A stretch of DNA of 64,000 nucleotides from Acidobacteriota bacterium (GTDB taxonomy: Bacteria; Acidobacteriota; Terriglobia; Acidiferrales; UBA7541). How positions within the stretch are numbered: the stretch's first letter is position 1; each line of letters begins with the position of its first letter. Location of the stretch: contig JABCZR010000007.1 of NCBI GenBank assembly GCA_013289585.1, positions 124,001 to 188,000 on the forward strand, written 5' to 3'. The position numbers and the translations under genes are program-made. Positions 1-64,000 of this stretch are shown piece by piece. A model generated the notes under the pieces. It was given only the letters and a program-made list of their open reading frames with translations. It was not told where the DNA came from and did not search any database.

Positions 1-794
1 AAAATCAACTCGAGACGGAGACTCTTGCCAGCCGCTTGCCGTGTCGTCTCCGTCGGAAACCGTTTGTTCCAATCGAGATACTCTGTTTCGCTTACGGTAA
101 AATAAACTTTGATTGGGTCGACGGTGGACACGGACGTCACCGGCCCGCTGTTTGGATTAACCAGAGCGCCTACCTGTAGCTGCGCCTGCCCGGCAATGCC
201 TTCAATGGGCGCGACGAGCCGGGTGAAATCCAGGTTGATTTTGGCCGTTTCGACAGCAGCCTCCGCCGTCCTAATTTGAGCTGCGGCCGTGGCCACCGTG
301 GCCTTCGCCGCCATGTTGTTCTGCACGGCATTGTCCAGATCCTGCTGGCTGGCAGCTTGCTCTTTTGCGAGGGGGGTGTAGCGGTTGACATCCAGTTCGG
401 TCCTGCCTTGCACTGCCTGGGCATTGGCTAACACGGCTCTGGCTTGCGCTAACTGTCCTTCGGCTTGGTCCAGCGCCGCCTGAAACGGGCGCGGATCAAT
501 CTCAAAGAGTAATTGGCCCTTCTTGACGAATGCGCCCTCTTGATATCCCTGCCGCAAAAGATAGCCTGTGACCTGCGCTCTGACGTCCGCGTTTGTGAAT
601 CCATCGAGAGTGCCGATCCATTCGCCGTAGATGGGAATTTCCTTTTGCTCCACTTGGACGACTTCAACGTCTGGCGGAGGGCCCGACAGTGCTCCCGATG
701 CCTGCTTCGGCCTCACCGCCCCAATGATCAGGCCAATGACAAGCAAGCAAAACACTCCACCCACCCAAAACTTATATTTCAAGAGCGTGCTCAT
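1..794 (-). CDS. RND efflux periplasmic adaptor (HlyD/AcrA type), 3' end outside window
   Basis: Membrane-fusion subunit that would link an inner-membrane RND pump to an outer-membrane channel in the periplasm. The frame is open from ATG at 794 to base 1, about 264 residues. It shows an N-terminal membrane anchor (KYKFWVGGVFCLLVIGLIIG), the first half-lipoyl segment (GYLLRQGYQEGAFVKKGQLL followed by FEIDPRPFQ), an Ala/Gln-rich helical hairpin, the second lipoyl half (TRLVAPIEGIAGQAQLQVG) and the start of the beta-barrel (VDPIKVYFTVSE). A GGAGGG ribosome site lies 3 bases before the ATG. The C-terminal third and the expected pump gene are beyond the left edge, so the substrate cannot be inferred. 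The family is clear; the exact subfamily is not. Confidence 0.88.
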   Translation of the reverse strand, partial: MSTLLKYKFWVGGVFCLLVIGLIIGAVRPKQASGALSGPPPDVEVVQVEQKEIPIYGEWIGTLDGFTNADVRAQVTGYLLRQGYQEGAFVKKGQLLFEIDPRPFQAALDQAEGQLAQARAVLANAQAVQGRTELDVNRYTPLAKEQAASQQDLDNAVQNNMAAKATVATAAAQIRTAEAAVETAKINLDFTRLVAPIEGIAGQAQLQVGALVNPNSGPVTSVSTVDPIKVYFTVSETEYLDWNKRFPTETTRQAAGKSLRLELI

Positions 795-1238
795 GGACCC
801 TCCAGCAGGGAGACCTTCCTACGGAATCGAGGTTTCCTGTTTCCGCATCACACGGAGTTGAATACGTTGATGCCAGACCTGGCGAGGAGGATACAATAAC
901 TTTCAAAGATGATGAAAGCGCTCAGGCCGCATGGACGGCTTCTGCAGACAAACGATTTGGCCTTTATTTTTTTTTAAGTAGCAATTCCATTGGTCCATTC
1001 TGCACGCCATCTAGCGTTGCCCCTCACTCCAGGGCAGAAGTCTCATGCGGCGCGGCTTTGGCGTGAAACAGCCTTCCCTTGGCCGCTGCCACGGAGATCC
1101 CAGGCGCTGTGCCGTTCCTCCATTGAGAACTCTTGGAGTTCTCCAATCTCGATCACTCTCCGAAGGGCCGGTCGTAATGCACGGACCGCTCCAGCAACCA
1201 CCCTTTTTTTGTCTCTGGGTTTATCCACGTGCTCTGCA

Positions 1239-1481
1239 AGTCGCCTTAAGGGCACTTTCGCAATCGAACTCCTACTCGCAGGCGTTCCTTTGGAACGCGT
1301 CTCAATATTTCTTTGTTATAAGAGTATTTACATAACCGAAAGATACTACGCGGACCTGGACGGACTCTCGGCAACGCCAAGTCGAGGCAGATTTGAAGCG
1401 TGCTGGGAGCATGATCCGATTTTGTTACTTCAGGCAAAAGCTACGCGGCGGCTACGTGGGGAAAGCGATGCCGTTAATTGA
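1239..1481 (+). pseudogene. Decayed C-terminal fragment of a tyrosine recombinase/integrase
   Basis: One plus-strand frame carries the C-terminal catalytic block of a phage-type integrase: SRLKGTFAIELLLAGVPLER, then a segment corresponding to the LGHKS box, then ITERYY with the nucleophile Tyr, and a tail EHDPILLLQAK. Functional relatives read H-R-x-R-D-T-F-A and L-G-H; here these are S-R-L-K-G-T-F-A and L-C-Y, so the catalytic Arg and His positions are lost. No upstream integrase domain is recognisable in the 400 bases before it. It lies 22 bases from the tRNA-Cys 3' end, a classic integration site. I read it as the relic of an old integrative element; no intact att repeat was found. Confidence 0.72.
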
Positions 1482-1502
1482 AACAAAACAAAGGGCAAAT
1501 CT

Positions 1503-1579
1503 TGGAGGCGCGGGTGGGATTCGAACCCACGAATGGAGGTTTTGCAGACCTCTCCCTTGGGCCACTTGGGTACCGCGCC
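1503..1579 (-). tRNA. tRNA-Cys (anticodon GCA)
   Basis: The reverse complement folds as a cloverleaf. The acceptor stem is GGCGCGG/CCGCGCC, the anticodon stem GAGGT/ACCTC encloses the 7-base loop CTGCAAA (anticodon GCA), and the T arm carries GGTTCGAATCC. The discriminator is U, as expected for tRNA-Cys, and the CCA end is encoded (1503-1505). It decodes UGC/UGU. The cysteinyl-tRNA synthetase gene lies 3.4 kb away on the same strand, and an integrase relic abuts its 3' side. Confidence 0.95.
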
Positions 1580-1654
1580 GAATCTCCAAGTATAGCAAAT
1601 CTTCTACAACAATCCGGGCAACTCTACGGAACGCACCACTGCAAATTTTTAAGA

Positions 1655-2683
1655 TTATTTTTTGGGAGCAGGTGCTGGCGCGGAAATCTTTGCTTCGCGC
1701 AGGAAACGCGCGGACTCTTCCGGCGGCGTGGGATTGATGTAGAACCCGGTGCCCCATTCGAATCCCGCCACTTTCGTGAGCTTTGGAATAATTTCGATAT
1801 GCCAGTGGTAGTGATCGTTGATCTCTTCCCCGATCGGGGAGGTGTGGATCATGAAGTTATACGCCGGGCGGTCGAGTACTTCGTCCAGCCGCATCAGCGT
1901 GTCCTTCAGCATTCTTGCCAGGCTTGCGTACATGGAGCTCTGATTGTTTTCGTACGACGAACCGTGCACTTTTGGCAGCAGCCACATTTCGAAGGGGAAC
2001 CTTGGAGCGTAGGGCGCCAGCGTGATGAAATGTTCGTTCTCACCGATCACGCGCTCGCCTGTATCTCTTTCCTGCCGGATGATGTCGCAGAAAATACAGC
2101 GCTCTTTTTCGTCGTAATAGTGCCAGCAGTTGTCCACTTCTTCGCGCACGCGGCGCGGCACAATCGGGAGAGCAATCAACTGCGAGTGCGGATGCTCAAC
2201 TGTCGCACCGGCGGCTTCGCCATGGTTTTTGAAAATCAGGACGTAGCGGAAGCGCTTGTCATTTTTCAGGTCCAGCATGCGGTCGCGGTAGCCCCAGAGC
2301 ACATCTTCCACTGCACGCTCCGGAAGCGTGGCCAGCGTCGCGGCGTGATCCGGCGACTCGATAATCACTTCATGCGCACCAATGCCGTTCATCTTGTCGA
2401 AGAGGCCTTCGCCTTCGCGATCCAGCTCACCTTCGATTCCGAGCGCGGGAAACTTGTTCGGCACTACTCGAATGCTCCAGCCCGGCGTGTTAGCTCCGCC
2501 GCCATTCCGCCCATACACCAGGATTTCCGGCGGCGTCTTTGATTCGCTCCCCACGCAGAAAGGACAATTCTTTGGCTCCGCTGCGACGACGCTCTCGCGC
2601 AGAAAATCGTTCGGGCGCTTTCCGCGCTCCGTCGAAATGATCACCCAGCGGCCTGTGATCGGATCCTTCCGTAACTCCGGCAA
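1655..2683 (-). CDS. galT: Galactose-1-phosphate uridylyltransferase
   Basis: Leloir-pathway enzyme exchanging UMP between UDP-glucose and galactose-1-phosphate in the cytoplasm. The 342-residue protein opens with MPELRKDPITGRWVIIST, has the N-terminal metal-site pair CPFC, and carries the HPHSQ active-site motif (in ATVEHPHSQLIA) whose second His is uridylylated. A second pair, CIFC, lies near residue 200, and HYHWHIEIIP near the end is typical of the C-terminal domain. The start is TTG, chosen because AAGGAGG lies 6 to 7 bases before it and the N terminus matches the family. No other Leloir gene is adjacent. Closely related nucleotidyltransferases such as ADP-glucose phosphorylases share this fold, so substrate is slightly uncertain. 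Confidence 0.9.
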   Translation of the reverse strand: MPELRKDPITGRWVIISTERGKRPNDFLRESVVAAEPKNCPFCVGSESKTPPEILVYGRNGGGANTPGWSIRVVPNKFPALGIEGELDREGEGLFDKMNGIGAHEVIIESPDHAATLATLPERAVEDVLWGYRDRMLDLKNDKRFRYVLIFKNHGEAAGATVEHPHSQLIALPIVPRRVREEVDNCWHYYDEKERCIFCDIIRQERDTGERVIGENEHFITLAPYAPRFPFEMWLLPKVHGSSYENNQSSMYASLARMLKDTLMRLDEVLDRPAYNFMIHTSPIGEEINDHYHWHIEIIPKLTKVAGFEWGTGFYINPTPPEESARFLREAKISAPAPAPKK

Positions 2684-2788
2684 AGAACTCCTCCTTAAAT
2701 AGCTTGCGATTCTTCCACAGGAAGAACCGTCGTGGCTTTGAATTGTACCGCGTCTTACCCCGATGGGAAGCTGTTCCCGCCATTCCCG

Positions 2789-3322
2789 TTACATCTGGGG
2801 GCTGAACGCATCCTTATGCAAGCGTAGCACTGGTGCCAGACCGGGCCGGTTGTCAATGGCGACAACGTCGAAGCGGCAAGGACATTCTCCCATCCGCCGT
2901 TCGGCAAGGAAGCGCTGCGCAGTGCGCACCACGACGTGTTGTTTTTCGCGCGTAACGCTCAGCTCCGGCAATGCGGGCATGTCATCTCTTACCGTGCGGG
3001 TGCGAACTTCGACAAAAGCCAGCGTTTTTCCATCATAGCCTATGAGATCGAGCTCACCCTTGATGCCACGCGGCGTGTAATTCCGCGCCACGAACACGTA
3101 TCCATTCCGCCGCAAATACCAGTAGGCGTAAGTCTCGCCTCGCACGCCAGCGCGCCGCGCCGCCAGTTTTTTAGCTTCGCCGGAAACGCTTCCCTCTTCG
3201 CGCAGGCCTCGCCGTGCTGCCCAGCGCACCGCTTGAAACATCAATCGTGAAAAAATCGGCATAGCTTTAAAGCCAAGCCCTGGCCTTCCGCGCAGTATAA
3301 ACAAAAATCCCGCGGCTGCCAT
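2789..3322 (-). CDS. YraN/UPF0102 family putative nuclease-fold protein
   Basis: Small cytoplasmic protein with a PD-(D/E)xK-type fold; the family's role is not firmly established. The core runs from about residue 55: GETYAYWYLRRNGYVFVARN, then GELDLIGYDGKTLAFVEVRTR. The D..E-x-K nuclease pattern is kept as D and E, but the usual Lys is Arg (EVRTR), which also occurs in relatives. At 177 residues it is longer than the usual ~120 because of an N-terminal extension. Later ATGs at 3259 and 3241 are possible starts, and none has a strong ribosome site. It follows the aminotransferase gene in the same direction with 72 bases between. Confidence 0.75.
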   Translation of the reverse strand: MAAAGFLFILRGRPGLGFKAMPIFSRLMFQAVRWAARRGLREEGSVSGEAKKLAARRAGVRGETYAYWYLRRNGYVFVARNYTPRGIKGELDLIGYDGKTLAFVEVRTRTVRDDMPALPELSVTREKQHVVVRTAQRFLAERRMGECPCRFDVVAIDNRPGLAPVLRLHKDAFSPQM

Positions 3323-3394
3323 GTTTCTTCTTCGGCTGCAGCGGGATTCCGAACTCTTTGTCTTTATCTGCTGTTTTCCAATTTCTTTTTCAAT

Positions 3395-4744
3395 TTAGAT
3401 CGATTTTTCTGCCTCGCGGAAGCAGTCTTCGAGCGTCTTGATCGCGAAGTCCGCTTGCTCCTGATCAATGAGCAACGGCGGTGACACGCGGATGGAATTC
3501 TCTCCGGCACTCAGCAGTAACAGCCCCTTGTTGAATGCTTTGTTGATCACGGCATCGCGCAAATCCACTGATTTTTCTTTCGTTTTCTGATCGCGCACGA
3601 TTTCGATGCCAATCATCAAGCCTTTGCCGCGCACGTCACCGACGACTTTGAAACGATTGGGCCAATCATTAATGCGCCCAAAAATGTAGTCGCCCATTTT
3701 GCGGGCATTCTCCATATAGCCGCCTTCGATGAGGTCCATCGTCGCGAGTGCCGACGCGATGCACACCGGATTTCCGCCATAGGTGGTGCCGTGGGACCCC
3801 TTTTTCCAGGTCATCACGCTTTCTTTGGCGATGAAGGCGCTCAGCGGCATGCCGCTGGCGATACCCTTCGCGGTGCAGAGAATGTCTGGCTCGATTCCGG
3901 CATGCTCGTAGGACCACCACTTTCCTGTGCGGCCCATGCCTGACTGAACTTCGTCCACGATCAGCATGATGCCGTGACGGTTGCAAATGCGCTGCAATTC
4001 CTGCAGGAAAAATGCCGGCGCGGGAACGAACCCGCCTTCGCCCTGGATCGGCTCAATGACAATCGCGGCGATCTCTTCCGGCGCGAACAGCCGCTTGAAC
4101 ATCTGCTGTTCGAGGAGTTCGAGGATTTCCGAGCCACAGGTTTCATTGGTGTGGCCGTGCGCGCAGCGATAAGCATACGGAAATGGAATGTGCTCCACGC
4201 CGCCGAGCAGCGCGCCGAAATGTTTGCGCTGGGTATTCTTGGAGGCCGTCAGCGACAAAGAGCCGAGCGTGCGGCCGTGAAAGCAGCCGTAGAACGCGAT
4301 GAGCTTGTCGCGCTTCGTCGCATACCGCGCGAGCTTGATCGCGCCTTCGACTGCTTCCGTGCCGGAATTGCCAAAGAATACCTTCTTGGGCTCTTTGCCC
4401 GGCATCGTGGCCACCAGGCGCTCCGCCAGTTGCGGCATGTGGTGGTGATAAAAATCAGTGCCGGAGATGTGAATCAGTTCCGCGGCCTGTCTTTGAATCG
4501 CTTCCACCACTTTCGGATGGCAATGACCTGTCGAGCACACGGCAATGCCTGCGGCAAAATCCAGAAAAGCATTTCCATCCACGTCTTCCACGATCGCGCC
4601 GTGGCCCTTTTTGGCCACCAGCGGATATTCGCGGGAAAACGACGGCGACATGAACTTTGCGTCGTATTCAATTACTTTCTTCGCTTGCGGCCCGGGCAAT
4701 TCCATTAGGAGCCGCGGCAATTTTGTTTCTGTAGCGGTAATCAT
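3395..4744 (-). CDS. Class III PLP-dependent aminotransferase (acetylornithine/GABA type)
   Basis: Cytoplasmic omega-aminotransferase using PLP and probably 2-oxoglutarate. The 449 residues include the early block DGNAFLDFAAGIAVCSTGH, the phosphate-binding FFGNSGTEAVEGAIKLAR, the PLP-ring Asp in IVDEVQSGMGRTG, the Schiff-base Lys in CTAKGIASGMPLSA and the closing HGTTYGGNPV. The length and the HISGTDFYHH segment resemble 4-aminobutyrate or acetylornithine aminotransferases. I cannot choose between GabT, ArgD and a lysine/diamine enzyme from the sequence, and no arginine or GABA pathway gene is adjacent. The start ATG gives a normal N terminus. Confidence 0.85.
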   Translation of the reverse strand: MITATETKLPRLLMELPGPQAKKVIEYDAKFMSPSFSREYPLVAKKGHGAIVEDVDGNAFLDFAAGIAVCSTGHCHPKVVEAIQRQAAELIHISGTDFYHHHMPQLAERLVATMPGKEPKKVFFGNSGTEAVEGAIKLARYATKRDKLIAFYGCFHGRTLGSLSLTASKNTQRKHFGALLGGVEHIPFPYAYRCAHGHTNETCGSEILELLEQQMFKRLFAPEEIAAIVIEPIQGEGGFVPAPAFFLQELQRICNRHGIMLIVDEVQSGMGRTGKWWSYEHAGIEPDILCTAKGIASGMPLSAFIAKESVMTWKKGSHGTTYGGNPVCIASALATMDLIEGGYMENARKMGDYIFGRINDWPNRFKVVGDVRGKGLMIGIEIVRDQKTKEKSVDLRDAVINKAFNKGLLLLSAGENSIRVSPPLLIDQEQADFAIKTLEDCFREAEKSI

Positions 4745-4941
4745 TTTGTTGTCCTCTTTCCTCGTTCAAACGAGTGGTCAGCGGTTATTGTGGAGGGGAT
4801 TCCGCAGGGCAGGTTCTGCTTACGCAGGATCGGATTTTGCTGCCCCCGACCGGGAGGAGAGGACTTAATCTACGCCGTAGAGACTCGGGCGTTCTTCTGC
4901 GGGAACGTAACTGCCGGGGATTTTGATGGCTTTAGTGAGCT

Positions 4942-6381
4942 TCATTTACGTTTCCAGCGGACGCTTCCGTCCTTCGCATCCTCAATAATTATACCACGAT
5001 CCGCGAGTTCTTTGCGGATGCGGTCGGCGGCGGCGAAGTCGCGCTTCTTCTTTGCGGCGTTGCGTTCCGCGACCAGGCGGTCGATCTCCGCGTCGTCCGG
5101 GCCGCTCTCCGGGCCGCCATATCCCAGGGCCCGGAGTTTTTCGGCATCGTTGTCTTCCATGACCGCGAAAACTTTGTCGAACGCCGCCAGAAATTCCTGC
5201 ACTGTTGAAACGTCGCCCTGGCGGAATTCGCCTTTGTCCATCGCGATGTTCGCCTCGCGCACCAGGTCAAACACCGCCGCCAGCGCCCTAGCGGTGTTCA
5301 AATCTTCCGAAAGCCCTGCGTCGAACTCTTCGGCGGCCTTGGCGATGCGCTCCACCATGCCTTTTTGCCTGCCGGCTGGAAATTTGCCCTGCTTCAAACG
5401 ATCGGCGAAATTCCGCAGCCGTTCGACCGAACTCGTGGCCTGCTGCAAACCATCGAAAGTAAAATTGAGCTGCTTCCGGTAAGGAACGCTTGCCAGCGCA
5501 AAACGCAGCGCGGACGGCTTGTAGCCTTTTCCGAAGAGGTCGCGCAGCGTAAAGAAATTGCCCAGCGATTTGGACATCTTCTCGCCCTCGACGAGCAAAT
5601 GTTCCGCGTGCAACCAGTAGCGCACGAACGGCTTTCCCGTCGCGGCTTCGCTCTGCGCAATTTCGTTCTCGTGGTGCGGAAATGCCAGGTCGATGCCCCC
5701 GGTATGAATGTCCAGCGTCTCGCCCAGATACTTCATGGCCATCGCGGAGCATTCGATGTGCCAGCCCGGACGTCCCGGCCCAATCGGCGTTTCCCAGAAA
5801 TGCTCGCCTGGCTTGGGCGCCTTCCACAGTGCAAAATCTCTCGCGCTCTCTTTGTCGTAGCGATCGTTGTCCACGCGCGCGCCCGCTTGAATCCCTGTCA
5901 GATCAATATGCGAAAGTTTTCCATAGTCCGGGAATTTCATGATCCGATAGTAGATAGAGCCTTCGCTGGGATAAGTGAACGTTTTTTGTTGCAACCGCTG
6001 GATCAGCTTCACCATGTCGTCGATGTGATCGGTGGCGCGAATCCAATGCTCCGGCGTTTCGATGCTCAGCGTCTTGCAGTCGTCAAAGAACGCCTGGACA
6101 AATTTCTCCGTATAATCCCGTATGCTCTTCCCTGCTGCCGCTGCATTGGCGATGATGCGATCGTCTACGTCTGTTAAGTTCATGACGTGCTTCAACTTGA
6201 AGCCGCGAAGTTTCAGGAATCGCCGCAAGATGTCTTGGAACACGAAGGTGCGGTAATTCCCAATGTGCGCGTAGTCGTAGACCGTCGGCCCACACGTGTA
6301 CATGCGCACTTCGCCCGCTTTTTGCGGCACGAAGTTTTCTGTCTTTCCTGACAGCGTGTTATGCAACTGAATCTCGGCCAT
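4942..6381 (-). CDS. cysS: Cysteinyl-tRNA synthetase
   Basis: Charges tRNA-Cys with cysteine. It is a class I synthetase of 479 residues, normal length. The start MAEIQLHNTLSGKTENFVP is typical, with zinc-site Cys in YTCGPTVYDYAHIGN, which also contains the HIGN ATP motif. The zinc-binding HIECSAMA and HHENEIAQSE segments follow, then the KMSKS loop in GEKMSKSLGNFF and a C-terminal helical anticodon-binding region ending in an Arg/Lys-rich tail (SVRWKRK). It stands alone, divergent from the S9 peptidase, with a tRNA-Cys gene a few genes downstream. Confidence 0.97.
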   Translation of the reverse strand: MAEIQLHNTLSGKTENFVPQKAGEVRMYTCGPTVYDYAHIGNYRTFVFQDILRRFLKLRGFKLKHVMNLTDVDDRIIANAAAAGKSIRDYTEKFVQAFFDDCKTLSIETPEHWIRATDHIDDMVKLIQRLQQKTFTYPSEGSIYYRIMKFPDYGKLSHIDLTGIQAGARVDNDRYDKESARDFALWKAPKPGEHFWETPIGPGRPGWHIECSAMAMKYLGETLDIHTGGIDLAFPHHENEIAQSEAATGKPFVRYWLHAEHLLVEGEKMSKSLGNFFTLRDLFGKGYKPSALRFALASVPYRKQLNFTFDGLQQATSSVERLRNFADRLKQGKFPAGRQKGMVERIAKAAEEFDAGLSEDLNTARALAAVFDLVREANIAMDKGEFRQGDVSTVQEFLAAFDKVFAVMEDNDAEKLRALGYGGPESGPDDAEIDRLVAERNAAKKKRDFAAADRIRKELADRGIIIEDAKDGSVRWKRK

Positions 6382-6510
6382 AGGCCCTACGTCATCTCTT
6401 TCCGCATGCGAATAAACGCTAGATTGTAGCCGAGCCGTTCCAAACGTAGCAATGTCGAAGCATCGAGGAGTTTCTCGGCCGTTCGCTCAATACGACCGTG
6501 CCGGTCCTAA

Positions 6511-6539
6511 TTGACGCTTGCCCCGGTGACCTATACAGT
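6511..6539 (+). promoter_or_regulatory. Predicted sigma-70 promoter of the S9 peptidase
   Basis: TTGACG, a 17-base spacer and TACAGT. Transcription would start near 6546, downstream of the longest open frame start (6498) but upstream of the ATG at 6570, so the promoter helps to decide the start codon. Confidence 0.55.
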
Positions 6540-6569
6540 CTCTTCGCTCAACAATTCAAGGAGCTCTCC

Positions 6570-8540
6570 ATGAGTCGCTGCTTCATCGCCTGCGCCTTTT
6601 TCCTTCTCGCCACTATGCCAACCCCGCTCAGCGCGCAAGAGTCGGTAAAAGCCGATGCCCAAAAGCTTCTCACTCCCGAAGCTTCCCTCAGCCTGCGCAG
6701 CATTTCCGATCTGCAATTCTCTCCCGATGGCTCGCTGCTCGCTTTTGTTGTCTCTGAGCCCCCGAAAGGTGAACGCCGCGCGCGCCACATCTGGATCTAT
6801 GAGCAGCAGACTGGGAGCATCCGGCAATTCACGTATTCTGCCAAGACCGAAACCTACCCGCGCTGGTCCCCCGATGGCAAACAACTCGCCTTCCTCTCGA
6901 ATCGCGACGAAGACCAGCAGCTCTACGTGATGCGCGCCGACGGCGGAGAAGCAGCCGCTGCCACCAAAGGCAAGCGCAGCGTGAAAAGCTTTGCCTGGTC
7001 CCCCGACGGAAAGCAAATCTCTTTTCTCGCGCCGGACGCAAAAACGGAAGCGGAAGAGAAAAAAGAAAAAGACAAAGACGACGCCCATGTTGTCGACAAG
7101 GAAGACAAGAACGCCCGCCTCTGGCTTCTGACTCTCGCCTCCGGCGAAGCCAAAGTGCTCACGCAACCGCAGTGGGAAATTCATGAAGCCGAGTGGGATC
7201 CGTCCGGCACACGCCTGATGCTCATCGCGACGGATCATCCCGAATCGGATCAGAACACCAATCGCATTTTTTCTTTCCGTTTTTCAGACAACGCCATGAC
7301 ACAGGTCCTGGCTCCGCGCGGTCCCTTTCACGATCTCCGAATCGCTCCGGATGGCAGGAGTTTGGCGTTCATCGGTAGCCGTGAGGATGGCCCAACGCCA
7401 CACGACCTGATGCTCGCGCACCTCGGCGACAAAGCCCCGCGGAATCTCACGGGCGCCAGCGTCGATCGGCCCATCCTCGATTATCAGTGGACCAAAGACG
7501 GCGGGCTGCTCGCTGTCGTGGAGGATGGCTTCCGAAGGAAGTTTGTTGCCTTCACCTCGGAAGGCTCCCTGAAAGACGCTCCTACGACGACCGCGACGAG
7601 TCCTTCGGCATTTGCTGCGACGAATTCGGGCGAAGTCGTCTTCGCCGGCCACACCGCTACCGCTCCGCAGGAACTCTGGCTTTGGGACAATAAATCTCCC
7701 GCTCGGCAAATCTCTCAGTTCAATGATTCCTGGAAGCAGTACACGCTCAGCACCCCGGAATATTACAAATACAAATCCTTCGACGGCTTGGAAATCGAAG
7801 CCGCTCTGCTGAAACCGGCCGGATATGACAGCAAATCCAAGCTGCCACTAATCGCCGTGATCCACGGAGGTCCCACAAGTAATTGGTCAGACTCGATTGA
7901 AACATGGGGACAGCTGCTCGCCGCGCGCGGCTACGCCGTTTTCTATCCCAACATTCGCGGTTCCAGCGGCTACGGCCAGAAATTCATCGAAATGAATCGC
8001 GGCGACTGGGGCGGCGCGGACTTCAAGGACGTTATGTTCGGTGTGAACGATCTCGTCACTCGCGGTATCGCCGATCCGGACAAGCTCGGAATTGGCGGCT
8101 GGTCCTACGGCGGCTATATGGCGGAGTGGGCTATCACACAAACTAATGTCTTCAAAGCCGCGGTTTCCGGCGCCGGTCTCGCGAATCTCATCTCCGAATA
8201 CGGCACGGAAATGGGGCCCGCGTATGATGAATGGTTCTACGGCGTGCCGTATGAAACCGAGAAGATCACGGGCTTCCTGAATAGCTCCCCGTTTGTACAT
8301 CTAAAAAACGTGAAGACTCCAACACTGATCCTTCAGGGCGACGCCGACCTCACCGATCCTCTCGGCCAGAGCCAGGAACTCTACCGCGGCCTCAAGCGCT
8401 ACGGCGTCGAAACCGAGCTGGTCGTCTACCCCCGCGAGCCTCACGGCTTCCGCGAAGAGAAGCACCTCCTCGACCGCCTCAATCGCATCCTCGCCTGGTA
8501 CGACAAGCATTTGAAGGACGCGCCAGCGGCAGCCAAATAA
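6570..8540 (+). CDS. Secreted S9 family prolyl oligopeptidase/acylaminoacyl peptidase
   Basis: Serine peptidase cutting short peptides, likely in the periplasm. ATG 6570 has AAGGAG 6 bases upstream and gives a clean signal peptide (MSRCFIACAFFLLATMPTPL, cleavage after SAQ). Residues 35-390 form a WD40/TolB-like propeller with repeated SPDG turns (LQFSPDGS, RWSPDGKQ, WSPDGKQ, IAPDGRS). The alpha/beta-hydrolase domain follows, with HGGPTSNW as oxyanion region, the nucleophile Ser512 in GGWSYGGYM, Asp in QGDADLTDP and His in EPHGF. A Lys/Glu/Asp-rich loop around residues 155-180 interrupts the propeller. The gene is divergent from cysS and seems monocistronic. Confidence 0.9.
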   Translation: MSRCFIACAFFLLATMPTPLSAQESVKADAQKLLTPEASLSLRSISDLQFSPDGSLLAFVVSEPPKGERRARHIWIYEQQTGSIRQFTYSAKTETYPRWSPDGKQLAFLSNRDEDQQLYVMRADGGEAAAATKGKRSVKSFAWSPDGKQISFLAPDAKTEAEEKKEKDKDDAHVVDKEDKNARLWLLTLASGEAKVLTQPQWEIHEAEWDPSGTRLMLIATDHPESDQNTNRIFSFRFSDNAMTQVLAPRGPFHDLRIAPDGRSLAFIGSREDGPTPHDLMLAHLGDKAPRNLTGASVDRPILDYQWTKDGGLLAVVEDGFRRKFVAFTSEGSLKDAPTTTATSPSAFAATNSGEVVFAGHTATAPQELWLWDNKSPARQISQFNDSWKQYTLSTPEYYKYKSFDGLEIEAALLKPAGYDSKSKLPLIAVIHGGPTSNWSDSIETWGQLLAARGYAVFYPNIRGSSGYGQKFIEMNRGDWGGADFKDVMFGVNDLVTRGIADPDKLGIGGWSYGGYMAEWAITQTNVFKAAVSGAGLANLISEYGTEMGPAYDEWFYGVPYETEKITGFLNSSPFVHLKNVKTPTLILQGDADLTDPLGQSQELYRGLKRYGVETELVVYPREPHGFREEKHLLDRLNRILAWYDKHLKDAPAAAK

Positions 8541-8600
8541 ATTCAAGGTCCGCGCAGGGCCGCACGGAAAGAAGATCGGTTCGCGCCAGTGCGCGAGTCC

Positions 8601-8813
8601 CTAGGGTTTTCGCTTTTCCCCACCGCCGAAGAATACCGTGGCGATGATAGCGAATACTAAGAAGCCGGCAATTAGCAGCGCCCCGACGATCCACGCGGGC
8701 AATGCGTCGGGAAAGAATCGAGAAAAGATAGCGGCACTAAGGCCCAAACCAAAGGCCACGATAACTCCTGCGCCGAGTTTCTGTAGAATATTCCTGCGTT
8801 CGGAGAGTGACAT
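8601..8813 (-). CDS. Small two-helix membrane protein
   Basis: 70 residues with a basic N terminus (MSLSERRNILQKLG), two hydrophobic helices (AGVIVAFGLGLSAAIFSRFF and AWIVGALLIAGFLVFAIIAT) and a short basic tail GGGEKRKP. I do not recognise a family. It is convergent with the S9 peptidase. The codon use looks coding, but the ribosome site is weak, so it may be a chance frame. Confidence 0.5.
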   Translation of the reverse strand: MSLSERRNILQKLGAGVIVAFGLGLSAAIFSRFFPDALPAWIVGALLIAGFLVFAIIATVFFGGGEKRKP

Positions 8814-8923
8814 AAGCCCGCTTTGACCGCGTGCATTCTACCGCGGCATAATCAAACCGGAACTAGCATTGCAATTGTCGGCGCTGAACCACCTCCGCCG
8901 GCCTGGCATTTCTTCGAGTGTCC

Positions 8924-8953
8924 TTGACGAATGCACTCCTCTTGCCATACACT
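8924..8953 (+). promoter_or_regulatory. Predicted promoter of the TacA/TacT pair with adjacent palindrome
   Basis: TTGACG, 18 bases, TACACT. Just downstream, GTACGTACGTC (8954-8964) contains overlapping perfect palindromes (GTACGTAC and ACGTACGT), well placed to be the operator of a self-repressing antitoxin. The promoter match is good; the operator role is inferred from position. Confidence 0.5.
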
Positions 8954-8980
8954 GTACGTACGTCGTTGGAGACTCTCACA

Positions 8981-9268
8981 ATGCCCACCGCACGCACGAA
9001 GATGATCCGCGCAAAACGCATCAACCTCCGCGCCACCGATCGCCAGGAAAGGCTCATCCGTACCGGTGCCGAGACCAGAGGAGTTAGCCTTACGGATTTC
9101 ATTCTGGAAAGCGCTTGCCTCCAGGCCGAGCACCTCCTTGCCGATAAACGCGAATTTGTGGCTTCTCCCAAGCAATGGCAGTCTTTCCTGGAAGCCTTGG
9201 ACCGGCCCGCTCGCGTAAAGCCAGAGCTCGCCCGGCTCTTTTCGGGCGCTTCAGCCCCAAAAAGCTGA
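8981..9268 (+). CDS. DUF1778 antitoxin (TacA-like, ribbon-helix-helix)
   Basis: 95-residue DNA-binding antitoxin that would neutralise the downstream acetyltransferase and repress the shared promoter. The DUF1778 core is clear: KRINLRATDRQERLIRTGAE followed by TRGVSLTDFILESACLQAE, that is, the basic strand and two helices of a ribbon-helix-helix dimer. The C-terminal part (SPKQWQSFLEALDRPARVKP) is the usual toxin-binding tail containing a W..F.EALD.P motif. ATG 8981 is preferred to an upstream ATG because GGAG precedes it and the promoter lies between the two. The toxin gene starts 7 bases after its stop. Confidence 0.85.
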   Translation: MPTARTKMIRAKRINLRATDRQERLIRTGAETRGVSLTDFILESACLQAEHLLADKREFVASPKQWQSFLEALDRPARVKPELARLFSGASAPKS

Positions 9269-9275
9269 GGCGCAA

Positions 9276-9818
9276 TTGACAAGCGATCCTCCAGGCGCTC
9301 CGCGCGCGCTCCTGTCGGAAGTGGAGAAGCTCTCGAAGGATCACATCCTCGGTTCCTTCGATTGCGGCAAACCCCCGCTCGACGACTGGTTGAAGCGATT
9401 TGCATCCGCCAATCAACAGAGTGACGCCGCGCGCACCTATGTTGTCCACCGCTCGGGTGAAGTCGCAGGCTACTACTCGCTTTCCGCCGGTTCGGTCCGC
9501 AAGGAGGAGTCTCCGGCGCGTGTGGCTAAGGGGCTCGCCCGGCATCCCATCGGCGTGATCTTGCTCGCCCGTCTGGCCGTTGACCGCCGCGAACAAGGGA
9601 CGGGACTCGGCCGCCTCCTTTTGATCGATGCGTTGTCACGCGCGCTTGCGGCGGCCGAGGCCATCGGCGCGCGTGCAATCCTCGTCCATGCCATTGACGA
9701 TGAGGCTGCGTTGTTCTACTGGAAGTTTGGCTTCGAACCTTCGCCGCTAGATCCACGACAACTCTTGCTGCTCATGAAGGATCTCCGCGCCACCTTGAAG
9801 TCCATCGACCTTCTGTGA
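9276..9818 (+). CDS. GNAT acetyltransferase toxin (TacT-like)
   Basis: 180-residue GNAT enzyme. Family members acetylate the amino group of charged aminoacyl-tRNAs and block translation. The acetyl-CoA loop is RLAVDRREQGTGLGRLLL (R/Q-x-x-G-x-G), and the C-terminal FYWKFGFEPSPLDP carries the Tyr-x-x-F-G-F signature of TacT toxins. SFDCGKPPLDDWLKRFASAN near the N terminus is the usual opening of this subgroup. The start is TTG, with GAGG 5 to 6 bases upstream; no ATG is available near the conserved N terminus. Its place directly after a DUF1778 gene makes the toxin call strong. The weak start codon may hold toxin output below antitoxin output. Confidence 0.87.
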   Translation: MTSDPPGAPRALLSEVEKLSKDHILGSFDCGKPPLDDWLKRFASANQQSDAARTYVVHRSGEVAGYYSLSAGSVRKEESPARVAKGLARHPIGVILLARLAVDRREQGTGLGRLLLIDALSRALAAAEAIGARAILVHAIDDEAALFYWKFGFEPSPLDPRQLLLLMKDLRATLKSIDLL

Positions 9819-10139
9819 GTCAAACAAATTGGCCGGCGACTTGTCTAGGACGCTTGTGCCGCTGACAAAACGGCCACTAGTTGTAGCGTGATGCTTTACA
9901 CGACTTGCGCATCGTGTTACAGTTTTTTCCCGTACCGCCATCCTTGCGCCAGGCGGCTGGGCCTCTGACCGAGAACCTGCCAAACGTGTTCGCGGGCGAT
10001 CCTTGTGTATCTGGGATTGACCCGTTGCTCGAAAGCCCCTCCCCTCGAGGAACGAAACGTCGTCTTTTTTCGCGTGTTCTGCCTCCGGCTGCCTGGATTT
10101 GCATTGATTTAGCGCGACGGACGACCAAAAGGGGACATC
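9819..10139 (+). other. Gene-free stretch: promoter and long leader of smc
   Basis: No gene seen. It holds a good promoter at 9895-9923 (TTTACA, 17 bases, TACAGT), which would give smc a leader of about 210 bases. AAAAGGGG at 10127-10134 is the smc ribosome site. No terminator hairpin was found after the toxin gene. Confidence 0.5.
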
Positions 10140-13100
10140 TTGCTTAAGCTGCGAAAAGTGGAAATCGTTGGCTTTAAGTCGTTTTGTGAGCGCACCGTAG
10201 TCACCTTCAGCGGCACCGGCACCACCTGCATCGTCGGGCCCAATGGCTGCGGCAAATCCAACGTGGTGGACGCCATCTCCTGGGTCCTGGGCGAGCAAAG
10301 CCACAAATCGCTGCGCGCCGAGCGCATGGCCGACTGCATTTTTAACGGCACCACCAAGCGCCCGCCGCTGGGCCTCGCCGAAGTCACCATCACGATGGAA
10401 GATCCGGAGCTAGCGGAGGCTGCGCGGTTCGTTATGGAGAGCGCCGCAGCGGATTCGGCCACAGAGGCTTCGCCACTCCTCGTCGAAAACAGCGAACCCT
10501 CCGCTCGGGCAGACAACGTAGAAATTCTCTCGCTCGACCCCGCGCAGGCCCCTGAATCACAAGAACCTTCCGTCGAAGGATCGGCTGAAAATCCAGCAGA
10601 ACCCGGCGGCAAGTTCAAACGCAAGAAAAAGTCTGCCGACAAACCGGTGCTTGCAATGAAGCCCGGCGAAGTCGTCGTCAGCCGGCGTCTCTATCGTTCC
10701 GGTCAGAGCGAATACCTGATCAACGGCCGCGTCGGACGCCTCCGCGACATCCAGGAAATGTTCATGGGCGTTGGCCTCGGTCCCGATTCCTACGCCATCA
10801 TCGAACAGGGCCGCATCGGCTTGATCCTTTCCACCAAACCGATGGAGCGCCGCGCCATCATCGAAGAAGCCGCCGGCGTCACGAAGTTCAAGACCAAGAA
10901 GCGCCTCGCGGAAGCCAAGTTGGAATCCTCGAAGGTCAATCTCTCGCGCGTCAACGATATCGCCATCGAAGTCGAAAAGCAGCTCGGCTCGCTGAAGCGC
11001 CAGGCCTCCAAAGCGCGCCGCTACTCCGAGATTCGCGATCAGATGCGCGGCATCGTCCGCCAAATGCTGGCCGGCAAAGCCCGCGAACTGGACGCCGAGG
11101 CCGAGCGAGTCGCGCGGCAACTCGAAGAGCTGACCGCCGCCGAACTCCAGCGCGCCACCGCCATCCAGCAGCAAGAAGGCGAGCAGGACCGCCTGAACCA
11201 GCGCATTTACGAACTCGACGCCGAGATTCGCCAGAATCAGAATGTTTTGAACCTCACGGCGCTGGAGGTCGACCGCAGCGAAAACCGCATCGCCTTCAAC
11301 CAGCAGCGCGCCGAAGAGCTCGCCGGACGTCATGCGCAGCACCACGCAGAATTCGAGCAGGCCAAAACGCTGGCTGCGGAATGCGAGTCCCGCAGCGCAA
11401 CCCAAATTCAATCCGTGACTTTGCTGCGCGAAGAATCGGGCAAGCGGGTCGCTCGCGTCGAAGAACTGACCAAGCGCGCCGAATCCCGTGCAACGCAGAT
11501 TGCGGAATCGGAAACGCGCATTGAAACCCTGCGACGCTCCGCTTCGGAAGCCGGCGAGAGCCTTCTTCATCTGCACGGCGAGCAGAAGCAAGCCGAGGAA
11601 GCGCTCGTTCATCAAGCCGAGGCTTTGCGCAAACTCGAAGCCACCGAGCACGACGTGCTCGAAACTTCCATGCGCACGCGCGATGATGCCGACACAGCCG
11701 CCCACGATTTCGAATCCGCCTCCGCGCGGCTCAGCGTTCTAAAACAAAGCGCCACGGAGCTGCAATCGAAAATCGCCGGCTTCCGCGAGCAGCGCGACCT
11801 CGTTACCAAACAAGCGGACCTGGTGCGCGATTCTCTTGCCGGAGTTCGCGCGCGCCACTCCACGCTTACGCAAATCCTGAACGACCGCTCCTACACCGCC
11901 GACGCGGTGCAAAAGCTCTTTGCCGCCAACGAGCGCGGCGGCGGCCAGGGCTTCCGCGCCGTCGGCGTGCTCGCCGATTACGCAGAAGTCGAGGAGCAGC
12001 ATGAAGCCGCCATTGAACAGTATCTTCGCGACGAGCTCGAATATGTTGTCGTGGAAACCTACGACCACGCTCGCGCCGGCGTTTCCATGCTGCGCGATGA
12101 AGTCGGCGGCCGCGCGACGTTTTTCGTCGACTCCCTTCGCAATTTGCGCCTCTCTTCCGAATACGAACCCATCGTAAACTTCCGGATCGAAGATGGCGTC
12201 ATCTCGCGGCTCGACAAGCTGGTGGAATTCCGCGATCCCCTCGGCGCCGCTGCAAAACAATTCCTGCCGCGGCTGCGTTCCGCCTATCTGACCGACAGCA
12301 CGACGGCCGCGGAAAAAATGTCGCGCGAAAATCCGCAATACGCGTTCGTCACTCCCGACGGCACCTGCTATCAGGGCCGCATGGTCACCGGCGGCCGCCC
12401 CGACGAAGTCGGCCCGCTGGGCATGAAGCGCGAACTTCGCGCGCTGGACGCCGAAGTACTCCAGCTCGAGCATCAAATGAGCGAGAAGCAGACCGTGCTC
12501 GAAGCCGTCGCAGCCGACTTGCTTGCCAGCGAACAATCACTGGAGGAACTCGATCTGAAACAGCGCGAAGTGGAGCGCGAAGTCATCTCCGTCACCCACC
12601 GCCACAGCCACATGCAGAGTGAACTCGCGCGCCTGGGTCTCGAACTCACCGTCTGCCAGAACGAACTCTCCCGCATTCGCCAGGATGTGGAAAATGCGCG
12701 GCAGCGCGCCGAACGAGCGAAACATCAGCATGACGCCGCTGTTCTCACCCGTGCCGAGGCCGAAAGGGAAAGTTTGCGACTTACGGAAGAGCTCGTGCTG
12801 CTTCGCGGTGCGGTGCAATCCGAGCAGAACGATCTCGCCACCGGACGCGCTGAGCTTGCCGCGATGAACGAGCGCCTCTCTGCCGCCGAAGCTCTCGCCG
12901 CGCGTCTCATCGAGGAGCGCGCCGAGTTCGAACGCCGCGAAACCGCCCTCCAGCAACAACTCACCTCTATTCTCGATGAGACTAGTGCCCTCGCCAAGCA
13001 AAGCAAAGAATTGGCGCTACAGCTCGAAGGCTTGCGCGGAGAAAAACTCCGCTTGGAAGTCCGCCAGCGCGAACTCGAGCAGGAATGGGATGCCGCGCGC

Positions 13101-14000
13101 ACCCGCGTCACGCAAATGGAAGACCACCTGCGCATGGGCCGCCAGTCGCTTCAGGAACTTCGCGAGCAGCGCAGCCACGCCGAAGTCGACCGCGCCAAGA
13201 ACGACTCCGACCGCCAGCACCTCCGCGAAACTTGTATGAGCGAGGTCAACGCGCAACCTGAAGACCTCATCGCCACGGAAGCCGCCTTCATGACCGGCGA
13301 AGAGCTGGCCATCGCGGAGACCAACTACCGCGAAATGAAGCAGCGTATCGAAGCCATGGGCCCCGTCAACATGATGGCGCTCGAAGAATTCAACGAGTGC
13401 GAGCAGCGCTTCACCTTTCTTACACGCGAGCGCGACGACCTGCTGCAATCCATCGCCGACACGCAGCAAGCAATCGCCGAACTCGACCTCGCCACCAGGG
13501 AGAAATTCGAGCAGGCTTTCCACTCCATCAACAAGAATTTCTCTGAAGCCTTCCACACGATTTTCGGCGGCGGCATGGCGGAGATGCGTTTGACCGAACC
13601 GGATAGCTCCGGCGACGCGGGCATCGACATCGTCGCTTCACCTCCCGGCAAGCGCCTGCAAAACGTTCTCCTGCTCTCCGGCGGCGAAAAAGCCATGACC
13701 GCGCTCGCGCTGCTCATCGCCATCTTCCGCTACCAGCCGAGCCCCTTCTGTATCCTCGACGAAGTAGACGCGCCGCTCGACGAAGCCAACGTCGGCCGCT
13801 TCACACGTCTCATCGCCGACATGAGCGGCCAGACGCAATTCATCATCGTCACCCACAACCGCAAGACCATGGAAATGGGCAGCGTCCTCTACGGCGTCAC
13901 CATGCAGGAGCCCGGCGTCTCCAAACTCGTCAGCGTCCGCTGGGAAGGCTCCGAAGCTCCAGCGCCCAAGCGCCAGGCCGCAGCCGCCTCCGCCGCATAG
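10140..14000 (+). CDS. smc: Chromosome segregation protein SMC
   Basis: Condensin ATPase that compacts and separates chromosomes, working with ScpA/ScpB (not in this window). 1286 residues: N-terminal head with Walker A GPNGCGKS (33-40), two long coiled coils, hinge at about 585-750 (GGGQGFRAVGVLADY onward), C-terminal head with signature LLLSGGEKAMTALAL near 1177 and Walker B PFCILDEVDAPLDEANV near 1202. The TTG start is backed by AAGGGG and by MLKLRKVEIVGFKSF aligning with the family's first residues. Residues about 88-176 are a Pro/Glu/Ala-rich insertion in the N-terminal head where most SMCs have a short strand-loop, which explains the extra length. It then rejoins at VVVSRRLYRSGQSEYLING. 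Confidence 0.97.
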   Translation: MLKLRKVEIVGFKSFCERTVVTFSGTGTTCIVGPNGCGKSNVVDAISWVLGEQSHKSLRAERMADCIFNGTTKRPPLGLAEVTITMEDPELAEAARFVMESAAADSATEASPLLVENSEPSARADNVEILSLDPAQAPESQEPSVEGSAENPAEPGGKFKRKKKSADKPVLAMKPGEVVVSRRLYRSGQSEYLINGRVGRLRDIQEMFMGVGLGPDSYAIIEQGRIGLILSTKPMERRAIIEEAAGVTKFKTKKRLAEAKLESSKVNLSRVNDIAIEVEKQLGSLKRQASKARRYSEIRDQMRGIVRQMLAGKARELDAEAERVARQLEELTAAELQRATAIQQQEGEQDRLNQRIYELDAEIRQNQNVLNLTALEVDRSENRIAFNQQRAEELAGRHAQHHAEFEQAKTLAAECESRSATQIQSVTLLREESGKRVARVEELTKRAESRATQIAESETRIETLRRSASEAGESLLHLHGEQKQAEEALVHQAEALRKLEATEHDVLETSMRTRDDADTAAHDFESASARLSVLKQSATELQSKIAGFREQRDLVTKQADLVRDSLAGVRARHSTLTQILNDRSYTADAVQKLFAANERGGGQGFRAVGVLADYAEVEEQHEAAIEQYLRDELEYVVVETYDHARAGVSMLRDEVGGRATFFVDSLRNLRLSSEYEPIVNFRIEDGVISRLDKLVEFRDPLGAAAKQFLPRLRSAYLTDSTTAAEKMSRENPQYAFVTPDGTCYQGRMVTGGRPDEVGPLGMKRELRALDAEVLQLEHQMSEKQTVLEAVAADLLASEQSLEELDLKQREVEREVISVTHRHSHMQSELARLGLELTVCQNELSRIRQDVENARQRAERAKHQHDAAVLTRAEAERESLRLTEELVLLRGAVQSEQNDLATGRAELAAMNERLSAAEALAARLIEERAEFERRETALQQQLTSILDETSALAKQSKELALQLEGLRGEKLRLEVRQRELEQEWDAARTRVTQMEDHLRMGRQSLQELREQRSHAEVDRAKNDSDRQHLRETCMSEVNAQPEDLIATEAAFMTGEELAIAETNYREMKQRIEAMGPVNMMALEEFNECEQRFTFLTRERDDLLQSIADTQQAIAELDLATREKFEQAFHSINKNFSEAFHTIFGGGMAEMRLTEPDSSGDAGIDIVASPPGKRLQNVLLLSGGEKAMTALALLIAIFRYQPSPFCILDEVDAPLDEANVGRFTRLIADMSGQTQFIIVTHNRKTMEMGSVLYGVTMQEPGVSKLVSVRWEGSEAPAPKRQAAAASAA

Positions 14001-14107
14001 AGTTTTCTTCCGATTTGTACGCGAACCCGCGGCGTGCTACAACCGCGTAAAGTACACTCGTCGTTTTGTTCGCAATGTTTTCGCACAAATTTCCACCGCT
14101 CGCGGCT

Positions 14108-14135
14108 TTGACTTCGCGTTCCGCTGCGCTAGAAT
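14108..14135 (+). promoter_or_regulatory. Predicted promoter of purC
   Basis: TTGACT, 16 bases, TAGAAT. The predicted transcription start near 14142 is downstream of the in-frame ATG at 14066, which supports the GTG at 14165 as the real purC start. Confidence 0.6.
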
Positions 14136-14164
14136 GCATCTCACTCAGTCGGGGGAATGTTTCT

Positions 14165-15064
14165 GTGTCTGCGAGTCCTGCAACGCGAGTCATTCGAGAA
14201 ACGCAATTCGCCGGCTTGACGCCCGCCGCGCGCGGCAAGGTCCGTGACATCTACGATCTTGGCGACAAGCTACTGATAGTCGCGACCGACCGCCTTTCCG
14301 CTTTCGACGTCATTCTTCCCACCCCGATTCCTGACAAGGGCCGCATCCTCACGCAACTCTCGCTGTTCTGGTTCAACCTCTTGAAGGATGTCGTCCCCAA
14401 TCACGTCCTCAGCTCCACCGATTTCCCCGCACCCTTCGACAAGTTCAAGGACGATCTCGCCGGCCGCTCCATGATCGTCCGCAAAACGCAGCCTCTTCCC
14501 ATCGAATGCGTAGTGCGTGGCTACCTTTCAGGCTCAGGCTGGAAGGACTATCGCGCCACGGGAAAAATCTGCGGCATCGCGCTCCCGCCCGGCCTGCGTG
14601 AATCCGACCGTCTGCCCGAACCCATCTTCACGCCGGCTACCAAAGCCGCCACCGGTCACGACGAAAATATTCTATTCGAGCAAGCCTCTTCCCTTATCGG
14701 AAAGGACCTCGCCGAAAAAGTACGCACCGTCAGCCTGGAGATTTACAGCCGCGCCGCCGCGTACGCCGAGCCCCGCGGTGTTATTCTCGCGGACACGAAA
14801 TTTGAATTCGGTCTCCTCAACGACCGCCTCATCTGGATCGACGAAGCCTTAACACCGGATTCTTCCCGCTTCTGGCCCGCCGCGCAGTACAATCCTGGTG
14901 GCCCCCAGCCCTCTTTTGACAAACAGTTTGTTCGCGACTACCTCGAGCGAATCCAGTGGCCCAAAACCCCGCCCGGCCCCGAGCTTCCTCCCGAGGTTGT
15001 TGCCGCTACGTGCGCCAAATACCGGGAGGCCTATCGCATCCTGGCTGGGCGCGAACTGGATTAG
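14165..15064 (+). CDS. purC: Phosphoribosylaminoimidazole-succinocarboxamide synthase (SAICAR synthetase)
   Basis: Joins CAIR and aspartate with ATP in de novo purine synthesis. The sequence shows [54 protein letters not shown] and [13 protein letters not shown], all family signatures. It is 299 residues from the GTG, the normal size for the longer bacterial/fungal-like form. The GTG at 14165 is chosen over ATG 14066 because GGGGGAA lies about 8 bases before it and a good promoter sits between the two. A Fis-type HTH gene follows 45 bases after the stop and may be cotranscribed, with a terminator behind both. Confidence 0.95.
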
Positions 15065-15109
15065 GAAGCCGGCCCCTCATACAGGAAGTTCATAGCGGAG
15101 AGTGCCATC

Positions 15110-15337
15110 GTGAAAGACCAACTGGAAGGGCTCGTCAATCAAATGGTGGAGCGCGGAATTCTGTTCGACGAAGCTATCGGGGAATTCGAAAAGCGCTTCA
15201 TCAAGCGCGTGCTCGATCGCACGCACGGCAACCAGTCCCGCGCCGCCGAAGTTCTGGGAATACACCGCAACACTTTGAGCCGCAAGATTGGCGAGTACAA
15301 GCTCGATTCGAACGGTCACCGCCGCCATACGCGTTGA
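15110..15337 (+). CDS. Fis-type helix-turn-helix protein
   Basis: 75-residue DNA-binding protein. The C-terminal HTH_8 motif is clear: FIKRVLDRTHGNQSRAAEVL then GIHRNTLSRKIGEYKL, as in Fis and in the last domain of NtrC-type activators. The N-terminal MVERGILFDEAIGEFEK helix is also like those proteins' linkers. The GTG start at 15110 has GGAG upstream. Standing alone, without a AAA+ domain, it could act as a nucleoid or local regulator; its targets are unknown. It probably shares the purC transcript. Confidence 0.85.
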   Translation: MKDQLEGLVNQMVERGILFDEAIGEFEKRFIKRVLDRTHGNQSRAAEVLGIHRNTLSRKIGEYKLDSNGHRRHTR

Positions 15338-15366
15338 TCGCCGTCCAAATTCTTCCCGCAAGATCG

Positions 15367-15402
15367 AAACGGCTCTCCGGTTTCCCAGAGAGCCGTTTTT
15401 CG
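15367..15402 (+). terminator. Rho-independent terminator after purC-HTH
   Basis: AAACGGCTCTC / GAGAGCCGTTT, an 11-bp perfect stem with a 10-base loop, followed by a T run. The A run on the left arm lets it also serve the minus-strand TPR gene ending at 15436. Confidence 0.85.
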
Positions 15403-15435
15403 TTGGAATTAGGAGCAGTGAACCTGAGTTGGTTC

Positions 15436-16794
15436 TTAGCTCGGCTTCTTCGCCGCCGGTTTTTTTGCTGCGGGCTTTTTCGGCGCGCCCTTTTCCTTCG
15501 GGATGTCCTCTTCCTTCACCTTGGCCTTGTCCCAATGGAGGAAGAACGCGGGATCAGGATCATAGGAGGTCAGCGTGCCGGTAAAATGGATCGCGCTGTC
15601 CTTTTCGACGCGCGCCGCATCCGGCTGGCCAACAATCTTTGCATCCATGTTGGGCGTGGTGGCGGCGTCGAATTCCGCGTCGCTCGTTACGAAGGCCAGT
15701 TTCAGCACGATCGCATCCGTTCCCGGCGCCACTTCAATCACCTTCGCAAGTGTATCGGGGAACTCCAAGCCGCAAGACGCCAGCCAAGTCACCTTACCCT
15801 TATCACCGCCGGCCTTCAGGTCAGTGATGACCGTCAAAATGGTCATGTCCTTCTGCGCGACCGTAAGGTCCGCAGCACTCGGAATGGTATAGCTCCCTGG
15901 TCGATCCGCCGAACTGCTGGCAAGCTGCAGCAGTTCGTTCAGCTCGGCGTCGGTCAGGCTGTCGCACACCGTTCCGCCTTGATAATTCGCGATCAGCTTT
16001 CGCAGATAATCCTTCACTTTGGCCGATTGTGCCTGGGTTGCGCTCTTGGAGGTCACCGCGCGAGCGATGGACCAGAAGGCGTCCATCTGCTGCGGCGGAT
16101 TCAAGCACATGTATGCCAGTCCCAGCCGATAGCTTGAAATTGCATCATCCGGGTTCAGCGCCAGCACCGCCTTGTAATCCGCCACGGCACCCGCGCAATC
16201 CTTGGCGGCTGTGGCCGCCTGCGCGGCAACGCCTTCCAGGAAGACCTTGAATTGCGTCACTTGCTTTGCCCAGGCGTCATCCGTGACGTTGTCCGGCTTC
16301 TTCACGTCAGGAAGCGTTTTCAACGCCGCTGCAGCGGCATCTTCGGCAGCTTTCGCGAGCGCGGGATCGACGCCGGCGGTCTTGGGCTGGTCTGTGATGA
16401 GCGCGCTGTACGCGGCGACGTGCGTGTAATAAGCGGTGAATCTCGTGCCCGCATCGACCTTGTCGCCCATGGCGGCGAGCTTGTCCGCGTTCTCGATAAC
16501 CTTCTGATAGTTCTTCTGCGCGCCATAAGCCTGCGAGTACAGCTGATAAACGTAATTGAGGAGTGTGGAATTCGGATACTTCGAAACAAAATCATCCAGA
16601 CACTTGATCAGCGTGGCGGGAACTTTCTCCGCGGCGCACGCCTGGTAGGCGTTGTACTCCGCCATGGTGTACTTCGGGGCGGCGGCGTCCTGCCCAGCCG
16701 CTGGTGCTTGCGCCTTGGCGCTCGCTCCGCTCCCGATAATCAGGCAAAGCGCCGCAAGGATCGCGACCCCCGTCATTCTTCGTGTTCCAATCAT
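15436..16794 (-). CDS. Exported TPR-like protein with Lys/Ala/Pro tail
   Basis: Not assigned to a named family. From the ATG at 16794, MIGTRRMTGVAILAALCLII then GSGASAKAQ is a signal peptide. Residues about 40-330 contain helical tetratricopeptide-like units (for example NYVYQLYSQAYGAQKNYQKV and YKAVLALNPDDAISSYRLGL with AYMCLNP). A C-terminal beta-rich domain (residues about 340-430) ends with repeats KKPAAKKPAAKKPS. The 16794 start has GGAG 8 bases upstream; ATG 16800 is also possible. It is likely periplasmic or envelope-bound. The paralogous style is common in Acidobacteriota. Function unknown. Confidence 0.75.
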   Translation of the reverse strand: MIGTRRMTGVAILAALCLIIGSGASAKAQAPAAGQDAAAPKYTMAEYNAYQACAAEKVPATLIKCLDDFVSKYPNSTLLNYVYQLYSQAYGAQKNYQKVIENADKLAAMGDKVDAGTRFTAYYTHVAAYSALITDQPKTAGVDPALAKAAEDAAAAALKTLPDVKKPDNVTDDAWAKQVTQFKVFLEGVAAQAATAAKDCAGAVADYKAVLALNPDDAISSYRLGLAYMCLNPPQQMDAFWSIARAVTSKSATQAQSAKVKDYLRKLIANYQGGTVCDSLTDAELNELLQLASSSADRPGSYTIPSAADLTVAQKDMTILTVITDLKAGGDKGKVTWLASCGLEFPDTLAKVIEVAPGTDAIVLKLAFVTSDAEFDAATTPNMDAKIVGQPDAARVEKDSAIHFTGTLTSYDPDPAFFLHWDKAKVKEEDIPKEKGAPKKPAAKKPAAKKPS

Positions 16795-17077
16795 TCCCAT
16801 TTCTCCTCGCTCAAACTTCATGGCTGAGTCCACTTCCGGTACACCCCGGAATGCTACTGCCGGGAATCGCTTTGATTCGGGAAACCTACGGATTATAGGA
16901 AAAGAAGCCGTACATCCGCAAGGCGTTACACGGTGTTGACTTTACGACCTGAGGAATTTCGCCCGCGGCCTATCATCTATTCCCTTCGCAGCTTCCGGGA
17001 TCCCACGTGCTCCTGGAACCTCTGATGATAGGATGAGTTTCGCACAAAAAGAGTGGCACGTAAGAGGAAGATTTTTC

Positions 17078-17827
17078 ATGCCTGGAATAAATACAATAAA
17101 TGCTGAGTTCCCGGAAAAGGCGCCGCTTTCGGACAAAGTCGCCGTGGTTACCGGCGGCAGCCGCGGCATCGGCCGCGCCATCGCCCTTCGTCTCGCCTCG
17201 CTTGGAGCTTCCGTGGCCATCTGTGGCCGCAATCAGGCAGCGCTCGAGAGGTCAGCCGAAGCTCTCGACAAATCCGGCAGTCCCATCTTCTCCCTTGTCG
17301 CCGATGTAACACTTCCCGCCGACGTCTCCAGCCTCATCTCCAAAACGGAAGCCACGCTCGGCCCCATCACTATCCTCGTCAACAACGCCGGTATCGGCCT
17401 TTTCGGTCCGACTCACGAAAAGACCGAAGCCGACTGGGATCGCGTGCTCGATTCCAATTTGAAGAGCGTGTTTCTCGTCTCTCGCGCCGTTGTGCCTTCC
17501 ATGATCCGCCGCGGCGCCGGCGATATCATCAACATCAGCTCGCTCGCTGGCAGGAACACCTTTGCGGGCGGCGGCATCTATTGCGCTTCCAAATGGGGCG
17601 TCATCGGACTGTCCGGCTGCATGGCCGAAGATTTGCGCGATCAGGGCATTCGAGTCAGCGTCATTTGCCCGGGCAGCGTGGCCACGGAATTCTCCGGCCG
17701 CGGCCCAAAGGACCCTTCGGAGGTTTTGCGCCCCGAGGACGTGGCCCATGCGGTGGCAGCCATCGTCACGCAGGGCCCGCAAAGCTTCATCAGCGAAATC
17801 CACCTTCGTCCCGTGCGCAAATCCTGA
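17078..17827 (+). CDS. Short-chain dehydrogenase/reductase
   Basis: NAD(P)-dependent oxidoreductase of about 249 residues. The Rossmann motif is VAVVTGGSRGIGRAIALRLA, the NNAG motif is LVNNAGIGLFGP, the catalytic Ser lies in INISSLAG and Tyr-x-x-x-Lys is YCASKWG. CPGSVATEF follows, as in FabG-like and 3-ketoacyl reductase relatives. The basic residue right after the second strand (CGRNQAAL) suggests NADP(H). ATG 17078 has AGAGGAAG upstream and removes an unlikely 15-residue extension. It precedes marR by 67 bases, but marR has its own promoter. Substrate unknown. Confidence 0.87.
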   Translation: MPGINTINAEFPEKAPLSDKVAVVTGGSRGIGRAIALRLASLGASVAICGRNQAALERSAEALDKSGSPIFSLVADVTLPADVSSLISKTEATLGPITILVNNAGIGLFGPTHEKTEADWDRVLDSNLKSVFLVSRAVVPSMIRRGAGDIINISSLAGRNTFAGGGIYCASKWGVIGLSGCMAEDLRDQGIRVSVICPGSVATEFSGRGPKDPSEVLRPEDVAHAVAAIVTQGPQSFISEIHLRPVRKS

Positions 17828-17859
17828 GTGGCCACTCCCGGAGCGTGGAAATTTCCCCC

Positions 17860-17888
17860 TTTACATTAGTCGTTGTAACGACTATACT
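17860..17888 (+). promoter_or_regulatory. marR promoter with embedded palindromic operator
   Basis: TTTACA, 17 bases, TATACT forms a strong promoter 7 bases before the marR ATG. Inside it lies TAGTCGTTGTAACGACTA (17867-17884), two perfect 8-bp arms around a 2-base centre. It covers the spacer and the first bases of the -10 box. Such a site is where a MarR dimer would block RNA polymerase, so autorepression is the natural reading. Confidence 0.72.
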
Positions 17889-17894
17889 CATACC

Positions 17895-18356
17895 ATGAAC
17901 TCCCTTTCCAAGCTTTCACGGGCCTCCATCTCCCTTGAAAACCAGATCTTCGTGGCCCTCCTGCGAGCCGCCGACTCCCTCGGCCAGGAAGCCGAGCAGT
18001 TGGTGAAAGCCGCCGGGCTTAGCGGCGCGCAATACAATGTCCTGCGCATTCTTCGCGGCGCCGAACCTGCTGGCCTGGCCTGCCGGGGCATCGGCGACCG
18101 CATGATTTCTCACGATCCGGACATGACTCGCCTTCTCGACCGTATGGAGAAGCGCGGCCTGATCACCCGGGAGCGCCAGACCGACGACCGACGCGTGGTC
18201 AAGACGCGCATCACGCCGCGAGGCCTCACCCTTCTAAAGACTTTGGACCAGCCCGTGCACGACCTTCACAAGCGCCAGTTCCGCCACATCCCAGCGACGC
18301 GCCTGAAGTCTCTGGGCCGGCTGCTGGAGGAAGTCCGCGCGCGCAAGCAGGGCTAG
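17895..18356 (+). CDS. MarR family transcriptional regulator
   Basis: 153-residue winged-helix repressor. The order is dimerisation helix (ISLENQIFVALLRAADSLGQ), helix-turn-helix (GLSGAQYNVLRILRGAEPAG then LACRGIGDRMISHDPDMTRL), wing with DRMEKRGLITRERQTDDRRV typical of MarR (the D-x-R residues), and a C-terminal helix. The start ATG lies just after a promoter containing an 18-bp palindrome, presumably its own operator. YceI and nitroreductase genes follow in the same direction, suggesting control of a stress response to an oxidant or aromatic compound; the ligand is unknown. Confidence 0.9.
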   Translation: MNSLSKLSRASISLENQIFVALLRAADSLGQEAEQLVKAAGLSGAQYNVLRILRGAEPAGLACRGIGDRMISHDPDMTRLLDRMEKRGLITRERQTDDRRVVKTRITPRGLTLLKTLDQPVHDLHKRQFRHIPATRLKSLGRLLEEVRARKQG

Positions 18357-18426
18357 AAAACATTTTTGGGGCGATTTTCAGAAACACGGCAGTATATTGG
18401 ATTCACGACCACGAGGAGAAAGCAAA

Positions 18427-19035
18427 ATGGGAATCAACTTTTCGCGCATCACTCTTACCGCCGGCCTCGCAGCCGTTCTTTCGCTGCCTGCCGCTGCTGC
18501 CACCGTCAATTGGCAGATCGATCCGCAACACTCTTCCGCGCAATTTTCCGTCCGTCATATGGCAATCTCAACTGTTCGCGGGGCTTTCAACAAAGTGACT
18601 GGCACGATCGCGCTCGATGACAAGGACATCACCAAGTCCACCGTCGACGTCAATATCGACGTCACGACCGTCGATACTCATGAGCCGGGCCGCGACAGCG
18701 ACCTCCGCAGCGACAAGTTCTTTGACGTCGCCCACTATCCTTCGATCACTTTCAAATCCAAAAAGGTCGAGCAGGTGGCGCCCGGCAAACTCAAAGTAAC
18801 CGGCGATCTCACCATTCGTGGCACCACCAAGGAAGTCGTCCTCGACGTGGAAGGTCCCACGGCTCCAATCAAAGATCCCTGGGGCAATCAGCGCTCTGCC
18901 GCCAACGCGACTACGAAGATCAACCGCCAGGACTTCGGCGTGAAGTGGAATGCCACCATGGACAACGGCGGAGTCGTCGTCAGTGACGAGGTTTCCATCA
19001 ACATCGACGTGGAAATGATTCACAAGGACAAGTAA
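18427..19035 (+). CDS. YceI family periplasmic lipid-binding-fold protein
   Basis: 202 residues with a signal peptide (MGINFSRITLTAGLAAVLSL then PAAAA) and the YceI beta-barrel. The opening WQIDPQHSSAQFSVRHMAIS is the family hallmark, followed by DVTTVDTHEPGRDSDLRSDK and FFDVAHYPSITFKS. The barrel binds isoprenoid-type lipids in studied members; expression is often base- or stress-induced. GAGGAG precedes the ATG by 7 to 10 bases. It lies 70 bases after marR, with a possible -10 (TATATT) of its own near 18392, so it may be coexpressed or separately started. Confidence 0.93.
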   Translation: MGINFSRITLTAGLAAVLSLPAAAATVNWQIDPQHSSAQFSVRHMAISTVRGAFNKVTGTIALDDKDITKSTVDVNIDVTTVDTHEPGRDSDLRSDKFFDVAHYPSITFKSKKVEQVAPGKLKVTGDLTIRGTTKEVVLDVEGPTAPIKDPWGNQRSAANATTKINRQDFGVKWNATMDNGGVVVSDEVSINIDVEMIHKDK

Positions 19036-19143
19036 GTCGCACGCTTTTGGGGCGTTCGCAATTGCAAGAACTTAGGAGGGCGGCGCGCTTGTACCGCCCG
19101 CTACTGTTTTGCATCTAATATCTGCCCGTAAAAAAGGGAAAAT

Positions 19144-19749
19144 ATGCTTAAGCCTGCACCCGTAGAATCTCCGGTTCACAATTTGATCCGCGAACGCTGG
19201 AGCCCCCGCGCCTTCGCTGACAAGCCCGTTCCTGCCGACGTCCTGCGCAGCCTTTTTGAAGCCGCGCGCTGGGCCCCCTCCAGCAATAACGAGCAGCCCT
19301 GGGCTTACCTCGTTGCCGCCAAAGCGGACGAGGAGAATTACGCCAAAACACTCGGCGTCCTCGTGGAATTCAACGCCAACTGGGCGAAAAGCGCGCCGGT
19401 CCTCGCGCTCGCCGTCGCCAGGCTGACCTTCTCGAAGAACAATGCCCCAAACCGCAACGCCCCCTACGATCTTGGCGCGGCAACAGCTCTACTTTCTGTC
19501 GAAGCCACCGCGCGTGGGCTCTTCGTTCATCAGATGGCTGGCTTCGATCCGCAAAAAGCGCGTCAAGTTTTTGAGATTCCCACCGATTGGGATGCTTTTG
19601 CAGCATTGGCCATTGGCCACCCCGGCGATGCCGAATCCTTGCCTCAACCTTTAAAGGATCGCGAATTGGCTCCCAGAGTACGCAAGCCGCTCAGCGAATT
19701 TGTCATGAGCGGCCATTGGGGCCATACTGCTTCTTTCCTTTCGAAATAA
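19144..19749 (+). CDS. Nitroreductase family FMN oxidoreductase
   Basis: 201 residues with the family start (VHNLIRERWSPRAFADKPVP), the FMN phosphate site (RWSPRAF) and AARWAPSSNNEQPWAYLVA, which contains the PSSxNxQPW motif. A C-terminal AIGHPG segment binds FMN as in related proteins. It would reduce nitro-aromatics or quinone-like compounds with NAD(P)H, or act in a dehydrogenation pathway; the substrate is unknown. It lies downstream of MarR and YceI, a setting that suggests a shared stress role. A GGGCGG/CCGCCC hairpin at 19078-19099 between yceI and this gene may attenuate read-through. Confidence 0.88.
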   Translation: MLKPAPVESPVHNLIRERWSPRAFADKPVPADVLRSLFEAARWAPSSNNEQPWAYLVAAKADEENYAKTLGVLVEFNANWAKSAPVLALAVARLTFSKNNAPNRNAPYDLGAATALLSVEATARGLFVHQMAGFDPQKARQVFEIPTDWDAFAALAIGHPGDAESLPQPLKDRELAPRVRKPLSEFVMSGHWGHTASFLSK

Positions 19750-19783
19750 AAAATAACTGGAGATTGTAGCGCCACCTCTTTCA

Positions 19784-20737
19784 ATGCACCGCACACTCGA
19801 ATTCCTTCTTCATCATGGATATGTAGTCCTTCTCGCCTGGGTTTTCGCAGAGCAAGTGGGGCTCCCGATTCCTTCCATGCCGCTGTTGCTGGCGGCCGGC
19901 GCGCTTGCGGGCACGGGCCGCATGAGTTTTTTCGCTTCGCTGTTTTACGCCATGCTCGCCGCCCTCGCCGCGGATACGCTCTGGTATCAACTTGGCCGCC
20001 GCAGAGGCATCAAAGTCCTGCAGTTCCTTTGCAAAATTTCGCTCGAGCCGGATTCCTGCGTTCGGCGCACCGAAGGCGTTTTCGCCAAGCAAGGCGCCCG
20101 CTCGCTGCTCCTTGCCAAGTTTCTGCCGGGTTTGGGCACCGTCGCGCCGCCTCTTGCCGGTATCTTTCACATGCGCGCGCGCCGCTTTCTTCTTTTCGAT
20201 GGACTTGGCTCGATGCTCTGGGCGGGCACGTTTCTCGGGCTGGGCTACATATTCAGCGGCCAGATCGAGCGCATCGCCGAGCATCTGGCGTCTCTCGGCG
20301 GCTGGCTCCTGGTTCTCATCGTTGCCGCTCTTGCTGCCTATATCTCTTACAAATTCATAGCTCGTCAGCGATTCCTGCGCGAATTGCGCATCGCGCGTAT
20401 CACCGTGGATGAACTGAAGGAAAAAATTGACGCCGGTGAAGAGCTTGTCATCGTCGACCTGCGTCATTCCATGGACTTCGAAGCCGATCCCGAAACCATT
20501 CCCGGCGCATTCCGCATGGACGCCAAGGAGCTGGAAGAGAAGAACGACCGTTTGCCCCGCGATCGCGAAGTCATTCTTTACTGTACTTGACCAAACGAAG
20601 CCACCAGCGCCCGTGTGGCGCTGCTACTCAGAAGAAATGGCATCAAGCAAATTCGCCCGCTTCAGGGTGGCCTGGAAGCCTGGCGCAAACGCGGCTACCC
20701 GATGGACACTCCCACGCTGGCCGCCGGCGCAAAATAG
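19784..20737 (+). CDS. DedA membrane protein fused to rhodanese, with in-frame TGA (candidate selenoprotein)
   Basis: Residues 1-185 are a DedA/SNARE-associated domain: VLLAWVFAEQVGLPIPSMPL, then FLPGLGTVAPPLAG with the conserved amphipathic re-entrant motif, and several membrane helices. Residues 205-317 are a rhodanese domain (ITVDELKEKIDAGEELVIVD onward). At 20588-20590 the frame has TGA after ILYCT. It then continues PNEATSARVALLLRRNGIKQ and PLQGGLEAWRKRGYPMD to TAG at 20735. DedA-rhodanese relatives read C-x-C-P here, so TGA stands at the second Cys. A hairpin fitting a bacterial SECIS follows at 20605-20623. If TGA is read as selenocysteine the product has 317 residues. If not, it is cut within the active-site loop at 268. 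Sequencing error is the main alternative. Confidence 0.72.
20605..20623 (+). promoter_or_regulatory. Candidate bacterial SECIS hairpin
   Basis: CAGCGCC (20605-20611), loop CGTGT, GGCGCTG (20617-20623): seven Watson-Crick pairs. The apical loop starts 21 bases after the TGA, and its second base is G. Both agree with the known bacterial SECIS pattern (loop about 16-37 bases after UGA, G within the first two loop bases), which SelB would bind. The hairpin lies within the rhodanese coding sequence, as bacterial SECIS elements do. Confidence 0.55.
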
Positions 20738-20786
20738 CAGTTCTAATTGCCTCGCACAGAAAGTTAGGATTCAGTTCAACGGCGAT

Positions 20787-21341
20787 CTATAGCCGTGGCA
20801 AAACGATCCCGCTCTGCGACTGGTACTTCCCCTTCTTGTCCTTGTAACTCACTTCGCATTCTTCATCGGACTCGAAAAAAATCACCTGGCAAAGCCCTTC
20901 GTTTGCATAAATCTTCGCCGGGAGTGGCGTCGTGTTGCTGATCTCCAGCGTCACAAAGCCTTCCCACTCCGGTTCGAACGGCGTCACGTTCACGATGATC
21001 CCGCACCGCGCGTACGTGGATTTGCCCACGCAAATCGTCAGCACATTCCGCGGTATCCGGAAATATTCCACCGACCGCGCCAGCGCAAACGAATTCGGCG
21101 GAATCAGGCACACCTCGCTTTTGATGTCCACCAGGGACCGCGCATCGAAATGCTTCGGATCCACGATCGTCGAATTCACGTTCGTGAAAATCCGGAACTC
21201 GTCCGCCACCCGAATGTCATAGCCGTAGGACGAAACTCCGTAACTGATCACTCCCTCGCGCACCTGCCGGTCCGTGAACGGCTCGATCATCTTGTGCTCC
21301 AGCGACATGCGCCGGATCCAGCGGTCTGGCTTAACGGCCAT
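20787..21341 (-). CDS. dcd: dCTP deaminase
   Basis: Converts dCTP to dUTP for thymidylate synthesis; homotrimeric jelly-roll enzyme of 184 residues. Signatures are [18 protein letters not shown], the catalytic [14 protein letters not shown] region with [20 protein letters not shown] (S/T-x-AR-x-G and the catalytic Glu in FEPEWEG), and [12 protein letters not shown]. The C-terminal [19 protein letters not shown] covers the nucleotide. It is convergent with the DedA-rhodanese gene, and the stop codons are 49 bases apart. Confidence 0.95.
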
Positions 21342-21453
21342 CCATTCCTCCCGTGTTTCTGTCTTTCAATTTTGGATTCTTTGCAAAGCGCCATCAACGA
21401 ACATCAGGAATCGTTCGCTCAAAAGAGGTTCAGTGTAGATTACCCATCGCGTC

Positions 21454-21482
21454 TTGACAACCCGCGCCGCACCCTCTAGCAT
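21454..21482 (+). promoter_or_regulatory. Predicted promoter of the HU-family gene
   Basis: TTGACA (consensus -35), 17 bases, TAGCAT. The gene's GTG lies 28 bases downstream with GGAGG between, a compact strong expression unit, as expected for an abundant nucleoid protein. Confidence 0.65.
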
Positions 21483-21509
21483 CTGCCCACGGATTCTTCG
21501 GAGGCTCGT

Positions 21510-21797
21510 GTGATCAAGCTGGACATCGTAAACGCCGTCGTCGCCACGACTAACATCAGCCGTACCAAAGCCGAGCAAGCCGTCGAAACCGTTTTCGAAT
21601 CGCTCAAGCAGGCCCTTGGCCGCGGCCAGCGCATCGAGCTCCGCCGCTTCGGTGTTTTCAGCGTCAAACCCCGCAAGACAGGTATCGGCCGCAATCCCCG
21701 CACCGGCGAAGAAGTCAACATCCCTCCCGGCAAAGCCGTCCGCTTCAAGCCCGGCAAAGAACTTCAAGGCCTCGAAGCAACCAAGAAGGCGGAATAG
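21510..21797 (+). CDS. HU/IHF family DNA-binding protein
   Basis: 95-residue histone-like dimer that bends DNA. The family signature GRNPRTGEEVNIPPGKAVRF and the preceding RRFGVFSVKPRKTG are clear, and the N-terminal helices (TNISRTKAEQAVETVFESLK) match. The start is GTG with GGAGG 5 bases upstream. IHF-like R-N-P-R-T-G rather than HU R-N-P-x-T-G is not decisive, so HU versus IHF-alpha/beta stays open. It stands alone behind its own promoter, just ahead of the M50 protease gene (54 bases). Confidence 0.93.
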   Translation: MIKLDIVNAVVATTNISRTKAEQAVETVFESLKQALGRGQRIELRRFGVFSVKPRKTGIGRNPRTGEEVNIPPGKAVRFKPGKELQGLEATKKAE

Positions 21798-21851
21798 CCT
21801 CGCCGCGCTATACTGTCAGGTGTCGGCCATCTCGAGTTCCCCGAACATTTC

Positions 21852-22847
21852 GTGACCACAACGCCCCCAGAAGACCCACGCCCCGTTCCCATTAATATCG
21901 GCTGGCGCGCCGTTCCCCTCCTCGATGCGCGCTACGCTTCCGCTCCCATCCGCCCGCCGCGAAAAATGCTCATCATCGCCTGCGTGCTCTTCTTTCTTAC
22001 TCTTTGCACTTGCCTCGCCGCCGGCACGCAGTTCGCCGTCGCTTACGCCAACAACCAATCTGCTTCCTTTGATGAATACGTCCGCGCTTTTAAGCTTTTT
22101 TACCAGCATCCCGCCGGCCTCGCCGCGGGAATCCCCTTCGCCGTCACTTTGCTCACGATTCTTCTCGCTCACGAGCTCGGCCATTTCTTTGCCTGCCGCT
22201 ACCATCATATTCGCGCCACCTATCCTTTTTTCATTCCCTTCCCTTCGCTCATCGGCACGTTCGGCGCTTTCATTCTCATTCGGTCCCCGATCCGCACCGC
22301 TCGCGCTCTCTTTGATGTCGGCGCTTCCGGTCCTTTCGCGGGTTTTCTTCTGGCGATTCCCACTCTTGCCTATGGCGTTCTCCACGCAAAAATCGTCCCA
22401 AATCTTGCCGACGTTTCTCAAGCTGATTTCGTTTTCGGCATGCCGCTGTTGTTTCGTCTCTTCGCGGCCCTGTTCCATCCCGGCGTCTCTCCCGCCGCTC
22501 TTTTGATTCATCCCATCGGGCGCGCCGCCTGGGTCGGTCTCTTCGCCACCTCGCTCAATCTTCTTCCCGCCGCCCAGCTCGACGGCGGACACATTCTCCG
22601 TTCGATCAGCGCCCGCCTCCACCGCTACTCGTCACTCGTTCTCCCGTTTCTTCTCATCGCTCTCGGACTGTTTGGTTCCTGGAGGACTTGGTGCGTCTGG
22701 GGTATCCTGCTTTTCGGAATTCGTTTTCTTCGTGTCGCTCCCATCTACGATCCAACTCCACTCGACCCAGCTCGCCGTTGGGCGGCGTTCGGCGCGTTGC
22801 TTGTTTTTCTCCTCTGCTTCATGCCCGCTCCCTTTTACTTCTCCTGA
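21852..22847 (+). CDS. Site-2 protease-like M50 membrane metalloprotease
   Basis: 331 residues, mostly hydrophobic, with at least six membrane helices. The zinc motif HELGH is in LLAHELGHFFACRYH, and the second metal site is LLPAAQLDGGHI (the family's N/x-P-D-G block, here Q-L-D-G-G-H). Members cut transmembrane segments of anti-sigma factors or other membrane proteins. There is no PDZ domain, so it resembles the short cyanobacterial/plant EGY-like group. The start is GTG 21852, with only a weak ribosome site. No sigma/anti-sigma pair is nearby, so the substrate is unknown. Confidence 0.87.
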   Translation: MTTTPPEDPRPVPINIGWRAVPLLDARYASAPIRPPRKMLIIACVLFFLTLCTCLAAGTQFAVAYANNQSASFDEYVRAFKLFYQHPAGLAAGIPFAVTLLTILLAHELGHFFACRYHHIRATYPFFIPFPSLIGTFGAFILIRSPIRTARALFDVGASGPFAGFLLAIPTLAYGVLHAKIVPNLADVSQADFVFGMPLLFRLFAALFHPGVSPAALLIHPIGRAAWVGLFATSLNLLPAAQLDGGHILRSISARLHRYSSLVLPFLLIALGLFGSWRTWCVWGILLFGIRFLRVAPIYDPTPLDPARRWAAFGALLVFLLCFMPAPFYFS

Positions 22848-22940
22848 ACTTCCCACCTCATCATCGTTGCAGTCGGAAGCACTAAAAAAGGGTGGAGGGT
22901 GGTAAGGTTGCGGCGACGGAAATCCCGGTAGGTAAGAAAG

Positions 22941-23618
22941 ATGAAGAGAATACGGCGAGTAGCCGCAGCAGCAATGATTCTATTAGCGTCGTCAACCCGG
23001 GGCCAGACGGGCGTTGGAGAAAGCTATCACGGACCGGGCGTAGGTCATGCGACCGACATCATTTACCCGGCGAACACCCAAACAATGGGAATTGTAACGC
23101 TGGATGTGAGTGTCGACGCGACAGGAGCAGTGCAGAATGTGTCGAACGTTCGCGACGTGCCGCCGCTGACAATCGTCGCGCAAGGTGCCGTGCGTAGTTG
23201 GCAATTTACGCCGGCACTGGTGAACGGACAATCCGCGGCCGGCCTGGTGCGCGTAAATGTAGTGTTCAATCCGTTCAATCTGAGTGGCGTGGCCCTTCCC
23301 AGCCCCTCGCTGCAACCTGCGAACAGCAGCGGCGCAGCGTCAAACGGAGACTTCCAACCCGCACAAGTAACCGCCGCAAGTTACGCGACCTACCCTCCCC
23401 ATACCACGAGCGCAGGGACAGTGGTGCTACAGGTACGCGTAGGCAACGACGGGAAAGTGCATGGCCAGATCGTTGCTCTGGGAACCGGATCGCTGAGCGG
23501 CACAGCGGCTAGAGCCGTGAAGAGCTGGCACTTCACGCCAGCGAGCTACAGAGGGATAGCAGTGGCCTCGGATGTGGTGATAGCTTACGTCTTCGCGCCA
23601 CCCTCGGGCACGATGTAG
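22941..23618 (+). CDS. Secreted protein with two TonB C-terminal-like domains
   Basis: 225 residues with a signal peptide (MKRIRRVAAAAMILLASSTR then GQ) and two copies of a TonB-C-like fold. The first, residues about 45-115, reads GIVTLDVSVDATGAVQNVSN ... GAVRSWQFTPA; the second, about 155-220, reads GTVVLQVRVGNDGKVHGQIV ... RAVKSWHFTPASYRG. Each ends with the family's W-x-F-x-P-A strand. There is no retained membrane anchor and no proline-rich spacer, so it is unlikely to be a classical energy transducer; it may bind partners in the periplasm. Stand-alone gene, convergent with the phosphatase. Unusually A/G-rich codon choice compared with the M50 gene upstream. Confidence 0.8.
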   Translation: MKRIRRVAAAAMILLASSTRGQTGVGESYHGPGVGHATDIIYPANTQTMGIVTLDVSVDATGAVQNVSNVRDVPPLTIVAQGAVRSWQFTPALVNGQSAAGLVRVNVVFNPFNLSGVALPSPSLQPANSSGAASNGDFQPAQVTAASYATYPPHTTSAGTVVLQVRVGNDGKVHGQIVALGTGSLSGTAARAVKSWHFTPASYRGIAVASDVVIAYVFAPPSGTM

Positions 23619-23633
23619 CAAGCACCATCCGAG

Positions 23634-24590
23634 TCATTTCTTGTCCCGAGGGGCGCGCCAGCGGCGGCCGAGCGCGGGAATGATGGCACCGCCAAGGTTC
23701 GCCAGGTTCGCGTCAGGGAATGGGGCACGCTCTGCGCGAGGGTTCAAAGAGCGAAGGAACGTTTTCAGGAAGCGCCGCAAGGCGTGAACTTTTTCACGCA
23801 AACTGAACTTCAGCGAACGACTATTGGCGCGCACGAGCATCAGCGTGACGTCATCCGCAGAAAGATTTTTTGGAAATCGCTCGGCGATTTCCTGGAGCAG
23901 CGAGCTGATGACTTTTTCCGCCGGGATGTCACCAAGCAAATTGACGATGCGCAGCAGCCCTTCTTCGCCCAGCATCTCGCCATCGGCATCGCAGGATTCG
24001 ATCAGCGCATCGGTATAGCTGACCAGGCAGTCGCCGGGATCAAGTTCTATGTCGAGTTGCTCGTAGTCGGCGAGTTGAAAAATCCCGAATGGGATGTTGC
24101 GCGGTCCCTGCTTCTCCGGATTGTCCTGATGGCCCAGGAAGGACCAGCGGCCCTCGGCGGCACGAAAGAGAAGCGGACGTGGATGCCCGGCGTTGCATAG
24201 CGAAAGCCTGCGAGTGGGCGAGAAAAAAGTGGTGACCACGGCAGTGGAAAAAGTGCCCTGGCTGGAGAGCGCGGTGAACTGCTCGTTGAGCAGGCGGACG
24301 AATTCTTTCTGGTCCAGGCGATTCACAAAGCGCCGCATCAGCGTGCGCAGGTCAGCTGCCATGGTGGCGACGGAATTGCCGTGGCCGGAAACATCCGCGA
24401 GTAACAACCGGCTGATGCGCCCGGAAGCGCAACTGGAAACGTAATAGACATCGCCGCCGCGCTGCGCTTCCTCGAACGGCTTGCTATACACCCAGACATC
24501 GAGACCCGGCAGTTCGACGCCGCTCGAGGTAAGCTGGCTCCCGCCCCACACCTCCATGCACTGCATGTGCTGCATGGGAGTTTTCGCCAT
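23634..24590 (-). CDS. SpoIIE/RsbU-type PP2C serine phosphatase
   Basis: 318-residue metal-dependent phosphatase without a recognisable sensor domain. Metal-binding motifs are AQRGGDVYYV, LLLADVSGHG, CLVSYTDALIES and ADDVTLMLVR, in the family order. LCNAGHPRPLLF is the conserved N-A-G-H-P block. Such enzymes dephosphorylate anti-anti-sigma factors (STAS proteins) in partner-switching. No RsbV/RsbW-like gene is in the window, so the target is unknown. The C-terminal 45 residues are Arg-rich and unassigned. Confidence 0.87.
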   Translation of the reverse strand: MAKTPMQHMQCMEVWGGSQLTSSGVELPGLDVWVYSKPFEEAQRGGDVYYVSSCASGRISRLLLADVSGHGNSVATMAADLRTLMRRFVNRLDQKEFVRLLNEQFTALSSQGTFSTAVVTTFFSPTRRLSLCNAGHPRPLLFRAAEGRWSFLGHQDNPEKQGPRNIPFGIFQLADYEQLDIELDPGDCLVSYTDALIESCDADGEMLGEEGLLRIVNLLGDIPAEKVISSLLQEIAERFPKNLSADDVTLMLVRANSRSLKFSLREKVHALRRFLKTFLRSLNPRAERAPFPDANLANLGGAIIPALGRRWRAPRDKK

Positions 24591-24736
24591 GCAACGATTA
24601 TAGCGATTAAGACGGAATCCGGCCGCTTCGACGCCTTCTCACGGCCTATTGGATTGCGACAGCCTTGCTGCCTTTTTTCCGCTAGCACGTAACCGAATCT
24701 TCGAACAGAAAATTGTCGTTCCAGCGAGCCGCCAGG

Positions 24737-25777
24737 TCAATCGTGAGCGCGCGCTTGCGCAAGCATCCTTTGAACTGCCTCGCGCGCCTGCTGCACGACC
24801 TCGTGCCCCGGCCCCTTCGGCTCGAGTTTCAAATACACGTCAAGCTCTTTGAGCTGCATCTCATACTCGCCCCTCCGTGCGTACACGTCCGCCAGGACAA
24901 GATATGCCATCGCGAAGCTGGAATTGCGGAGAATAGCTTCGCGGGCGCTTCTTTCCGCTTCGTCGGGACGGTTTAGCTGCAATAACGTCATACCAAGGAT
25001 GGTGTAGCCGTTGGCTGAACTCTCATCGGCTTCCAATCCCCTGCGTAGAATTTTTTCTGCTTCCCCCGGCTTTCCCTCCAAATAGAAAAGGTAGCCAAGT
25101 CCAAGCTCCGCCGGCGCATACCGGCCGCCGCTTACCTCGATGGCCGTTTGGTAAGCCCGCATCGCCTCATCCCGATGGCCCAGCTTCATCTCCACTGCAC
25201 CGATGTGGTAATACGCCTCATAAAAATCAGCAGCCTCTTGCGTGGCCTTCCGGAAGTGGCTGAGACTTCCGGCAGGGTCATTCTTTGCCAGGCGTTCCAT
25301 TCCTTTTTGGTCTTCATCCCTGGCCTTCCCGGCAATCCTCAGCTCCCGCACGGAAACCGTGCCGCGGTTTCGGACAGCTTCCACAAGGTTCGAGGAACTG
25401 ATGTAAATCACAAGTTCTATGGAAGGTCCGTCGAGTTGGGCGTTGATGGGAGTGGACTCGTACCCCGGTTCATCGACAACAATCTCATACGTGCCGCGAG
25501 GAAGGCCGCGGACCTCAAAATGCCCCTCGACGTCCGTAAGGATGCTGCGGAATACTCCGGCAACGTGGGATTTTAGTCTCACCGCCACCTGGCTCGCCGG
25601 CCGGTGATCCGCCTTCAAGAGCACCGTTCCACAAATCTTTCCCTCCGTCTCCACGAAGTTGGAGCTCTGCGCCCTCGCAATCGGCAGGTAAGCAGCGAGG
25701 GTTAAATTGAGCAGGACAATTGGCAGGAATCTCGCGTGTAAACGTGACTTATCGGACTTCGGCGATTCGTACAGCAT
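24737..25777 (-). CDS. Exported protein: carboxypeptidase regulatory-like domain plus TPRs
   Basis: 346 residues. A signal peptide (LHARFLPIVLLNLTLAAYLP then IARAQ) is followed by a CarboxypepD_reg-like beta-sandwich at about 45-125 (ICGTVLLKADHRPASQVAVR ... SILTDVEGHFEVRGLPRGTY). Then come about five TPR units at 150-340 (FYEAYYHIGAVEMKLGHRDE, YTILGMTLLQLNRPDEAERS, AYLVLADVYARRGEYEMQLK). This architecture is frequent among Acidobacteriota envelope proteins. A role in surface assembly or scaffolding is possible but not shown. It is a single gene, facing away from the gene-free stretch to its right. Confidence 0.8.
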   Translation of the reverse strand: MLYESPKSDKSRLHARFLPIVLLNLTLAAYLPIARAQSSNFVETEGKICGTVLLKADHRPASQVAVRLKSHVAGVFRSILTDVEGHFEVRGLPRGTYEIVVDEPGYESTPINAQLDGPSIELVIYISSSNLVEAVRNRGTVSVRELRIAGKARDEDQKGMERLAKNDPAGSLSHFRKATQEAADFYEAYYHIGAVEMKLGHRDEAMRAYQTAIEVSGGRYAPAELGLGYLFYLEGKPGEAEKILRRGLEADESSANGYTILGMTLLQLNRPDEAERSAREAILRNSSFAMAYLVLADVYARRGEYEMQLKELDVYLKLEPKGPGHEVVQQAREAVQRMLAQARAHD

Positions 25778-26125
25778 CTCGACCTACTGCACATTTCTGA
25801 GAGGTTCTTGGCGGGACTGGGGGAGAGTCAATCCGTGCCGACGCATGCGCCCACCTTTTGCAGTCGTTTGCCGGCTGCGGTGGTGTGGTCTTGTCAGCGT
25901 CGCCGGTGCACCTTAATCCTCGATGTCAACCGTCGCTTGCTGCGCCATTTTGTGCCACGGGAAAACTCGTTGTCTGTCTCTTTTTGTACTCAGCACACTT
26001 CATGCATCAACATTTTCCTCCGCCGTTGAAATCCTCGACGTCTCAGCGCCCAGTGGAGCTATCAATATCTGGAACCATGGGCTGCGAGGAAGTCCAGTAG
26101 CGGCCTCAGGGTCCCAATTTCGCCC

Positions 26126-26153
26126 TTGACTACTGTTTACCTTGTGCTATAGT
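26126..26153 (+). promoter_or_regulatory. Orphan sigma-70-like promoter
   Basis: TTGACT, 16 bases, TATAGT. It points into the AT-rich stretch, where no gene starts, and towards the end of priA, which is on the other strand. It may make a small RNA or an antisense transcript. Confidence 0.45.
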
Positions 26154-26256
26154 AACCATTGGTATATCTCCGTCAGCGATAAGCCACCTCTTTCTGTTAA
26201 GACTCTGGATATTGTTGTGCTCGCGTACTTCAGGCTTAACTCTTGTCCTTTGATCA

Positions 26257-26394
26257 GCTTGCGCACTCTTTTGCATTGACGCACTCTTGTGCATTTTTTA
26301 CCCTTTGGAATCAATCTCTTACAAACTCTTCCGAACTCTGTGGTTAGAAGAGCGAAGACGAACTCTCTTATTTTCAATTGCTTGCGCACTCTTT
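26257..26394. repeat. Short direct repeats GCTTGCGCACTCTTT
   Basis: The 15-base sequence occurs exactly at 26257-26271 and 26380-26394. A third partial copy, CGCACTCTT, is at 26280-26288. Spacing is irregular, so this is not a CRISPR array. Possible roles are binding sites for a regulator or a slipped duplication. Confidence 0.6.
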
Positions 26395-26473
26395 GTGAAA
26401 AAGAGGGGGGTGTCGGGGTACCTAGGGCCGTCGGACTTAATGTTCAACTTGAAGTCCGCGCAGAAACCACTGA

Positions 26474-28918
26474 TTACAGCAAGCTTAGCGGATCCATGTC
26501 CACCAAAACCGTTGTCTGCGGAATCTCCTTCCCCTCACAGAAACTCAGGGCCCCGCTCAGCAGCTTTGTCAGTACCGACCGCTTTGGCGATTTCAGCAAA
26601 AACTGGAACCGGTGCTCTTTCTTCAGCCGCGCCAGCGGTGCCGTCGCTGGTCCTAGGACTCGCACTTCGCTCCCGTCATGCGGTGAAAAGTACTCCGAAA
26701 GCTGCCGCGACCAGCGGATCGCTTTTTCCAAACTTGTATCTCGCACGACTACATTCGCGAGAGACGTGAACGGCGGGTAGGCCATCATTCGCCGAAAATG
26801 CAACTCGCGCTCGAAAAACGCCGTGTAATCCTGCCTCACGGCATCCTGAATCGCATAGTGCTCGGGATAAAACGTCTGAATCAAGACGCGGCCCTTCAAT
26901 TCTCCGCGCCCGGCGCGCCCGGCCACTTGCGTCAGCAACTGGAAGGTCCGTTCCGCCGCGCGAAAATCCGGCAGGCTCAACGACGAATCCGCGCCCACGA
27001 CGCCGACCAGCGTCACACGCTGAAAATCGTGCCCCTTCGCCAGCATTTGCGTGCCCACCAGAACATCCAGGGCGCCGCCGGCAAACGCCCCTAGCATTTC
27101 CTGGTACTGCCGTTTCGTCCGCGCCGTGTCCCGGTCCAGCCGCGCGATGCGCGCCCCCGGAAATTCCTTGCGCAATCTTTCTTCCAGGTGCTCCGAGCCT
27201 TCGCCAAAAAAATAAACGTACTTCGACTGGCACTTCGGGCACATCTTCGGAATCTGCTGGATCGAACCGCAATAGTGGCACTCCAGCCGGTTGCGCTGCT
27301 TGTGGTGCGTCATTGAGATGCTGCAGTTCACGCACTGAACTGACGCGCCGCAACTCCTGCACAAAACCGACCACGAATATCCGCGCCGGTTGATCAGCAC
27401 CAGCGCCTGCGTCCCGTTTGTCAAACATTCCTGGATCCCCGCGTGTAGTGCCGCGGAAATCGGGCTCGTCTGATGCGTCTGCTGAAATTCTTCGCGCAGG
27501 TCCACAATTTCCACACTCGCCAGCGGCCGTTCCGCCACGCGCGAAGCCAGCGTCAGCAGCTCATATTTTCCGTTCCGCGCGTGATGATACGTTTCCATCG
27601 ACGGCGTCGCCGATCCCAGCACCGCCACCGCGCCTTCCATCTTCGCGCGCACGATCGCCACGTCGCGCCCGTGGTAACGCGGCGTCTCTTCCTGTTTGTA
27701 ACTGTTTTCCTGCTCCTCATCGACGATGATGAGCCCGACGTTTTCGAGTGGCGCAAAAATCGCCGAGCGCGTCCCCACCACCACGCGCGCCTCGCCGTTG
27801 CGCAGACGCCACCACTCGCGCGCGCGTTCCACGTCGCTCAACGCCGAGTGCAAGACCGCGACGCCCTCGAACCGCGCCCCAAACCACGCGCGGCACTGCC
27901 GTCCGATCCACAGCGTCAGCGCAATTTCCGGCACGAGAATAATTGCAGTCTTTCCGCGCGCCAAAGTCTCCTGCACCGAGCGCATGTACACTTCCGTCTT
28001 CCCGCTCCCCGTCACGCCGTGCAGCAGTAGCACGCCGAATTCACCGAGCTCGAATCGTGTGCGTACGGCTTTCAGCGCGCTCTCCTGCTCGGCATTCAAC
28101 TCATGCGCCGGCGGCGTGTACGCCACGTCAAACGGATCTTCCGCCGGATCGATCGGCTCTTCCCAGCTTTCCAGCAGTCCGTCGCGCAGCATCCGCTCGA
28201 TCTGCGAGCGAGTCACTTTTGTAAGCTTTAAAAGTTGCGGCAAAGGCAACGGTCCGCGCTCCGCTTCCAGAAGTCCACGAATGCGTTCTTCGTTTTCGCT
28301 GAGCGAAGAAGATGCAGCGGACGTTTTCCAAGTGACGATGCGTTGTACTTTGCGTTTTCGGCCCTTAATACTTTCGCGAATTTCGATGAGCCCGCGCCGT
28401 TGCAGCTTTTGCAACCCGGCGGCATCCACGCCAAGTCTTGCTGCCGGCCCAAACGCCAGCGGGCCGTTTTTCTTTTTGAGTTTTGTGAGGAGCTCGACTT
28501 CTGCGCCCGTGAGTCCATGGGACAACTCGCCGCCGCTCAAGCTCTCCGCTGCTTCGCGGCCCTCGTCAGTCAAAATAATCTGGCGTTGTGATTTTAGATC
28601 GACCGCTGGCGGAAGCATCGCGCGAAACACTTCGCCGACCGGCGCAAGATAATACCCCGCGATCCATTGCGCCAGTTCGATCAATTTCGGCGTGAGCGCG
28701 GGGACAAAATCCAGGACGCTCGTGATCTCTCGAATCTTCGTTCCCGGCGGCGGACTCTCAACCAATTCCACTACAACCCCGACCATCGCCTTTTTCCGGA
28801 ACGGCACCAATACGCGGCTCCCCGGATGAACCGTTGCGCGAAAAGCCTCCGGCACCGCATACGTAAACGTCGTTCGCAGCGGCACCGCCAGCGCCACATT
28901 GCAGAAAAGAGAACTCAT
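26474..28918 (-). CDS. priA: Primosomal protein N' (PriA helicase)
   Basis: Restarts stalled replication forks and loads the replicative helicase. 814 residues: an N-terminal 3'-end-binding domain (VALAVPLRTTFTYAVPE), Walker A in LLHGVTGSGKTEVYMRSV, motif II, and the double zinc-binding insert (CRSCGASVQCVNCS, CHYCGSIQQIPKMCPKCQ). The C-terminal helicase lobe reads LIQTFYPEHYAIQ. ATG 28918 is chosen; the longer TTG start at 28960 would add 14 residues not seen in relatives. Motif II reads DEEQ instead of the usual DEEH. It is the last gene of the long minus-strand block, 76 bases after eamA. Confidence 0.95.
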   Translation of the reverse strand: MSSLFCNVALAVPLRTTFTYAVPEAFRATVHPGSRVLVPFRKKAMVGVVVELVESPPPGTKIREITSVLDFVPALTPKLIELAQWIAGYYLAPVGEVFRAMLPPAVDLKSQRQIILTDEGREAAESLSGGELSHGLTGAEVELLTKLKKKNGPLAFGPAARLGVDAAGLQKLQRRGLIEIRESIKGRKRKVQRIVTWKTSAASSSLSENEERIRGLLEAERGPLPLPQLLKLTKVTRSQIERMLRDGLLESWEEPIDPAEDPFDVAYTPPAHELNAEQESALKAVRTRFELGEFGVLLLHGVTGSGKTEVYMRSVQETLARGKTAIILVPEIALTLWIGRQCRAWFGARFEGVAVLHSALSDVERAREWWRLRNGEARVVVGTRSAIFAPLENVGLIIVDEEQENSYKQEETPRYHGRDVAIVRAKMEGAVAVLGSATPSMETYHHARNGKYELLTLASRVAERPLASVEIVDLREEFQQTHQTSPISAALHAGIQECLTNGTQALVLINRRGYSWSVLCRSCGASVQCVNCSISMTHHKQRNRLECHYCGSIQQIPKMCPKCQSKYVYFFGEGSEHLEERLRKEFPGARIARLDRDTARTKRQYQEMLGAFAGGALDVLVGTQMLAKGHDFQRVTLVGVVGADSSLSLPDFRAAERTFQLLTQVAGRAGRGELKGRVLIQTFYPEHYAIQDAVRQDYTAFFERELHFRRMMAYPPFTSLANVVVRDTSLEKAIRWSRQLSEYFSPHDGSEVRVLGPATAPLARLKKEHRFQFLLKSPKRSVLTKLLSGALSFCEGKEIPQTTVLVDMDPLSLL

Positions 28919-28994
28919 CTCGCCGTGTAGTGTATCAGCAGGAGGAAATCGGGCAGGCAAGGGGAAAGGCGAATCCTCATTGGAGCATGCAAAA

Positions 28995-29867
28995 CTATCT
29001 GCTGATCAGAAAAATACCCGCGAAGATCGCCACAATTCCGGCAGATTGCCAGCGCGAAATCCGCTCACGCAGAAACACCGCCGCGAGCGCCACGGTCACC
29101 GCTCCATAGAGTGATCCGAGCACACTCACCACGGCGATATGCTCCATCTGCATGGCGCGATTGCTCATGAGGAAGGCGCCGGTATCGAGCAAACCCATCG
29201 CCGATACCAGCCATTTCGTATTATCTCGCGGCAGACGGATCGTCGTCTTTCCGGCCAGTAGCAGAACTCCCGCCAATGCAGAACTGGTCATGCGGATCAT
29301 CCAAACCGTTTGGGCAGCGCCCACTCGCGGAACGATGTGCAAACCCAGCAGCCAGAAAAGAAAACCGAATCCTATTCCCGAAAGGATTGCCCAGCCGATT
29401 CCTGCTCCGCTGCGCGGCGATCCCGCCGCGGTCCCGGCTGCCGGGGTCTTCTCTCCGGCCGCCACCGCGATCGCGCCTAGCAGCACACAGATGATTCCAG
29501 CCGTTCGCGCCGCGGTTAGCCGTTCGCCGCCCGAGAGCGAAAGCAAAAGAGTGAGGGCCGGATAACTTGCAGACAGCGGCGCGACCACCGACATTTTGCC
29601 AATCTCAAACGCACGATAAAGTGCGAGTGTGGAAATCCCGTTGATGGCGCCACCAAGCAAACCCCAAGCCCACGGCTGCCATCCAGATCCGTCCGTGAGG
29701 TGCCCCCAACCTCCGAGCCACGGCAAAAAGATTGTGAGCAAGACAAAGCCGATGCCCTGCATGTAAAACAGGGCGCGAAGTGTGCCGATGCGGAGCGTTG
29801 CAAATCGCGCGAGAAAATCAGCGCTGCCCCACGAAAGCGCCGTCAACAAACCCAGCAGAATTCCCAT
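28995..29867 (-). CDS. EamA/DMT family transporter
   Basis: 290-residue membrane protein with ten predicted helices in two EamA repeats (first about 1-135, second about 155-290). It starts MGILLGLLTALSWGSADFLA, and MSVVAPLSASYPALTLLLSL precedes the usual ERLTAARTAGIICVLLGAIA. Members export small metabolites, amino acids or sugars across the inner membrane; substrate is unknown. It starts 6 bases after the udg stop, so it is cotranscribed with the block running from msbA. Confidence 0.87.
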   Translation of the reverse strand: MGILLGLLTALSWGSADFLARFATLRIGTLRALFYMQGIGFVLLTIFLPWLGGWGHLTDGSGWQPWAWGLLGGAINGISTLALYRAFEIGKMSVVAPLSASYPALTLLLSLSGGERLTAARTAGIICVLLGAIAVAAGEKTPAAGTAAGSPRSGAGIGWAILSGIGFGFLFWLLGLHIVPRVGAAQTVWMIRMTSSALAGVLLLAGKTTIRLPRDNTKWLVSAMGLLDTGAFLMSNRAMQMEHIAVVSVLGSLYGAVTVALAAVFLRERISRWQSAGIVAIFAGIFLISR

Positions 29868-29873
29868 GGTGGA

Positions 29874-30767
29874 TTAGGCGGACTTGCCTTTTTTAACTTC
29901 GAGGCCGAGGACGGCCATTACTTTTTGGAGATCTTTCCAGACTTCGCTTTTCGCGGGAGGATTGCGCAGCAAATACGCCGGGTGATAGGTGGCCAGCAGT
30001 TTTCTTCCGCGAAATTCCAGCCACTCACCCCGGAATTGCGAAATGCCGCGATTGGTTTGCAGTAATGTTTTTGCGGCGGTGGCACCGAGGCAAACAACTA
30101 CTTTCGGTGCGATGGTATCAATCTGGCGCAAAAGGAATGGCGAGCAAGTATGAACTTCGTCTTCTTCGGGCTGGCGATTCTCCGGCGGACGGCACTTGAC
30201 GACGTTGCAGATGTACACATCCTTTCTCTGCAGGCCCATGGCTTCAATCATCTGCGTCAGCAATTTTCCAGCGCGCCCGACGAATGGAAGCCCTTGGGCA
30301 TCTTCATCGGCGCCGGGACCTTCTCCCACAAAAACCAGTTCCGCCTTGGGATTTCCGTCGCCGAAAACAATCTTGTTCCGCGTGCTGTGAAGTTTGCAAC
30401 GCATGCAATCCCCAAGGTCCTCGCGAATTTTCAGAAGCGTATCGTCCGCGACTTTTTCGATCGACTCGAATAGCGATGGCGCTGTTGAAACAGGCAAAGG
30501 CAGCGGTGAAACTCTTGGGGCCGGCTGTCCAATTGTTGGCGCGGGCTTCGGCACTTCGGGCTTGCGTGCGGTTTTGGGCAAAGTTCTTTCCTCGCTGGGG
30601 AATACGTTCGAATGTATCAAGACGCCGACCGTCTCCAATTGTTGCTGGGCAACGGAGGCAACTGGCGTTCCCCGGTCACGATAGAACGTGCGGATGCCCA
30701 GGTCTTCGTAGAAACCCAGCCGGTCCGCAATTTTTTTCTGGAGAGTCTCGGAGATTTGATCGGACAT
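29874..30767 (-). CDS. Uracil-DNA glycosylase, family 4/5-type, with N-terminal extension
   Basis: Removes uracil from DNA. The catalytic domain occupies about residues 110-290: the Fe-S Cys pair CMRC, motif GEGPGADEDAQGLPFVGRAG, CNVVKCRPPENRQP with the third Cys, the fourth Cys in EVHTCSPF, and the closing HPAYLLRNP (His motif). The first 105 residues are a Pro-rich extension (KPAPTIGQPAPRVSPLPLPV) after an N-terminal helix, common in this subgroup. GEGPGAxED matches family 4. It lies 7 bases after coaBC and 6 bases before eamA. Confidence 0.9.
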   Translation of the reverse strand: MSDQISETLQKKIADRLGFYEDLGIRTFYRDRGTPVASVAQQQLETVGVLIHSNVFPSEERTLPKTARKPEVPKPAPTIGQPAPRVSPLPLPVSTAPSLFESIEKVADDTLLKIREDLGDCMRCKLHSTRNKIVFGDGNPKAELVFVGEGPGADEDAQGLPFVGRAGKLLTQMIEAMGLQRKDVYICNVVKCRPPENRQPEEDEVHTCSPFLLRQIDTIAPKVVVCLGATAAKTLLQTNRGISQFRGEWLEFRGRKLLATYHPAYLLRNPPAKSEVWKDLQKVMAVLGLEVKKGKSA

Positions 30768-30774
30768 GGGGAGA

Positions 30775-32013
30775 TCAGGCGCCGGAACGCTTCACGGAAG
30801 TTGTTTCATGCAGGAGGCCGCGAAGTCGAACGACCTCGTCCAAGATACGTTGCGCCACTTCGCTCTTGTTCAATTTCGGCAGCGCGAGGTCGCGCCCATC
30901 GCGTGAGAAAAGCGTGACGATGTTGGTGTCCTGATCGAATCCTGCGCCTTCCGCGGTGACATCATTAGCAACGATCAGGTCCGCATTTTTGGCTGAAAGC
31001 TTTTTGCGCGCATTTTCCGCGACGCGCTCGGTTTCCGCGGCAAATCCGACAACGATTTTCTGGCCTTTGTTCTTCGCAATATCCGCAAGAATATCCGTCG
31101 TCGGCTCGAGAGAAATCGTCAGAGCCGCGTCGCTCTTCTTGATTTTCTCCGCGTGCTGCTCCACTGGGCGATAATCCGCTACTGCAGCAGCGAGAACGGC
31201 AATAGAGACGCCTCCAACGCGATCGAGAACGGCGAAATACATCTCCTTCGCGGTGCGCACGTCAATACGTTCCACACCCGCAGGAGTCTCCAGACTCACG
31301 GGCCCGCTCACGAGAATCACTTTCGCGCCGCGACGGGCGGCAGCTTCGGCAACGGCAAAGCCCATCTTGCCGGACGATCGATTGGTTAAATAGCGCACCG
31401 GGTCAAGGTCTTCGCATGTTGGCCCCGCGGTTACGAGCACGGTCTCGCCCGCCAGGTCGCGATCGGCTTTCAGAACTTCACGGACGGCGGCGACGATTTC
31501 TGCCTGTCCAGCGAGGCGTCCGGCACCGGTCATACCGCAAGCCAGGTAGCCCTCGGCGGGATCAACAATCGTCACGCCGCGCGCGCGCAGCCTCGCAACA
31601 TTCTCTTGCGTTGCGGCGTGGTTCCACATATTCACATTCATCGCCGGGGCCATCACCACAGGCGCGGTCGAAGCCAGATACAAAGTTGTCAGGAAATCGT
31701 CGGCAATCCCACGCGCAAATTTTGCAAGGATGTCCGCCGTCGCGGGAGCAACCAGCAATAGGTCGGTGCGCTGCGCCACAGCAATGTGTTCGATGGCACT
31801 TTCGAGATTTGCGTCGCTGCCGGAGGAATCGCCGAAAAGGTCGGTGATTACTTTCTGCCCGCTCAAAGCTGCAAACGTCAAGGGCGTGATGAACTCCCGC
31901 GCCCCGCGGGTCATCACCACCTGTACGGTAAATCCGTCCTGTTGAAGGAGGCGTACCAGCTCGGCGGCTTTGTAGGCCGCAACTCCGCCGGTCACACCAA
32001 GCGTGATTCGCAT
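30775..32013 (-). CDS. coaBC: Phosphopantothenoylcysteine decarboxylase/phosphopantothenate-cysteine ligase
   Basis: Bifunctional coenzyme A enzyme of 412 residues. N-terminal CoaC, an FMN flavoprotein (about 1-185): GVTGGVAAYKAAELVRLLQQ, the catalytic His in SAIEHIAVAQRTD, PAMNVNMW and the active-site Cys in YLACGMTGAGRL. C-terminal CoaB (about 190-400): VLVTAGPTCEDLDPVRYLTN, RSSGKMGFAVAEAA, and AVADYRPVEQHAEKIKK. Both halves are complete. The gene follows rpoZ after 19 bases and precedes udg by 7 bases. Confidence 0.96.
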   Translation of the reverse strand: MRITLGVTGGVAAYKAAELVRLLQQDGFTVQVVMTRGAREFITPLTFAALSGQKVITDLFGDSSGSDANLESAIEHIAVAQRTDLLLVAPATADILAKFARGIADDFLTTLYLASTAPVVMAPAMNVNMWNHAATQENVARLRARGVTIVDPAEGYLACGMTGAGRLAGQAEIVAAVREVLKADRDLAGETVLVTAGPTCEDLDPVRYLTNRSSGKMGFAVAEAAARRGAKVILVSGPVSLETPAGVERIDVRTAKEMYFAVLDRVGGVSIAVLAAAVADYRPVEQHAEKIKKSDAALTISLEPTTDILADIAKNKGQKIVVGFAAETERVAENARKKLSAKNADLIVANDVTAEGAGFDQDTNIVTLFSRDGRDLALPKLNKSEVAQRILDEVVRLRGLLHETTSVKRSGA

Positions 32014-32032
32014 CGCTGCCTTCCGCGGCCCG

Positions 32033-32269
32033 CTACTTCCGGCGCTTGTTGCCGTCCTTATCCGTATCGATCGAATCCGGCTCGACGAAATCGTACTCGA
32101 GCAAGCTGTGCTCCAGCTCTTCGCACGCGATTCGTGTGGCCTTCAGGGTTCTCGGGTTTTCGATCAACGACGGCGCACCTGCCATGATCTGCCGTGCGCG
32201 CCTCGCCGCTAGTACCACGTAAGCAAACTGGCTTTCCGGAGCTTTCGTCAGCACAGTCATGTCAGTCAT
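32033..32269 (-). CDS. rpoZ: RNA polymerase omega subunit
   Basis: 78 residues from the ATG at 32269. It helps assemble the beta' subunit. Conserved features are FAYVVLAARRARQI and the ARQIMAG...P.L helix, followed by KATRIACEELEHSLLEYDFV, matching omega. The start is fixed by the ATGA overlap with the gmk stop (32266-32269), which means coupled translation; a longer frame to 32329 would run inside gmk. The acidic then basic tail (SIDTDKDGNKRRK) is not unusual. gmk-rpoZ-coaBC is a widely kept order. Confidence 0.93.
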   Translation of the reverse strand: MTDMTVLTKAPESQFAYVVLAARRARQIMAGAPSLIENPRTLKATRIACEELEHSLLEYDFVEPDSIDTDKDGNKRRK

Positions 32270-32901
32270 GCCCTCCCAAACGATGCCAACAGTTGTTCCA
32301 CTCTCGCCCTCCGCCGCGCGCTCGTGCAACGCAGTGCGATTACAATCGCCTGCGCTTCACGCCCCGCGCGTTCCAAATCCTCATTCACCACGCAAAAATC
32401 GTAATACTTGCCGAACTCCGCAATCTCGTCATGGGCCTTGGCCAGCCGCCGGGCAATCTCGTCGTCGGAATCCTGCCCGCGGCTGCGCAACCGGTGTTCC
32501 AGTTCCTCGCGTGACGGCGGCAGAATAAAGATAGCCACGGATTCGGGAACCTTCTCTTTTACCTGCGCCGCTCCTTGCACATCGATCTCGAGGACCAAAT
32601 CGAGTCCCGACTTCCGGGATTCCTCCAGCCACTTCTTCGGCGTGCCGTAGGAATGTTTTCCGAAAACTCGCGCATACTCCAAAAACTCGCCGCGAGAGAC
32701 CATGGCGTCGAACTCCGCTTCGGTGACAAAATCATAGCACTTCCCACTGGCTTCGGTCGCGCGACGCGCCCGGGTAGTACATGAGACCGAGGACATGGTT
32801 CCGGGCAGCTCCAGAATTTTCTGCACCAGCGTCGACTTACCCGACCCCGAAGGACCCGAGACGATGAGCACCAGTGGCGCGATCTCTGTCCCCGTGCTCA
32901 T
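32266..32901 (-). CDS. gmk: Guanylate kinase
   Basis: ATP:GMP phosphotransferase, 211 residues. The P-loop is VSGPSGSGKSTL, and the GMP-binding region is SVSCTTRARRATE then YDFVTEAEFDAMVSRGEFLE, with the usual SYGTPKKW block and EIDVQGAAQVKEK. Its ATG overlaps the yicC stop by 4 bases, and its own stop overlaps rpoZ the same way. The position-55 Gly-Lys region (ATEASGKCYDF) shows Ala where most enzymes have Glu-x-x-G, a minor change. Confidence 0.96.
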   Translation of the reverse strand: MSTGTEIAPLVLIVSGPSGSGKSTLVQKILELPGTMSSVSCTTRARRATEASGKCYDFVTEAEFDAMVSRGEFLEYARVFGKHSYGTPKKWLEESRKSGLDLVLEIDVQGAAQVKEKVPESVAIFILPPSREELEHRLRSRGQDSDDEIARRLAKAHDEIAEFGKYYDFCVVNEDLERAGREAQAIVIALRCTSARRRARVEQLLASFGRA

Positions 32902-33836
32902 TCGATGTTCTGCACCTGCTCCCGCAGTTTTTCAATCTCCGCTTTGATTTCCAGCGCCAGACCGGTGATGGCCAGCGCTTCGCTTTCCACTCCGGGTGTT
33001 TTCGAAAGCATAGTGTTCGCTTCGCGATGCATCTCCTGCAAGAGAAAATCCAATTTCTTCCCGAGTTCGCCGGCACCATCCAGCAGTTTCGTAAATTGCT
33101 GCAGATGGCTTCGAAGCCGGTCTAATTCTTCACTGATATCGCTGCGTTCCGCAAGCAGCGCGGCTTCCTGCGCCAGCCGGGCCGGCTCGATCCCGGTCCC
33201 GCCGAGCAATTCTTTGAGCTTGGCATCAAGGCGCCGCGAAAACGCCGGACGCAGCGTGGCTGCCAGGGCGCGCACCTGCTCGACCAAGCGAGCGATGCGC
33301 GCCAGGCGTTCACGTAATTCTTCGACAAGATGCTTGCCTTCCGCGCGGCGCATATCATCCAGCTTGTTGAGGGCTTCGCGCAAGCAGCGGTCCAGCGATT
33401 GGCCCAGCTTTTCTTGCTCTTCTTCCGTCTCCGGCACCGCCGTGGTTACACCGGTAATGACGCCGGGCAGCCGCAAGAGCGCGACAACGTCCATGTCCGT
33501 CGCAGCCCTCGTTTCTTGCCGCAACGCCTCCGCGGCTTTCAGGTACGATTGCACCAATTCTTTGTTCACCTGCACGGGCGCGCTTTTCCCGGGTTCCACG
33601 CCGACCGTCACTTCCACATGACCGCGGTGAATATTTTCTCGGATGATCTGCCGGAGCCGCAGCTCGTAGAGGTCGAATCCCTCCGGCATGCGAAGTTTCA
33701 AATCCAGGAAGCGATGATTCACGCTCTTCACGCTCACGCGTACGGCCCAGCCGTGCAGCTCGCCGCGTGCCTGGGCATACCCGGTCATGGAAAAGCATTC
33801 GGTTTTTTTCGTAGCTACTGTGGTGGTTTGGCTCAT
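32898..33836 (-). CDS. YicC family endoribonuclease-like protein
   Basis: 312 residues. The N-terminal YicC domain (MTGYAQARGELHGWAVRVSV, SVNHRFLDLKLRMPEGF) and the C-terminal DUF1732 part (EMHREANTMLSKTPGVESEA, AITGLALEIKAEIEKLREQV QNIE) are both complete. E. coli YicC is an endoribonuclease acting on small RNA. The gene overlaps the msbA stop (ATGA, 33833-33836) and the gmk start (32898-32901). The yicC-gmk-rpoZ order is common in many phyla and suggests a shared link to RNA or nucleotide control. Confidence 0.94.
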   Translation of the reverse strand: MSQTTTVATKKTECFSMTGYAQARGELHGWAVRVSVKSVNHRFLDLKLRMPEGFDLYELRLRQIIRENIHRGHVEVTVGVEPGKSAPVQVNKELVQSYLKAAEALRQETRAATDMDVVALLRLPGVITGVTTAVPETEEEQEKLGQSLDRCLREALNKLDDMRRAEGKHLVEELRERLARIARLVEQVRALAATLRPAFSRRLDAKLKELLGGTGIEPARLAQEAALLAERSDISEELDRLRSHLQQFTKLLDGAGELGKKLDFLLQEMHREANTMLSKTPGVESEALAITGLALEIKAEIEKLREQVQNIE

Positions 33837-35710
33837 AAGGAATCAGATGCAACATTTTGCTTTACCGGTTCAGCCGGGGCCAGCATGTCATCGTCCGCAA
33901 ACTGCAAATCGTGTAGCCGCGCATAGATTCCCCCGCGGGCGATCAATTCGGTGTGCGTGCCGCATTCACGGATCTGTCCGTCTTCCAGCACCAGAATTCT
34001 GTCCGCGCGGCGGATGGTGGCCAGGCGGTGCGCAATCACAAACGTCGTGCGGCCAACCATCAGGTTGGCGAGCGCTTTCTGGACGTACATTTCAGACTCC
34101 GCATCCAGCTCGGATGTCGCTTCGTCGAGAATCAGGATCGGTGAATCTTTCAAGATGGCCCGCGCGATGGCGATGCGCTGGCGCTGCCCGCCGCTGAGCC
34201 GCGTGCCGCGCTCGCCGATTACGGTATCGTAACCCTGCGGCAGCTCCAGAATGAAATCGTGGGCCAGCGCGGCTTGAGCGGCGGCGACCACTTTTTCCTT
34301 AGGGACGGTCGTCAGACCGTAGCAGATGTTGTTCCAGACGGTGTCGAAGAACAGAATATTTTCCTGCGTGACCATGGCAATCTGCTCGCGGAGGGAACGA
34401 ATGGTCACATCGCGAATGTCCACACCGTCGATTCGAATGGCGCCCGAAGTCACCTCATAAAAGCGTGGGAGCAAATTGACCAGCGTGGTCTTGCCGGCGC
34501 CGCTGGAGCCAACGAAGGCGATGACCTCTCCCTTGCGCGCTTGCAGCGAAATGCCGTCGAGAACGGGTGAAGGGTCATCGTCATACGCGAAACTCACGTT
34601 CGCATATTCGATCTCATGCGTTAACGGAGCCAGAGGCCTGGCTCCCGGCTGATCGGACTTTTCTTCCTCGCGATCGAGATATGCAAAAATCTGTGCGCTT
34701 ACGCCACGCACCGCCTGCAACTGTTGATAGATATAGCCCGTTCGCTTTAGCGGCATGTAGGTATTGAACATGGCGTAGAGGAAGGCAAAGAATTGGCCCT
34801 CGGTCATGAGCTGGTGGCGAATCTGATTGCGCGCGTATAAGAGGAGGAGCGGGATGGCAATGGCGCCCAGGAGATCCATTAGCGGCCCGGTGATGACCCC
34901 GGCTCGCACCCAGCGCATGTTTTCGCGGAGGAGTTTGCGGGCAGCCTCGCGAAACTTGCGAATCTCGAAATCCTCCATGCCAAACGCTTTTACGACGCGA
35001 TTCCCGCTGACCGTTTCCTGGAGAATCTGGCTCAAATCGCCGAGGCGCGTCTGGCTGTCTTCCGCGGAACGGCGGATCTTGCGGCCGAATTTATTGACTG
35101 GCCAGGCGACCAGGGGCAGGAGCAGAGCGCAACCGAGCGCCATCTTCCAGTTGATGCCGAGAAGAACGGCGACAAAAACGACGAAGGTAAAACTCTTTTG
35201 GAACAGGTCGGCAAGCCATTCGCTGAGGGCATAGCGGACTCGCTCGACGTCGTTGATGGCCGTGGAAATCAGCCGGCCAGTGGGATGTTGCTGAAAAAAA
35301 CCGATTGGCTGGCGGATCACGCGAGCGTAAACCTGGTTGCGCAAATCAGTGACGGCGGCCAACCCGGAATATTGAATCTGCGTGGTGCCGAGGTATTCTG
35401 CGATCGCTTTGGCGAGATAGAGAATGACCAGTGAAATGGCAAAGATGGTCGCGCCGTTGTGGATGCGCGCGGGGAAATAGTCGTTTAGATAGAAGACCTG
35501 ACCGCTCCAGGGAATGGTGAGCAATGGCAATTTCGAGCTTGCAACGCCGGGGTTGAGGACGAAGTCCACGGCCAGCTTGATCATGAGCGCGACGCCGCCT
35601 TCGGCCAGAGCCACGAAGGCCATCAACACAACGCCCGGCACCAGCCGGTACAAGTACGGCCGGACGTAGCCGAACAACCTTTTCAATTGTGGTGACAACA
35701 ACGAGGGCAC
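33833..35710 (-). CDS. MsbA-like lipid A/multidrug ABC exporter
   Basis: 625-residue half-transporter with six membrane helices (about 20-330) and a nucleotide-binding domain (about 365-600). NBD motifs are Walker A VGSSGAGKTTL, Q-loop MVTQENILFF, signature RLSGGQRQRIAIARA, Walker B PILILDEATSELD and the H-loop VIAHRLAT. The start is GTG (35710) with GGGAG upstream. Its place beside lptB/lptCA and rpoN supports lipid A-core flipping as the job, but general ABC exporters look alike, so no symbol is given. It heads the coupled msbA-yicC-gmk-rpoZ group, 105 bases after rapZ. Confidence 0.9.
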   Translation of the reverse strand: MPSLLSPQLKRLFGYVRPYLYRLVPGVVLMAFVALAEGGVALMIKLAVDFVLNPGVASSKLPLLTIPWSGQVFYLNDYFPARIHNGATIFAISLVILYLAKAIAEYLGTTQIQYSGLAAVTDLRNQVYARVIRQPIGFFQQHPTGRLISTAINDVERVRYALSEWLADLFQKSFTFVVFVAVLLGINWKMALGCALLLPLVAWPVNKFGRKIRRSAEDSQTRLGDLSQILQETVSGNRVVKAFGMEDFEIRKFREAARKLLRENMRWVRAGVITGPLMDLLGAIAIPLLLLYARNQIRHQLMTEGQFFAFLYAMFNTYMPLKRTGYIYQQLQAVRGVSAQIFAYLDREEEKSDQPGARPLAPLTHEIEYANVSFAYDDDPSPVLDGISLQARKGEVIAFVGSSGAGKTTLVNLLPRFYEVTSGAIRIDGVDIRDVTIRSLREQIAMVTQENILFFDTVWNNICYGLTTVPKEKVVAAAQAALAHDFILELPQGYDTVIGERGTRLSGGQRQRIAIARAILKDSPILILDEATSELDAESEMYVQKALANLMVGRTTFVIAHRLATIRRADRILVLEDGQIRECGTHTELIARGGIYARLHDLQFADDDMLAPAEPVKQNVASDSL

Positions 35711-35815
35711 GCTGCAGACTCCCTGACTTATCCTATTGGTACGCTATTCGCCACGTCGTGGCGTGTCAAGTTTCCGGAGTGGGGTGAATTCCAGGCCACG
35801 CAAGGCGGGAAGAAT

Positions 35816-36691
35816 TCACTTTTCGATGTCGCGGTGGACTACCTTCGCTGAGTAGCCGTGCTTCCCCAGTGACTTCTTCACCGATTCCGCCAGCATCACC
35901 GAACGGTGTTTACCCCCGGTACAGCCAAAGGCGATGGTGAGGTAGCTTTTGCCTTCGCGGATGTAGTGAGGAATCAAATAGGTGAGTAACCCTTCGATAC
36001 GCCGCAAGAATTCCCCGGTCTGTGGGAACGAGCGGATGTAGCGGCGCACTTTCGGGTCTTGCCCCGTGTAAGGGCGCAAGCGCGGAACAAAATGGGGATT
36101 GGGCAGGAAACGGACGTCGATGACCAGATCGGCGTCGGACGGCACACCGTAGCGATATCCAAAACTGACGACGGAAACCAGCATCGGCCGCTTGTCGGGA
36201 TTCTTGAAGCGGGCGGTGATGAACTGGCGCAATTCGTGCACGTTGAACTGGGTGGAATCGATGACCACGTCGGCGAGTTTGCGAATGGGTTCCATCAGCG
36301 CGCGTTCGTGGCGCAAACTCTCGCGAACCGAGAAATTCTTGCCCAGCGGATGCGGCCGCCGGGTTTCGCTATAGCGCCGCAGCAAGGCATCTTCGTTGGC
36401 CTCGATGAAGACCAGCGTGATGGGATGATCTTTTTTCAAGTGTTTGAGGAGCGGCGGAAGTTTTTCCAACTGCACGCCTTCGCGTGCGTCCACAAGCAGT
36501 GCGGCCCGCGAGAAATCGCCCTCTCCAGCGGCATGCAATTCCGCAAAAATGGGGATGAGCTCGACGGGAAGATTGTCCACGCAATAAAAGCCCATGTCTT
36601 CAAACGCATGCAGGACGGTGCTTTTCCCGGAGCCGGAAAGTCCGGTGAGGATGACGAGTTGTCGTGCGTCCTGTCGCGACTGCGGCTTCAC
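35816..36691 (-). CDS. rapZ: RNase adapter protein RapZ
   Basis: 291 residues. The N-terminal P-loop is LTGLSGSGKSTVLHAFEDMG, followed by FYCVDNLPVELIP. The C-terminal domain holds VVSFGYRYGVPSDADLVIDV, RFLPNPHF and IAFGCTGGKHRSVMLAESV, the glucosamine-6-phosphate/RNA-binding part. In E. coli RapZ steers RNase E to small RNAs that control GlmS. The start is GTG at 36691; ATG is not available near the conserved N terminus. It lies 13 bases after rpoN, the classical rpoN-linked place, but the hpf and PTS genes often seen between are absent. Confidence 0.95.
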   Translation of the reverse strand: MKPQSRQDARQLVILTGLSGSGKSTVLHAFEDMGFYCVDNLPVELIPIFAELHAAGEGDFSRAALLVDAREGVQLEKLPPLLKHLKKDHPITLVFIEANEDALLRRYSETRRPHPLGKNFSVRESLRHERALMEPIRKLADVVIDSTQFNVHELRQFITARFKNPDKRPMLVSVVSFGYRYGVPSDADLVIDVRFLPNPHFVPRLRPYTGQDPKVRRYIRSFPQTGEFLRRIEGLLTYLIPHYIREGKSYLTIAFGCTGGKHRSVMLAESVKKSLGKHGYSAKVVHRDIEK

Positions 36692-36704
36692 AGGCGGCGC
36701 CGGC

Positions 36705-38147
36705 TCAACTTTTCTCCCGGCGCTGGTGGGTGCTGGGGATTCTCATGTCTTCTCGGTATTTCGCGACCGTGCGGCGGGTGACGTGGATGCCGTTGTCATC
36801 GAGCTTTTTGGCAATCTGCTCGTCGGTCAGGGGCTTCGATGAATCTTCCTCTTCGATCATTTTCTTGACCAGGCGCTTGAGTGTCAGAAGCGACATGCCG
36901 CTGCCTTCGGGACCGTTCACCGATTCGCTGAAAAAGGAGCGGAGCTCCAACACGCCCTGCGAGGTATGCGCATATTTGCTGGCCACGGCGCGGCTGACCG
37001 TGGACGGGTGCACGCCGACCTCCTCGGCCACTTCCTTGATCATCATGGGCTTCAAAGCGTCGGGGCCATGATCGAGGAACTCTCCCTGGCGGGCGATGAT
37101 GGACTGGCAGACGCGCAGGATAGTGTGCTTTCTCTGCTCGATGTTTTTCATCAGCTGGATGGCGGCAGTGAATCTTTCTTTCACATAGTTGCGGACATCG
37201 CGGTCCGCGGCATCGCGCACCAGCAAGCGGCGATAGGTCGGGCTCAGCCGCAATTGCGGCATGTCGTCTTCATTCAGGAAAGCCACCCACTGGTCGTCCA
37301 CTTTGCGGAAGTAAACGTCGGGCTCGACGAGGCGCGGTTCGGTCTTGTTGTAACGCAGGCCGGGACGGGGATCGAGTTTCTTGATCACCTCGAGCGAACG
37401 CTTCACCACTTCCAGCGGGCGGTTCAACGCGCGCGCAATCTCTTTCAATTGGTTGGACTGTACTTGCTTCAGATGTTCGGAGACGATTTGCTGGGCCAGC
37501 GTGTTCTGCGGATCAAAAGCCTTCAACTGCAGAAGCAGGCATTCGCGCAAATCCCGCGCGCCGACTCCGATGGGATCGAAATCCTGCACCACGGCCAGCG
37601 CATCATCCAGATCGTCTTGCGAATATTTCCCGTTCTGGAGCAATTCTTCGAAGGAAGCGGTCAGGTAGCCGTTCTCATCCAAGTTGCCAATGATGTTCTC
37701 GGCGATTTCTTTCACTGTGTCCGAACAGATGGTGACGCTGAGTTGCCATTCGAGATGATCGGAAAGGGCGCTTTGCGAGGAAAGAAACTTTTCGAACGAC
37801 GGACGCTCGGAGACTTCGCGCTCCTGCGACTGTCCGCCATCGCCGCCGGTATCCAGGTATTGGTTGAAGAAACTGCCGACATCGAATTCGTCGAAAGGAT
37901 TGGCTTCCGGCTTGTCCGGAACTTTTTCAGTTTCCGCTTTGAGGAAAGTCTCGTCGCTATAGTTATCCGTTTGCGTGGGCTCTTCGCTCTGTTCTTCCAG
38001 GACGGGATTCTCGATCATCTCCTGGTTGATCATCTCGCGAAGTTCGAGCCGGTTGAGCGCGAGCACGCTGACCATTTGAACAAGGCCGGGCGTCAGAATC
38101 TGCTTCTGCGCCACTCTCAGGTTGAGTTTGAGTCCTTGCCAGGCCAT
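36705..38147 (-). CDS. rpoN: RNA polymerase sigma-54 factor
   Basis: 480 residues. Region I is Gln/Leu-rich (LNLRVAQKQILTPGLVQMVS), region II acidic (VLEEQSEEPTQTDNYSDETF), then the core-binding domain. The HTH lies in EEVGVHPSTVSRAVASKY, and the RpoN box is RRTVAKYREDM near the C terminus, where most factors have ARRTVAKYREML; the leading residue is R-rich but the box is kept. Transcription from sigma-54 promoters needs AAA+ activators, none of which is in this window. It lies 28 bases after lptB and 13 before rapZ. Confidence 0.96.
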   Translation of the reverse strand: MAWQGLKLNLRVAQKQILTPGLVQMVSVLALNRLELREMINQEMIENPVLEEQSEEPTQTDNYSDETFLKAETEKVPDKPEANPFDEFDVGSFFNQYLDTGGDGGQSQEREVSERPSFEKFLSSQSALSDHLEWQLSVTICSDTVKEIAENIIGNLDENGYLTASFEELLQNGKYSQDDLDDALAVVQDFDPIGVGARDLRECLLLQLKAFDPQNTLAQQIVSEHLKQVQSNQLKEIARALNRPLEVVKRSLEVIKKLDPRPGLRYNKTEPRLVEPDVYFRKVDDQWVAFLNEDDMPQLRLSPTYRRLLVRDAADRDVRNYVKERFTAAIQLMKNIEQRKHTILRVCQSIIARQGEFLDHGPDALKPMMIKEVAEEVGVHPSTVSRAVASKYAHTSQGVLELRSFFSESVNGPEGSGMSLLTLKRLVKKMIEEEDSSKPLTDEQIAKKLDDNGIHVTRRTVAKYREDMRIPSTHQRREKS

Positions 38148-38175
38148 GTTGGTCCCGTTACTCCCCTTTCGAATC

Positions 38176-38901
38176 CTAATTCAAGCGGAAATGATCGCCA
38201 AGATAGACCCTGCGCACTTCCGGATCGTCGCTCAAATCACTCGGACGGCCCTTCCTGAATATTTTCCCACTTTTCAGGATATACGCGCGATCCGTGACGC
38301 TTAGGGTTTCCCGAACGTTATGGTCGGTGATGAGCACGCCGATACCCGACTTGGCCAGTTCGCGGATGATCTCCTGGAGATCCTTCACCGTTAGAGGGTC
38401 GATTCCCGAAAAAGGTTCGTCGAGCAAAATAAAAGAAGGCTGCAAAGTAAGCGAACGGGCGATCTCCAGCCGGCGTCGCTCGCCACCCGACAGAGTATAA
38501 GCTTTGCTGGTTCGAACGGTCTCGAGGCCCATCTGCATCAGCAGCTCTTCGAGACGGTCGCGCTGTTGTTCCGGCGTCAGCGGAAGGGTCTCCAGCACTG
38601 CGAGGAGGTTCTCTTCGCTCGTAAGTTGCCGAAAAACCGAGGGTTCTTGGGGCAGGTAGCTGATCCCACTGCGGGCCCGGAGGTACATCGGAAGGTCGGT
38701 GATTTCCTCGTCGTTCAAGAGCACGCGGCCGGAGTCTGGCCGGGCGAGACCCACCAGGATATAGAAGGTGGTGGTCTTTCCTGCGCCGTTCGGGCCGAGC
38801 AGCCCGACGACTTCACCCTGACCAATCTCCAGTTCCACGTCGTCAACGACCTTGCGGCCACGGTAAGACTTGTTGAGATCGACGGCCTGGAGCTTCAGCA
38901 T
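38176..38901 (-). CDS. lptB: LPS export ABC transporter ATPase LptB
   Basis: 241 residues. Walker A is [21 protein letters not shown]-loop [11 protein letters not shown], signature [16 protein letters not shown], Walker [17 protein letters not shown] and H-loop [10 protein letters not shown]. These are the LptB-type forms (notably F-S-G-I-D-P). It powers extraction of lipopolysaccharide from the inner membrane with LptF/LptG. It follows the LptC/A gene by 32 bases and precedes rpoN by 28, the widespread lptA-lptB-rpoN order. Confidence 0.96.
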
Positions 38902-38933
38902 ACCTCGTCACGGGTGGCCGCGCCGCGGTCGCG

Positions 38934-41327
38934 TCAATTGTCGACGCGATGCTTCGTTAATGTGCGCGGACCATTTTCTGAGTCGACGATGATCGTATCA
39001 TCCGCTAAAAAGAAGGTCAATTGACGCCCCGTGGTGGTGCCTTCGGACGCGTCGTAAATCGTGGGATTCCCTCCGGTCATTACAAACTTTCCGTCCGCGG
39101 CGATATATTCTCCGCGCTCGGCGGTTGCTTTTCGGTCTCCCTCTTCGACTACTACGCCGCCAGTGCCCACCGCACGGCTAATTTGCTGGGCCCCCGCCGC
39201 TGGATTTGCTCCTGCGGGGCCGCTGATTGCAGTTGGGTTCACCGCCGCGCTCCTCGTGAAATACAGGTCCACAACGGGCGCGCGCATGGTTTGCTCCGCG
39301 GATTGCGCGACGACATTTTTTTCGAGGCGCGCGCGGCTCTCCGCGTCACGGTAGTTCAGCGTGCCGGCCGTTACATGCCACAAGTTCGGTTTTTTTGCCG
39401 GAGCTTGCACCGTCATAGTCTGCGCCCCCGGCTGGCCGGCCGTCTGGGGAAACACCGCGCGCACATTTCCCACAGCATTCAGAACTCTGGTTTCGCGCAG
39501 CAGTTCGATGGAGTTTGCTTCCATCACCGAATCGCCTTGCCACATCCGCGCATGTCCGGTGTACAGGGCCCTTCCTGCTTTCGAATTCGCCAGCATGGAA
39601 TCCGAAGTGATGTTTACGGGTACGGGAGCCAGCTGAATGGCGCTGGCTTTGGCCGAAAAATCGGTTGAGCGCACGCCGCCTTCGCCGCGAATGTCGCCGG
39701 TGATTTGATTGAAGGTGATCCGCGGCGCCAGCGTTTCCGTTGTCGCGTCGCGCGCCACGGCTTTGCCCGTCAAGACAGCCGTCTGTGTCGTTCGGACGAA
39801 CACCGCGTGGTCTGCCTGTCCGCTGTGGTCACCCTCTTTGAGCTTCACGTCTCCCTGCAGATCCATCTGCGACCAGCCGCCCGTGGGCAGAATCTGCGCG
39901 ACTCCATTTTGTGCGCTGGCCGTTTGCAACGGGCTTCCTGTTGCTGCCCTCTCGGTATGGATGTTGCCGCTGGCGTTCAATTGTTTGGCTTTGCCTTCGG
40001 GACCAAACTCCATTTCCAGCTTGTCCGCTTGCAGCTTCGTCCGCGCGGCTGCACTGCTCGCGGCAGGCGCGGGTCCCGTACTCTGCGGCCCTGGGTCCGT
40101 CCACTCAATGCTTCCCGCACTTAGCGTTTCGGCGCGCTTTGGTTTGCTGCTCTTGGCGCCGGCATCCTCGGCGAATTCCACCCACAATGCGTTCGTTTGT
40201 AAAACGCGTTCAGCGCCGCCGCTGTTCGCCCGCGTTTTTAGTACGACGTTTCCGTTCAAATTCAGTTCCTTCGGCTGGCTTACTTTCGGCCGCAGATCCA
40301 GAGTTGCACTCTCCGACGTGAATTCATCCAGCTCTTTGCCACTGCGCCGCGAGCCTTGCGCGTTTCCTATCCCTTCGAGTTTCATAAGCCAGCCCTCGGG
40401 TGAGAGGTGCGCCGTCAAAGTTTGTGCGCTCAAACTTGCCGGTTCCTCTTTTTGCAGAGAGCTCAACTCCGGGTTCTTCCCGTTCACCTGGTCCGTGGCC
40501 ACCAGCTTTTCGGCGCGAAACGCCGCGTTCAAGGTCAGCGTCAATTCCCCCGCGGTCAACCTGGCCTGCGAAGTCTCCGCCTCCACGGGACCTTGCAGAT
40601 GCATCAACCTGGATTCCCGGTCGAAATCAAGGCTCTTCCCGGTGACGCGGACAGGATCGCGCGCGCTCGTCTTCAGCGCTTTCTTTCCCGGCGCTTCGCT
40701 CTTGGGCGGAACGAGTGACAAATGCACGTCTCTCAACAGCCGCAAGGCGCCTTCTTCCGAGTGGTACTCCACTCCCACGGCGTCGCCGCTGCCGTTCGGA
40801 AAAACAAATTTCACCGGCTGATCCGTCTGCGCTGTTCCGGTCAATCTGTTGAAAGTCACCCCGCGCGTTTCCGCGTGCACAATTTGCCTCGCCGCTCCTG
40901 CAGGATTCTTTGCTGCACGCTCCGCGTCCGCCGCGCTCTCCAGTTCGATTTGCACCTCGCCGCTGCACGCAATGCTTCCGCCTTCCTGTTGGTACTGGCA
41001 GCTTTGCGTGTGGATAGTGTCGTGCCGCGCTCCGGTTTTCCCGAAAATGGTGATCTTCACGTCCTCCAGCAGGCTCGCACCCTTGTCCTTGAAATCCGTG
41101 GCCTTGCCCGCTTCCACCGTGAAAATCTTCTGCGTCCCTTCGCCCTTTGAGAAGGTAATCCCATTGGTCATCTTGGTTACGTCACGCGGGGCCGGCGGAG
41201 GAGCTTTTTCCTTTTCGCGGTGCTCCACCCATTTGTGCTGCAGGTAGACCCCAACGGTTAGACCTGCCAGCAACAACGCCGCCGCTGCCGACCAGCGCGC
41301 ATAGTTGGCCGCTTGGCTTCTCTTCAT
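38934..41327 (-). CDS. Large LptC/LptA-type fusion, periplasmic LPS-transport bridge
   Basis: 797 residues, anchored by one N-terminal helix (YARWSAAAALLLAGLTVGVY). An LptC-like segment follows at about 50-180 (VTKMTNGITFSKGEGTQKIF onward). The rest is a series of OstA/LptA-like beta-jelly-roll units, for example RVTGKSLDFDRESRLMHLQG, TKLQADKLEMEFGPEGKAKQ, MLANSKAGRALYTGHARMWQ and GEYIAADGKFVMTGGNPTIY. Separate LptC (~190 aa) and LptA (~180 aa) proteins make the bridge in E. coli; here one polypeptide probably covers both and is long enough to span more of the periplasm. It heads the lptB-rpoN-rapZ group. Domain limits are approximate. Confidence 0.85.
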   Translation of the reverse strand: MKRSQAANYARWSAAAALLLAGLTVGVYLQHKWVEHREKEKAPPPAPRDVTKMTNGITFSKGEGTQKIFTVEAGKATDFKDKGASLLEDVKITIFGKTGARHDTIHTQSCQYQQEGGSIACSGEVQIELESAADAERAAKNPAGAARQIVHAETRGVTFNRLTGTAQTDQPVKFVFPNGSGDAVGVEYHSEEGALRLLRDVHLSLVPPKSEAPGKKALKTSARDPVRVTGKSLDFDRESRLMHLQGPVEAETSQARLTAGELTLTLNAAFRAEKLVATDQVNGKNPELSSLQKEEPASLSAQTLTAHLSPEGWLMKLEGIGNAQGSRRSGKELDEFTSESATLDLRPKVSQPKELNLNGNVVLKTRANSGGAERVLQTNALWVEFAEDAGAKSSKPKRAETLSAGSIEWTDPGPQSTGPAPAASSAAARTKLQADKLEMEFGPEGKAKQLNASGNIHTERAATGSPLQTASAQNGVAQILPTGGWSQMDLQGDVKLKEGDHSGQADHAVFVRTTQTAVLTGKAVARDATTETLAPRITFNQITGDIRGEGGVRSTDFSAKASAIQLAPVPVNITSDSMLANSKAGRALYTGHARMWQGDSVMEANSIELLRETRVLNAVGNVRAVFPQTAGQPGAQTMTVQAPAKKPNLWHVTAGTLNYRDAESRARLEKNVVAQSAEQTMRAPVVDLYFTRSAAVNPTAISGPAGANPAAGAQQISRAVGTGGVVVEEGDRKATAERGEYIAADGKFVMTGGNPTIYDASEGTTTGRQLTFFLADDTIIVDSENGPRTLTKHRVDN

Positions 41328-41395
41328 GGATTCAGTTAAACAAAAATTGGGAGGGCTGTATAGACGATGAAGTTCGCAAGCCGGAAGCTGCCGAG

Positions 41396-42598
41396 CTAGC
41401 CCGCGGATTCTGCGCTGGCCGCCGTATCGGGTAGAATGCCCATGTTCGCCGCGGCCACGCTGTCGCGTTTCGTGTTCTTCACCAGGTACATGGCCTCATC
41501 CGCAAGGTGCAGCAGGCCTTCCTTGGTCCGAGAATCGACGGGATACGACGCCACGCCCACGCTGGGCGTCAGCTTGATGTTCAACCCTTCGGGCGCAAGC
41601 CAGGTAGCCTCACGAATCAATTTGTGCAGGCGGCGCGCCACGTTCAACGCGTTGTCCTTCGAAGTCTGTGGCAGCAGAATCACAAATTCATCGCCGCCGT
41701 AGCGGAAGGCAAAATCGATCAGCCGGCAATGCTCCTTCAGCGCGTTGCCGATTTCCGCCAGCAGCCGCGACCCCACCAGGTGCCCGTGGGTATCGTTCAC
41801 CTGTTTGAAATGATCCAGGTCGATGAACACGATGGAGAACTCGTAATCGTAGCGCTGCGAGCGGTAGATCTCCGTCTCCAGAATGAAACTCATGTGCCGC
41901 GCGTTGTAGAGCGAAGTGCAGTCGTCCTTGATGGTCAGTTCATGAATTCTTTTTACGTGGCGCGCGTTCTCAAGCGCAATGGCTGCGAAATCGGAAAGCG
42001 CTTCCAGGAGTTTCAAGTCCCGCGGATCAAATCCCTCCGGCCCAATACAATTGATCAGTTCGATGACGCCCAGACAAGTGTCGCGAAACTTCACAGGCAC
42101 GGCCACGATCGATTGCGTTTCCGTTTTCGTTTTTTCGTCGACCTTCCCGAAAAACCGCGTGTCTTTCGCCGTGTCTGGCACCACCACCGTCTCGCCGCGC
42201 TGCGCTACCCATCCGGCGATTCCCTGCCCCATCTTTATGCGCACGTCTTTCAGCGCCTGCGACGCCTTGCCTACCGCCAGTTCGAAGTACAACTCTTGCG
42301 TGGCTTCATCCAGAAGCAGCAGCGACCAGTTGTCCGGGCGCAGGAACTCATCAATCTTTTCCATGATGGTGCGAAGAACTTGGTCGAGCTGCAGCGAGGA
42401 CGTCAGCGCCTTCCCCAACTCCTGGAAGACGGCAATCTCGCCGGCAACGCGCTGTTCGGCAGGAACCCCGGGATTGCGGCGTCGCTCGATGGCCGGAAAC
42501 TGCTTTACTTCGTCCACGCTCAATGGAACCTGTTCTCTCAAGAGATTTGGCTGCACAGCCTCTGCTTCCCTTCGGTGCTCCCGATTCTTAACAATCAC
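41396..42598 (-). CDS. GAF-GGDEF diguanylate cyclase
   Basis: About 400 residues from the GTG at 42598. Order: short lead, GAF sensor at about 45-205 (FQELGKALTSSLQLDQVLRT, MGQGIAGWVAQRGETVVVPD), then GGDEF at about 230-380 (DCTSLYNARHMSFILETEIY, IDLDHFKQVNDTHGHLVGSR, RYGGDEFVILLPQ near 300). The active-site GGDEF is intact, and RLID five residues ahead is the RxxD inhibitory site, so c-di-GMP feedback is expected. The start is uncertain: a longer frame continues to 43093, but it would overlap rodZ on the other strand and lacks protein-like composition. A PilZ protein and a type IV pilin 10 kb away are possible outputs. Confidence 0.88.
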   Translation of the reverse strand: MIVKNREHRREAEAVQPNLLREQVPLSVDEVKQFPAIERRRNPGVPAEQRVAGEIAVFQELGKALTSSLQLDQVLRTIMEKIDEFLRPDNWSLLLLDEATQELYFELAVGKASQALKDVRIKMGQGIAGWVAQRGETVVVPDTAKDTRFFGKVDEKTKTETQSIVAVPVKFRDTCLGVIELINCIGPEGFDPRDLKLLEALSDFAAIALENARHVKRIHELTIKDDCTSLYNARHMSFILETEIYRSQRYDYEFSIVFIDLDHFKQVNDTHGHLVGSRLLAEIGNALKEHCRLIDFAFRYGGDEFVILLPQTSKDNALNVARRLHKLIREATWLAPEGLNIKLTPSVGVASYPVDSRTKEGLLHLADEAMYLVKNTKRDSVAAANMGILPDTAASAESAG

Positions 42599-42917
42599 CA
42601 AAAAAAACGGCTGCTCGGCAACCGCGCATCGCTCGCCTGAATTCGCGCTCCACGCACACGACTGCGAATCCTCGCCAGTATAGGCCCCCCGCAAAAAGCA
42701 GCGCAATACGCTCGTGGTACAGGCGTTGCCATCTTGCCATCCCAACCACTGATAATTGGCCGACCTTGCTCCGCTGCCGCCCAACTCGTTCGTTTGACAG
42801 TACCTTATGCCCCCACCTATAGTCCGTTGAGGGAACTCGCGCCGCCTGCTAATGACCCTATCGCGGTAGGGCTCAACAAAAGGTGCCCGCCGTTCGAGCA
42901 AGGACAGGTTCCGGTTC
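42599..42917. other. Divergent promoter region between GGDEF gene and rodZ
   Basis: No gene is supported here. It contains the rodZ promoter at 42794-42823. I saw no equally good minus-strand promoter for the cyclase. Confidence 0.5.
42794..42823 (+). promoter_or_regulatory. Predicted promoter of rodZ
   Basis: TTGACA (consensus), 18 bases, TATAGT. The expected start is near 42830, some 88 bases before the rodZ ATG. Confidence 0.65.
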
Positions 42918-43670
42918 ATGGCCAAGGGAAATTTTGGTGAACGCCTGAAGCGCGAGCGCGAGATGCGCGAAGTTTCGCTGGAAGAGCTCACCAAGTCCAC
43001 GCGCATCAGCGACCGTTTCCTCCGAGCCCTGGAAAACGAAGACTGGGACAAGCTCCCCGGCGGAGTTTTTGGGCGTGGATTTGTCCGCACCATCGCGCGC
43101 TATCTCGGTCTGGATGAAGAATCGCTTCTCGGCGAATACGACCTGGCCCGCGCCGACAAATCCCAAGCCGAACTTGTCAAAACGGAAGAGCGCATTCCTT
43201 CGGCACCGAAATGGGTTCCCGCCGTTGCTGTTGGCGCGATTCTTCTTCTAGCCGCGGGACTTTTTTATGGCGGCCGGTACGGCTGGCGGCGGTACACCGC
43301 GTATCGTGCCGCGAAGCAGTCCACCGCTTCTGCGATGGCTTCGCAGTCTCCTTCTCAACCTACGCCTTCCTCCACCCCGGCAGCTTCCGCTGATCCCCTG
43401 CTTGATCTCTCTGTGTCCACCTCGGCGGTCACGCGCGTGCGTATCCTTGCAGACGACAAGCTGCTCCTCGATGCTGAAGTGCCTGCCGGAGAAACGCGTC
43501 ACTTCTCCGCCGCCCAGCAATTTGAAGTTACGGCCGGCGACTCCTCGGCGGTGTTGCTGGAATTGAACGGCCAGGCGATGCCGCCGCTTGGCGCGCCCGG
43601 CTCCTCCGGTACAATAGTCCTCAGTCAGAAGGATTTGAGGCCGGCATCCGGTGGAACCACTCAGCCCTGA
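42918..43670 (+). CDS. RodZ-like cytoskeletal helix-turn-helix membrane protein
   Basis: 250 residues: an N-terminal Xre-type HTH (about 5-70: FGERLKREREMREVSLEELT, RFLRALENEDWDKLPGGVFG with RGFVRTIARYLGL), one membrane helix at about 97-117 (WVPAVAVGAILLLAAGLFYG), a Ser/Thr/Pro linker (130-157) and a C-terminal DUF4115 beta domain (VTRVRILADDKLLLDAEVPA, RHFSAAQQFEVTAGDSS). This is the RodZ layout linking MreB to the envelope in rod-shape control. mreB is not in the window. The 3' end overlaps the next gene by 20 bases. Confidence 0.87.
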   Translation: MAKGNFGERLKREREMREVSLEELTKSTRISDRFLRALENEDWDKLPGGVFGRGFVRTIARYLGLDEESLLGEYDLARADKSQAELVKTEERIPSAPKWVPAVAVGAILLLAAGLFYGGRYGWRRYTAYRAAKQSTASAMASQSPSQPTPSSTPAASADPLLDLSVSTSAVTRVRILADDKLLLDAEVPAGETRHFSAAQQFEVTAGDSSAVLLELNGQAMPPLGAPGSSGTIVLSQKDLRPASGGTTQP

Positions 43671-44622
43671 AGTCATCGAAGATTTGCGCCACGATCGCGC
43701 ACCACGCGAACGCAAAATGGCTGTTTGCTCCGGTGGCGCACATCTCGATCCCGCGGACCGCGCGGAAATCCTCACCGTGCTGGCGGGCGATGTCGACGAG
43801 ATGGTCTCGTCGCGGGCGCAGGACGCTCTTCTTTCGCAACCCATCGAATCCTTCGTGGAAGCCATCAAACGAGAAAAGGCGCTCCCTGCGCTGCTTCACT
43901 ACGCCGCGAAGAATCTCGCGGATAAACCCGGCGTGTGCGACGCCATGGTGCAAAACAAGAACTGCTCCGCCGAATTTCTCGTGCCCGTGGTGCGCCATCT
44001 ATCCACGCTGGGAATCCAATCTCTGATGGAAGAGCTCGATCGCGTCACCGAATCCCCCGCTCTGGCCTCCGCGCTCGAGCAATCCGCTTCCCTGACCATC
44101 GAGCAGAAAAATCAGCTGCACGAACTTCACGGTGACGGCAACCTCATTGACGAAGCCGCGCTTGCCGAAGCCGCCGCCGCCGCGGAATCTGACCTGGCAC
44201 GGAGGCAGACGCTCATCCAGCGGCTTGCAAAAATGACCGTGGCACAGCGCGTGCAGTTCGCGATGAAAGGCGGGTCCGAGGCGCGCCGCACACTCATCCG
44301 TGACAACAATAAAGTGGTGCAGCGAGCGGTTCTACAGTCCCCCCGGCTCACCGATCAGGAAGTTGAGGCTTTCGCTGCCATGTCCAGCCTCACGGATGAA
44401 ATCCTCCGCAGCATTGCCAGCAACCGCAATTTTCGCAAGAACTACGTCGTCGTTCGCAACCTGCTCAACAATCCTAAAACGCCCCTCGACGTTTCCCTGC
44501 ACATGCTGCCCATGCTGAATGCCGTGGACCTCAAGCGCCTCACCACCAACAAAAATGTTCCGGAGACGCTGCGAACCACGGCGACCAAACTCCAGCGCAC
44601 GCGTATCGAACTCAAGAAATAA
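43651..44622 (+). CDS. Helical-repeat (HEAT-like/DUF2336-like) protein of unknown function
   Basis: 323 residues, almost all alpha-helical, with units resembling HEAT/leucine-rich-variant repeats: ARRTLIRDNNKVVQRAVLQS, PRLTDQEVEAFAAMSSLTDE, ILRSIASNRNFRKNYVVVRN, LLNNPKTPLDVSLHMLPMLN. The N-A-x-x-x-x-L type of motif recurs. No signal peptide or membrane helix, so it is cytoplasmic. The GTG start at 43651 lies inside rodZ, so the two are translationally linked. I infer a protein-protein scaffold function, perhaps with RodZ; not recognised beyond that. Confidence 0.8.
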   Translation: MEPLSPEVIEDLRHDRAPRERKMAVCSGGAHLDPADRAEILTVLAGDVDEMVSSRAQDALLSQPIESFVEAIKREKALPALLHYAAKNLADKPGVCDAMVQNKNCSAEFLVPVVRHLSTLGIQSLMEELDRVTESPALASALEQSASLTIEQKNQLHELHGDGNLIDEAALAEAAAAAESDLARRQTLIQRLAKMTVAQRVQFAMKGGSEARRTLIRDNNKVVQRAVLQSPRLTDQEVEAFAAMSSLTDEILRSIASNRNFRKNYVVVRNLLNNPKTPLDVSLHMLPMLNAVDLKRLTTNKNVPETLRTTATKLQRTRIELKK

Positions 44623-44698
44623 TTTGCGTCTCTTCCTGAGGCCTTCCTTGTCCGGTTTTTCAGGATACAATCGGACGGTTTTCTGGAGGGTTCTTCCT

Positions 44699-45208
44699 AT
44701 GTTCACCGCCCGCCGAATTCGCAACTTCTTCACCTTCTCTCCTGCTGCATTCCTCTTGCTAGGCGGAGCTTCTGCGCTAGTCCTCAACGCGCGTAGTATC
44801 CGTGGCAACGAGAAGAAGTCCTCCGATCCCTGGGTCAGTTCACAGACTATTCAGCCTGGCGCCTTGGCGAGTGAACTCGCTGACAAGAGTGGGGCTCCAC
44901 CGACGGTGGTTTACGTCGGATTTCGCACGCTCTTTGCCGGCGGACACATCGCGGGCGCCACTTTCAACGGCACGGCATCGACGGAGCAGGGCCTGGCTAG
45001 CTTGGGAGCGTGGGCCGATCCTCTTCCGCGTTCCACAAACCTGGTCATCTATTGCGGCTGCTGCCCTTTTGACAAGTGCCCGAACATACGCCCGGCCTAC
45101 ACCGCGCTCAGCAATATGGGATTCAAGAAAGTGCGCGTTCTCGTTCTGCCCACCAATTTCGCCACGGATTGGGTGGAGAAGGGCTATCCGATTCAAAAAG
45201 GGTCGTAG
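44699..45208 (+). CDS. Exported rhodanese-like protein
   Basis: 169 residues with an N-terminal hydrophobic segment (FFTFSPAAFLLLGGASALVL) that is a signal peptide or anchor, then a rhodanese fold. It opens with WVSSQTIQPGALASELADKS. The active-site loop is VIYCGCCPFDKCPNIRPAY with four Cys within eleven residues, unlike the simple C-x5-R loop. ATG 44699 has GGAGGG 8 bases upstream. It could carry persulfide or a metal in the envelope. It is cotranscribed or not with the gene 76 bases upstream; unclear. Confidence 0.82.
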   Translation: MFTARRIRNFFTFSPAAFLLLGGASALVLNARSIRGNEKKSSDPWVSSQTIQPGALASELADKSGAPPTVVYVGFRTLFAGGHIAGATFNGTASTEQGLASLGAWADPLPRSTNLVIYCGCCPFDKCPNIRPAYTALSNMGFKKVRVLVLPTNFATDWVEKGYPIQKGS

Positions 45209-45241
45209 TTCGTTTCGCCTTCTTGTCGCGCCGATTCGGCA

Positions 45242-47092
45242 TCACGCCAGCTTTGGATGCTGTAGATGGAATCCAGTGGCTTCCTGATAGGCGCGCGCAA
45301 TTGCCAGCAGCTTTGCCTCACCGTACAAATTCCCGAGGAACGTCAAGCTCGCCATGGTTCCCGGGCCGCCTGCGTTACGAAAGTCGCCAGGATCGTCGGT
45401 TGGCGGTTTAGGCGCATCGCTGCCGCGCAAACCATTGGGCAAGATTACGGACGGATGCCCGGTCAGATTGGTGATCACCAGCTGCTCGCTCTGCGTCGGC
45501 GCCACGATGACGTCGAATCCTTGAAACACCTTGGCGACCTCGCGCATGGCCATTCTTCGCGCGCGCGCCGCTTGAATGTATTCCACGGCAGGGATAAACC
45601 GCGCCGAACGAAAAGTGTTCGGCCAGTCATAATCTTTTTGCGCCGTCAGCAGCTTGTCCTTCCCGGAACGCGTGAGATCATCGAACGCCGCCGCAGCTTC
45701 CGCCGTCAGCATCACAACCATGGCCTGATACGGCAGTTTCGGCATTTCCACGGCTGCCAGGTTCACGCCCATCTCCCGCAGTTTCGCAAGAGCCGCATCG
45801 TTATATTTCCTGTCATACTCCGCGCGGGCTTGCGCAGCTTCGCGCCGTTTCTTCTGTTCCTCGCGCTTCTTTTGTTCTTCAGGCGTCGCGGGCGATTCCT
45901 CCTTGGGCCCCGCTTGCTGGTCATCGGGCTTGCGCTCGAAGTCTGCCTTCAGATAGCCCACACGCAATTTGCGCCAATCGAGACTCGCGTCCCAGTTGAA
46001 TGCCGCTGGTTGCACCGATGGATCTTTGTCATCAGGCCCGTAGATCGCGCTTAGGACCAATGCGCAATCTTCCACGGCGCGGCAGATGGGGCCGAGTTTG
46101 TCCATGCTCCAGGAAAGCGCCATGGCACCGGTGCGCGGCACCAGCCCGAACGATGGCCGCAGCCCCGTGCAGCCACAGCGCGTCGACGGCGACGAAATCG
46201 AGCCCAGCGTCTCTGAGCCGATGCTGAACGCCACGCACCCAGCGGCAGTCGCCGAAGCCGGTCCCGCGGACGATCCGCTTGAACCTTGATTGGGGTTCCA
46301 CGGATTGCGCGTTACGCCGCCAAACCAGACATCTCCTTGCGCCAGCGCGCCAAGTGTCAATTTCGCGACCAGCACCGCGCCAGCTTCATCCAGCCGTTTC
46401 ACCACTGTTGCGTCTTCGTCGATTTTCTGGTCTTCGAATCCGCCCGCGCCCCACGTGGTGCGGTAGCCTTTCGTCGCCAGCAAATCCTTCGCGCCCCACG
46501 GCAACCCGTGCAGCGGCCCGCGATATTTTCCCGCCGCGATTTCCGCATCGGCCTTCTTGGCCTGAGCCAGCGCACGTTCTTCGGTGAGCGTCACCACGAA
46601 CTTCAAGGTCGGGTCATATTTTTTCAGCCGTGCGAGATACATTCCCGTCAGCGCCACAGACGAAACTCTCTTCGTTCGAACGAGCTCCGCAAGTTCGCGC
46701 ACACTCGCAAAACACAAATCTTCCAGATTCTTCGGTAAGCCTGTAGCAGCAATCCCCGACACCTTGGAGATGCGTAAAGGCTTCCGTTCTGTTTCCAACT
46801 TCATACCGGGAAGCACGGGATCAAAAACAAGCGCAGGGTCCACCGAATTTGGGATACGCAGCTTATAGATTTCTTCGTAGCCCTTGGCCTGATCGTTCAG
46901 GTTTTCGAGCATCATCTCCTTGTAGTCATCCGAAATGGGGATATCCGCGACCGCCGCTGCGCTATCGATCATCTCTTTGGTGATTTTTTTCGCGCCTTCC
47001 GCCTGCGCTTGCGCCCAGAGCACGCCCGGAAGCAGCGTCCCCGCCAGCCCCATTCCCGAGCATGTCTTCATGAAATTCCGGCGATCCAGCAT
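45242..47092 (-). CDS. Tat-exported amidase signature family enzyme
   Basis: 616 residues. The N terminus MLDRRNFMKTCSGMGLAGTL is a twin-arginine signal (RRNFMK). The amidase Ser-cisSer-Lys triad is visible: Lys in LPWGAKDLLATKG, and the two serines in QGSSGSSAG and SETLGSISSPS. GGVTRNPWNPNQGSSGSS is typical of Glu-tRNA amidotransferase A-like hydrolases. A charged, coiled-coil-like insert of about 45 residues (KKREEQKKRREAAQARAEYD) separates the core from the C-terminal region. As an exported protein it is a secondary-amide hydrolase, not GatA. Substrate unknown. Confidence 0.9.
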   Translation of the reverse strand: MLDRRNFMKTCSGMGLAGTLLPGVLWAQAQAEGAKKITKEMIDSAAAVADIPISDDYKEMMLENLNDQAKGYEEIYKLRIPNSVDPALVFDPVLPGMKLETERKPLRISKVSGIAATGLPKNLEDLCFASVRELAELVRTKRVSSVALTGMYLARLKKYDPTLKFVVTLTEERALAQAKKADAEIAAGKYRGPLHGLPWGAKDLLATKGYRTTWGAGGFEDQKIDEDATVVKRLDEAGAVLVAKLTLGALAQGDVWFGGVTRNPWNPNQGSSGSSAGPASATAAGCVAFSIGSETLGSISSPSTRCGCTGLRPSFGLVPRTGAMALSWSMDKLGPICRAVEDCALVLSAIYGPDDKDPSVQPAAFNWDASLDWRKLRVGYLKADFERKPDDQQAGPKEESPATPEEQKKREEQKKRREAAQARAEYDRKYNDAALAKLREMGVNLAAVEMPKLPYQAMVVMLTAEAAAAFDDLTRSGKDKLLTAQKDYDWPNTFRSARFIPAVEYIQAARARRMAMREVAKVFQGFDVIVAPTQSEQLVITNLTGHPSVILPNGLRGSDAPKPPTDDPGDFRNAGGPGTMASLTFLGNLYGEAKLLAIARAYQEATGFHLQHPKLA

Positions 47093-47248
47093 TATTCTTC
47101 CCCCATTTTCTTGGTCAATTCCGGCGCGCGTAAGATATCACAGCATTGCCCTCAACCAATTGCGCCACTTCTTTCTTCCTGCTCGGACAGGCGTTCTGTT
47201 TACAAGGCAAAAATGTTGTACGATGCAGCTACCTTGAAAGGAGCCTGC

Positions 47249-47797
47249 ATGACACGATTCACAAAAGTGTTCGTATTCTTTGCCGTTCTGCTTCTCGCTT
47301 TTTCTCTCCGCCACTCTCAAACGGCGCTGGCCGGCAATCCTCCCGCAGGGGGGAAAGAAGTTGCCCTCAAAGCCGCCGATATCACGCCAAAGCTTTTTCC
47401 CGAAAGCGTTTTCTTCCGTGGCAAGACTGCGCCGGTTCAGGCCCGCAACAGCGGTGGTGTGCGCTTTGCCGATGATTTCTATGTCCTAGCGGCCATGGTG
47501 GACAACTCGGGCTACTCCACCAGCATTCGCGAGAAATACCAGGCCTATCTGATCAGCGAAGTGACACTGGAAATCGGTGGCCAGACTTTGAAGCCCGGCG
47601 CGTATGGCTTTGGCTTTCTGGAAGGCGGCAAATTTCTGGTCATGGACCTTGGCGCCAATGATCTGCTCAGCGTGACTTCGCAGCGCGACGCCGATATGAA
47701 GCGCCCTGTTCCACTCCAGGTAGTCGCCACCGCCACCGCGGGGAACAATCGCCTCTATGCCGGCCGCAATTATGTCGAATTCCACCGCGCCAATTAG
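47249..47797 (+). CDS. Secreted protein of unknown function
   Basis: 182 residues. A signal peptide (MTRFTKVFVFFAVLLLAFSL, then RHSQTALAG) leads a beta-rich mature part with no family I can name (for example SVFFRGKTAPVQARNSGGVR, FADDFYVLAAMVDNSGYSTS, LKPGAYGFGFLEGGKFLVMD). The start ATG has AAAGGAG 6 bases before it. A strong terminator follows directly. The pattern 'LKPGAYGFGF...LVMDLG' resembles DUF2911-like secreted proteins loosely, which is not enough for a call. Confidence 0.72.
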   Translation: MTRFTKVFVFFAVLLLAFSLRHSQTALAGNPPAGGKEVALKAADITPKLFPESVFFRGKTAPVQARNSGGVRFADDFYVLAAMVDNSGYSTSIREKYQAYLISEVTLEIGGQTLKPGAYGFGFLEGGKFLVMDLGANDLLSVTSQRDADMKRPVPLQVVATATAGNNRLYAGRNYVEFHRAN

Positions 47798-47820
47798 GCC
47801 GCGGGCACATCCTTACGCAA

Positions 47821-47866
47821 AAAAAAAAGACCCGGACCGAGTTCGCCCTCGGCCGGGTCCTTTGAT
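47821..47866. terminator. Rho-independent terminator
   Basis: GACCCGG and CCGAG pair with CTCGG and CCGGGTC (one-base bulge), with a 6-base loop. An A run precedes it and a T-rich run follows, so it works in both directions between the plus-strand gene ending at 47797 and the minus-strand gene ending at 47957. Confidence 0.82.
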
Positions 47867-47956
47867 TTTAAATTTCCACTAATGGGAGTGCGCCACGGTG
47901 CTCCAGACTGCACTCCTTTCTGGCAGGTCAGCCAAGATCCATGTCGAGGAGTCGCC

Positions 47957-48250
47957 CTATTTGTCGTACTTCAGGCAGATTTCCAGCTGATGGATCGCCT
48001 CATCGGTGGCCTTAAGCGCTTGTGCGCGATGCCCGCCGAAATCGTGGGCGGCCTGCTCCAGGTGCCCTTTCGCATTGCGCAGTGCAGCAAGGGCATCGTG
48101 AATTTCCGGATGCTGTTCCGCGGGTGTTGCAGTCGTCGCCGCTGCCGGCAGCGCGCTTGCGTTGTGCGGCGCCGCAGGGGCCGAGGCGATAAAGGCAAAC
48201 GCCAGGATTAGAGATGCCAGAACCAAAAGACCGATGATTTTCGTTTTCAT
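47957..48250 (-). CDS. Small secreted helical protein
   Basis: 97 residues from ATG 48250, which has GGAGGAG 5 to 8 bases upstream. Signal peptide MKTKIIGLLVLASLILAFAF then IASAPA. The mature part is helical with spaced His residues (EQHPEIHDALAALRNAKGHL, EQAAHDFGGHRAQALKATDE, AIHQLEICLKYDK). I do not know the family; such short four-helix proteins are common in this phylum. The His could bind metal, but that is speculation. Confidence 0.75.
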   Translation of the reverse strand: MKTKIIGLLVLASLILAFAFIASAPAAPHNASALPAAATTATPAEQHPEIHDALAALRNAKGHLEQAAHDFGGHRAQALKATDEAIHQLEICLKYDK

Positions 48251-48674
48251 GAACCACTCCTCCTCGTCCGGATTTCGGCCCGGACCGCCGATTTGTGCTT
48301 CCTTACTCCGTCCGCACCGTCCTGCCCATCTCCGCCGATGAACATTTCCTCCGATGCAGCTCTTAGGTGAATCCAGCAAGCTTTCGAATTGCAGGCCGCC
48401 TGGCACGTCTTTCTCTTTTAGGTCATCCTTGGCCTGATGAACAGAAAATTTTGGAAGTCTGCTACCGATAAGAGAACAGTGCATTCCGGACTCCGGCATC
48501 CCCAGCAAGAACTTTCGGGGTAGAATGCCTGCACGACCGGCCAAATAGTCTTTCTCCGGCTGCAGCAATTCCTTTCGCGTTCTCACTCTCTGAATATTCT
48601 TTTCCTTTGCATTCAGCGGCAGCGCCACTTACCATTGCGCCCCAAGTTTCCCTCACCGAAAATTGGAGGCTTCC
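48251..48674. other. Gene-free stretch
   Basis: No supported gene. It holds the ribosome site of the minus-strand gene, a short GTCCGG/CCGGAC hairpin at 48266-48285, and the GGAGG ribosome site of the DUF1761 gene near 48664. No clear promoter was found. Confidence 0.4.
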
Positions 48675-49100
48675 GTGGAAATGCACCACCTCAATCTGCT
48701 CGCTATTCTTGTCGCCGCTATTTCCACCATGGTGGTTGGCTTTCTGTGGTATTCGCCCTTGCTCTTTGCCAAGCCCTGGGTGCGCGAGATGGGCTACGAC
48801 CTGAACGACAAAGCGAAAATGGAGGAAATGAGGAAAGGCGCCGGCCCGGCCTATGCTGGCTCCTTCATGGCCGGTCTGATTTCGGCCTTTACCCTGGCCC
48901 TATTCCTTCACTGGGGTCGAGCAGAAGGTTTGCACTACGGCTTGATGGTCGGATTCCATGTGTGGCTCGGCTTCGTCGCCACCGTGCAGTTCACAGGCGC
49001 CCTGTTCATGAAACAGAGCATGAAACTTTTCGCCATCAATACGGGTTATCAGTTGGTCTGCTATCTCGTCATGAGCGCGATTCTTACTGTCTGGAAGTAG
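48675..49100 (+). CDS. DUF1761 family membrane protein
   Basis: About 141 residues with four membrane helices (LNLLAILVAAISTMVVGFLW, AGSFMAGLISAFTLALFLHW, MVGFHVWLGFVATVQFTGAL, LFAINTGYQLVCYLVMSAIL). YSPLLFAKPWVREMG is the DUF1761 hallmark. Function unknown. GTG 48675 is preferred for its spacing (GGAGG 5 bases upstream); ATG 48681 is also possible. Single gene with its own ribosome site. Confidence 0.87.
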   Translation: MEMHHLNLLAILVAAISTMVVGFLWYSPLLFAKPWVREMGYDLNDKAKMEEMRKGAGPAYAGSFMAGLISAFTLALFLHWGRAEGLHYGLMVGFHVWLGFVATVQFTGALFMKQSMKLFAINTGYQLVCYLVMSAILTVWK

Positions 49101-49235
49101 ACGCCCGTCCGCCGATCAATCCCGTCTCGGCCAATCTCACTTGACCCGTGCGGCAAGCGCGCCGCTCGCCTGAATGGCAGAATGAACTAGCTTGCAACAA
49201 TCACTCCGGGCGGGGAAAATGTCCGGCGATCCCAC

Positions 49236-50501
49236 TTGTCCTCCGTAACCGCCAACGACAACAACGGGCTTCCTCGCGTGATGAACCGGGTGGTCGCGCT
49301 TCTGGCCCTTTCCATCCTGATCAACTACATGGATCGCGGAAGCCTGGCCATCGCCGCACCTTTGCTCAAAGACGAACTCGGTCTCTCCGCCTCTCAGCTC
49401 GGCATCCTCTTGTCCTCTTTCTTCTACACCTACTCTTTTTTTCTGCCCCTTGCAGGCTGGATGGTCGACCGCTTCGACGTCAAATGGGTTATGGCTAGTG
49501 GTTTTTTCATCTGGTCCGCGGCTACGGCCCTCACCGGCGGGTTGCATTCCTTCGCCGCTCTACTCGCAGCGCGCTTGCTCCTGGGGATCGGCGAAACGGT
49601 TGCCTACCCTTCTTCTTCAAAAACTCTAGCGCAGTACGTTCCTGAAGTTCATCGCGGGTTCGCCAATGCTTTAATCGTTTCGGGCGTTGGCCTGGGGCCC
49701 GCCCTAGGGACATTTGCGGGAGGAATGCTCGTGGCAAGTTTCGGCTGGCGTCCCTTCTTCCTTGTACTCGGCTTCATCGGCATGGCTTGGCTGATTCCCT
49801 GGATAAAGTGGATGCCCCAAAGAGGCGCGATCGCCGCCATTTCCCCGGCTGGTGATCGTACCGTCGGGTTCTTTGAAATCCTGGAGCAGCGATCCCTGTG
49901 GGGAACCTGTGGCGGCCTTTTTGGCGTAAATTATGTTCTCTACTTCGAGATTACCTGGCTTCCCTTCTATCTGGTGCGTGAGCGTCACTTTTCGCTCGAG
50001 GCGATGGCCAAAATCGGCGGCCTGGGTTATCTATGCTATGCACTAGCCGCCATCCTGTTCGGCTGGATTTCCGACCGCTGGATCGCGTCTGGCGCTACTC
50101 CCACGCTTGTTCGCAAGACCTTTACTGGCGGTGGACTCGCGGCCGCCGGGCTCCTCTTGCTCGGCTGCGCCCTCGCTGGTCCAACGGTGTCGGTGATTCT
50201 CCTCGTTCTGGCCTTTGCATCTGGCGGGATGTGCGGCTCCAATCTCTGGGCCATTACGCAAACGCTCGCCGGACCAAAAACCGCAGGCCGCTGGACGGGC
50301 TTGCAGAATTTCCTCGGAAATCTTGCCGGCGTCATCGGACCGACGCTGACTGGATTCGTCATCGATCGCACCGGGCGTTTCTTCCTGGCTTTCGTAATTA
50401 TGACCATCGTCGCGCTCCTGGCGGCTTTTTCCTGGATCTGTGTGGTCGGCCCGGTAAAACCCATCACCTGGAAGCAAGGAACTGCGGTGCGTGAGCATTG
50501 A
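49236..50501 (+). CDS. MFS transporter (anion:cation symporter-like)
   Basis: 421 residues with twelve membrane helices. NYMDRGSLAIAAPLLKDELG is the ACS-type N-terminal motif, and the loop-2/3 signature appears as GWMVDRFDVKWVMA. LLLGIGETVAYPSSSKTLAQ resembles the glycerol-3-phosphate/phthalate/tartrate symporter group (G-x-x-E-x-x-x-Y-P). A role in taking up an organic anion is inferred; substrate unknown. The start is uncertain: TTG 49236 gives the longest product, but ATG 49281 just before the first helix is possible; neither has a strong ribosome site. Confidence 0.87.
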   Translation: MSSVTANDNNGLPRVMNRVVALLALSILINYMDRGSLAIAAPLLKDELGLSASQLGILLSSFFYTYSFFLPLAGWMVDRFDVKWVMASGFFIWSAATALTGGLHSFAALLAARLLLGIGETVAYPSSSKTLAQYVPEVHRGFANALIVSGVGLGPALGTFAGGMLVASFGWRPFFLVLGFIGMAWLIPWIKWMPQRGAIAAISPAGDRTVGFFEILEQRSLWGTCGGLFGVNYVLYFEITWLPFYLVRERHFSLEAMAKIGGLGYLCYALAAILFGWISDRWIASGATPTLVRKTFTGGGLAAAGLLLLGCALAGPTVSVILLVLAFASGGMCGSNLWAITQTLAGPKTAGRWTGLQNFLGNLAGVIGPTLTGFVIDRTGRFFLAFVIMTIVALLAAFSWICVVGPVKPITWKQGTAVREH

Positions 50502-50534
50502 GGCCGGTCGGCCTTCTGTTTTAGACTCCTGTCC

Positions 50535-50948
50535 ATGGACGTCGACCGGCTTCGCGAGCTCTGCCTGTCCTTCCCCGGCGCCACGGAACAAATCCAGTGG
50601 GGGAACGACCTGCTTTTCAAGGTAGGAGGCAAAATGTTTGCCGCGACGCCGCTCGAGCCCGCTCCGGTCTGTCTTTCCTTTAAAGCTTCACCGGAAAAAT
50701 TCGCCGAACTGACGGAACGCCTCAACATCATTCCCGCGCCCTATCTCGCCCGCGCCCAGTGGGTGGCTTTACAAACCAGGGACGCTTTGCCGCGCGACGA
50801 GCTTGCTGGCCTTCTCCGCGAGTCCTATGAGATGGTGGCCGCCAAACTCCCGAAGCGAATTCGTGAGTCTCTCTCCAGCCCGAAGTCCTCTTCCCGCAAG
50901 CCTGCCCGCAAACAGCCCGCGAAAAAGAGGCCTCGCTCTGGCCGTTAA
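50535..50948 (+). CDS. MmcQ/YjbR family protein with basic C-terminal tail
   Basis: 137 residues. The YjbR core is clear (DRLRELCLSFPGATEQIQWG, LFKVGGKMFAATPLE, VCLSFKASPEKFAELTERLN, LARAQWVALQTRDALPRDEL), a CyaY-like fold thought to bind DNA. The last 25 residues are Lys/Arg/Pro/Ser-rich (SSRKPARKQPAKKRPRSGR), which would add DNA affinity. It follows the MFS gene by 33 bases, perhaps in one transcript. Confidence 0.88.
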   Translation: MDVDRLRELCLSFPGATEQIQWGNDLLFKVGGKMFAATPLEPAPVCLSFKASPEKFAELTERLNIIPAPYLARAQWVALQTRDALPRDELAGLLRESYEMVAAKLPKRIRESLSSPKSSSRKPARKQPAKKRPRSGR

Positions 50949-51032
50949 CCTGCGGAAACGATATGCTTCGCCGAGTTTCGTCGGATTCTCCTTGAGGATT
51001 CGAACGAGGAAGATGCTCCGTCGAGGTGGTCC

Positions 51033-52052
51033 GTGCTTGTTCGCCTTTTGCTCTGCAGTGTTTCGGCGCTGCTCATGAGTTCATTCCATCTCAACAAAGC
51101 CGATTCAACACCTCCTCCAGCGCTCGGCCTGCTGGTCGTCGTGAATCAGATGGAGCACACCGTTCTTGTCGTCGATCCAGACAGCCGGCGCGAACTCGCA
51201 AAGATCGTGGTTGGCGTGAACGGCCACGAAGTGATCGTCTCCAAAGACGGCCGCTTCGCTTACGTTCCCATCTATGGAAATGCCGGAGTCGGCAGGCCGG
51301 GCACGGATGGCAGCACGATTGACGTCATCGACCTTCAAGCTCGCAAAATCTCTGCCACCATTGACCTTGGCAAAGGGCTTCGCCCGCACCGCGCTGAATT
51401 TGGGCCCGACGGCCTGCTTTACGTCACTGCCGAGCTCGCTAATGCCGTGGACGTCGTGGATCCCACCACGCACAAAGTTCTCGCAGAAATTCCCACCGGC
51501 GCGCCACAATCTCATATGCTGGTTCTTTCCCCGGATGGCCGTCGCGGCTATACCGCCAACGTGGGCCCGGGCAGCGTCAGCGTTCTCGATCTGTCCAATC
51601 GCAGCCTGGTCAATACCATTCCCGTCGCGAAAACCGTGCAGCGCATTTCCATCTCTCCTGACGGCCTCCGTGTGTTTACCCATGATCAGGATGCTCCGCG
51701 CATAGCCGTCATCGACACAACCACAAATAAGATCAACAACTGGATCGAGTTGCCGAGTCCCGCCTATGCTTCCGAGCCCACTCCCGATGGCCACTGGCTG
51801 CTGGCCCTCAGCATGGCTGCCAATCGCCTTTTCGTCGTTGATCTGCAATCCCTGAAGGTCGTGCGTTCGCTTGAAGTGCCGAAAAGATCCTCTGAGATCC
51901 TGATTCGCCCCGGAGGAGATATTGCCTACATCAGCGGAACGGGCGCGGGGAAGATTGCCGTGCTGGATCTGCGCTCCTGGGAAATGCAACAACCAATCGA
52001 GCTGACGCCTGGCGTGGACGGCCTCGCTTGGATTGCAGGCACTCCGAAATAG
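51033..52052 (+). CDS. YncE-like beta-propeller protein, exported
   Basis: 339 residues from GTG 51033 (GAGG upstream). A short signal segment (MLVRLLLCSVSALLMSSFHL) precedes a seven-bladed propeller with YVTN-type repeats: VVNQMEHTVLVVDPDSRREL, GLLYVTAELANAVDVVDPTT, GYTANVGPGSVSVLDLSNRS, RIAVIDTTTNKINNWIELPS, RLFVVDLQSLKVVRSLEVPK, IAYISGTGAGKIAVLDLRS. Such proteins bind ligands or DNA in the periplasm; no catalytic site is seen. Confidence 0.85.
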   Translation: MLVRLLLCSVSALLMSSFHLNKADSTPPPALGLLVVVNQMEHTVLVVDPDSRRELAKIVVGVNGHEVIVSKDGRFAYVPIYGNAGVGRPGTDGSTIDVIDLQARKISATIDLGKGLRPHRAEFGPDGLLYVTAELANAVDVVDPTTHKVLAEIPTGAPQSHMLVLSPDGRRGYTANVGPGSVSVLDLSNRSLVNTIPVAKTVQRISISPDGLRVFTHDQDAPRIAVIDTTTNKINNWIELPSPAYASEPTPDGHWLLALSMAANRLFVVDLQSLKVVRSLEVPKRSSEILIRPGGDIAYISGTGAGKIAVLDLRSWEMQQPIELTPGVDGLAWIAGTPK

Positions 52053-52080
52053 TTCTTTTCAAGACTTCGCTGCGCAATGC

Positions 52081-52118
52081 AAAAGCCCACTTCTCCTCTC
52101 GGAGCAAGTGGGCTTTTT
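52081..52118. terminator. Bidirectional rho-independent terminator
   Basis: AAAAGCCCACTT pairs with AAGTGGGCTTTT, a 12-bp perfect stem with a 13-base loop, followed by T. It lies between the convergent propeller and pilin genes and fits both. Confidence 0.9.
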
Positions 52119-52141
52119 GATTTTGAAAGATGGCCGACTTA

Positions 52142-52630
52142 TTACAGTGCGCTGTCCGCGCTGGTGCAGGCCGTGCCACCCGCGTTGTAGCGGATCACGC
52201 CGGACTGGTCGGAACAGAACGCACGCTGGCCGCTCTGGCCAAGGGCGCTCGGAACCGCCAATGAGGTATAGGTCACTGCCGGAACGGTTGCGCCCGCCGT
52301 GGCTGTGAAGGTATAACCGCTCTTCACTGCCGTGGATGCCAAGACGTCATCGATCAAGCATGCTGTCGTGGACGTTGCACCGGTGGTCGTCGCGCAGGTT
52401 GAAGCTGCGCCGCCAAGGCTGGCCAGAGCAGCGAAACCGATCGACGGATACGTGGTCGAATAGGTCACTTCAGCGGTGTTAATCGTGCGGAGAGAACCTA
52501 CTGCCGAAGCCTCGTTCGCGGCCATACGAGACCGGAGGAGGTTGGGGATGGCGATGGCCGCGATGATCAGAATGATCGCCACGACGATCAGCAACTCGAT
52601 GAGAGAAAACCCTTTTTGTTTATTGCGCAT
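52142..52630 (-). CDS. Type IV pilin/PilA-like major pilin
   Basis: 162-residue prepilin. The leader MRNKQKG is cut before Phe (G|FSLIELLIVVAIILIIAAI), with the conserved Glu5 of the mature protein and a hydrophobic helix. The mature part has three Cys (STCATTT, TTACLIDD, RAFCSDQS) and a fourth near the end (GGTACTSADSAL), consistent with D-loop disulfides. AGGAG lies 9 bases upstream of the ATG. It functions in pili, adhesion, twitching or DNA uptake. No pilus assembly genes are adjacent. It is a candidate output target for c-di-GMP. Confidence 0.92.
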   Translation of the reverse strand: MRNKQKGFSLIELLIVVAIILIIAAIAIPNLLRSRMAANEASAVGSLRTINTAEVTYSTTYPSIGFAALASLGGAASTCATTTGATSTTACLIDDVLASTAVKSGYTFTATAGATVPAVTYTSLAVPSALGQSGQRAFCSDQSGVIRYNAGGTACTSADSAL

Positions 52631-53053
52631 TTCTGACTTCTCCTTATAGTCCGAAAGACTTAGTCCTGAGTAACCTGGAACAGCGCCTCAAGCCGAGTTC
52701 ATTATGGAACAGGTCGGGAAAAGTTGGCCATAGGCCACCTGTCCCAATTTGGGGCAGACCACTGTCCTACGCAAATCGAGGGTTTTTCCCGTACAGGAGT
52801 TCTAGTACCGTTTACACTCCGCCACTGCTCCCCTTCTTGGGCTCTTTTTAACCCTTTTATTGTCATAAGCATGCAAGGTGGCCAACTCCACTTTTTCGCC
52901 ATATTCCAGGAACTCGCCTATAGGCCCTTCTTTTGTGTACCTGTACCAGCTCCTTTCTTCTACTGTCCTTGAGCTGGTGACCCTGCTCGCGCGTCGGTCT
53001 TACGGAGATTGGACTCGGGGCTTCCTGACCAGAATCTTCCATCAAATCTATCG
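52631..53053. other. Upstream region of the pilin gene
   Basis: No gene supported. CTGTCCCAATTTGGGGCAG (52739-52757) is a near-perfect 19-base palindrome (8 of 9 pairs), and TTGGCCATAGGCCA (52724-52737) is another just before it, about 100 bases upstream of the pilin start. Both could be regulator sites. A hairpin ACCAGCTC/GAGCTGGT (52945-52978) with an 18-base loop lies further away. No sigma-54 promoter was found. Confidence 0.45.
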
Positions 53054-53470
53054 CTACTTTTCGTCCACATACTCCTCGGGAACGTCATCTTCGGGCACCT
53101 CGTGAGTCCTAACTTCCCGCTCATCGGCACTATCAGCGCTTTGCACGCCTCGTACGACTTCCGCTTCAAACGCGTTTCCTTCTTCCAGCAGCTCTTCCAC
53201 GCTTTCGGACGCCGCGCCAGCAATTCCGGAAAGGCCCTGCAAATCACCCGACTGGCCGGCCGAGCGTGCCCCCAGTCCCTTTGGCTCATAGACCACGCTG
53301 TCGATAATCTCGCTCTTCCCGCGGATTTGCTTTTTCTTGGCCGCAGACTTTTTCCCGGAAGATTTCTTCCTGGGCGCAGCTTTCTTTTTCGACGGCTTTT
53401 TCTTCGGAGCCAGCTTCTTGCCCCGCGCCTTCGTCTTTGCTTTCTTCTTTTTGGTTTTCTTGGTGGCCAT
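53054..53470 (-). CDS. Lys-rich histone-H1-like protein with acidic C-terminal half
   Basis: 138 residues of two opposite halves. Residues 1-50 are Lys/Ala/Pro repeats (KKTKKKKAKTKARGKKLAPK then KKPSKKKAAPRKK), like bacterial H1-type nucleoid proteins. Residues 55-138 are acidic (ESVEELLEEGNAFEAEVVRG, then EVRTHEVPEDDVPEEYVDEK). I recognise the second half as a recurring acidobacterial tail but have no function for it. DNA binding by the first half is likely by composition. The ribosome site is weak. Possibly regulated with or competing against RNA. Confidence 0.72.
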   Translation of the reverse strand: MATKKTKKKKAKTKARGKKLAPKKKPSKKKAAPRKKSSGKKSAAKKKQIRGKSEIIDSVVYEPKGLGARSAGQSGDLQGLSGIAGAASESVEELLEEGNAFEAEVVRGVQSADSADEREVRTHEVPEDDVPEEYVDEK

Positions 53471-53523
53471 AGGCGGAGTCTACCACTTTCTTTCGCGCGT
53501 GTTTACTGCCGCTCGATCTCGCG

Positions 53524-54006
53524 TCAGTCATCCTTACTATCGAGATCCACGAACTCCGGCTCCCACGGTTGCTTCTCCAGATCCAGGCGCGCCACCATCA
53601 CCGGCAATTGAAACCTGCGTGGGCCCGCGCTTCCCGGGTTAATGTAAAGCACGCCGTCGCGCACCAGCTTACCGGGCTTGTGGGAATGCCCGCTAACGAC
53701 AATCCGAAATCCAGCTGTGGCGGGATTCAAGTCCAGGGCTTTCACGTCATGCAAAACATAAATCGTCACTCCGCCGGCTTCCGCAATCGCCGTCTCCGGC
53801 AATGCCCGCGTCCAGGGCTCCGTATCCACATTTCCGCGAACGGCCACCACGGGAGCCAGTTTTTTCAACGCTTCCAGGATCTCCGCATTCCCCACATCCC
53901 CGGCATGGATAATCAGCTGCGAACCGCGAAGAGCCTCAAGCGCCTCCTCGCGCAGCAATCCGTGGGTATCCGAGATCAGCCCAATCTTTGTCGGACGCTC
54001 TGGCAC
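53524..54006 (-). CDS. YfcE/MJ0936-type metallophosphoesterase
   Basis: 160 residues with the metal-binding motifs of the calcineurin-like fold: IGLISDTHGLLREEAL (D-x-H), IIHAGDVGN (G-D), VRGNVD (G-N-x-D), VLHDVK (H) and VVSGHSHKPG (G-H-S/T-H). Members hydrolyse phosphodiesters, including cyclic nucleotides in vitro. ILYINPGSAGPRR closes the fold. It is a single minus-strand gene, 53 bases after the Lys-rich gene in the reverse direction. Substrate unknown. Confidence 0.92.
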   Translation of the reverse strand: MPERPTKIGLISDTHGLLREEALEALRGSQLIIHAGDVGNAEILEALKKLAPVVAVRGNVDTEPWTRALPETAIAEAGGVTIYVLHDVKALDLNPATAGFRIVVSGHSHKPGKLVRDGVLYINPGSAGPRRFQLPVMVARLDLEKQPWEPEFVDLDSKDD

Positions 54007-54079
54007 ATACGAATCCTACGCCGCGGTTTCTCGCCGGCATACGAAATGTTTGTATTGCTTGTGGATTTTGCGTTTCTGC

Positions 54080-54457
54080 TTACGCGGACACTTTGGTAGG
54101 TATGGGACGCCGTAGCGGCTTTGATCCCGGTATGGGGAACTGCATGTGCCAGAAGTTGGTTTCCGGCGATACAAACTCCACACCGATGTATTGTTTGCCG
54201 TCGCGAGCTCGGTGAATCGAAACCACCCGGCACTCCATCGATTGGGCCGTATGGTCGTTCACAAGAATCAGCGATTGTCCCACTAATACGATCTCTTCCA
54301 GTGGGAACAACGCACCGTGGCGGTTCACCGACTGCGAATTCGTCGTGGCCGTAAACTTTTCCCCATTATCTGTTTTGCCCAGGATCGTCAGTGGCACCGT
54401 GAGGGCCACGCGAAGAGTCCGCCGCCGTTCTTTGCACCGAAAATGAAGTAGAGACAT
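54080..54457 (-). CDS. PilZ domain protein
   Basis: About 125 residues. The c-di-GMP motifs are ERRRTLRVAL (R-x-x-x-R) and NSQSVNRHGALF, which stands in for D/N-x-S-x-x-G, here with H before G. QYIGVEFVSPE is the closing strand. The second motif is degenerate, so ligand binding is not assured. ATG 54457 is chosen; a TTG at 54475 would add six residues. With the GGDEF cyclase at 41-42 kb and the pilin at 52 kb it could be part of surface control, but there is no operon link. Confidence 0.8.
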   Translation of the reverse strand: MSLLHFRCKERRRTLRVALTVPLTILGKTDNGEKFTATTNSQSVNRHGALFPLEEIVLVGQSLILVNDHTAQSMECRVVSIHRARDGKQYIGVEFVSPETNFWHMQFPIPGSKPLRRPIPTKVSA

Positions 54458-55252
54458 CTCGAACCAAGACCTCAAATCTGATTTTCGAAACTAAAATACT
54501 GCGACTACCTTCGAGTGGCGGGCTTCCACCCAAGATTTCGTGTCAGCAGCGCGCTGAAGCGAACGAAGAGCAGAAGCGATGTGACCAGCACAAACCTTGC
54601 CCACACAGCCCAAAGTTTGCCAATTTGCCTCTTCGAGGGCAATGGCGGAACGGTACCATAAAAAACGGTCCCAAAACAGTACCGTCGTACTTCCTGCCTC
54701 TTTCCGTTCCCAATGGGTCACCATCTCTCGAAACAATCGTAATTCCGCTGCCTCACGATCTTTCCCTCCTCGAACTCCAGGAACATCGCGAAGTAGGCCT
54801 TCCTCTGGCTTCTTGACGGTAGCGATCTAAACGAAACCGTCAGCGTCCCCATCCATTCCACCTCCAACGCCGCCTGCTCTCCCTCCGCCATCTCGTTTGT
54901 TATCAGATATTTCTGCCCAGTCATGAATTCTCGGCCGCGCTCCGCTCCTTCGAGTGCCCCAGCTTATGCCAGTCGCTCTTCGGCAGTAGCGGGCCGCGGA
55001 ATACTACAAATTCCACTCCGAACGCGAAGAACGCCCCAAGCGTCTCTCCCGTTACTCCGCTTTAAATGGCCCCCAAATAACTCCTCGCGAATTCCAGATT
55101 CCTGGCCTGTACGCTGATTTCGTCCCTCCCCGATGCCGCAAACTCCTCGGGGCACGAGCTATTCCGTGCGCCGGCCTGCCCTTCTCTAGTGACCTGGACG
55201 ACGCTTTCGTTTCAAACTGAATTGTCCGCGCGACGGCTCAGCTTTGTTAAAT
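54458..55252. other. Stretch without an intact gene
   Basis: It contains the truncated NTF2-like relic (54718-54924). One plus-strand frame at about 54999-55220 stays open with protein-like residues (EYYKFHSEREERPKRLSRYS) but has no start codon and no family that I know, so it may be another relic. The rest shows nothing clear. Confidence 0.45.
54718..54924 (-). pseudogene. Truncated NTF2-like/SnoaL-like protein
   Basis: 68 residues corresponding to the C-terminal half of SnoaL-like (nuclear transport factor 2 fold) proteins: YLITNEMAEGEQAALEVEWM, then AYFAMFLEFEEGKIVRQRNY and DCFERW. Relatives are about 130 residues; the first strand and helices should lie upstream. In the same frame, upstream codons still read LEGAERGREF before a TAA, so the N-terminal half has been replaced or mutated. 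No ribosome site for the ATG. Degraded gene by my reading; a small real domain cannot be excluded. Confidence 0.65.
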
Positions 55253-56179
55253 CTAGTTCTCTAGGAGTTTTACGATCAGCACCGGATTCACCCTGGCTCG
55301 CTCCACCGTCAATCCCCAATGAAGGTGCGGCCCGGTTACCCGCCCGGTAGCCCCAACCTTTCCCAGCACGGCGCTGGTTTCCAGTTCGTCTCCCACTTTG
55401 ACGTCAATCTCGGAGAGGTGCCCGTAGAAGGTGTAGACCCCCAGCCCATGGTCGATCACAACTGTGTTTCCCGAAAAAAATAATTCCTCCGCCAGCACCA
55501 CCCGCCCGCGTTGCGCGGCATGCACCGGTGTCCCCGTAACCCCGGGAAAATCCGCTCCCCCGTGCGGCGAGCCGGGATTCCCGTTTAGAATCCGCCGTCT
55601 CCCAAAATTCGACCCCGTCGTCGCTCCATCCAGGGGAATACGAAACTTCCCATCCCATAGCCGTTCCGGGGTGACCTGATCGAAAATGTCCCGCAGTTTC
55701 TGGCGCTCTTCGTCGGCACGTTTAATCTGCTCCGCGCTCGGTTCGACGAACTGTTTGCCAACCGTCAGTTTTTCTGTCGCAAATCGTCCCGCCCTCACTT
55801 CAATCGTCGTGCTGCACGCGATCTTTTCACCGCCGGTGGTTTGTCCCGTCACCTTCAGCTCGTACGCGCCCGGTGCCTTTTCGAGGTCCACGCCCAGCAA
55901 CCCCTTATGTACAGCCGTGGTGTTCCCTTCGTGCCAGAAGAGGACCGTTCGCCCGCCCCACTCCCCCTTGATTTCCGTCAACGGCTTCGCGCTTTTCACC
56001 TCCGCCAGCAACAAACTTCCCTGGCTCGATTCCGGCGCGCTCAGATGCAACGTTATTCCAGCGCTGCAGGAGCCGGCTGCTTCCGCCATCGCTCCTACCG
56101 AAAGCAAGAAGATACATGTTCCGAGATACGACACGGCGAATGCTATCCGCCGCGTTCGAATTGGATTTAGGCTTCGCAC
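55253..56179 (-). CDS. M23 family peptidase (LytM/NlpD-like)
   Basis: 308 residues. A signal peptide (IAFAVSYLGTCIFLLSVGAM then AEA), a beta-rich spacer (60-130), a helical stretch (135-175), and the M23 domain at about 195-300. Zinc motif residues are in NPGSPHGGADF (H-x-x-x-D) and GPHLHWGL (H-x-H). The core also shows VVIDHGLGVYTFYGHLS. It is likely a peptidoglycan endopeptidase in the periplasm. The start follows the next gene's stop by one base, suggesting a common transcript. Confidence 0.92.
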   Translation of the reverse strand: MRSLNPIRTRRIAFAVSYLGTCIFLLSVGAMAEAAGSCSAGITLHLSAPESSQGSLLLAEVKSAKPLTEIKGEWGGRTVLFWHEGNTTAVHKGLLGVDLEKAPGAYELKVTGQTTGGEKIACSTTIEVRAGRFATEKLTVGKQFVEPSAEQIKRADEERQKLRDIFDQVTPERLWDGKFRIPLDGATTGSNFGRRRILNGNPGSPHGGADFPGVTGTPVHAAQRGRVVLAEELFFSGNTVVIDHGLGVYTFYGHLSEIDVKVGDELETSAVLGKVGATGRVTGPHLHWGLTVERARVNPVLIVKLLEN

Positions 56180-56180
56180 C

Positions 56181-56627
56181 CTAGGATCGCTGTTGCCGCA
56201 TCATCGCTACGCGCGGTTCCACCTTTGCGAATTGCGCGCGCCCAATCTTCGATCCCATAATGGCCTTCTCCGACATCAGGAACAGATCGGGATTCTTGGC
56301 CTTTTCGCGAAGCTCTTTCAAAAATGGCCGCACCTTGGCGAACATGAAGTACAGCTCGCCGCAAAACGCCGGCTCAAAAAACAGTTTTTCGCTCAAAATG
56401 CCATTCAGGACAAACGACGTCGCAATCCCCCAATAGCCGCCCACCTGCCGCAACCAGTTATTTTCTTGCGACCCGAAATCCATCGCCACTTTCATGAAAT
56501 CATCGGCATCCTTCGGCCAGAACGTCGTTAGCCACCATTGCCGCGCCTTGCGCAGTTCCGGCTCGCGCCTCAGGTTGTAGAGTTCCAGGATCAATCGCGC
56601 GTCATCGGCAGTCGGTTTCTTCGGCAT
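56181..56627 (-). CDS. Conserved acidobacterial protein of unknown function
   Basis: 148 residues, helical, soluble. LELYNLRREPELRKARQWWL, FWPKDADDFMKVAMDFGSQE and NNWLRQVGGYWGIATSFVLN are characteristic but not a family with a known job; it resembles DUF4760-type proteins. The stop TAG is one base from the M23 peptidase's start (56179). The pairing suggests cotranscription, and perhaps a link to cell-wall work, by position only. Confidence 0.78.
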   Translation of the reverse strand: MPKKPTADDARLILELYNLRREPELRKARQWWLTTFWPKDADDFMKVAMDFGSQENNWLRQVGGYWGIATSFVLNGILSEKLFFEPAFCGELYFMFAKVRPFLKELREKAKNPDLFLMSEKAIMGSKIGRAQFAKVEPRVAMMRQQRS

Positions 56628-56899
56628 CGTTATCCTCCAGGGAATTTCCGCCTTGTGATTTTACCTATCGCCCGCTCCTTTGTGTGCCCGGTTTCCAGAT
56701 ACCGTTCCTCTTCAACTGTCCGGCAACGCGACACTTCCATCCCACGCACGGACGCGTCCTTCCTGCCTCCCCGACCGCGATTCCACGCAAATCCTTATTC
56801 TGCAATAACTTCGGTTTCACCCAACAGCGGCAACGGAATTGCCATACCATTGGCGGCAAGTTCTATCTCTTCGACTCCGAGGCACTCGAAGGAGGCTCC

Positions 56900-57358
56900 A
56901 TGAAAAAGATCGATCGCATGCGTGAGAAAGTGACCATCCTGCCTACTTCCACTTACCTTTCCAAAATGCATGACGCCGGCTGGAGCCTTGTGGCCCTCGA
57001 ATGGGAGCGCGAAGTGGAGTCGTCCTCCACCCCGGTCGAGCAGGAGCCTTCCGCCGCAACCGAGGAGATACCTTTCGGCCTTCGCATCTCCGCCGACTGC
57101 CATCACCTCGAGGACGACCCCCTCGAAATGCAAACTCTCAAATTCCTCGCCGAAATGATCGTCCAGGACATCTCCTTTACCAGTATGGCCGACGCCCTAA
57201 ACGTCCGCGAGTATCGCACGCGCGACGGCCGCCCCTGGAACGCTGCAGGTGTCTTCAAGCTCACCCCGCGCCTGATCGACGTCGCCCCGCGCATCCTCTC
57301 CGGCACCGAATGGGAATCCCGCCGCAAACAGTTGTCCCACATCTCCTGGAACTCTTAG
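56900..57358 (+). CDS. Protein with a recombinase-like DNA-binding C-terminal module
   Basis: 152 residues from ATG 56900 (GGAGG 6 bases before it). The N-terminal half is acidic and unassigned; YLSKMHDAGWSLVALEWERE starts it. The C-terminal half (residues 75-150) reads FLAEMIVQDISFTSMADALN, VREYRTRDGRPWNAAGVFKL and TPRLIDVAPRILSGTEWESR, which is like the 'x-A-x-x-L-N-x-x-G-Y-x-T-R-x-G-x-x-W-x-x-x-x-V' winged segment of serine recombinases. It is not a recombinase, since the catalytic domain is missing. A 3' end relic of a second copy lies 1.3 kb downstream. I think it binds DNA; function unknown. Confidence 0.72.
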   Translation: MKKIDRMREKVTILPTSTYLSKMHDAGWSLVALEWEREVESSSTPVEQEPSAATEEIPFGLRISADCHHLEDDPLEMQTLKFLAEMIVQDISFTSMADALNVREYRTRDGRPWNAAGVFKLTPRLIDVAPRILSGTEWESRRKQLSHISWNS

Positions 57359-57474
57359 CAATTGGTCCAACAGAGAAATAAGCAGGCGCGGGGGGAACGC
57401 AGTTCGCCACCTGGCCGTTATTCCGCATTTCAGTCAAACAAAAACGGTTCAGCGACAAATAACGGTATCCGCCA

Positions 57475-57493
57475 CTTGGAAGACGTTTCCAAG
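57475..57493. promoter_or_regulatory. Inverted repeat upstream of the HtrA-like protease
   Basis: CTTGGAAGACGTTTCCAAG: perfect 7-bp arms around a 5-base centre, 67 bases before the protease start. TAGTAT at 57507-57512 could be a -10 box with the repeat in the -35 area. Operator role inferred only from position. Confidence 0.4.
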
Positions 57494-57560
57494 TAGGAGT
57501 CTTCAGTAGTATGGTTGGGTCCGCCATCGAATGAGACTAGGTGTACTCTGAGAGGGTGAA

Positions 57561-58616
57561 ATGCGCACCATCCTGGCCTTCACGTTTGCCCTTGCCACGC
57601 TTACCACGCTGAGCGCACAGTCCCCTCCCTCCTCGGACATCACAACTATCTTCCAGGTCGCAACCAAGGCTAGCGTTGCAGTTGTCGCGTCCGACGCATC
57701 AGGTAAGCCGTTCTCCCAGGGAAGCGGTTTTCTTGTCAGCAGGGACGGCAAAGTCATCACCAATCTCCACGTCATTCAGGGAGCTGCCTCAGCCATCGTC
57801 AAGTTTCCAGACGGAGCTTTTTACGAAGTCGAAGGGTTTCTTGGCACGGATACCAGCATGGACATCGCCGTCTTGAAGCTCCGCACTTCGAGCAAGGAAT
57901 TCCCTTTCCTGCGATTCGCTGACGTGGATCAGGTCGCCATCGGTCAGCACGTGGTTGCAATCGGGAGCCCGATGTCACTTGAGAACACGGTCTCGGATGG
58001 CATCGTGAGTGCGATTCGGGCCGCTCGCGATCTCGACCCCAGATTGGACGCAAACCTGCGAGTCTTCCAAACCACTTCGCCCATTTCGCCGGGTAGTAGC
58101 GGCGGTGCCCTGCTCAACATGCAGGGCGAAGTAATAGGCATAACCTCCTTCGGCATCGAAACTGGCCAGAACCTGAACTTCGTGATCCCCATCAGCTACG
58201 CGAAGCCACTACTGGAAACAGATCATGTGAGGCCCTTTTCACAGCTCCCGGCCGCAGCAGCCGGCGACGATATGCGCCGAGGGCTTGCTCGGCTCGCAGG
58301 CACCTATGTCGGTATCTGGCGGAGTAGACCAAGTGGGGCTGGAGCTTTGGCACTCACGGTCGAAGTTGAGAATAGCCGCTTGCGGGCGAGCGCCGAGATT
58401 ACCGGGAGTCCGTCAGGCTACAAAGGCGACTCCCTGACTGCGAGCAACTTGAAGGACATGGGGGACGGCGTGTGGTCTGTCGAGTTCACTGGCGAGCATT
58501 CCAAGCTGACAGCCACCGGCATCTTTAAGCCAGGCAGCTTTGTGGGAGACTTCTCCTACCAATACAGCAACCATCGTCCGCCCGACCGGGGCAAATGGAT
58601 CGTCAGCAGGCATTAG
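57561..58616 (+). CDS. Exported HtrA-like trypsin-family serine protease without PDZ
   Basis: 351 residues. Signal peptide MRTILAFTFALATLTTLSAQ. Protease domain at about 30-220 with the triad His in VITNLHVIQG, Asp in TSMDIAVLKL and Ser in ISPGSSGGALLNMQGEVIGI; the DegP-type layout is clear. Instead of PDZ domains it has a C-terminal beta domain (about 240-350: GTYVGIWRSRPSGAGALALT, GDFSYQYSNHRPPD), of a kind I do not recognise. Periplasmic quality control or signalling is likely. It lies between a gene and a relic of that gene's 3' end, so it may have arrived by insertion. Confidence 0.87.
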   Translation: MRTILAFTFALATLTTLSAQSPPSSDITTIFQVATKASVAVVASDASGKPFSQGSGFLVSRDGKVITNLHVIQGAASAIVKFPDGAFYEVEGFLGTDTSMDIAVLKLRTSSKEFPFLRFADVDQVAIGQHVVAIGSPMSLENTVSDGIVSAIRAARDLDPRLDANLRVFQTTSPISPGSSGGALLNMQGEVIGITSFGIETGQNLNFVIPISYAKPLLETDHVRPFSQLPAAAAGDDMRRGLARLAGTYVGIWRSRPSGAGALALTVEVENSRLRASAEITGSPSGYKGDSLTASNLKDMGDGVWSVEFTGEHSKLTATGIFKPGSFVGDFSYQYSNHRPPDRGKWIVSRH

Positions 58617-58662
58617 TAGTCGACCGCGCTGAACCGGCACATGAAATGTCCACAGGCGGGTA

Positions 58663-58707
58663 GCCTGCCGCAAACAGAAGTTGTCCCACATCGCGTGGAA
58701 TTCGTGA
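58663..58707 (+). pseudogene. 3' end relic of a second copy of the gene at 56900-57358
   Basis: Codons from 58663 read ACRKQKLSHIAWNS and then TGA. The last residues of the upstream gene are RRKQLSHISWNS and stop. About 33 of 40 bases match, with one in-frame 3-base insertion. Nothing further upstream matches. The copies flank the protease gene as direct repeats 1.3 kb apart. Confidence 0.7.
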
Positions 58708-58741
58708 TTCGAATCGTTGGTCGTTCGCTGCGAAGGTTTGG

Positions 58742-61210
58742 CTAATCGCAGCGCAGTGAAACCATCGGGTCAATGCGTGCGGCGCGCCGTGCCGGGATGT
58801 AACTGGCAAGCAGCGCGATTAGCGCTAGAAGCAGAGAAATTCCTACAAACGTGAATGGATCGGTGGCTTGCACTCCGAACAAAAGGCTCCGTATGAGTCG
58901 CGTCAGCAAGAATGCCGCGGTCAAGCCGATCGCCACGCCGGAAAACGCCAGCGCCATGCCCTGCCGAACGACCAATCCCAGAATATCGTGCTGCGTTGCT
59001 CCGAGCGCCATTCGAATTCCAATCTCACGCGTGCCCTGGTTTACCAGATACGCCATGACGCCATAAATCCCGATCGTCGCCAGCACAAGCGCGACGCTCG
59101 CAAACACTCCCAACAGCAGCATCGAAAACCTCCGCCCCGCCAGTGATTCGTCGATGCGCTGCCCCATCGTTCGAACGTAATACATCGGAAGATCCGGGTC
59201 GACTCCCCGCAGCTCATTCTTAACTGCGTTTACTTGTCCCGCCGGATCGCCAGCGCTCCGCAACACCACCGTCATCGCCCGCGTTGGAAACTGCGTTTGC
59301 GGCAGATAAAAAGCGATGCGCGGGTCGGAGTCCAGCGAGTCCTGCTTTACCCGGGCTACCACGCCCACGACGGTCTGCCACGGATCATCCGAATTCAGCT
59401 CCACAATATGGATCCGCTTGCCAATCGCATCCTGCCCGGGCCAAAGTTGTTCGGCCATGTACTCATCCACTAGAACTACTTTCGGTTTGGTAAGGTCGTC
59501 CTGCTCGTTGAAAAACCGCCCTCGCCGCAGTGGAATTCCCATTGCTTCAAAATAGTGTCCTCCAACCAGCCGTTCGTCCGCGTTCAAGAACTTTTCCCCA
59601 GGCAACGGCGTTCTTCCTTCGACGGTAATCGGCGTCCACGCGAACGCCTGGCTCAACGGCAGCGAAGTAACGCCTCCAGCAGCGGTCGCTCCGGGCAATT
59701 GCTCAAGCCGCTCCCAGAGCTGCCGGTAGTTGTTCAGAATCGCTTGCTTGTCGTTGTACTTTCGCCCCGTCATCGTCAAGTCAAACGTCAGCACATCCTG
59801 CGGATTGAATCCTGGCGCCACGTTTTGCAATCGCGCAAAACTCCGGATCAGCAGTCCCGCGCCGATCAACAGAACAACCGAGAGCGCCAGCTCCGCGACG
59901 ACCAGCAGCCTCCGCACATTGTTGCCGCGGCCCCACATCGCACTCGTGCCCGCCGCGCCCCGGCTCGCATCCTTCAACGTCGAATTCAAATCCTGCTGCG
60001 AAACCCGTAGCGCCGGCGCCATTCCAAAAAGAATTCCTGAAAACACGGAGAGTGCCAGCGTAAACAAAAGTACCCGCGCATCGATTCCTACAGCCTGCAG
60101 TCGCGGAATACTCTTCGTTCCCAGAATGTGAATCCATTTCACGCTCATCACGCAAATCACAATCCCCAGCGCGCCCCCACAGAGGGCCAGCAACACGCTC
60201 TCCGTCAGCAATTGCCTCACGATGCGCCAGCGGCTCGCGCCCAGCGCCGTGCGCACTGCAATCTCTTGCTGCCGCGCCACCGCCCGCGAAAGCAGAAGAT
60301 TGGCGACGTTTGCGCACGCGATCAGCAGCACCAGCCCCACCGACCCCAGCAGGACCAGCAGCGCGGGCCGCACGTTTCCTACCACTTGTTCCAGCAGCGG
60401 CACAATGCTGAACGTCAGTGCGCCGTTCGGCGGATAATTCCCCGGAAAGTCGCGCCGCAGCCGTGCTGTGATCGTCTCCATTTCCGCTTGCGCCTGCGCA
60501 ACGGAAACGCCCGGTTTCAGTTTCCCCACAATGTTGTAATCTTCGTTTGTCCGATGCTGCGCCGCGTCCGGAGCCAGCGGCAACGGTAGAAAGATCTCCG
60601 CCTGCTCCGTGCCGTAAAGCGTTGGCAATACTTCCCGCGGCAAGGCGAAACTTTGCGGCAGAATTCCCACCACTTCATAGGGCAAGCCGTTAATCGTGAT
60701 GGACTTGCCGATCATCTTCGGGTCGCGGCCATAGTGGCGCACCCACATCCCATCCGTGAGCACTGCCGTCGCCGGCCGCCCCGGCGCATCTTCGTCCGGC
60801 ACAAACGCGCGTCCTCTTTCCGGACGCACCCCCAGCATCGGCAGCAGATTTGCCGAAACGCGAATGACTCCCACGCGTTCCGGGTCACCTTCGCCAGTTA
60901 AGTTGTAATTCCCGCCAATCGCGACGGCCACCTGCTCAAACCCATGGTGCCCATTCTTGATATCGAGATACTGCGCGGTGGAAAACCAGTCTTGCGTAAT
61001 GTTCAGGCCCCGCGAGCGATTCCACAGAATCACCAGCCGGTTCGCATCTTCATACGGCAGTGGCCGCAGCAACAGCGCGTTCGCCACGCTGAAGATGGAC
61101 GTATTCGCCCCAATCCCGATCGCCAACGACAGCACTGCCGCCAGCGCAAACCCGGGATTTCTGCCGAACGCGCGAACCGCATAGCGGATATCCTGCGCTA
61201 AAGTATTCAT
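58742..61210 (-). CDS. ADOP/MacB-like ABC permease, two FtsX-type repeats
   Basis: 822 residues. It starts [20 protein letters not shown], then [20 protein letters not shown], the signature of acidobacterial duplicated orphan permeases (no ATPase gene beside it). Two repeats each consist of a membrane segment, MacB periplasmic core ([40 protein letters not shown]) and three-helix FtsX block ([40 protein letters not shown]). [16 protein letters not shown] is the usual end. ATG 61210 fits the alignment. Probably exports or senses a compound or acts in stress response, with an ATPase elsewhere. Confidence 0.92.
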
Positions 61211-61319
61211 GGAAAATGACGCCATCCTAGCACAAGGTCTCCAACGCTCGGACACTTGGACGTTCAGCCCCGAAGAATGTCGCTCTTAGCCTGCGGCCGG
61301 TATGGCATGATGCCCACCG

Positions 61320-62162
61320 ATGCCATCACAAGCACCACTCCCTTCCGAACACAAGACTTTCGTCGCCCGCCATCCCGTCGCCACTTATTTTGTGTTGACC
61401 TTCACCGTCTCCTGGCTGGGCGCACTGGCCGTGGCTCTTCCGCATCTCCTCCGCGGCGAGCCTGTCCCAAAATTCGCCGGCCTGATGATGTTTCCGGCCA
61501 TGCTCCTCGGGCCCAGCGTCGTCGGCATCGTCTTGACCCGCGTCGTGGACGGCCCCAGTGGCCTGCGCGATCTTTTCTCTCGCATGCGTCGCGTCCGCTT
61601 CCCCGCTCGCTGGTTCGCCTCGCTTCTCCTCCCTCCGGCCATCGTCCTGAGCGTTCTGGTCTCCATAAATACTTTCGTGTCTCCCGTCTTTGCCCCCAAC
61701 CACTTTTTCATCGGCGCCTCTTTCGGCCTCGCCGCCGGCTTCTTCGAAGAAATCGGATGGATGGGCTTCGCCTTCCCAAAAATGCGCCGCCCCGGCAACT
61801 CCCTCGCTCCCGCCATCCTTCTCGGCTTTCTCTGGGGCGCCTGGCACATCCCCGTCATTGACTACCTCGGAACCTCCACCCCCCACGGCGCCTACTGGCT
61901 CCCCTTCTTTCTTTCCTTCACCGCCGCCATGACCGCCATCCGCGTCCTCATCGCCTGGACCTACACCAACACAAATAGTGTTCTCCTCGCCCAGCTCCTC
62001 CACGCCATCTCCACCGGCTCCCTCGTCGTCTTCAGCCCGCCCCACATCTCCGCCGCCCAAGAATCCGCGTGGTACGCCCTCTACGCCGCCGCGCTTTGGA
62101 TCGTAGTAGCCTTCATCGTCTCCAGCTACGGCAAGCGTCTCTCCCTGCTTCACGCCGAATAG
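61320..62162 (+). CDS. CPBP intramembrane protease-family protein with altered EExxxR motif
   Basis: 280 residues with about eight helices. CPBP motif 1 is at residues 143-148, EEIGWM, where most have EExxxR (EEIGWR); Arg is replaced by Met. Motif 2 is in FLWGAWHIP (His176) and motif 3 is HAISTGS (His228). The glutamates and both His remain. Members process prenylated or other membrane proteins, or bind bacteriocins. The missing Arg may reduce activity. It is divergent from the ADOP permease by about 110 bases and is a single gene. Confidence 0.88.
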   Translation: MPSQAPLPSEHKTFVARHPVATYFVLTFTVSWLGALAVALPHLLRGEPVPKFAGLMMFPAMLLGPSVVGIVLTRVVDGPSGLRDLFSRMRRVRFPARWFASLLLPPAIVLSVLVSINTFVSPVFAPNHFFIGASFGLAAGFFEEIGWMGFAFPKMRRPGNSLAPAILLGFLWGAWHIPVIDYLGTSTPHGAYWLPFFLSFTAAMTAIRVLIAWTYTNTNSVLLAQLLHAISTGSLVVFSPPHISAAQESAWYALYAAALWIVVAFIVSSYGKRLSLLHAE

Positions 62163-62400
62163 CCTATTCGTCCCCGCCATGCCATGAGTCTAATCGGGAG
62201 GGTACCTGTCGGTTGTCAGTCCTTCCCCTCCGCCGCCAGTCAGGACACGAAAAGTTGCGACACTTGGGCTGAGCCACCCTTTGTCGCTTGCACACTTCAG
62301 CATTGCTGGCATGCTGGCCTCGTCCCGAGTTCTCCGGTCCGGCGGCATTAAGGCACAAGCCCATCGGGGTATTAGTAGCTTTCAAAAAGGAGTGACTTCA

Positions 62401-64000
62401 ATGCGCCACTATCTCAATGTTGAACACGGCTTCCAGCCGTATCGGAACATGCCCACAGTATTACCCCCTAACCGCGCCTTTCCGGCGCTGCGCTCCCTTG
62501 CAGTTGTCCTGGGGTTCCTTTCGCTGTTCTGGATGGCCGGCTGCTCAGGTGGCTACAACACCCCCAACAACAATAATCCAATGCCGATGGTTAGCTCCGT
62601 GAATCCCAACTCCACCACCGCCGGGAACGCCGCCTTCATGCTCTCTGTCACAGGCTCAGGTTTCCTTTCCTCTTCCACCGTTCAGTGGAATGGCAGCGCT
62701 CGCACCACGACTTATGTCTCCGCCACTCAATTGCAGGCATCCATCACCGCCGCGGACGTTGCAACTGCTGGCACTGCCAACGTAACTGTCTCGAACCCGG
62801 CCCCCGGTGGGGGCATATCCAGTGCCATGGTATTCACCACCGACAATCCAACTCCCACCCTGGGTTCATTGAATCCAAACTCCGCCGTTGCCGGTGGCGC
62901 AGGTTTCACCTTGAATCTGACCGGAACTAATTTCGTCTCCACATCATCCGTTCTATGGAGCGGAAGCTCTCGCACCACGACTTTTGTTTCCAGTACCCAA
63001 TTGCAGGCAGCTATCCCTGCCACCGATATCGCCGTCGTGGGTTCTGCTCTCCTCACCGTTTCCAATCCGGCTCCTGGTGGAGGCGCTTCCGGAAGTTCCA
63101 CCTTTACCATTGCGCCGCCACCACCAACCATTTCTCAATTGACTCCTAGCTCCGCCATCGCAGGAAGCGCCGGCTTCACGCTCAACCTGAGTGGAACCAA
63201 TTTCGTCAACTCTTCTGCCGTGCAATGGAACGGTTCGCCTCGCGCGACAACTTTTGTATCTGCCACTCATTTACAAGCTGCTGTCACAGCCGCCGATATC
63301 GCCGCCATTGGGGTCTCCCAAATCACCGTTTCCAATCCGCTGGCTAGCGGAGGCAACAGCAATCCATCAACCTTTTTCACTGGAAGTTTTGGAGGGCCAG
63401 GCTACGCGGTCGTGCTCTTGAATCAGGATTCAAAAGACTTGGCTTATGATCCAGCCCATCAGCTTATTTATCTTTCTGTTCCTGGATCGGCCGCAATCAA
63501 TCCCAATACCATTTCTGTCCTGAATCTCTCGAGCGCCAGCATCGTGTCCTCGACTCCGGCGGGTTCCCAACCTAATGTCCTCGCCATTTCTGATGACAGC
63601 AAATTCTTGTACGCCGGCATTGACGGCTCCGCCTCAATCCAACGCTTTACTTTACCCGGCTTGGCCAAAGACATCAGCTATCCGCTCGGCGCTGACCCTA
63701 TCTTCGGCAATTACTTCGCTCTTGACATTCAGGTTGCGCCGGCAACTCCCAACACCACCGCCGTCACTTTGGCTAATGTGGGCTTTAGCCCCTCGGCCCA
63801 GGGCGGCATTACTATCTTTGATGACGCGACTCCCAGGCCCACGAAAGTCCCCGGCTTTGGTGGCACTGGTAACCTGTTCGACTCTCTTCAGTGGGGCCCC
63901 GATGCGACTGCACTTTATGCTGTCAACAACGAGGACACCGCTTTCGACTTCTACACCCTCACCGTCAACTCCAGCGGTGTCTCCAAGAATCAGGATTATA
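62401..64000 (+). CDS. IPT/TIG-repeat lipoprotein with beta-propeller part, 3' end outside window
   Basis: Open from ATG 62401 to the right edge (533 codons seen). AAGGAG lies 7 to 8 bases upstream. The lipobox is FWMAGC (Cys48), so it is a lipoprotein. Three IPT/TIG immunoglobulin-like repeats follow at about residues 64-330, each ending V-S-N-P: PMVSSVNPNSTTAGNAAFML; PTLGSLNPNSAVAGGAGFTL; PTISQLTPSSAIAGSAGFTL. Then come propeller-like units (DLAYDPAHQLIYLSVPGS, ISDDSKFLYAGIDGSAS). It is a surface or periplasmic binding/adhesion protein by family resemblance. The C terminus is not visible. Confidence 0.85.
   Translation, partial: MRHYLNVEHGFQPYRNMPTVLPPNRAFPALRSLAVVLGFLSLFWMAGCSGGYNTPNNNNPMPMVSSVNPNSTTAGNAAFMLSVTGSGFLSSSTVQWNGSARTTTYVSATQLQASITAADVATAGTANVTVSNPAPGGGISSAMVFTTDNPTPTLGSLNPNSAVAGGAGFTLNLTGTNFVSTSSVLWSGSSRTTTFVSSTQLQAAIPATDIAVVGSALLTVSNPAPGGGASGSSTFTIAPPPPTISQLTPSSAIAGSAGFTLNLSGTNFVNSSAVQWNGSPRATTFVSATHLQAAVTAADIAAIGVSQITVSNPLASGGNSNPSTFFTGSFGGPGYAVVLLNQDSKDLAYDPAHQLIYLSVPGSAAINPNTISVLNLSSASIVSSTPAGSQPNVLAISDDSKFLYAGIDGSASIQRFTLPGLAKDISYPLGADPIFGNYFALDIQVAPATPNTTAVTLANVGFSPSAQGGITIFDDATPRPTKVPGFGGTGNLFDSLQWGPDATALYAVNNEDTAFDFYTLTVNSSGVSKNQDY

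Follow-up and report, generated by a model that had tools for sequence, protein, structure and literature searches.

Rhodaneses whose C-x-U motif has selenocysteine (Sec) as its second chalcogen are already catalogued: Table 1 of a 2026 selenoprotein catalogue (PMC13188914) gives them as "Rhodanese-like domain-containing protein form 3", NCBIfam family NF041203 (rhodanese_LYCAU), and the reference sequence of this family appears in the accessible text of PMC9312934 as "COG0607 form 2". Fusions of a DedA (VTT) membrane domain to a rhodanese have also been described, in a 2023 survey (PMC10127716) whose accessible text calls their link to a lipid substrate unclear, and Pseudomonas aeruginosa PA1209 is one such fusion (PMC12893004). 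The 2026 catalogue comprises, by its own statement, 119 (sub)families; none of the entries in its Table 1 is a DedA or VTT protein, and the main text contains neither term. Similarly, no DedA selenoprotein is named in the accessible portions of PMC1794560, PMC12013277, and PMC2398784, the second of which reports three known and no new selenoprotein genes for the acidobacterium Occallatibacter riparius, and a search of the open-licence PMC literature returned no description of a DedA-rhodanese or VTT-domain selenoprotein.

We examined a 64,000-nucleotide stretch of an Acidobacteriota genome (hereafter "the window"), which encodes at 19784-20737 on the forward strand a DedA(VTT)-rhodanese protein of 317 residues, counting a Sec at position 269 and ending at a TAG stop. 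The VTT/DedA domain spans residues 29-155 (19868-20248; Pfam PF09335 VTT_dom, 55.8 bits against a cut-off of 33.9), and the rhodanese domain, which also has PDB matches, spans residues 207-302 (20402-20689; PF00581, 51.4 bits against a cut-off of 22.2). The latter match runs straight across the single in-frame TGA of the gene at codon 269 (20588-20590), which is followed by 48 sense codons and the TAG at codon 318, as the initial annotation had read the frame. The residues around the TGA are ILYCT-U-PNEATSARV, giving a C-T-U-P loop motif in which the first Cys is Cys267 (20582-20584). A plain open reading frame stops at 20590 (19784-20590, 268 aa), and because it ends at residue 268 the gene would be expected to be named as an ordinary DedA protein. 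Elsewhere in the window TGA is an ordinary stop, ending 14 of 31 hand-picked long open reading frames; this bears out the initial annotation on the other TGA codons and led us to reject genome-wide UGA recoding.

Compared with these known systems, the window protein falls closest to NF041203, its best NCBIfam match, which covers 108 of the 126 profile positions and shares the rhodanese with Sec as second chalcogen of C-x-U (LYCTU in the window protein). However, the match scores 96.4 bits against a curated cut-off of 115, for which reason we do not file the protein under this family, and none of 41 near genomes yielded a match above that cut-off. At 126 positions, the profile also leaves no room for a DedA domain, and it is by profile that the two groups are set apart here. 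Cys-type fusions, such as PA1209 and proteins named "DedA family protein/thiosulfate sulfurtransferase GlpE", have the same architecture as the window protein. Two so-named proteins that we read carry a C-x8-C in the DedA loop and a C-x-C-P in the rhodanese loop, the latter in line with what was initially annotated for DedA-rhodanese homologues. The Cys-type fusions differ in having Cys in place of Sec and usually lack a SECIS-like hairpin. TsoB (NF045694), described as rhodanese/DsbD fusion-like, is by its name another rhodanese selenoprotein joined to a membrane-type domain, but has a 572-position profile, a UxxxxU motif, and a different partner, and the window protein scores 17.9 bits against its cut-off of 805. 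Finally, the DedA flippases of the UptA/COG0586 type share the VTT domain (PF09335 above cut-off), but the fusion family adds two cysteines, C83 and C92, and is without a second arginine linked to phosphate binding. The architecture and the CxU rhodanese type are thus already known, and only the DedA-fused Sec form looks new; the initial suggestion that Sec in this fusion was undescribed appears to hold for that form, but CxU rhodaneses as such had already been catalogued.

To read codon 269 across the family, we assembled 112 fusion genes, namely 28 loci from near genomes, the best 80 of 392 confirmed relatives from a scan of named genomes, and four plasmid homologues. All 41 near genomes searched gave a match, many of these being to single domains only, and the 28 fusion loci read from them carry TGA in 25 cases and a Cys codon in three. 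Over the whole set the codon is TGA in 84 genes, TGC in 17, and TGT in 11, with no other codon seen, which agrees with the initial expectation of Cys (28 genes) or UGA at this residue. After removal of duplicates, 91 distinct genes remained, of which 64 have TGA and 27 Cys. Among the best 80 of 392, TGA forms belong, by record title, to Acidobacteriota, Rokubacteria (8), Methylomirabilota/NC10 (4), and one "Deltaproteobacteria", while the 12 Nitrospirota fusion genes in this subset all have Cys. One locus titled Betaproteobacteria (L103) has a gene sequence identical to that of L032 from the window's genus, and its title is probably wrong. In the class as a whole, matches with an E-value of 1e-40 or better occur in 266 of 399 genomes. 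Fifteen fusion matches from the near-genome and class searches were also read: TGA stands at codon 269 in the six that were listed with it, and the nine listed without stops have C-x-C, at least three of them seemingly already among the 80.

The genus of the window itself contains both Sec and Cys forms. Nine Sec/Cys changes are required by a quick tree of 90 rows, five of them forced by well-supported branches, a number that is rough owing to the quick tree method and to long branches (L036, L035, L163); the tree counts switches without giving their direction. One Cys gene (L135) retains a complete SECIS hairpin and clusters in the tree with a Sec gene (L145), apparently because Cys replaced Sec there only recently. 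Beyond chromosomes, 110 of 72,556 plasmid records match the fusion query, 24 of these over at least 80% of its length, and the six plasmid homologues read are all Cys forms. Unannotated plasmid matches were also considered as hidden UGA genes and rejected, as the four read have Cys; three of these records carry only two or three features. No viral relative of the fusion was confirmed among 15 candidate stretches examined. A study of Ralstonia (Cupriavidus) metallidurans reportedly links one of its DedA proteins to selenite action, and this organism has a fusion homologue.

Downstream of the TGA, a putative bacterial SECIS element lies at 20605-20623 on the forward strand. As initially annotated, it begins 14 nucleotides past the TGA and consists of a 7-bp stem and a 5-base loop with G as its second base (CGUGU, 20612-20616); it folds at −12.5 kcal/mol in context. 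The SECIS model in the Fig. 2 legend of PMC13188914 specifies a loop of 3-9 nucleotides, a stem of 4-16 bp, a G in the first two loop positions, a spacing of 16-37 nucleotides, and an energy of −7.5 kcal/mol or lower. The window hairpin lies within each of these ranges (a 5-base loop with G in second place, a 7-bp stem, a spacing of 21 nucleotides, and −11.8 kcal/mol when folded alone), also when a stem of at least 5 bp is demanded, as in all our applications of the model. Its folding energy by itself is unremarkable (z = −0.52, with 54 of 200 shuffles folding as well), and 148 of 2000 synonymous recodings of the window gene alone pass the model. Hairpin stability was therefore rejected as sole evidence for Sec, and the evidence beyond chance is comparative.

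This comparative signal comes from the TGA genes. The model is passed by 62 of the 64 distinct TGA genes, 61 of which have the hairpin at the same place, versus 6 of the 27 distinct Cys genes; the two TGA genes failing the threshold are L036, by 0.3 kcal/mol, and L119. When the TGA genes were synonymously recoded (200 rounds), a mean of 10.2 and a maximum of 19 of the 64 passed. All 64 TGA genes keep the four loop-proximal base pairs, one of them showing a G-C to A-T switch and another a G-U pair; among the 27 Cys genes, these pairs form in 14, 27, 27, and 19. Codons S275, A276, V278, and A279 are nearly fixed in the TGA genes, in which mean codon identity beyond that expected from codon usage reaches 0.391 inside the hairpin versus 0.044 elsewhere, while the corresponding excess inside the hairpin of Cys genes is 0.086. 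Judged by this codon comparison, silent sites are frozen at the hairpin in TGA genes only.

The source genome (4.73 Mb, listed as 97% complete) encodes the machinery for Sec decoding that the initial annotation had proposed to look for. A tRNA-Sec was detected at 65.6 bits (cut-off 47), in agreement with ARAGORN, and selA (572 bits, cut-off 268), selB (363 bits, cut-off 242), and selD (353 bits, cut-off 125) all exceed their curated cut-offs. The same genome carries a formate dehydrogenase alpha subunit gene (FdhA; L194, G000:C26:27947-31096) with an in-frame TGA in the context ARVUHGP, which fits the UHxP motif that PMC13188914 gives for the known formate dehydrogenase selenoprotein, and is an internal control for Sec decoding in this genome. 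Co-occurrence was evaluated in the 149 class genomes among the fusion matches listed (266 had a match): selB was above cut-off in 74 of the 81 genomes with TGA in the fusion match versus 20 of the 68 without (Fisher p = 1.1e-15, kinship ignored), where TGA was in most of the 81 cases taken from the match listing. Among the seven TGA genomes without selB above cut-off, five are listed as less than 90% complete, one has selB in pieces (G006), and one is listed at 90% (G203). One genome of the class (G035) has two selB genes above cut-off.

These observations bear on two other readings of the codon. That a suppressor or mischarged tRNA reads the UGA as Cys or Trp is extremely improbable: Cys is indeed the alternative residue in 28 of the 112 genes, but tRNA-Sec, selA, selB, and selD stand alongside an FdhA with UGA in this genome, the SECIS-like hairpin is conserved at the published spacing, and UGA is a stop elsewhere. 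Alternatively, UGA could be a real stop that leaves a 268-residue protein cut within its rhodanese domain, the remainder being a pseudogene or the product of a sequencing error. Such a reading would agree with the standard code, with the plain open reading frame, and with a hairpin that is by itself not exceptional. We nevertheless consider it highly improbable, since the same TGA recurs in 64 distinct genes in which the downstream frame is conserved as protein, the codon is only ever TGA or Cys, and the TGA genes share a SECIS element and frozen silent sites, with Sec machinery present. The pseudogene version was rejected on the conserved downstream frame, and a sequencing error at 20588-20590 is very unlikely with the same UGA found in many assemblies. 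Overall, the comparative sequence evidence from frame, homologues, SECIS, and frozen silent sites supports the selenocysteine codon first proposed for this gene, and we regard it as nearly certain (roughly 90%) that the TGA at 20588-20590 encodes Sec, decoded in a membrane rhodanese.

In the alignment of the 91 distinct genes, near-universal Cys/Sec occurs at four positions and no others: C83 (codon 20030-20032) and C92 (20057-20059), each present in all 90 ungapped rows, the remaining row being cut at this point, and C267 and C/U269, both present in 91 of 91. The next commonest such position is found in 11 genes. Cys conservation in the best 80 of 392 named loci is partly selected, as these were found by patterns containing C92 or the LYCTC stretch, although the LYCTC pattern works against TGA forms. 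Loci found by genome search and plasmid homologues found by tblastn (including those of P. aeruginosa and Xanthomonas) are free of this pattern bias and have the same four chalcogens. In contrast, C83 and C92 are both absent from seven of seven non-fused DedA proteins.

The DedA domain of the fusions is altered at a second site. Non-fused DedA proteins (7/7) have Arg at the positions of both K112 and G118, spaced like Arg130 and Arg136 of YghB, which are likely phosphate-binding according to the accessible text of PMC10127716; this equivalence rests on spacing and on alignment with the non-fused proteins, YghB itself not being aligned. In the 91 distinct fusions, K112 is kept, with Arg instead in one, but position 118 is Gly, Ser, Asn, or Ala in every case. 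The fusions thus have a Lys and a non-basic residue where COG0586-type flippases have two basic residues spaced by six at the second re-entrant helix. As far as these alignments go, an arginine associated with lipid-phosphate binding is gone from the fusion family. The loop that carries C83 and C92 is basic (residues 75-113, seven K/R versus three D/E) and the linker before the rhodanese only slightly so (residues 195-215, six K/R versus four D/E); by the positive-inside rule both would be cytoplasmic.

An AlphaFold2 model built from 37 aligned proteins (mean pLDDT 83.3, pTM 0.73) has a C-terminal domain that matches solved rhodaneses with Z up to 17.1. The solved-structure matches include a persulfide dioxygenase-rhodanese fusion and NADH- or CoA-persulfide reductases; these Foldseek and VIA-align matches fall mostly within the rhodanese part of the protein, and a fold match shows no function. 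In the model, the helix after the active loop starts at residue 273, leaving a loop of six residues (C267-E272). Loops of this length are typical of sulfurtransferases, and Cys267 is presumably the persulfide-carrying Cys of the rhodanese loop. From its fold, the protein is a candidate sulfurtransferase, as first proposed.

The arrangement of the four chalcogens suggests how such a protein might work. As in other rhodaneses, Cys267 would take up sulfane sulfur to form a persulfide, which the selenol of the neighbouring Sec269 would attack, releasing sulfide or a reduced product and leaving a Cys-S-Se-Sec (selenenylsulfide) bond between the two residues. The Cys83/Cys92 pair in the basic DedA loop could then re-reduce this bond. 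The DedA part, having lost the arginine linked to lipid-phosphate binding, would serve as a membrane anchor or relay partner and would have ceased to bind phosphate lipids in the normal manner. We regard such a membrane-anchored persulfide/thiol relay as plausible, if at somewhat less than even odds.

The same features weigh against a role as a regulated undecaprenyl-phosphate flippase, in which CxU would be a redox switch of the DedA transporter instead of a catalytic centre. A flippase function has been proposed for the DedA proteins of COG0586, a group that includes rhodanese fusions whose purpose is described as unclear (PMC10127716); this favours the role if the window protein belongs to that COG. 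All 90 ungapped rows of the fusions have D64, and 86 of 89 have E23. One gene upstream is YceI-like, by Pfam name only, and YceI proteins bind polyisoprenoids. However, the sixth position after K112 has lost the Arg of non-fused DedA proteins, which in turn lack C83 and C92, and the window protein scores 51 bits against a curated cut-off of 250 for the UptA model (NF052604). Furthermore, in P. aeruginosa the deletion of dedA genes other than PA4029 left fosmidomycin susceptibility unchanged, PA1209 being one of the six, as reported in the accessible text of PMC12893004. A flippase role thus appears unlikely.

Genes upstream of the fusion raise another possibility. In the window, an SDR gene, a MarR-family regulator, a YceI-like gene, and a nitroreductase-family gene lie in a row at 17033-19749. 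The nitroreductase gene (19144-19749, PF00881), 34 nucleotides before the fusion gene, is a probable operon partner, and the YceI-like gene (18397-19035, PF04264) and the MarR-family frame (17562-18356, PF01047; true start probably downstream of 17562), all on the forward strand, are conserved neighbours in near relatives. Within the best 80 of 392 named loci, MarR, YceI, and nitroreductase genes all occur within 3.5 kb upstream in 28, and a nitroreductase gene is directly upstream in 30 of the 74 with at least 700 nucleotides of upstream sequence. A pirin-family gene adjoins or lies near the fusion in an acidobacterium with the Sec form (L123) and in P. aeruginosa and Xanthomonas with the Cys form (L196 and L197). 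These neighbours hint, weakly, at redox or electrophile stress, and the CxU rhodanese could accordingly act with nitroreductase, SDR, and MarR proteins on quinones or electrophiles and not on persulfides. Nonetheless, the nitroreductase-adjacent loci are mostly near relatives, L125 being the one from Nitrospirota, Sec loci examined at greater distance have other neighbours, and gene context is weak evidence of chemistry. An electrophile- or quinone-stress selenoprotein is therefore possible but doubtful.

Returning to the persulfide relay, a broader and more speculative form of it would have the DedA flippase fold turned into a chalcogen redox device, in which the gained C83 and C92 and the Cys/Sec pair make up a four-atom membrane relay that would reduce or move sulfane sulfur, as persulfide or polysulfide, and that might be coupled to quinones or sulfur transport. 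Under this tentative scenario, Sec may be the long-standing state in Acidobacteriota, Rokubacteria, and Methylomirabilota and may have reverted to Cys repeatedly. Four points are new here at the level of sequence: the Sec form extends over several phyla, its hairpin is frozen, the family has a signature of four chalcogens, and an arginine has been lost. Taken together, these results point towards an apparently uncatalogued selenoprotein subfamily that is widespread in several bacterial phyla and common in uncultured soil and groundwater bacteria. The four invariant chalcogens and the lost arginine suggest a testable function for the DedA-rhodanese fusion, and because Sec and Cys forms alternate within one genus, the family offers a natural experiment on what leads bacteria to retain or lose Sec.
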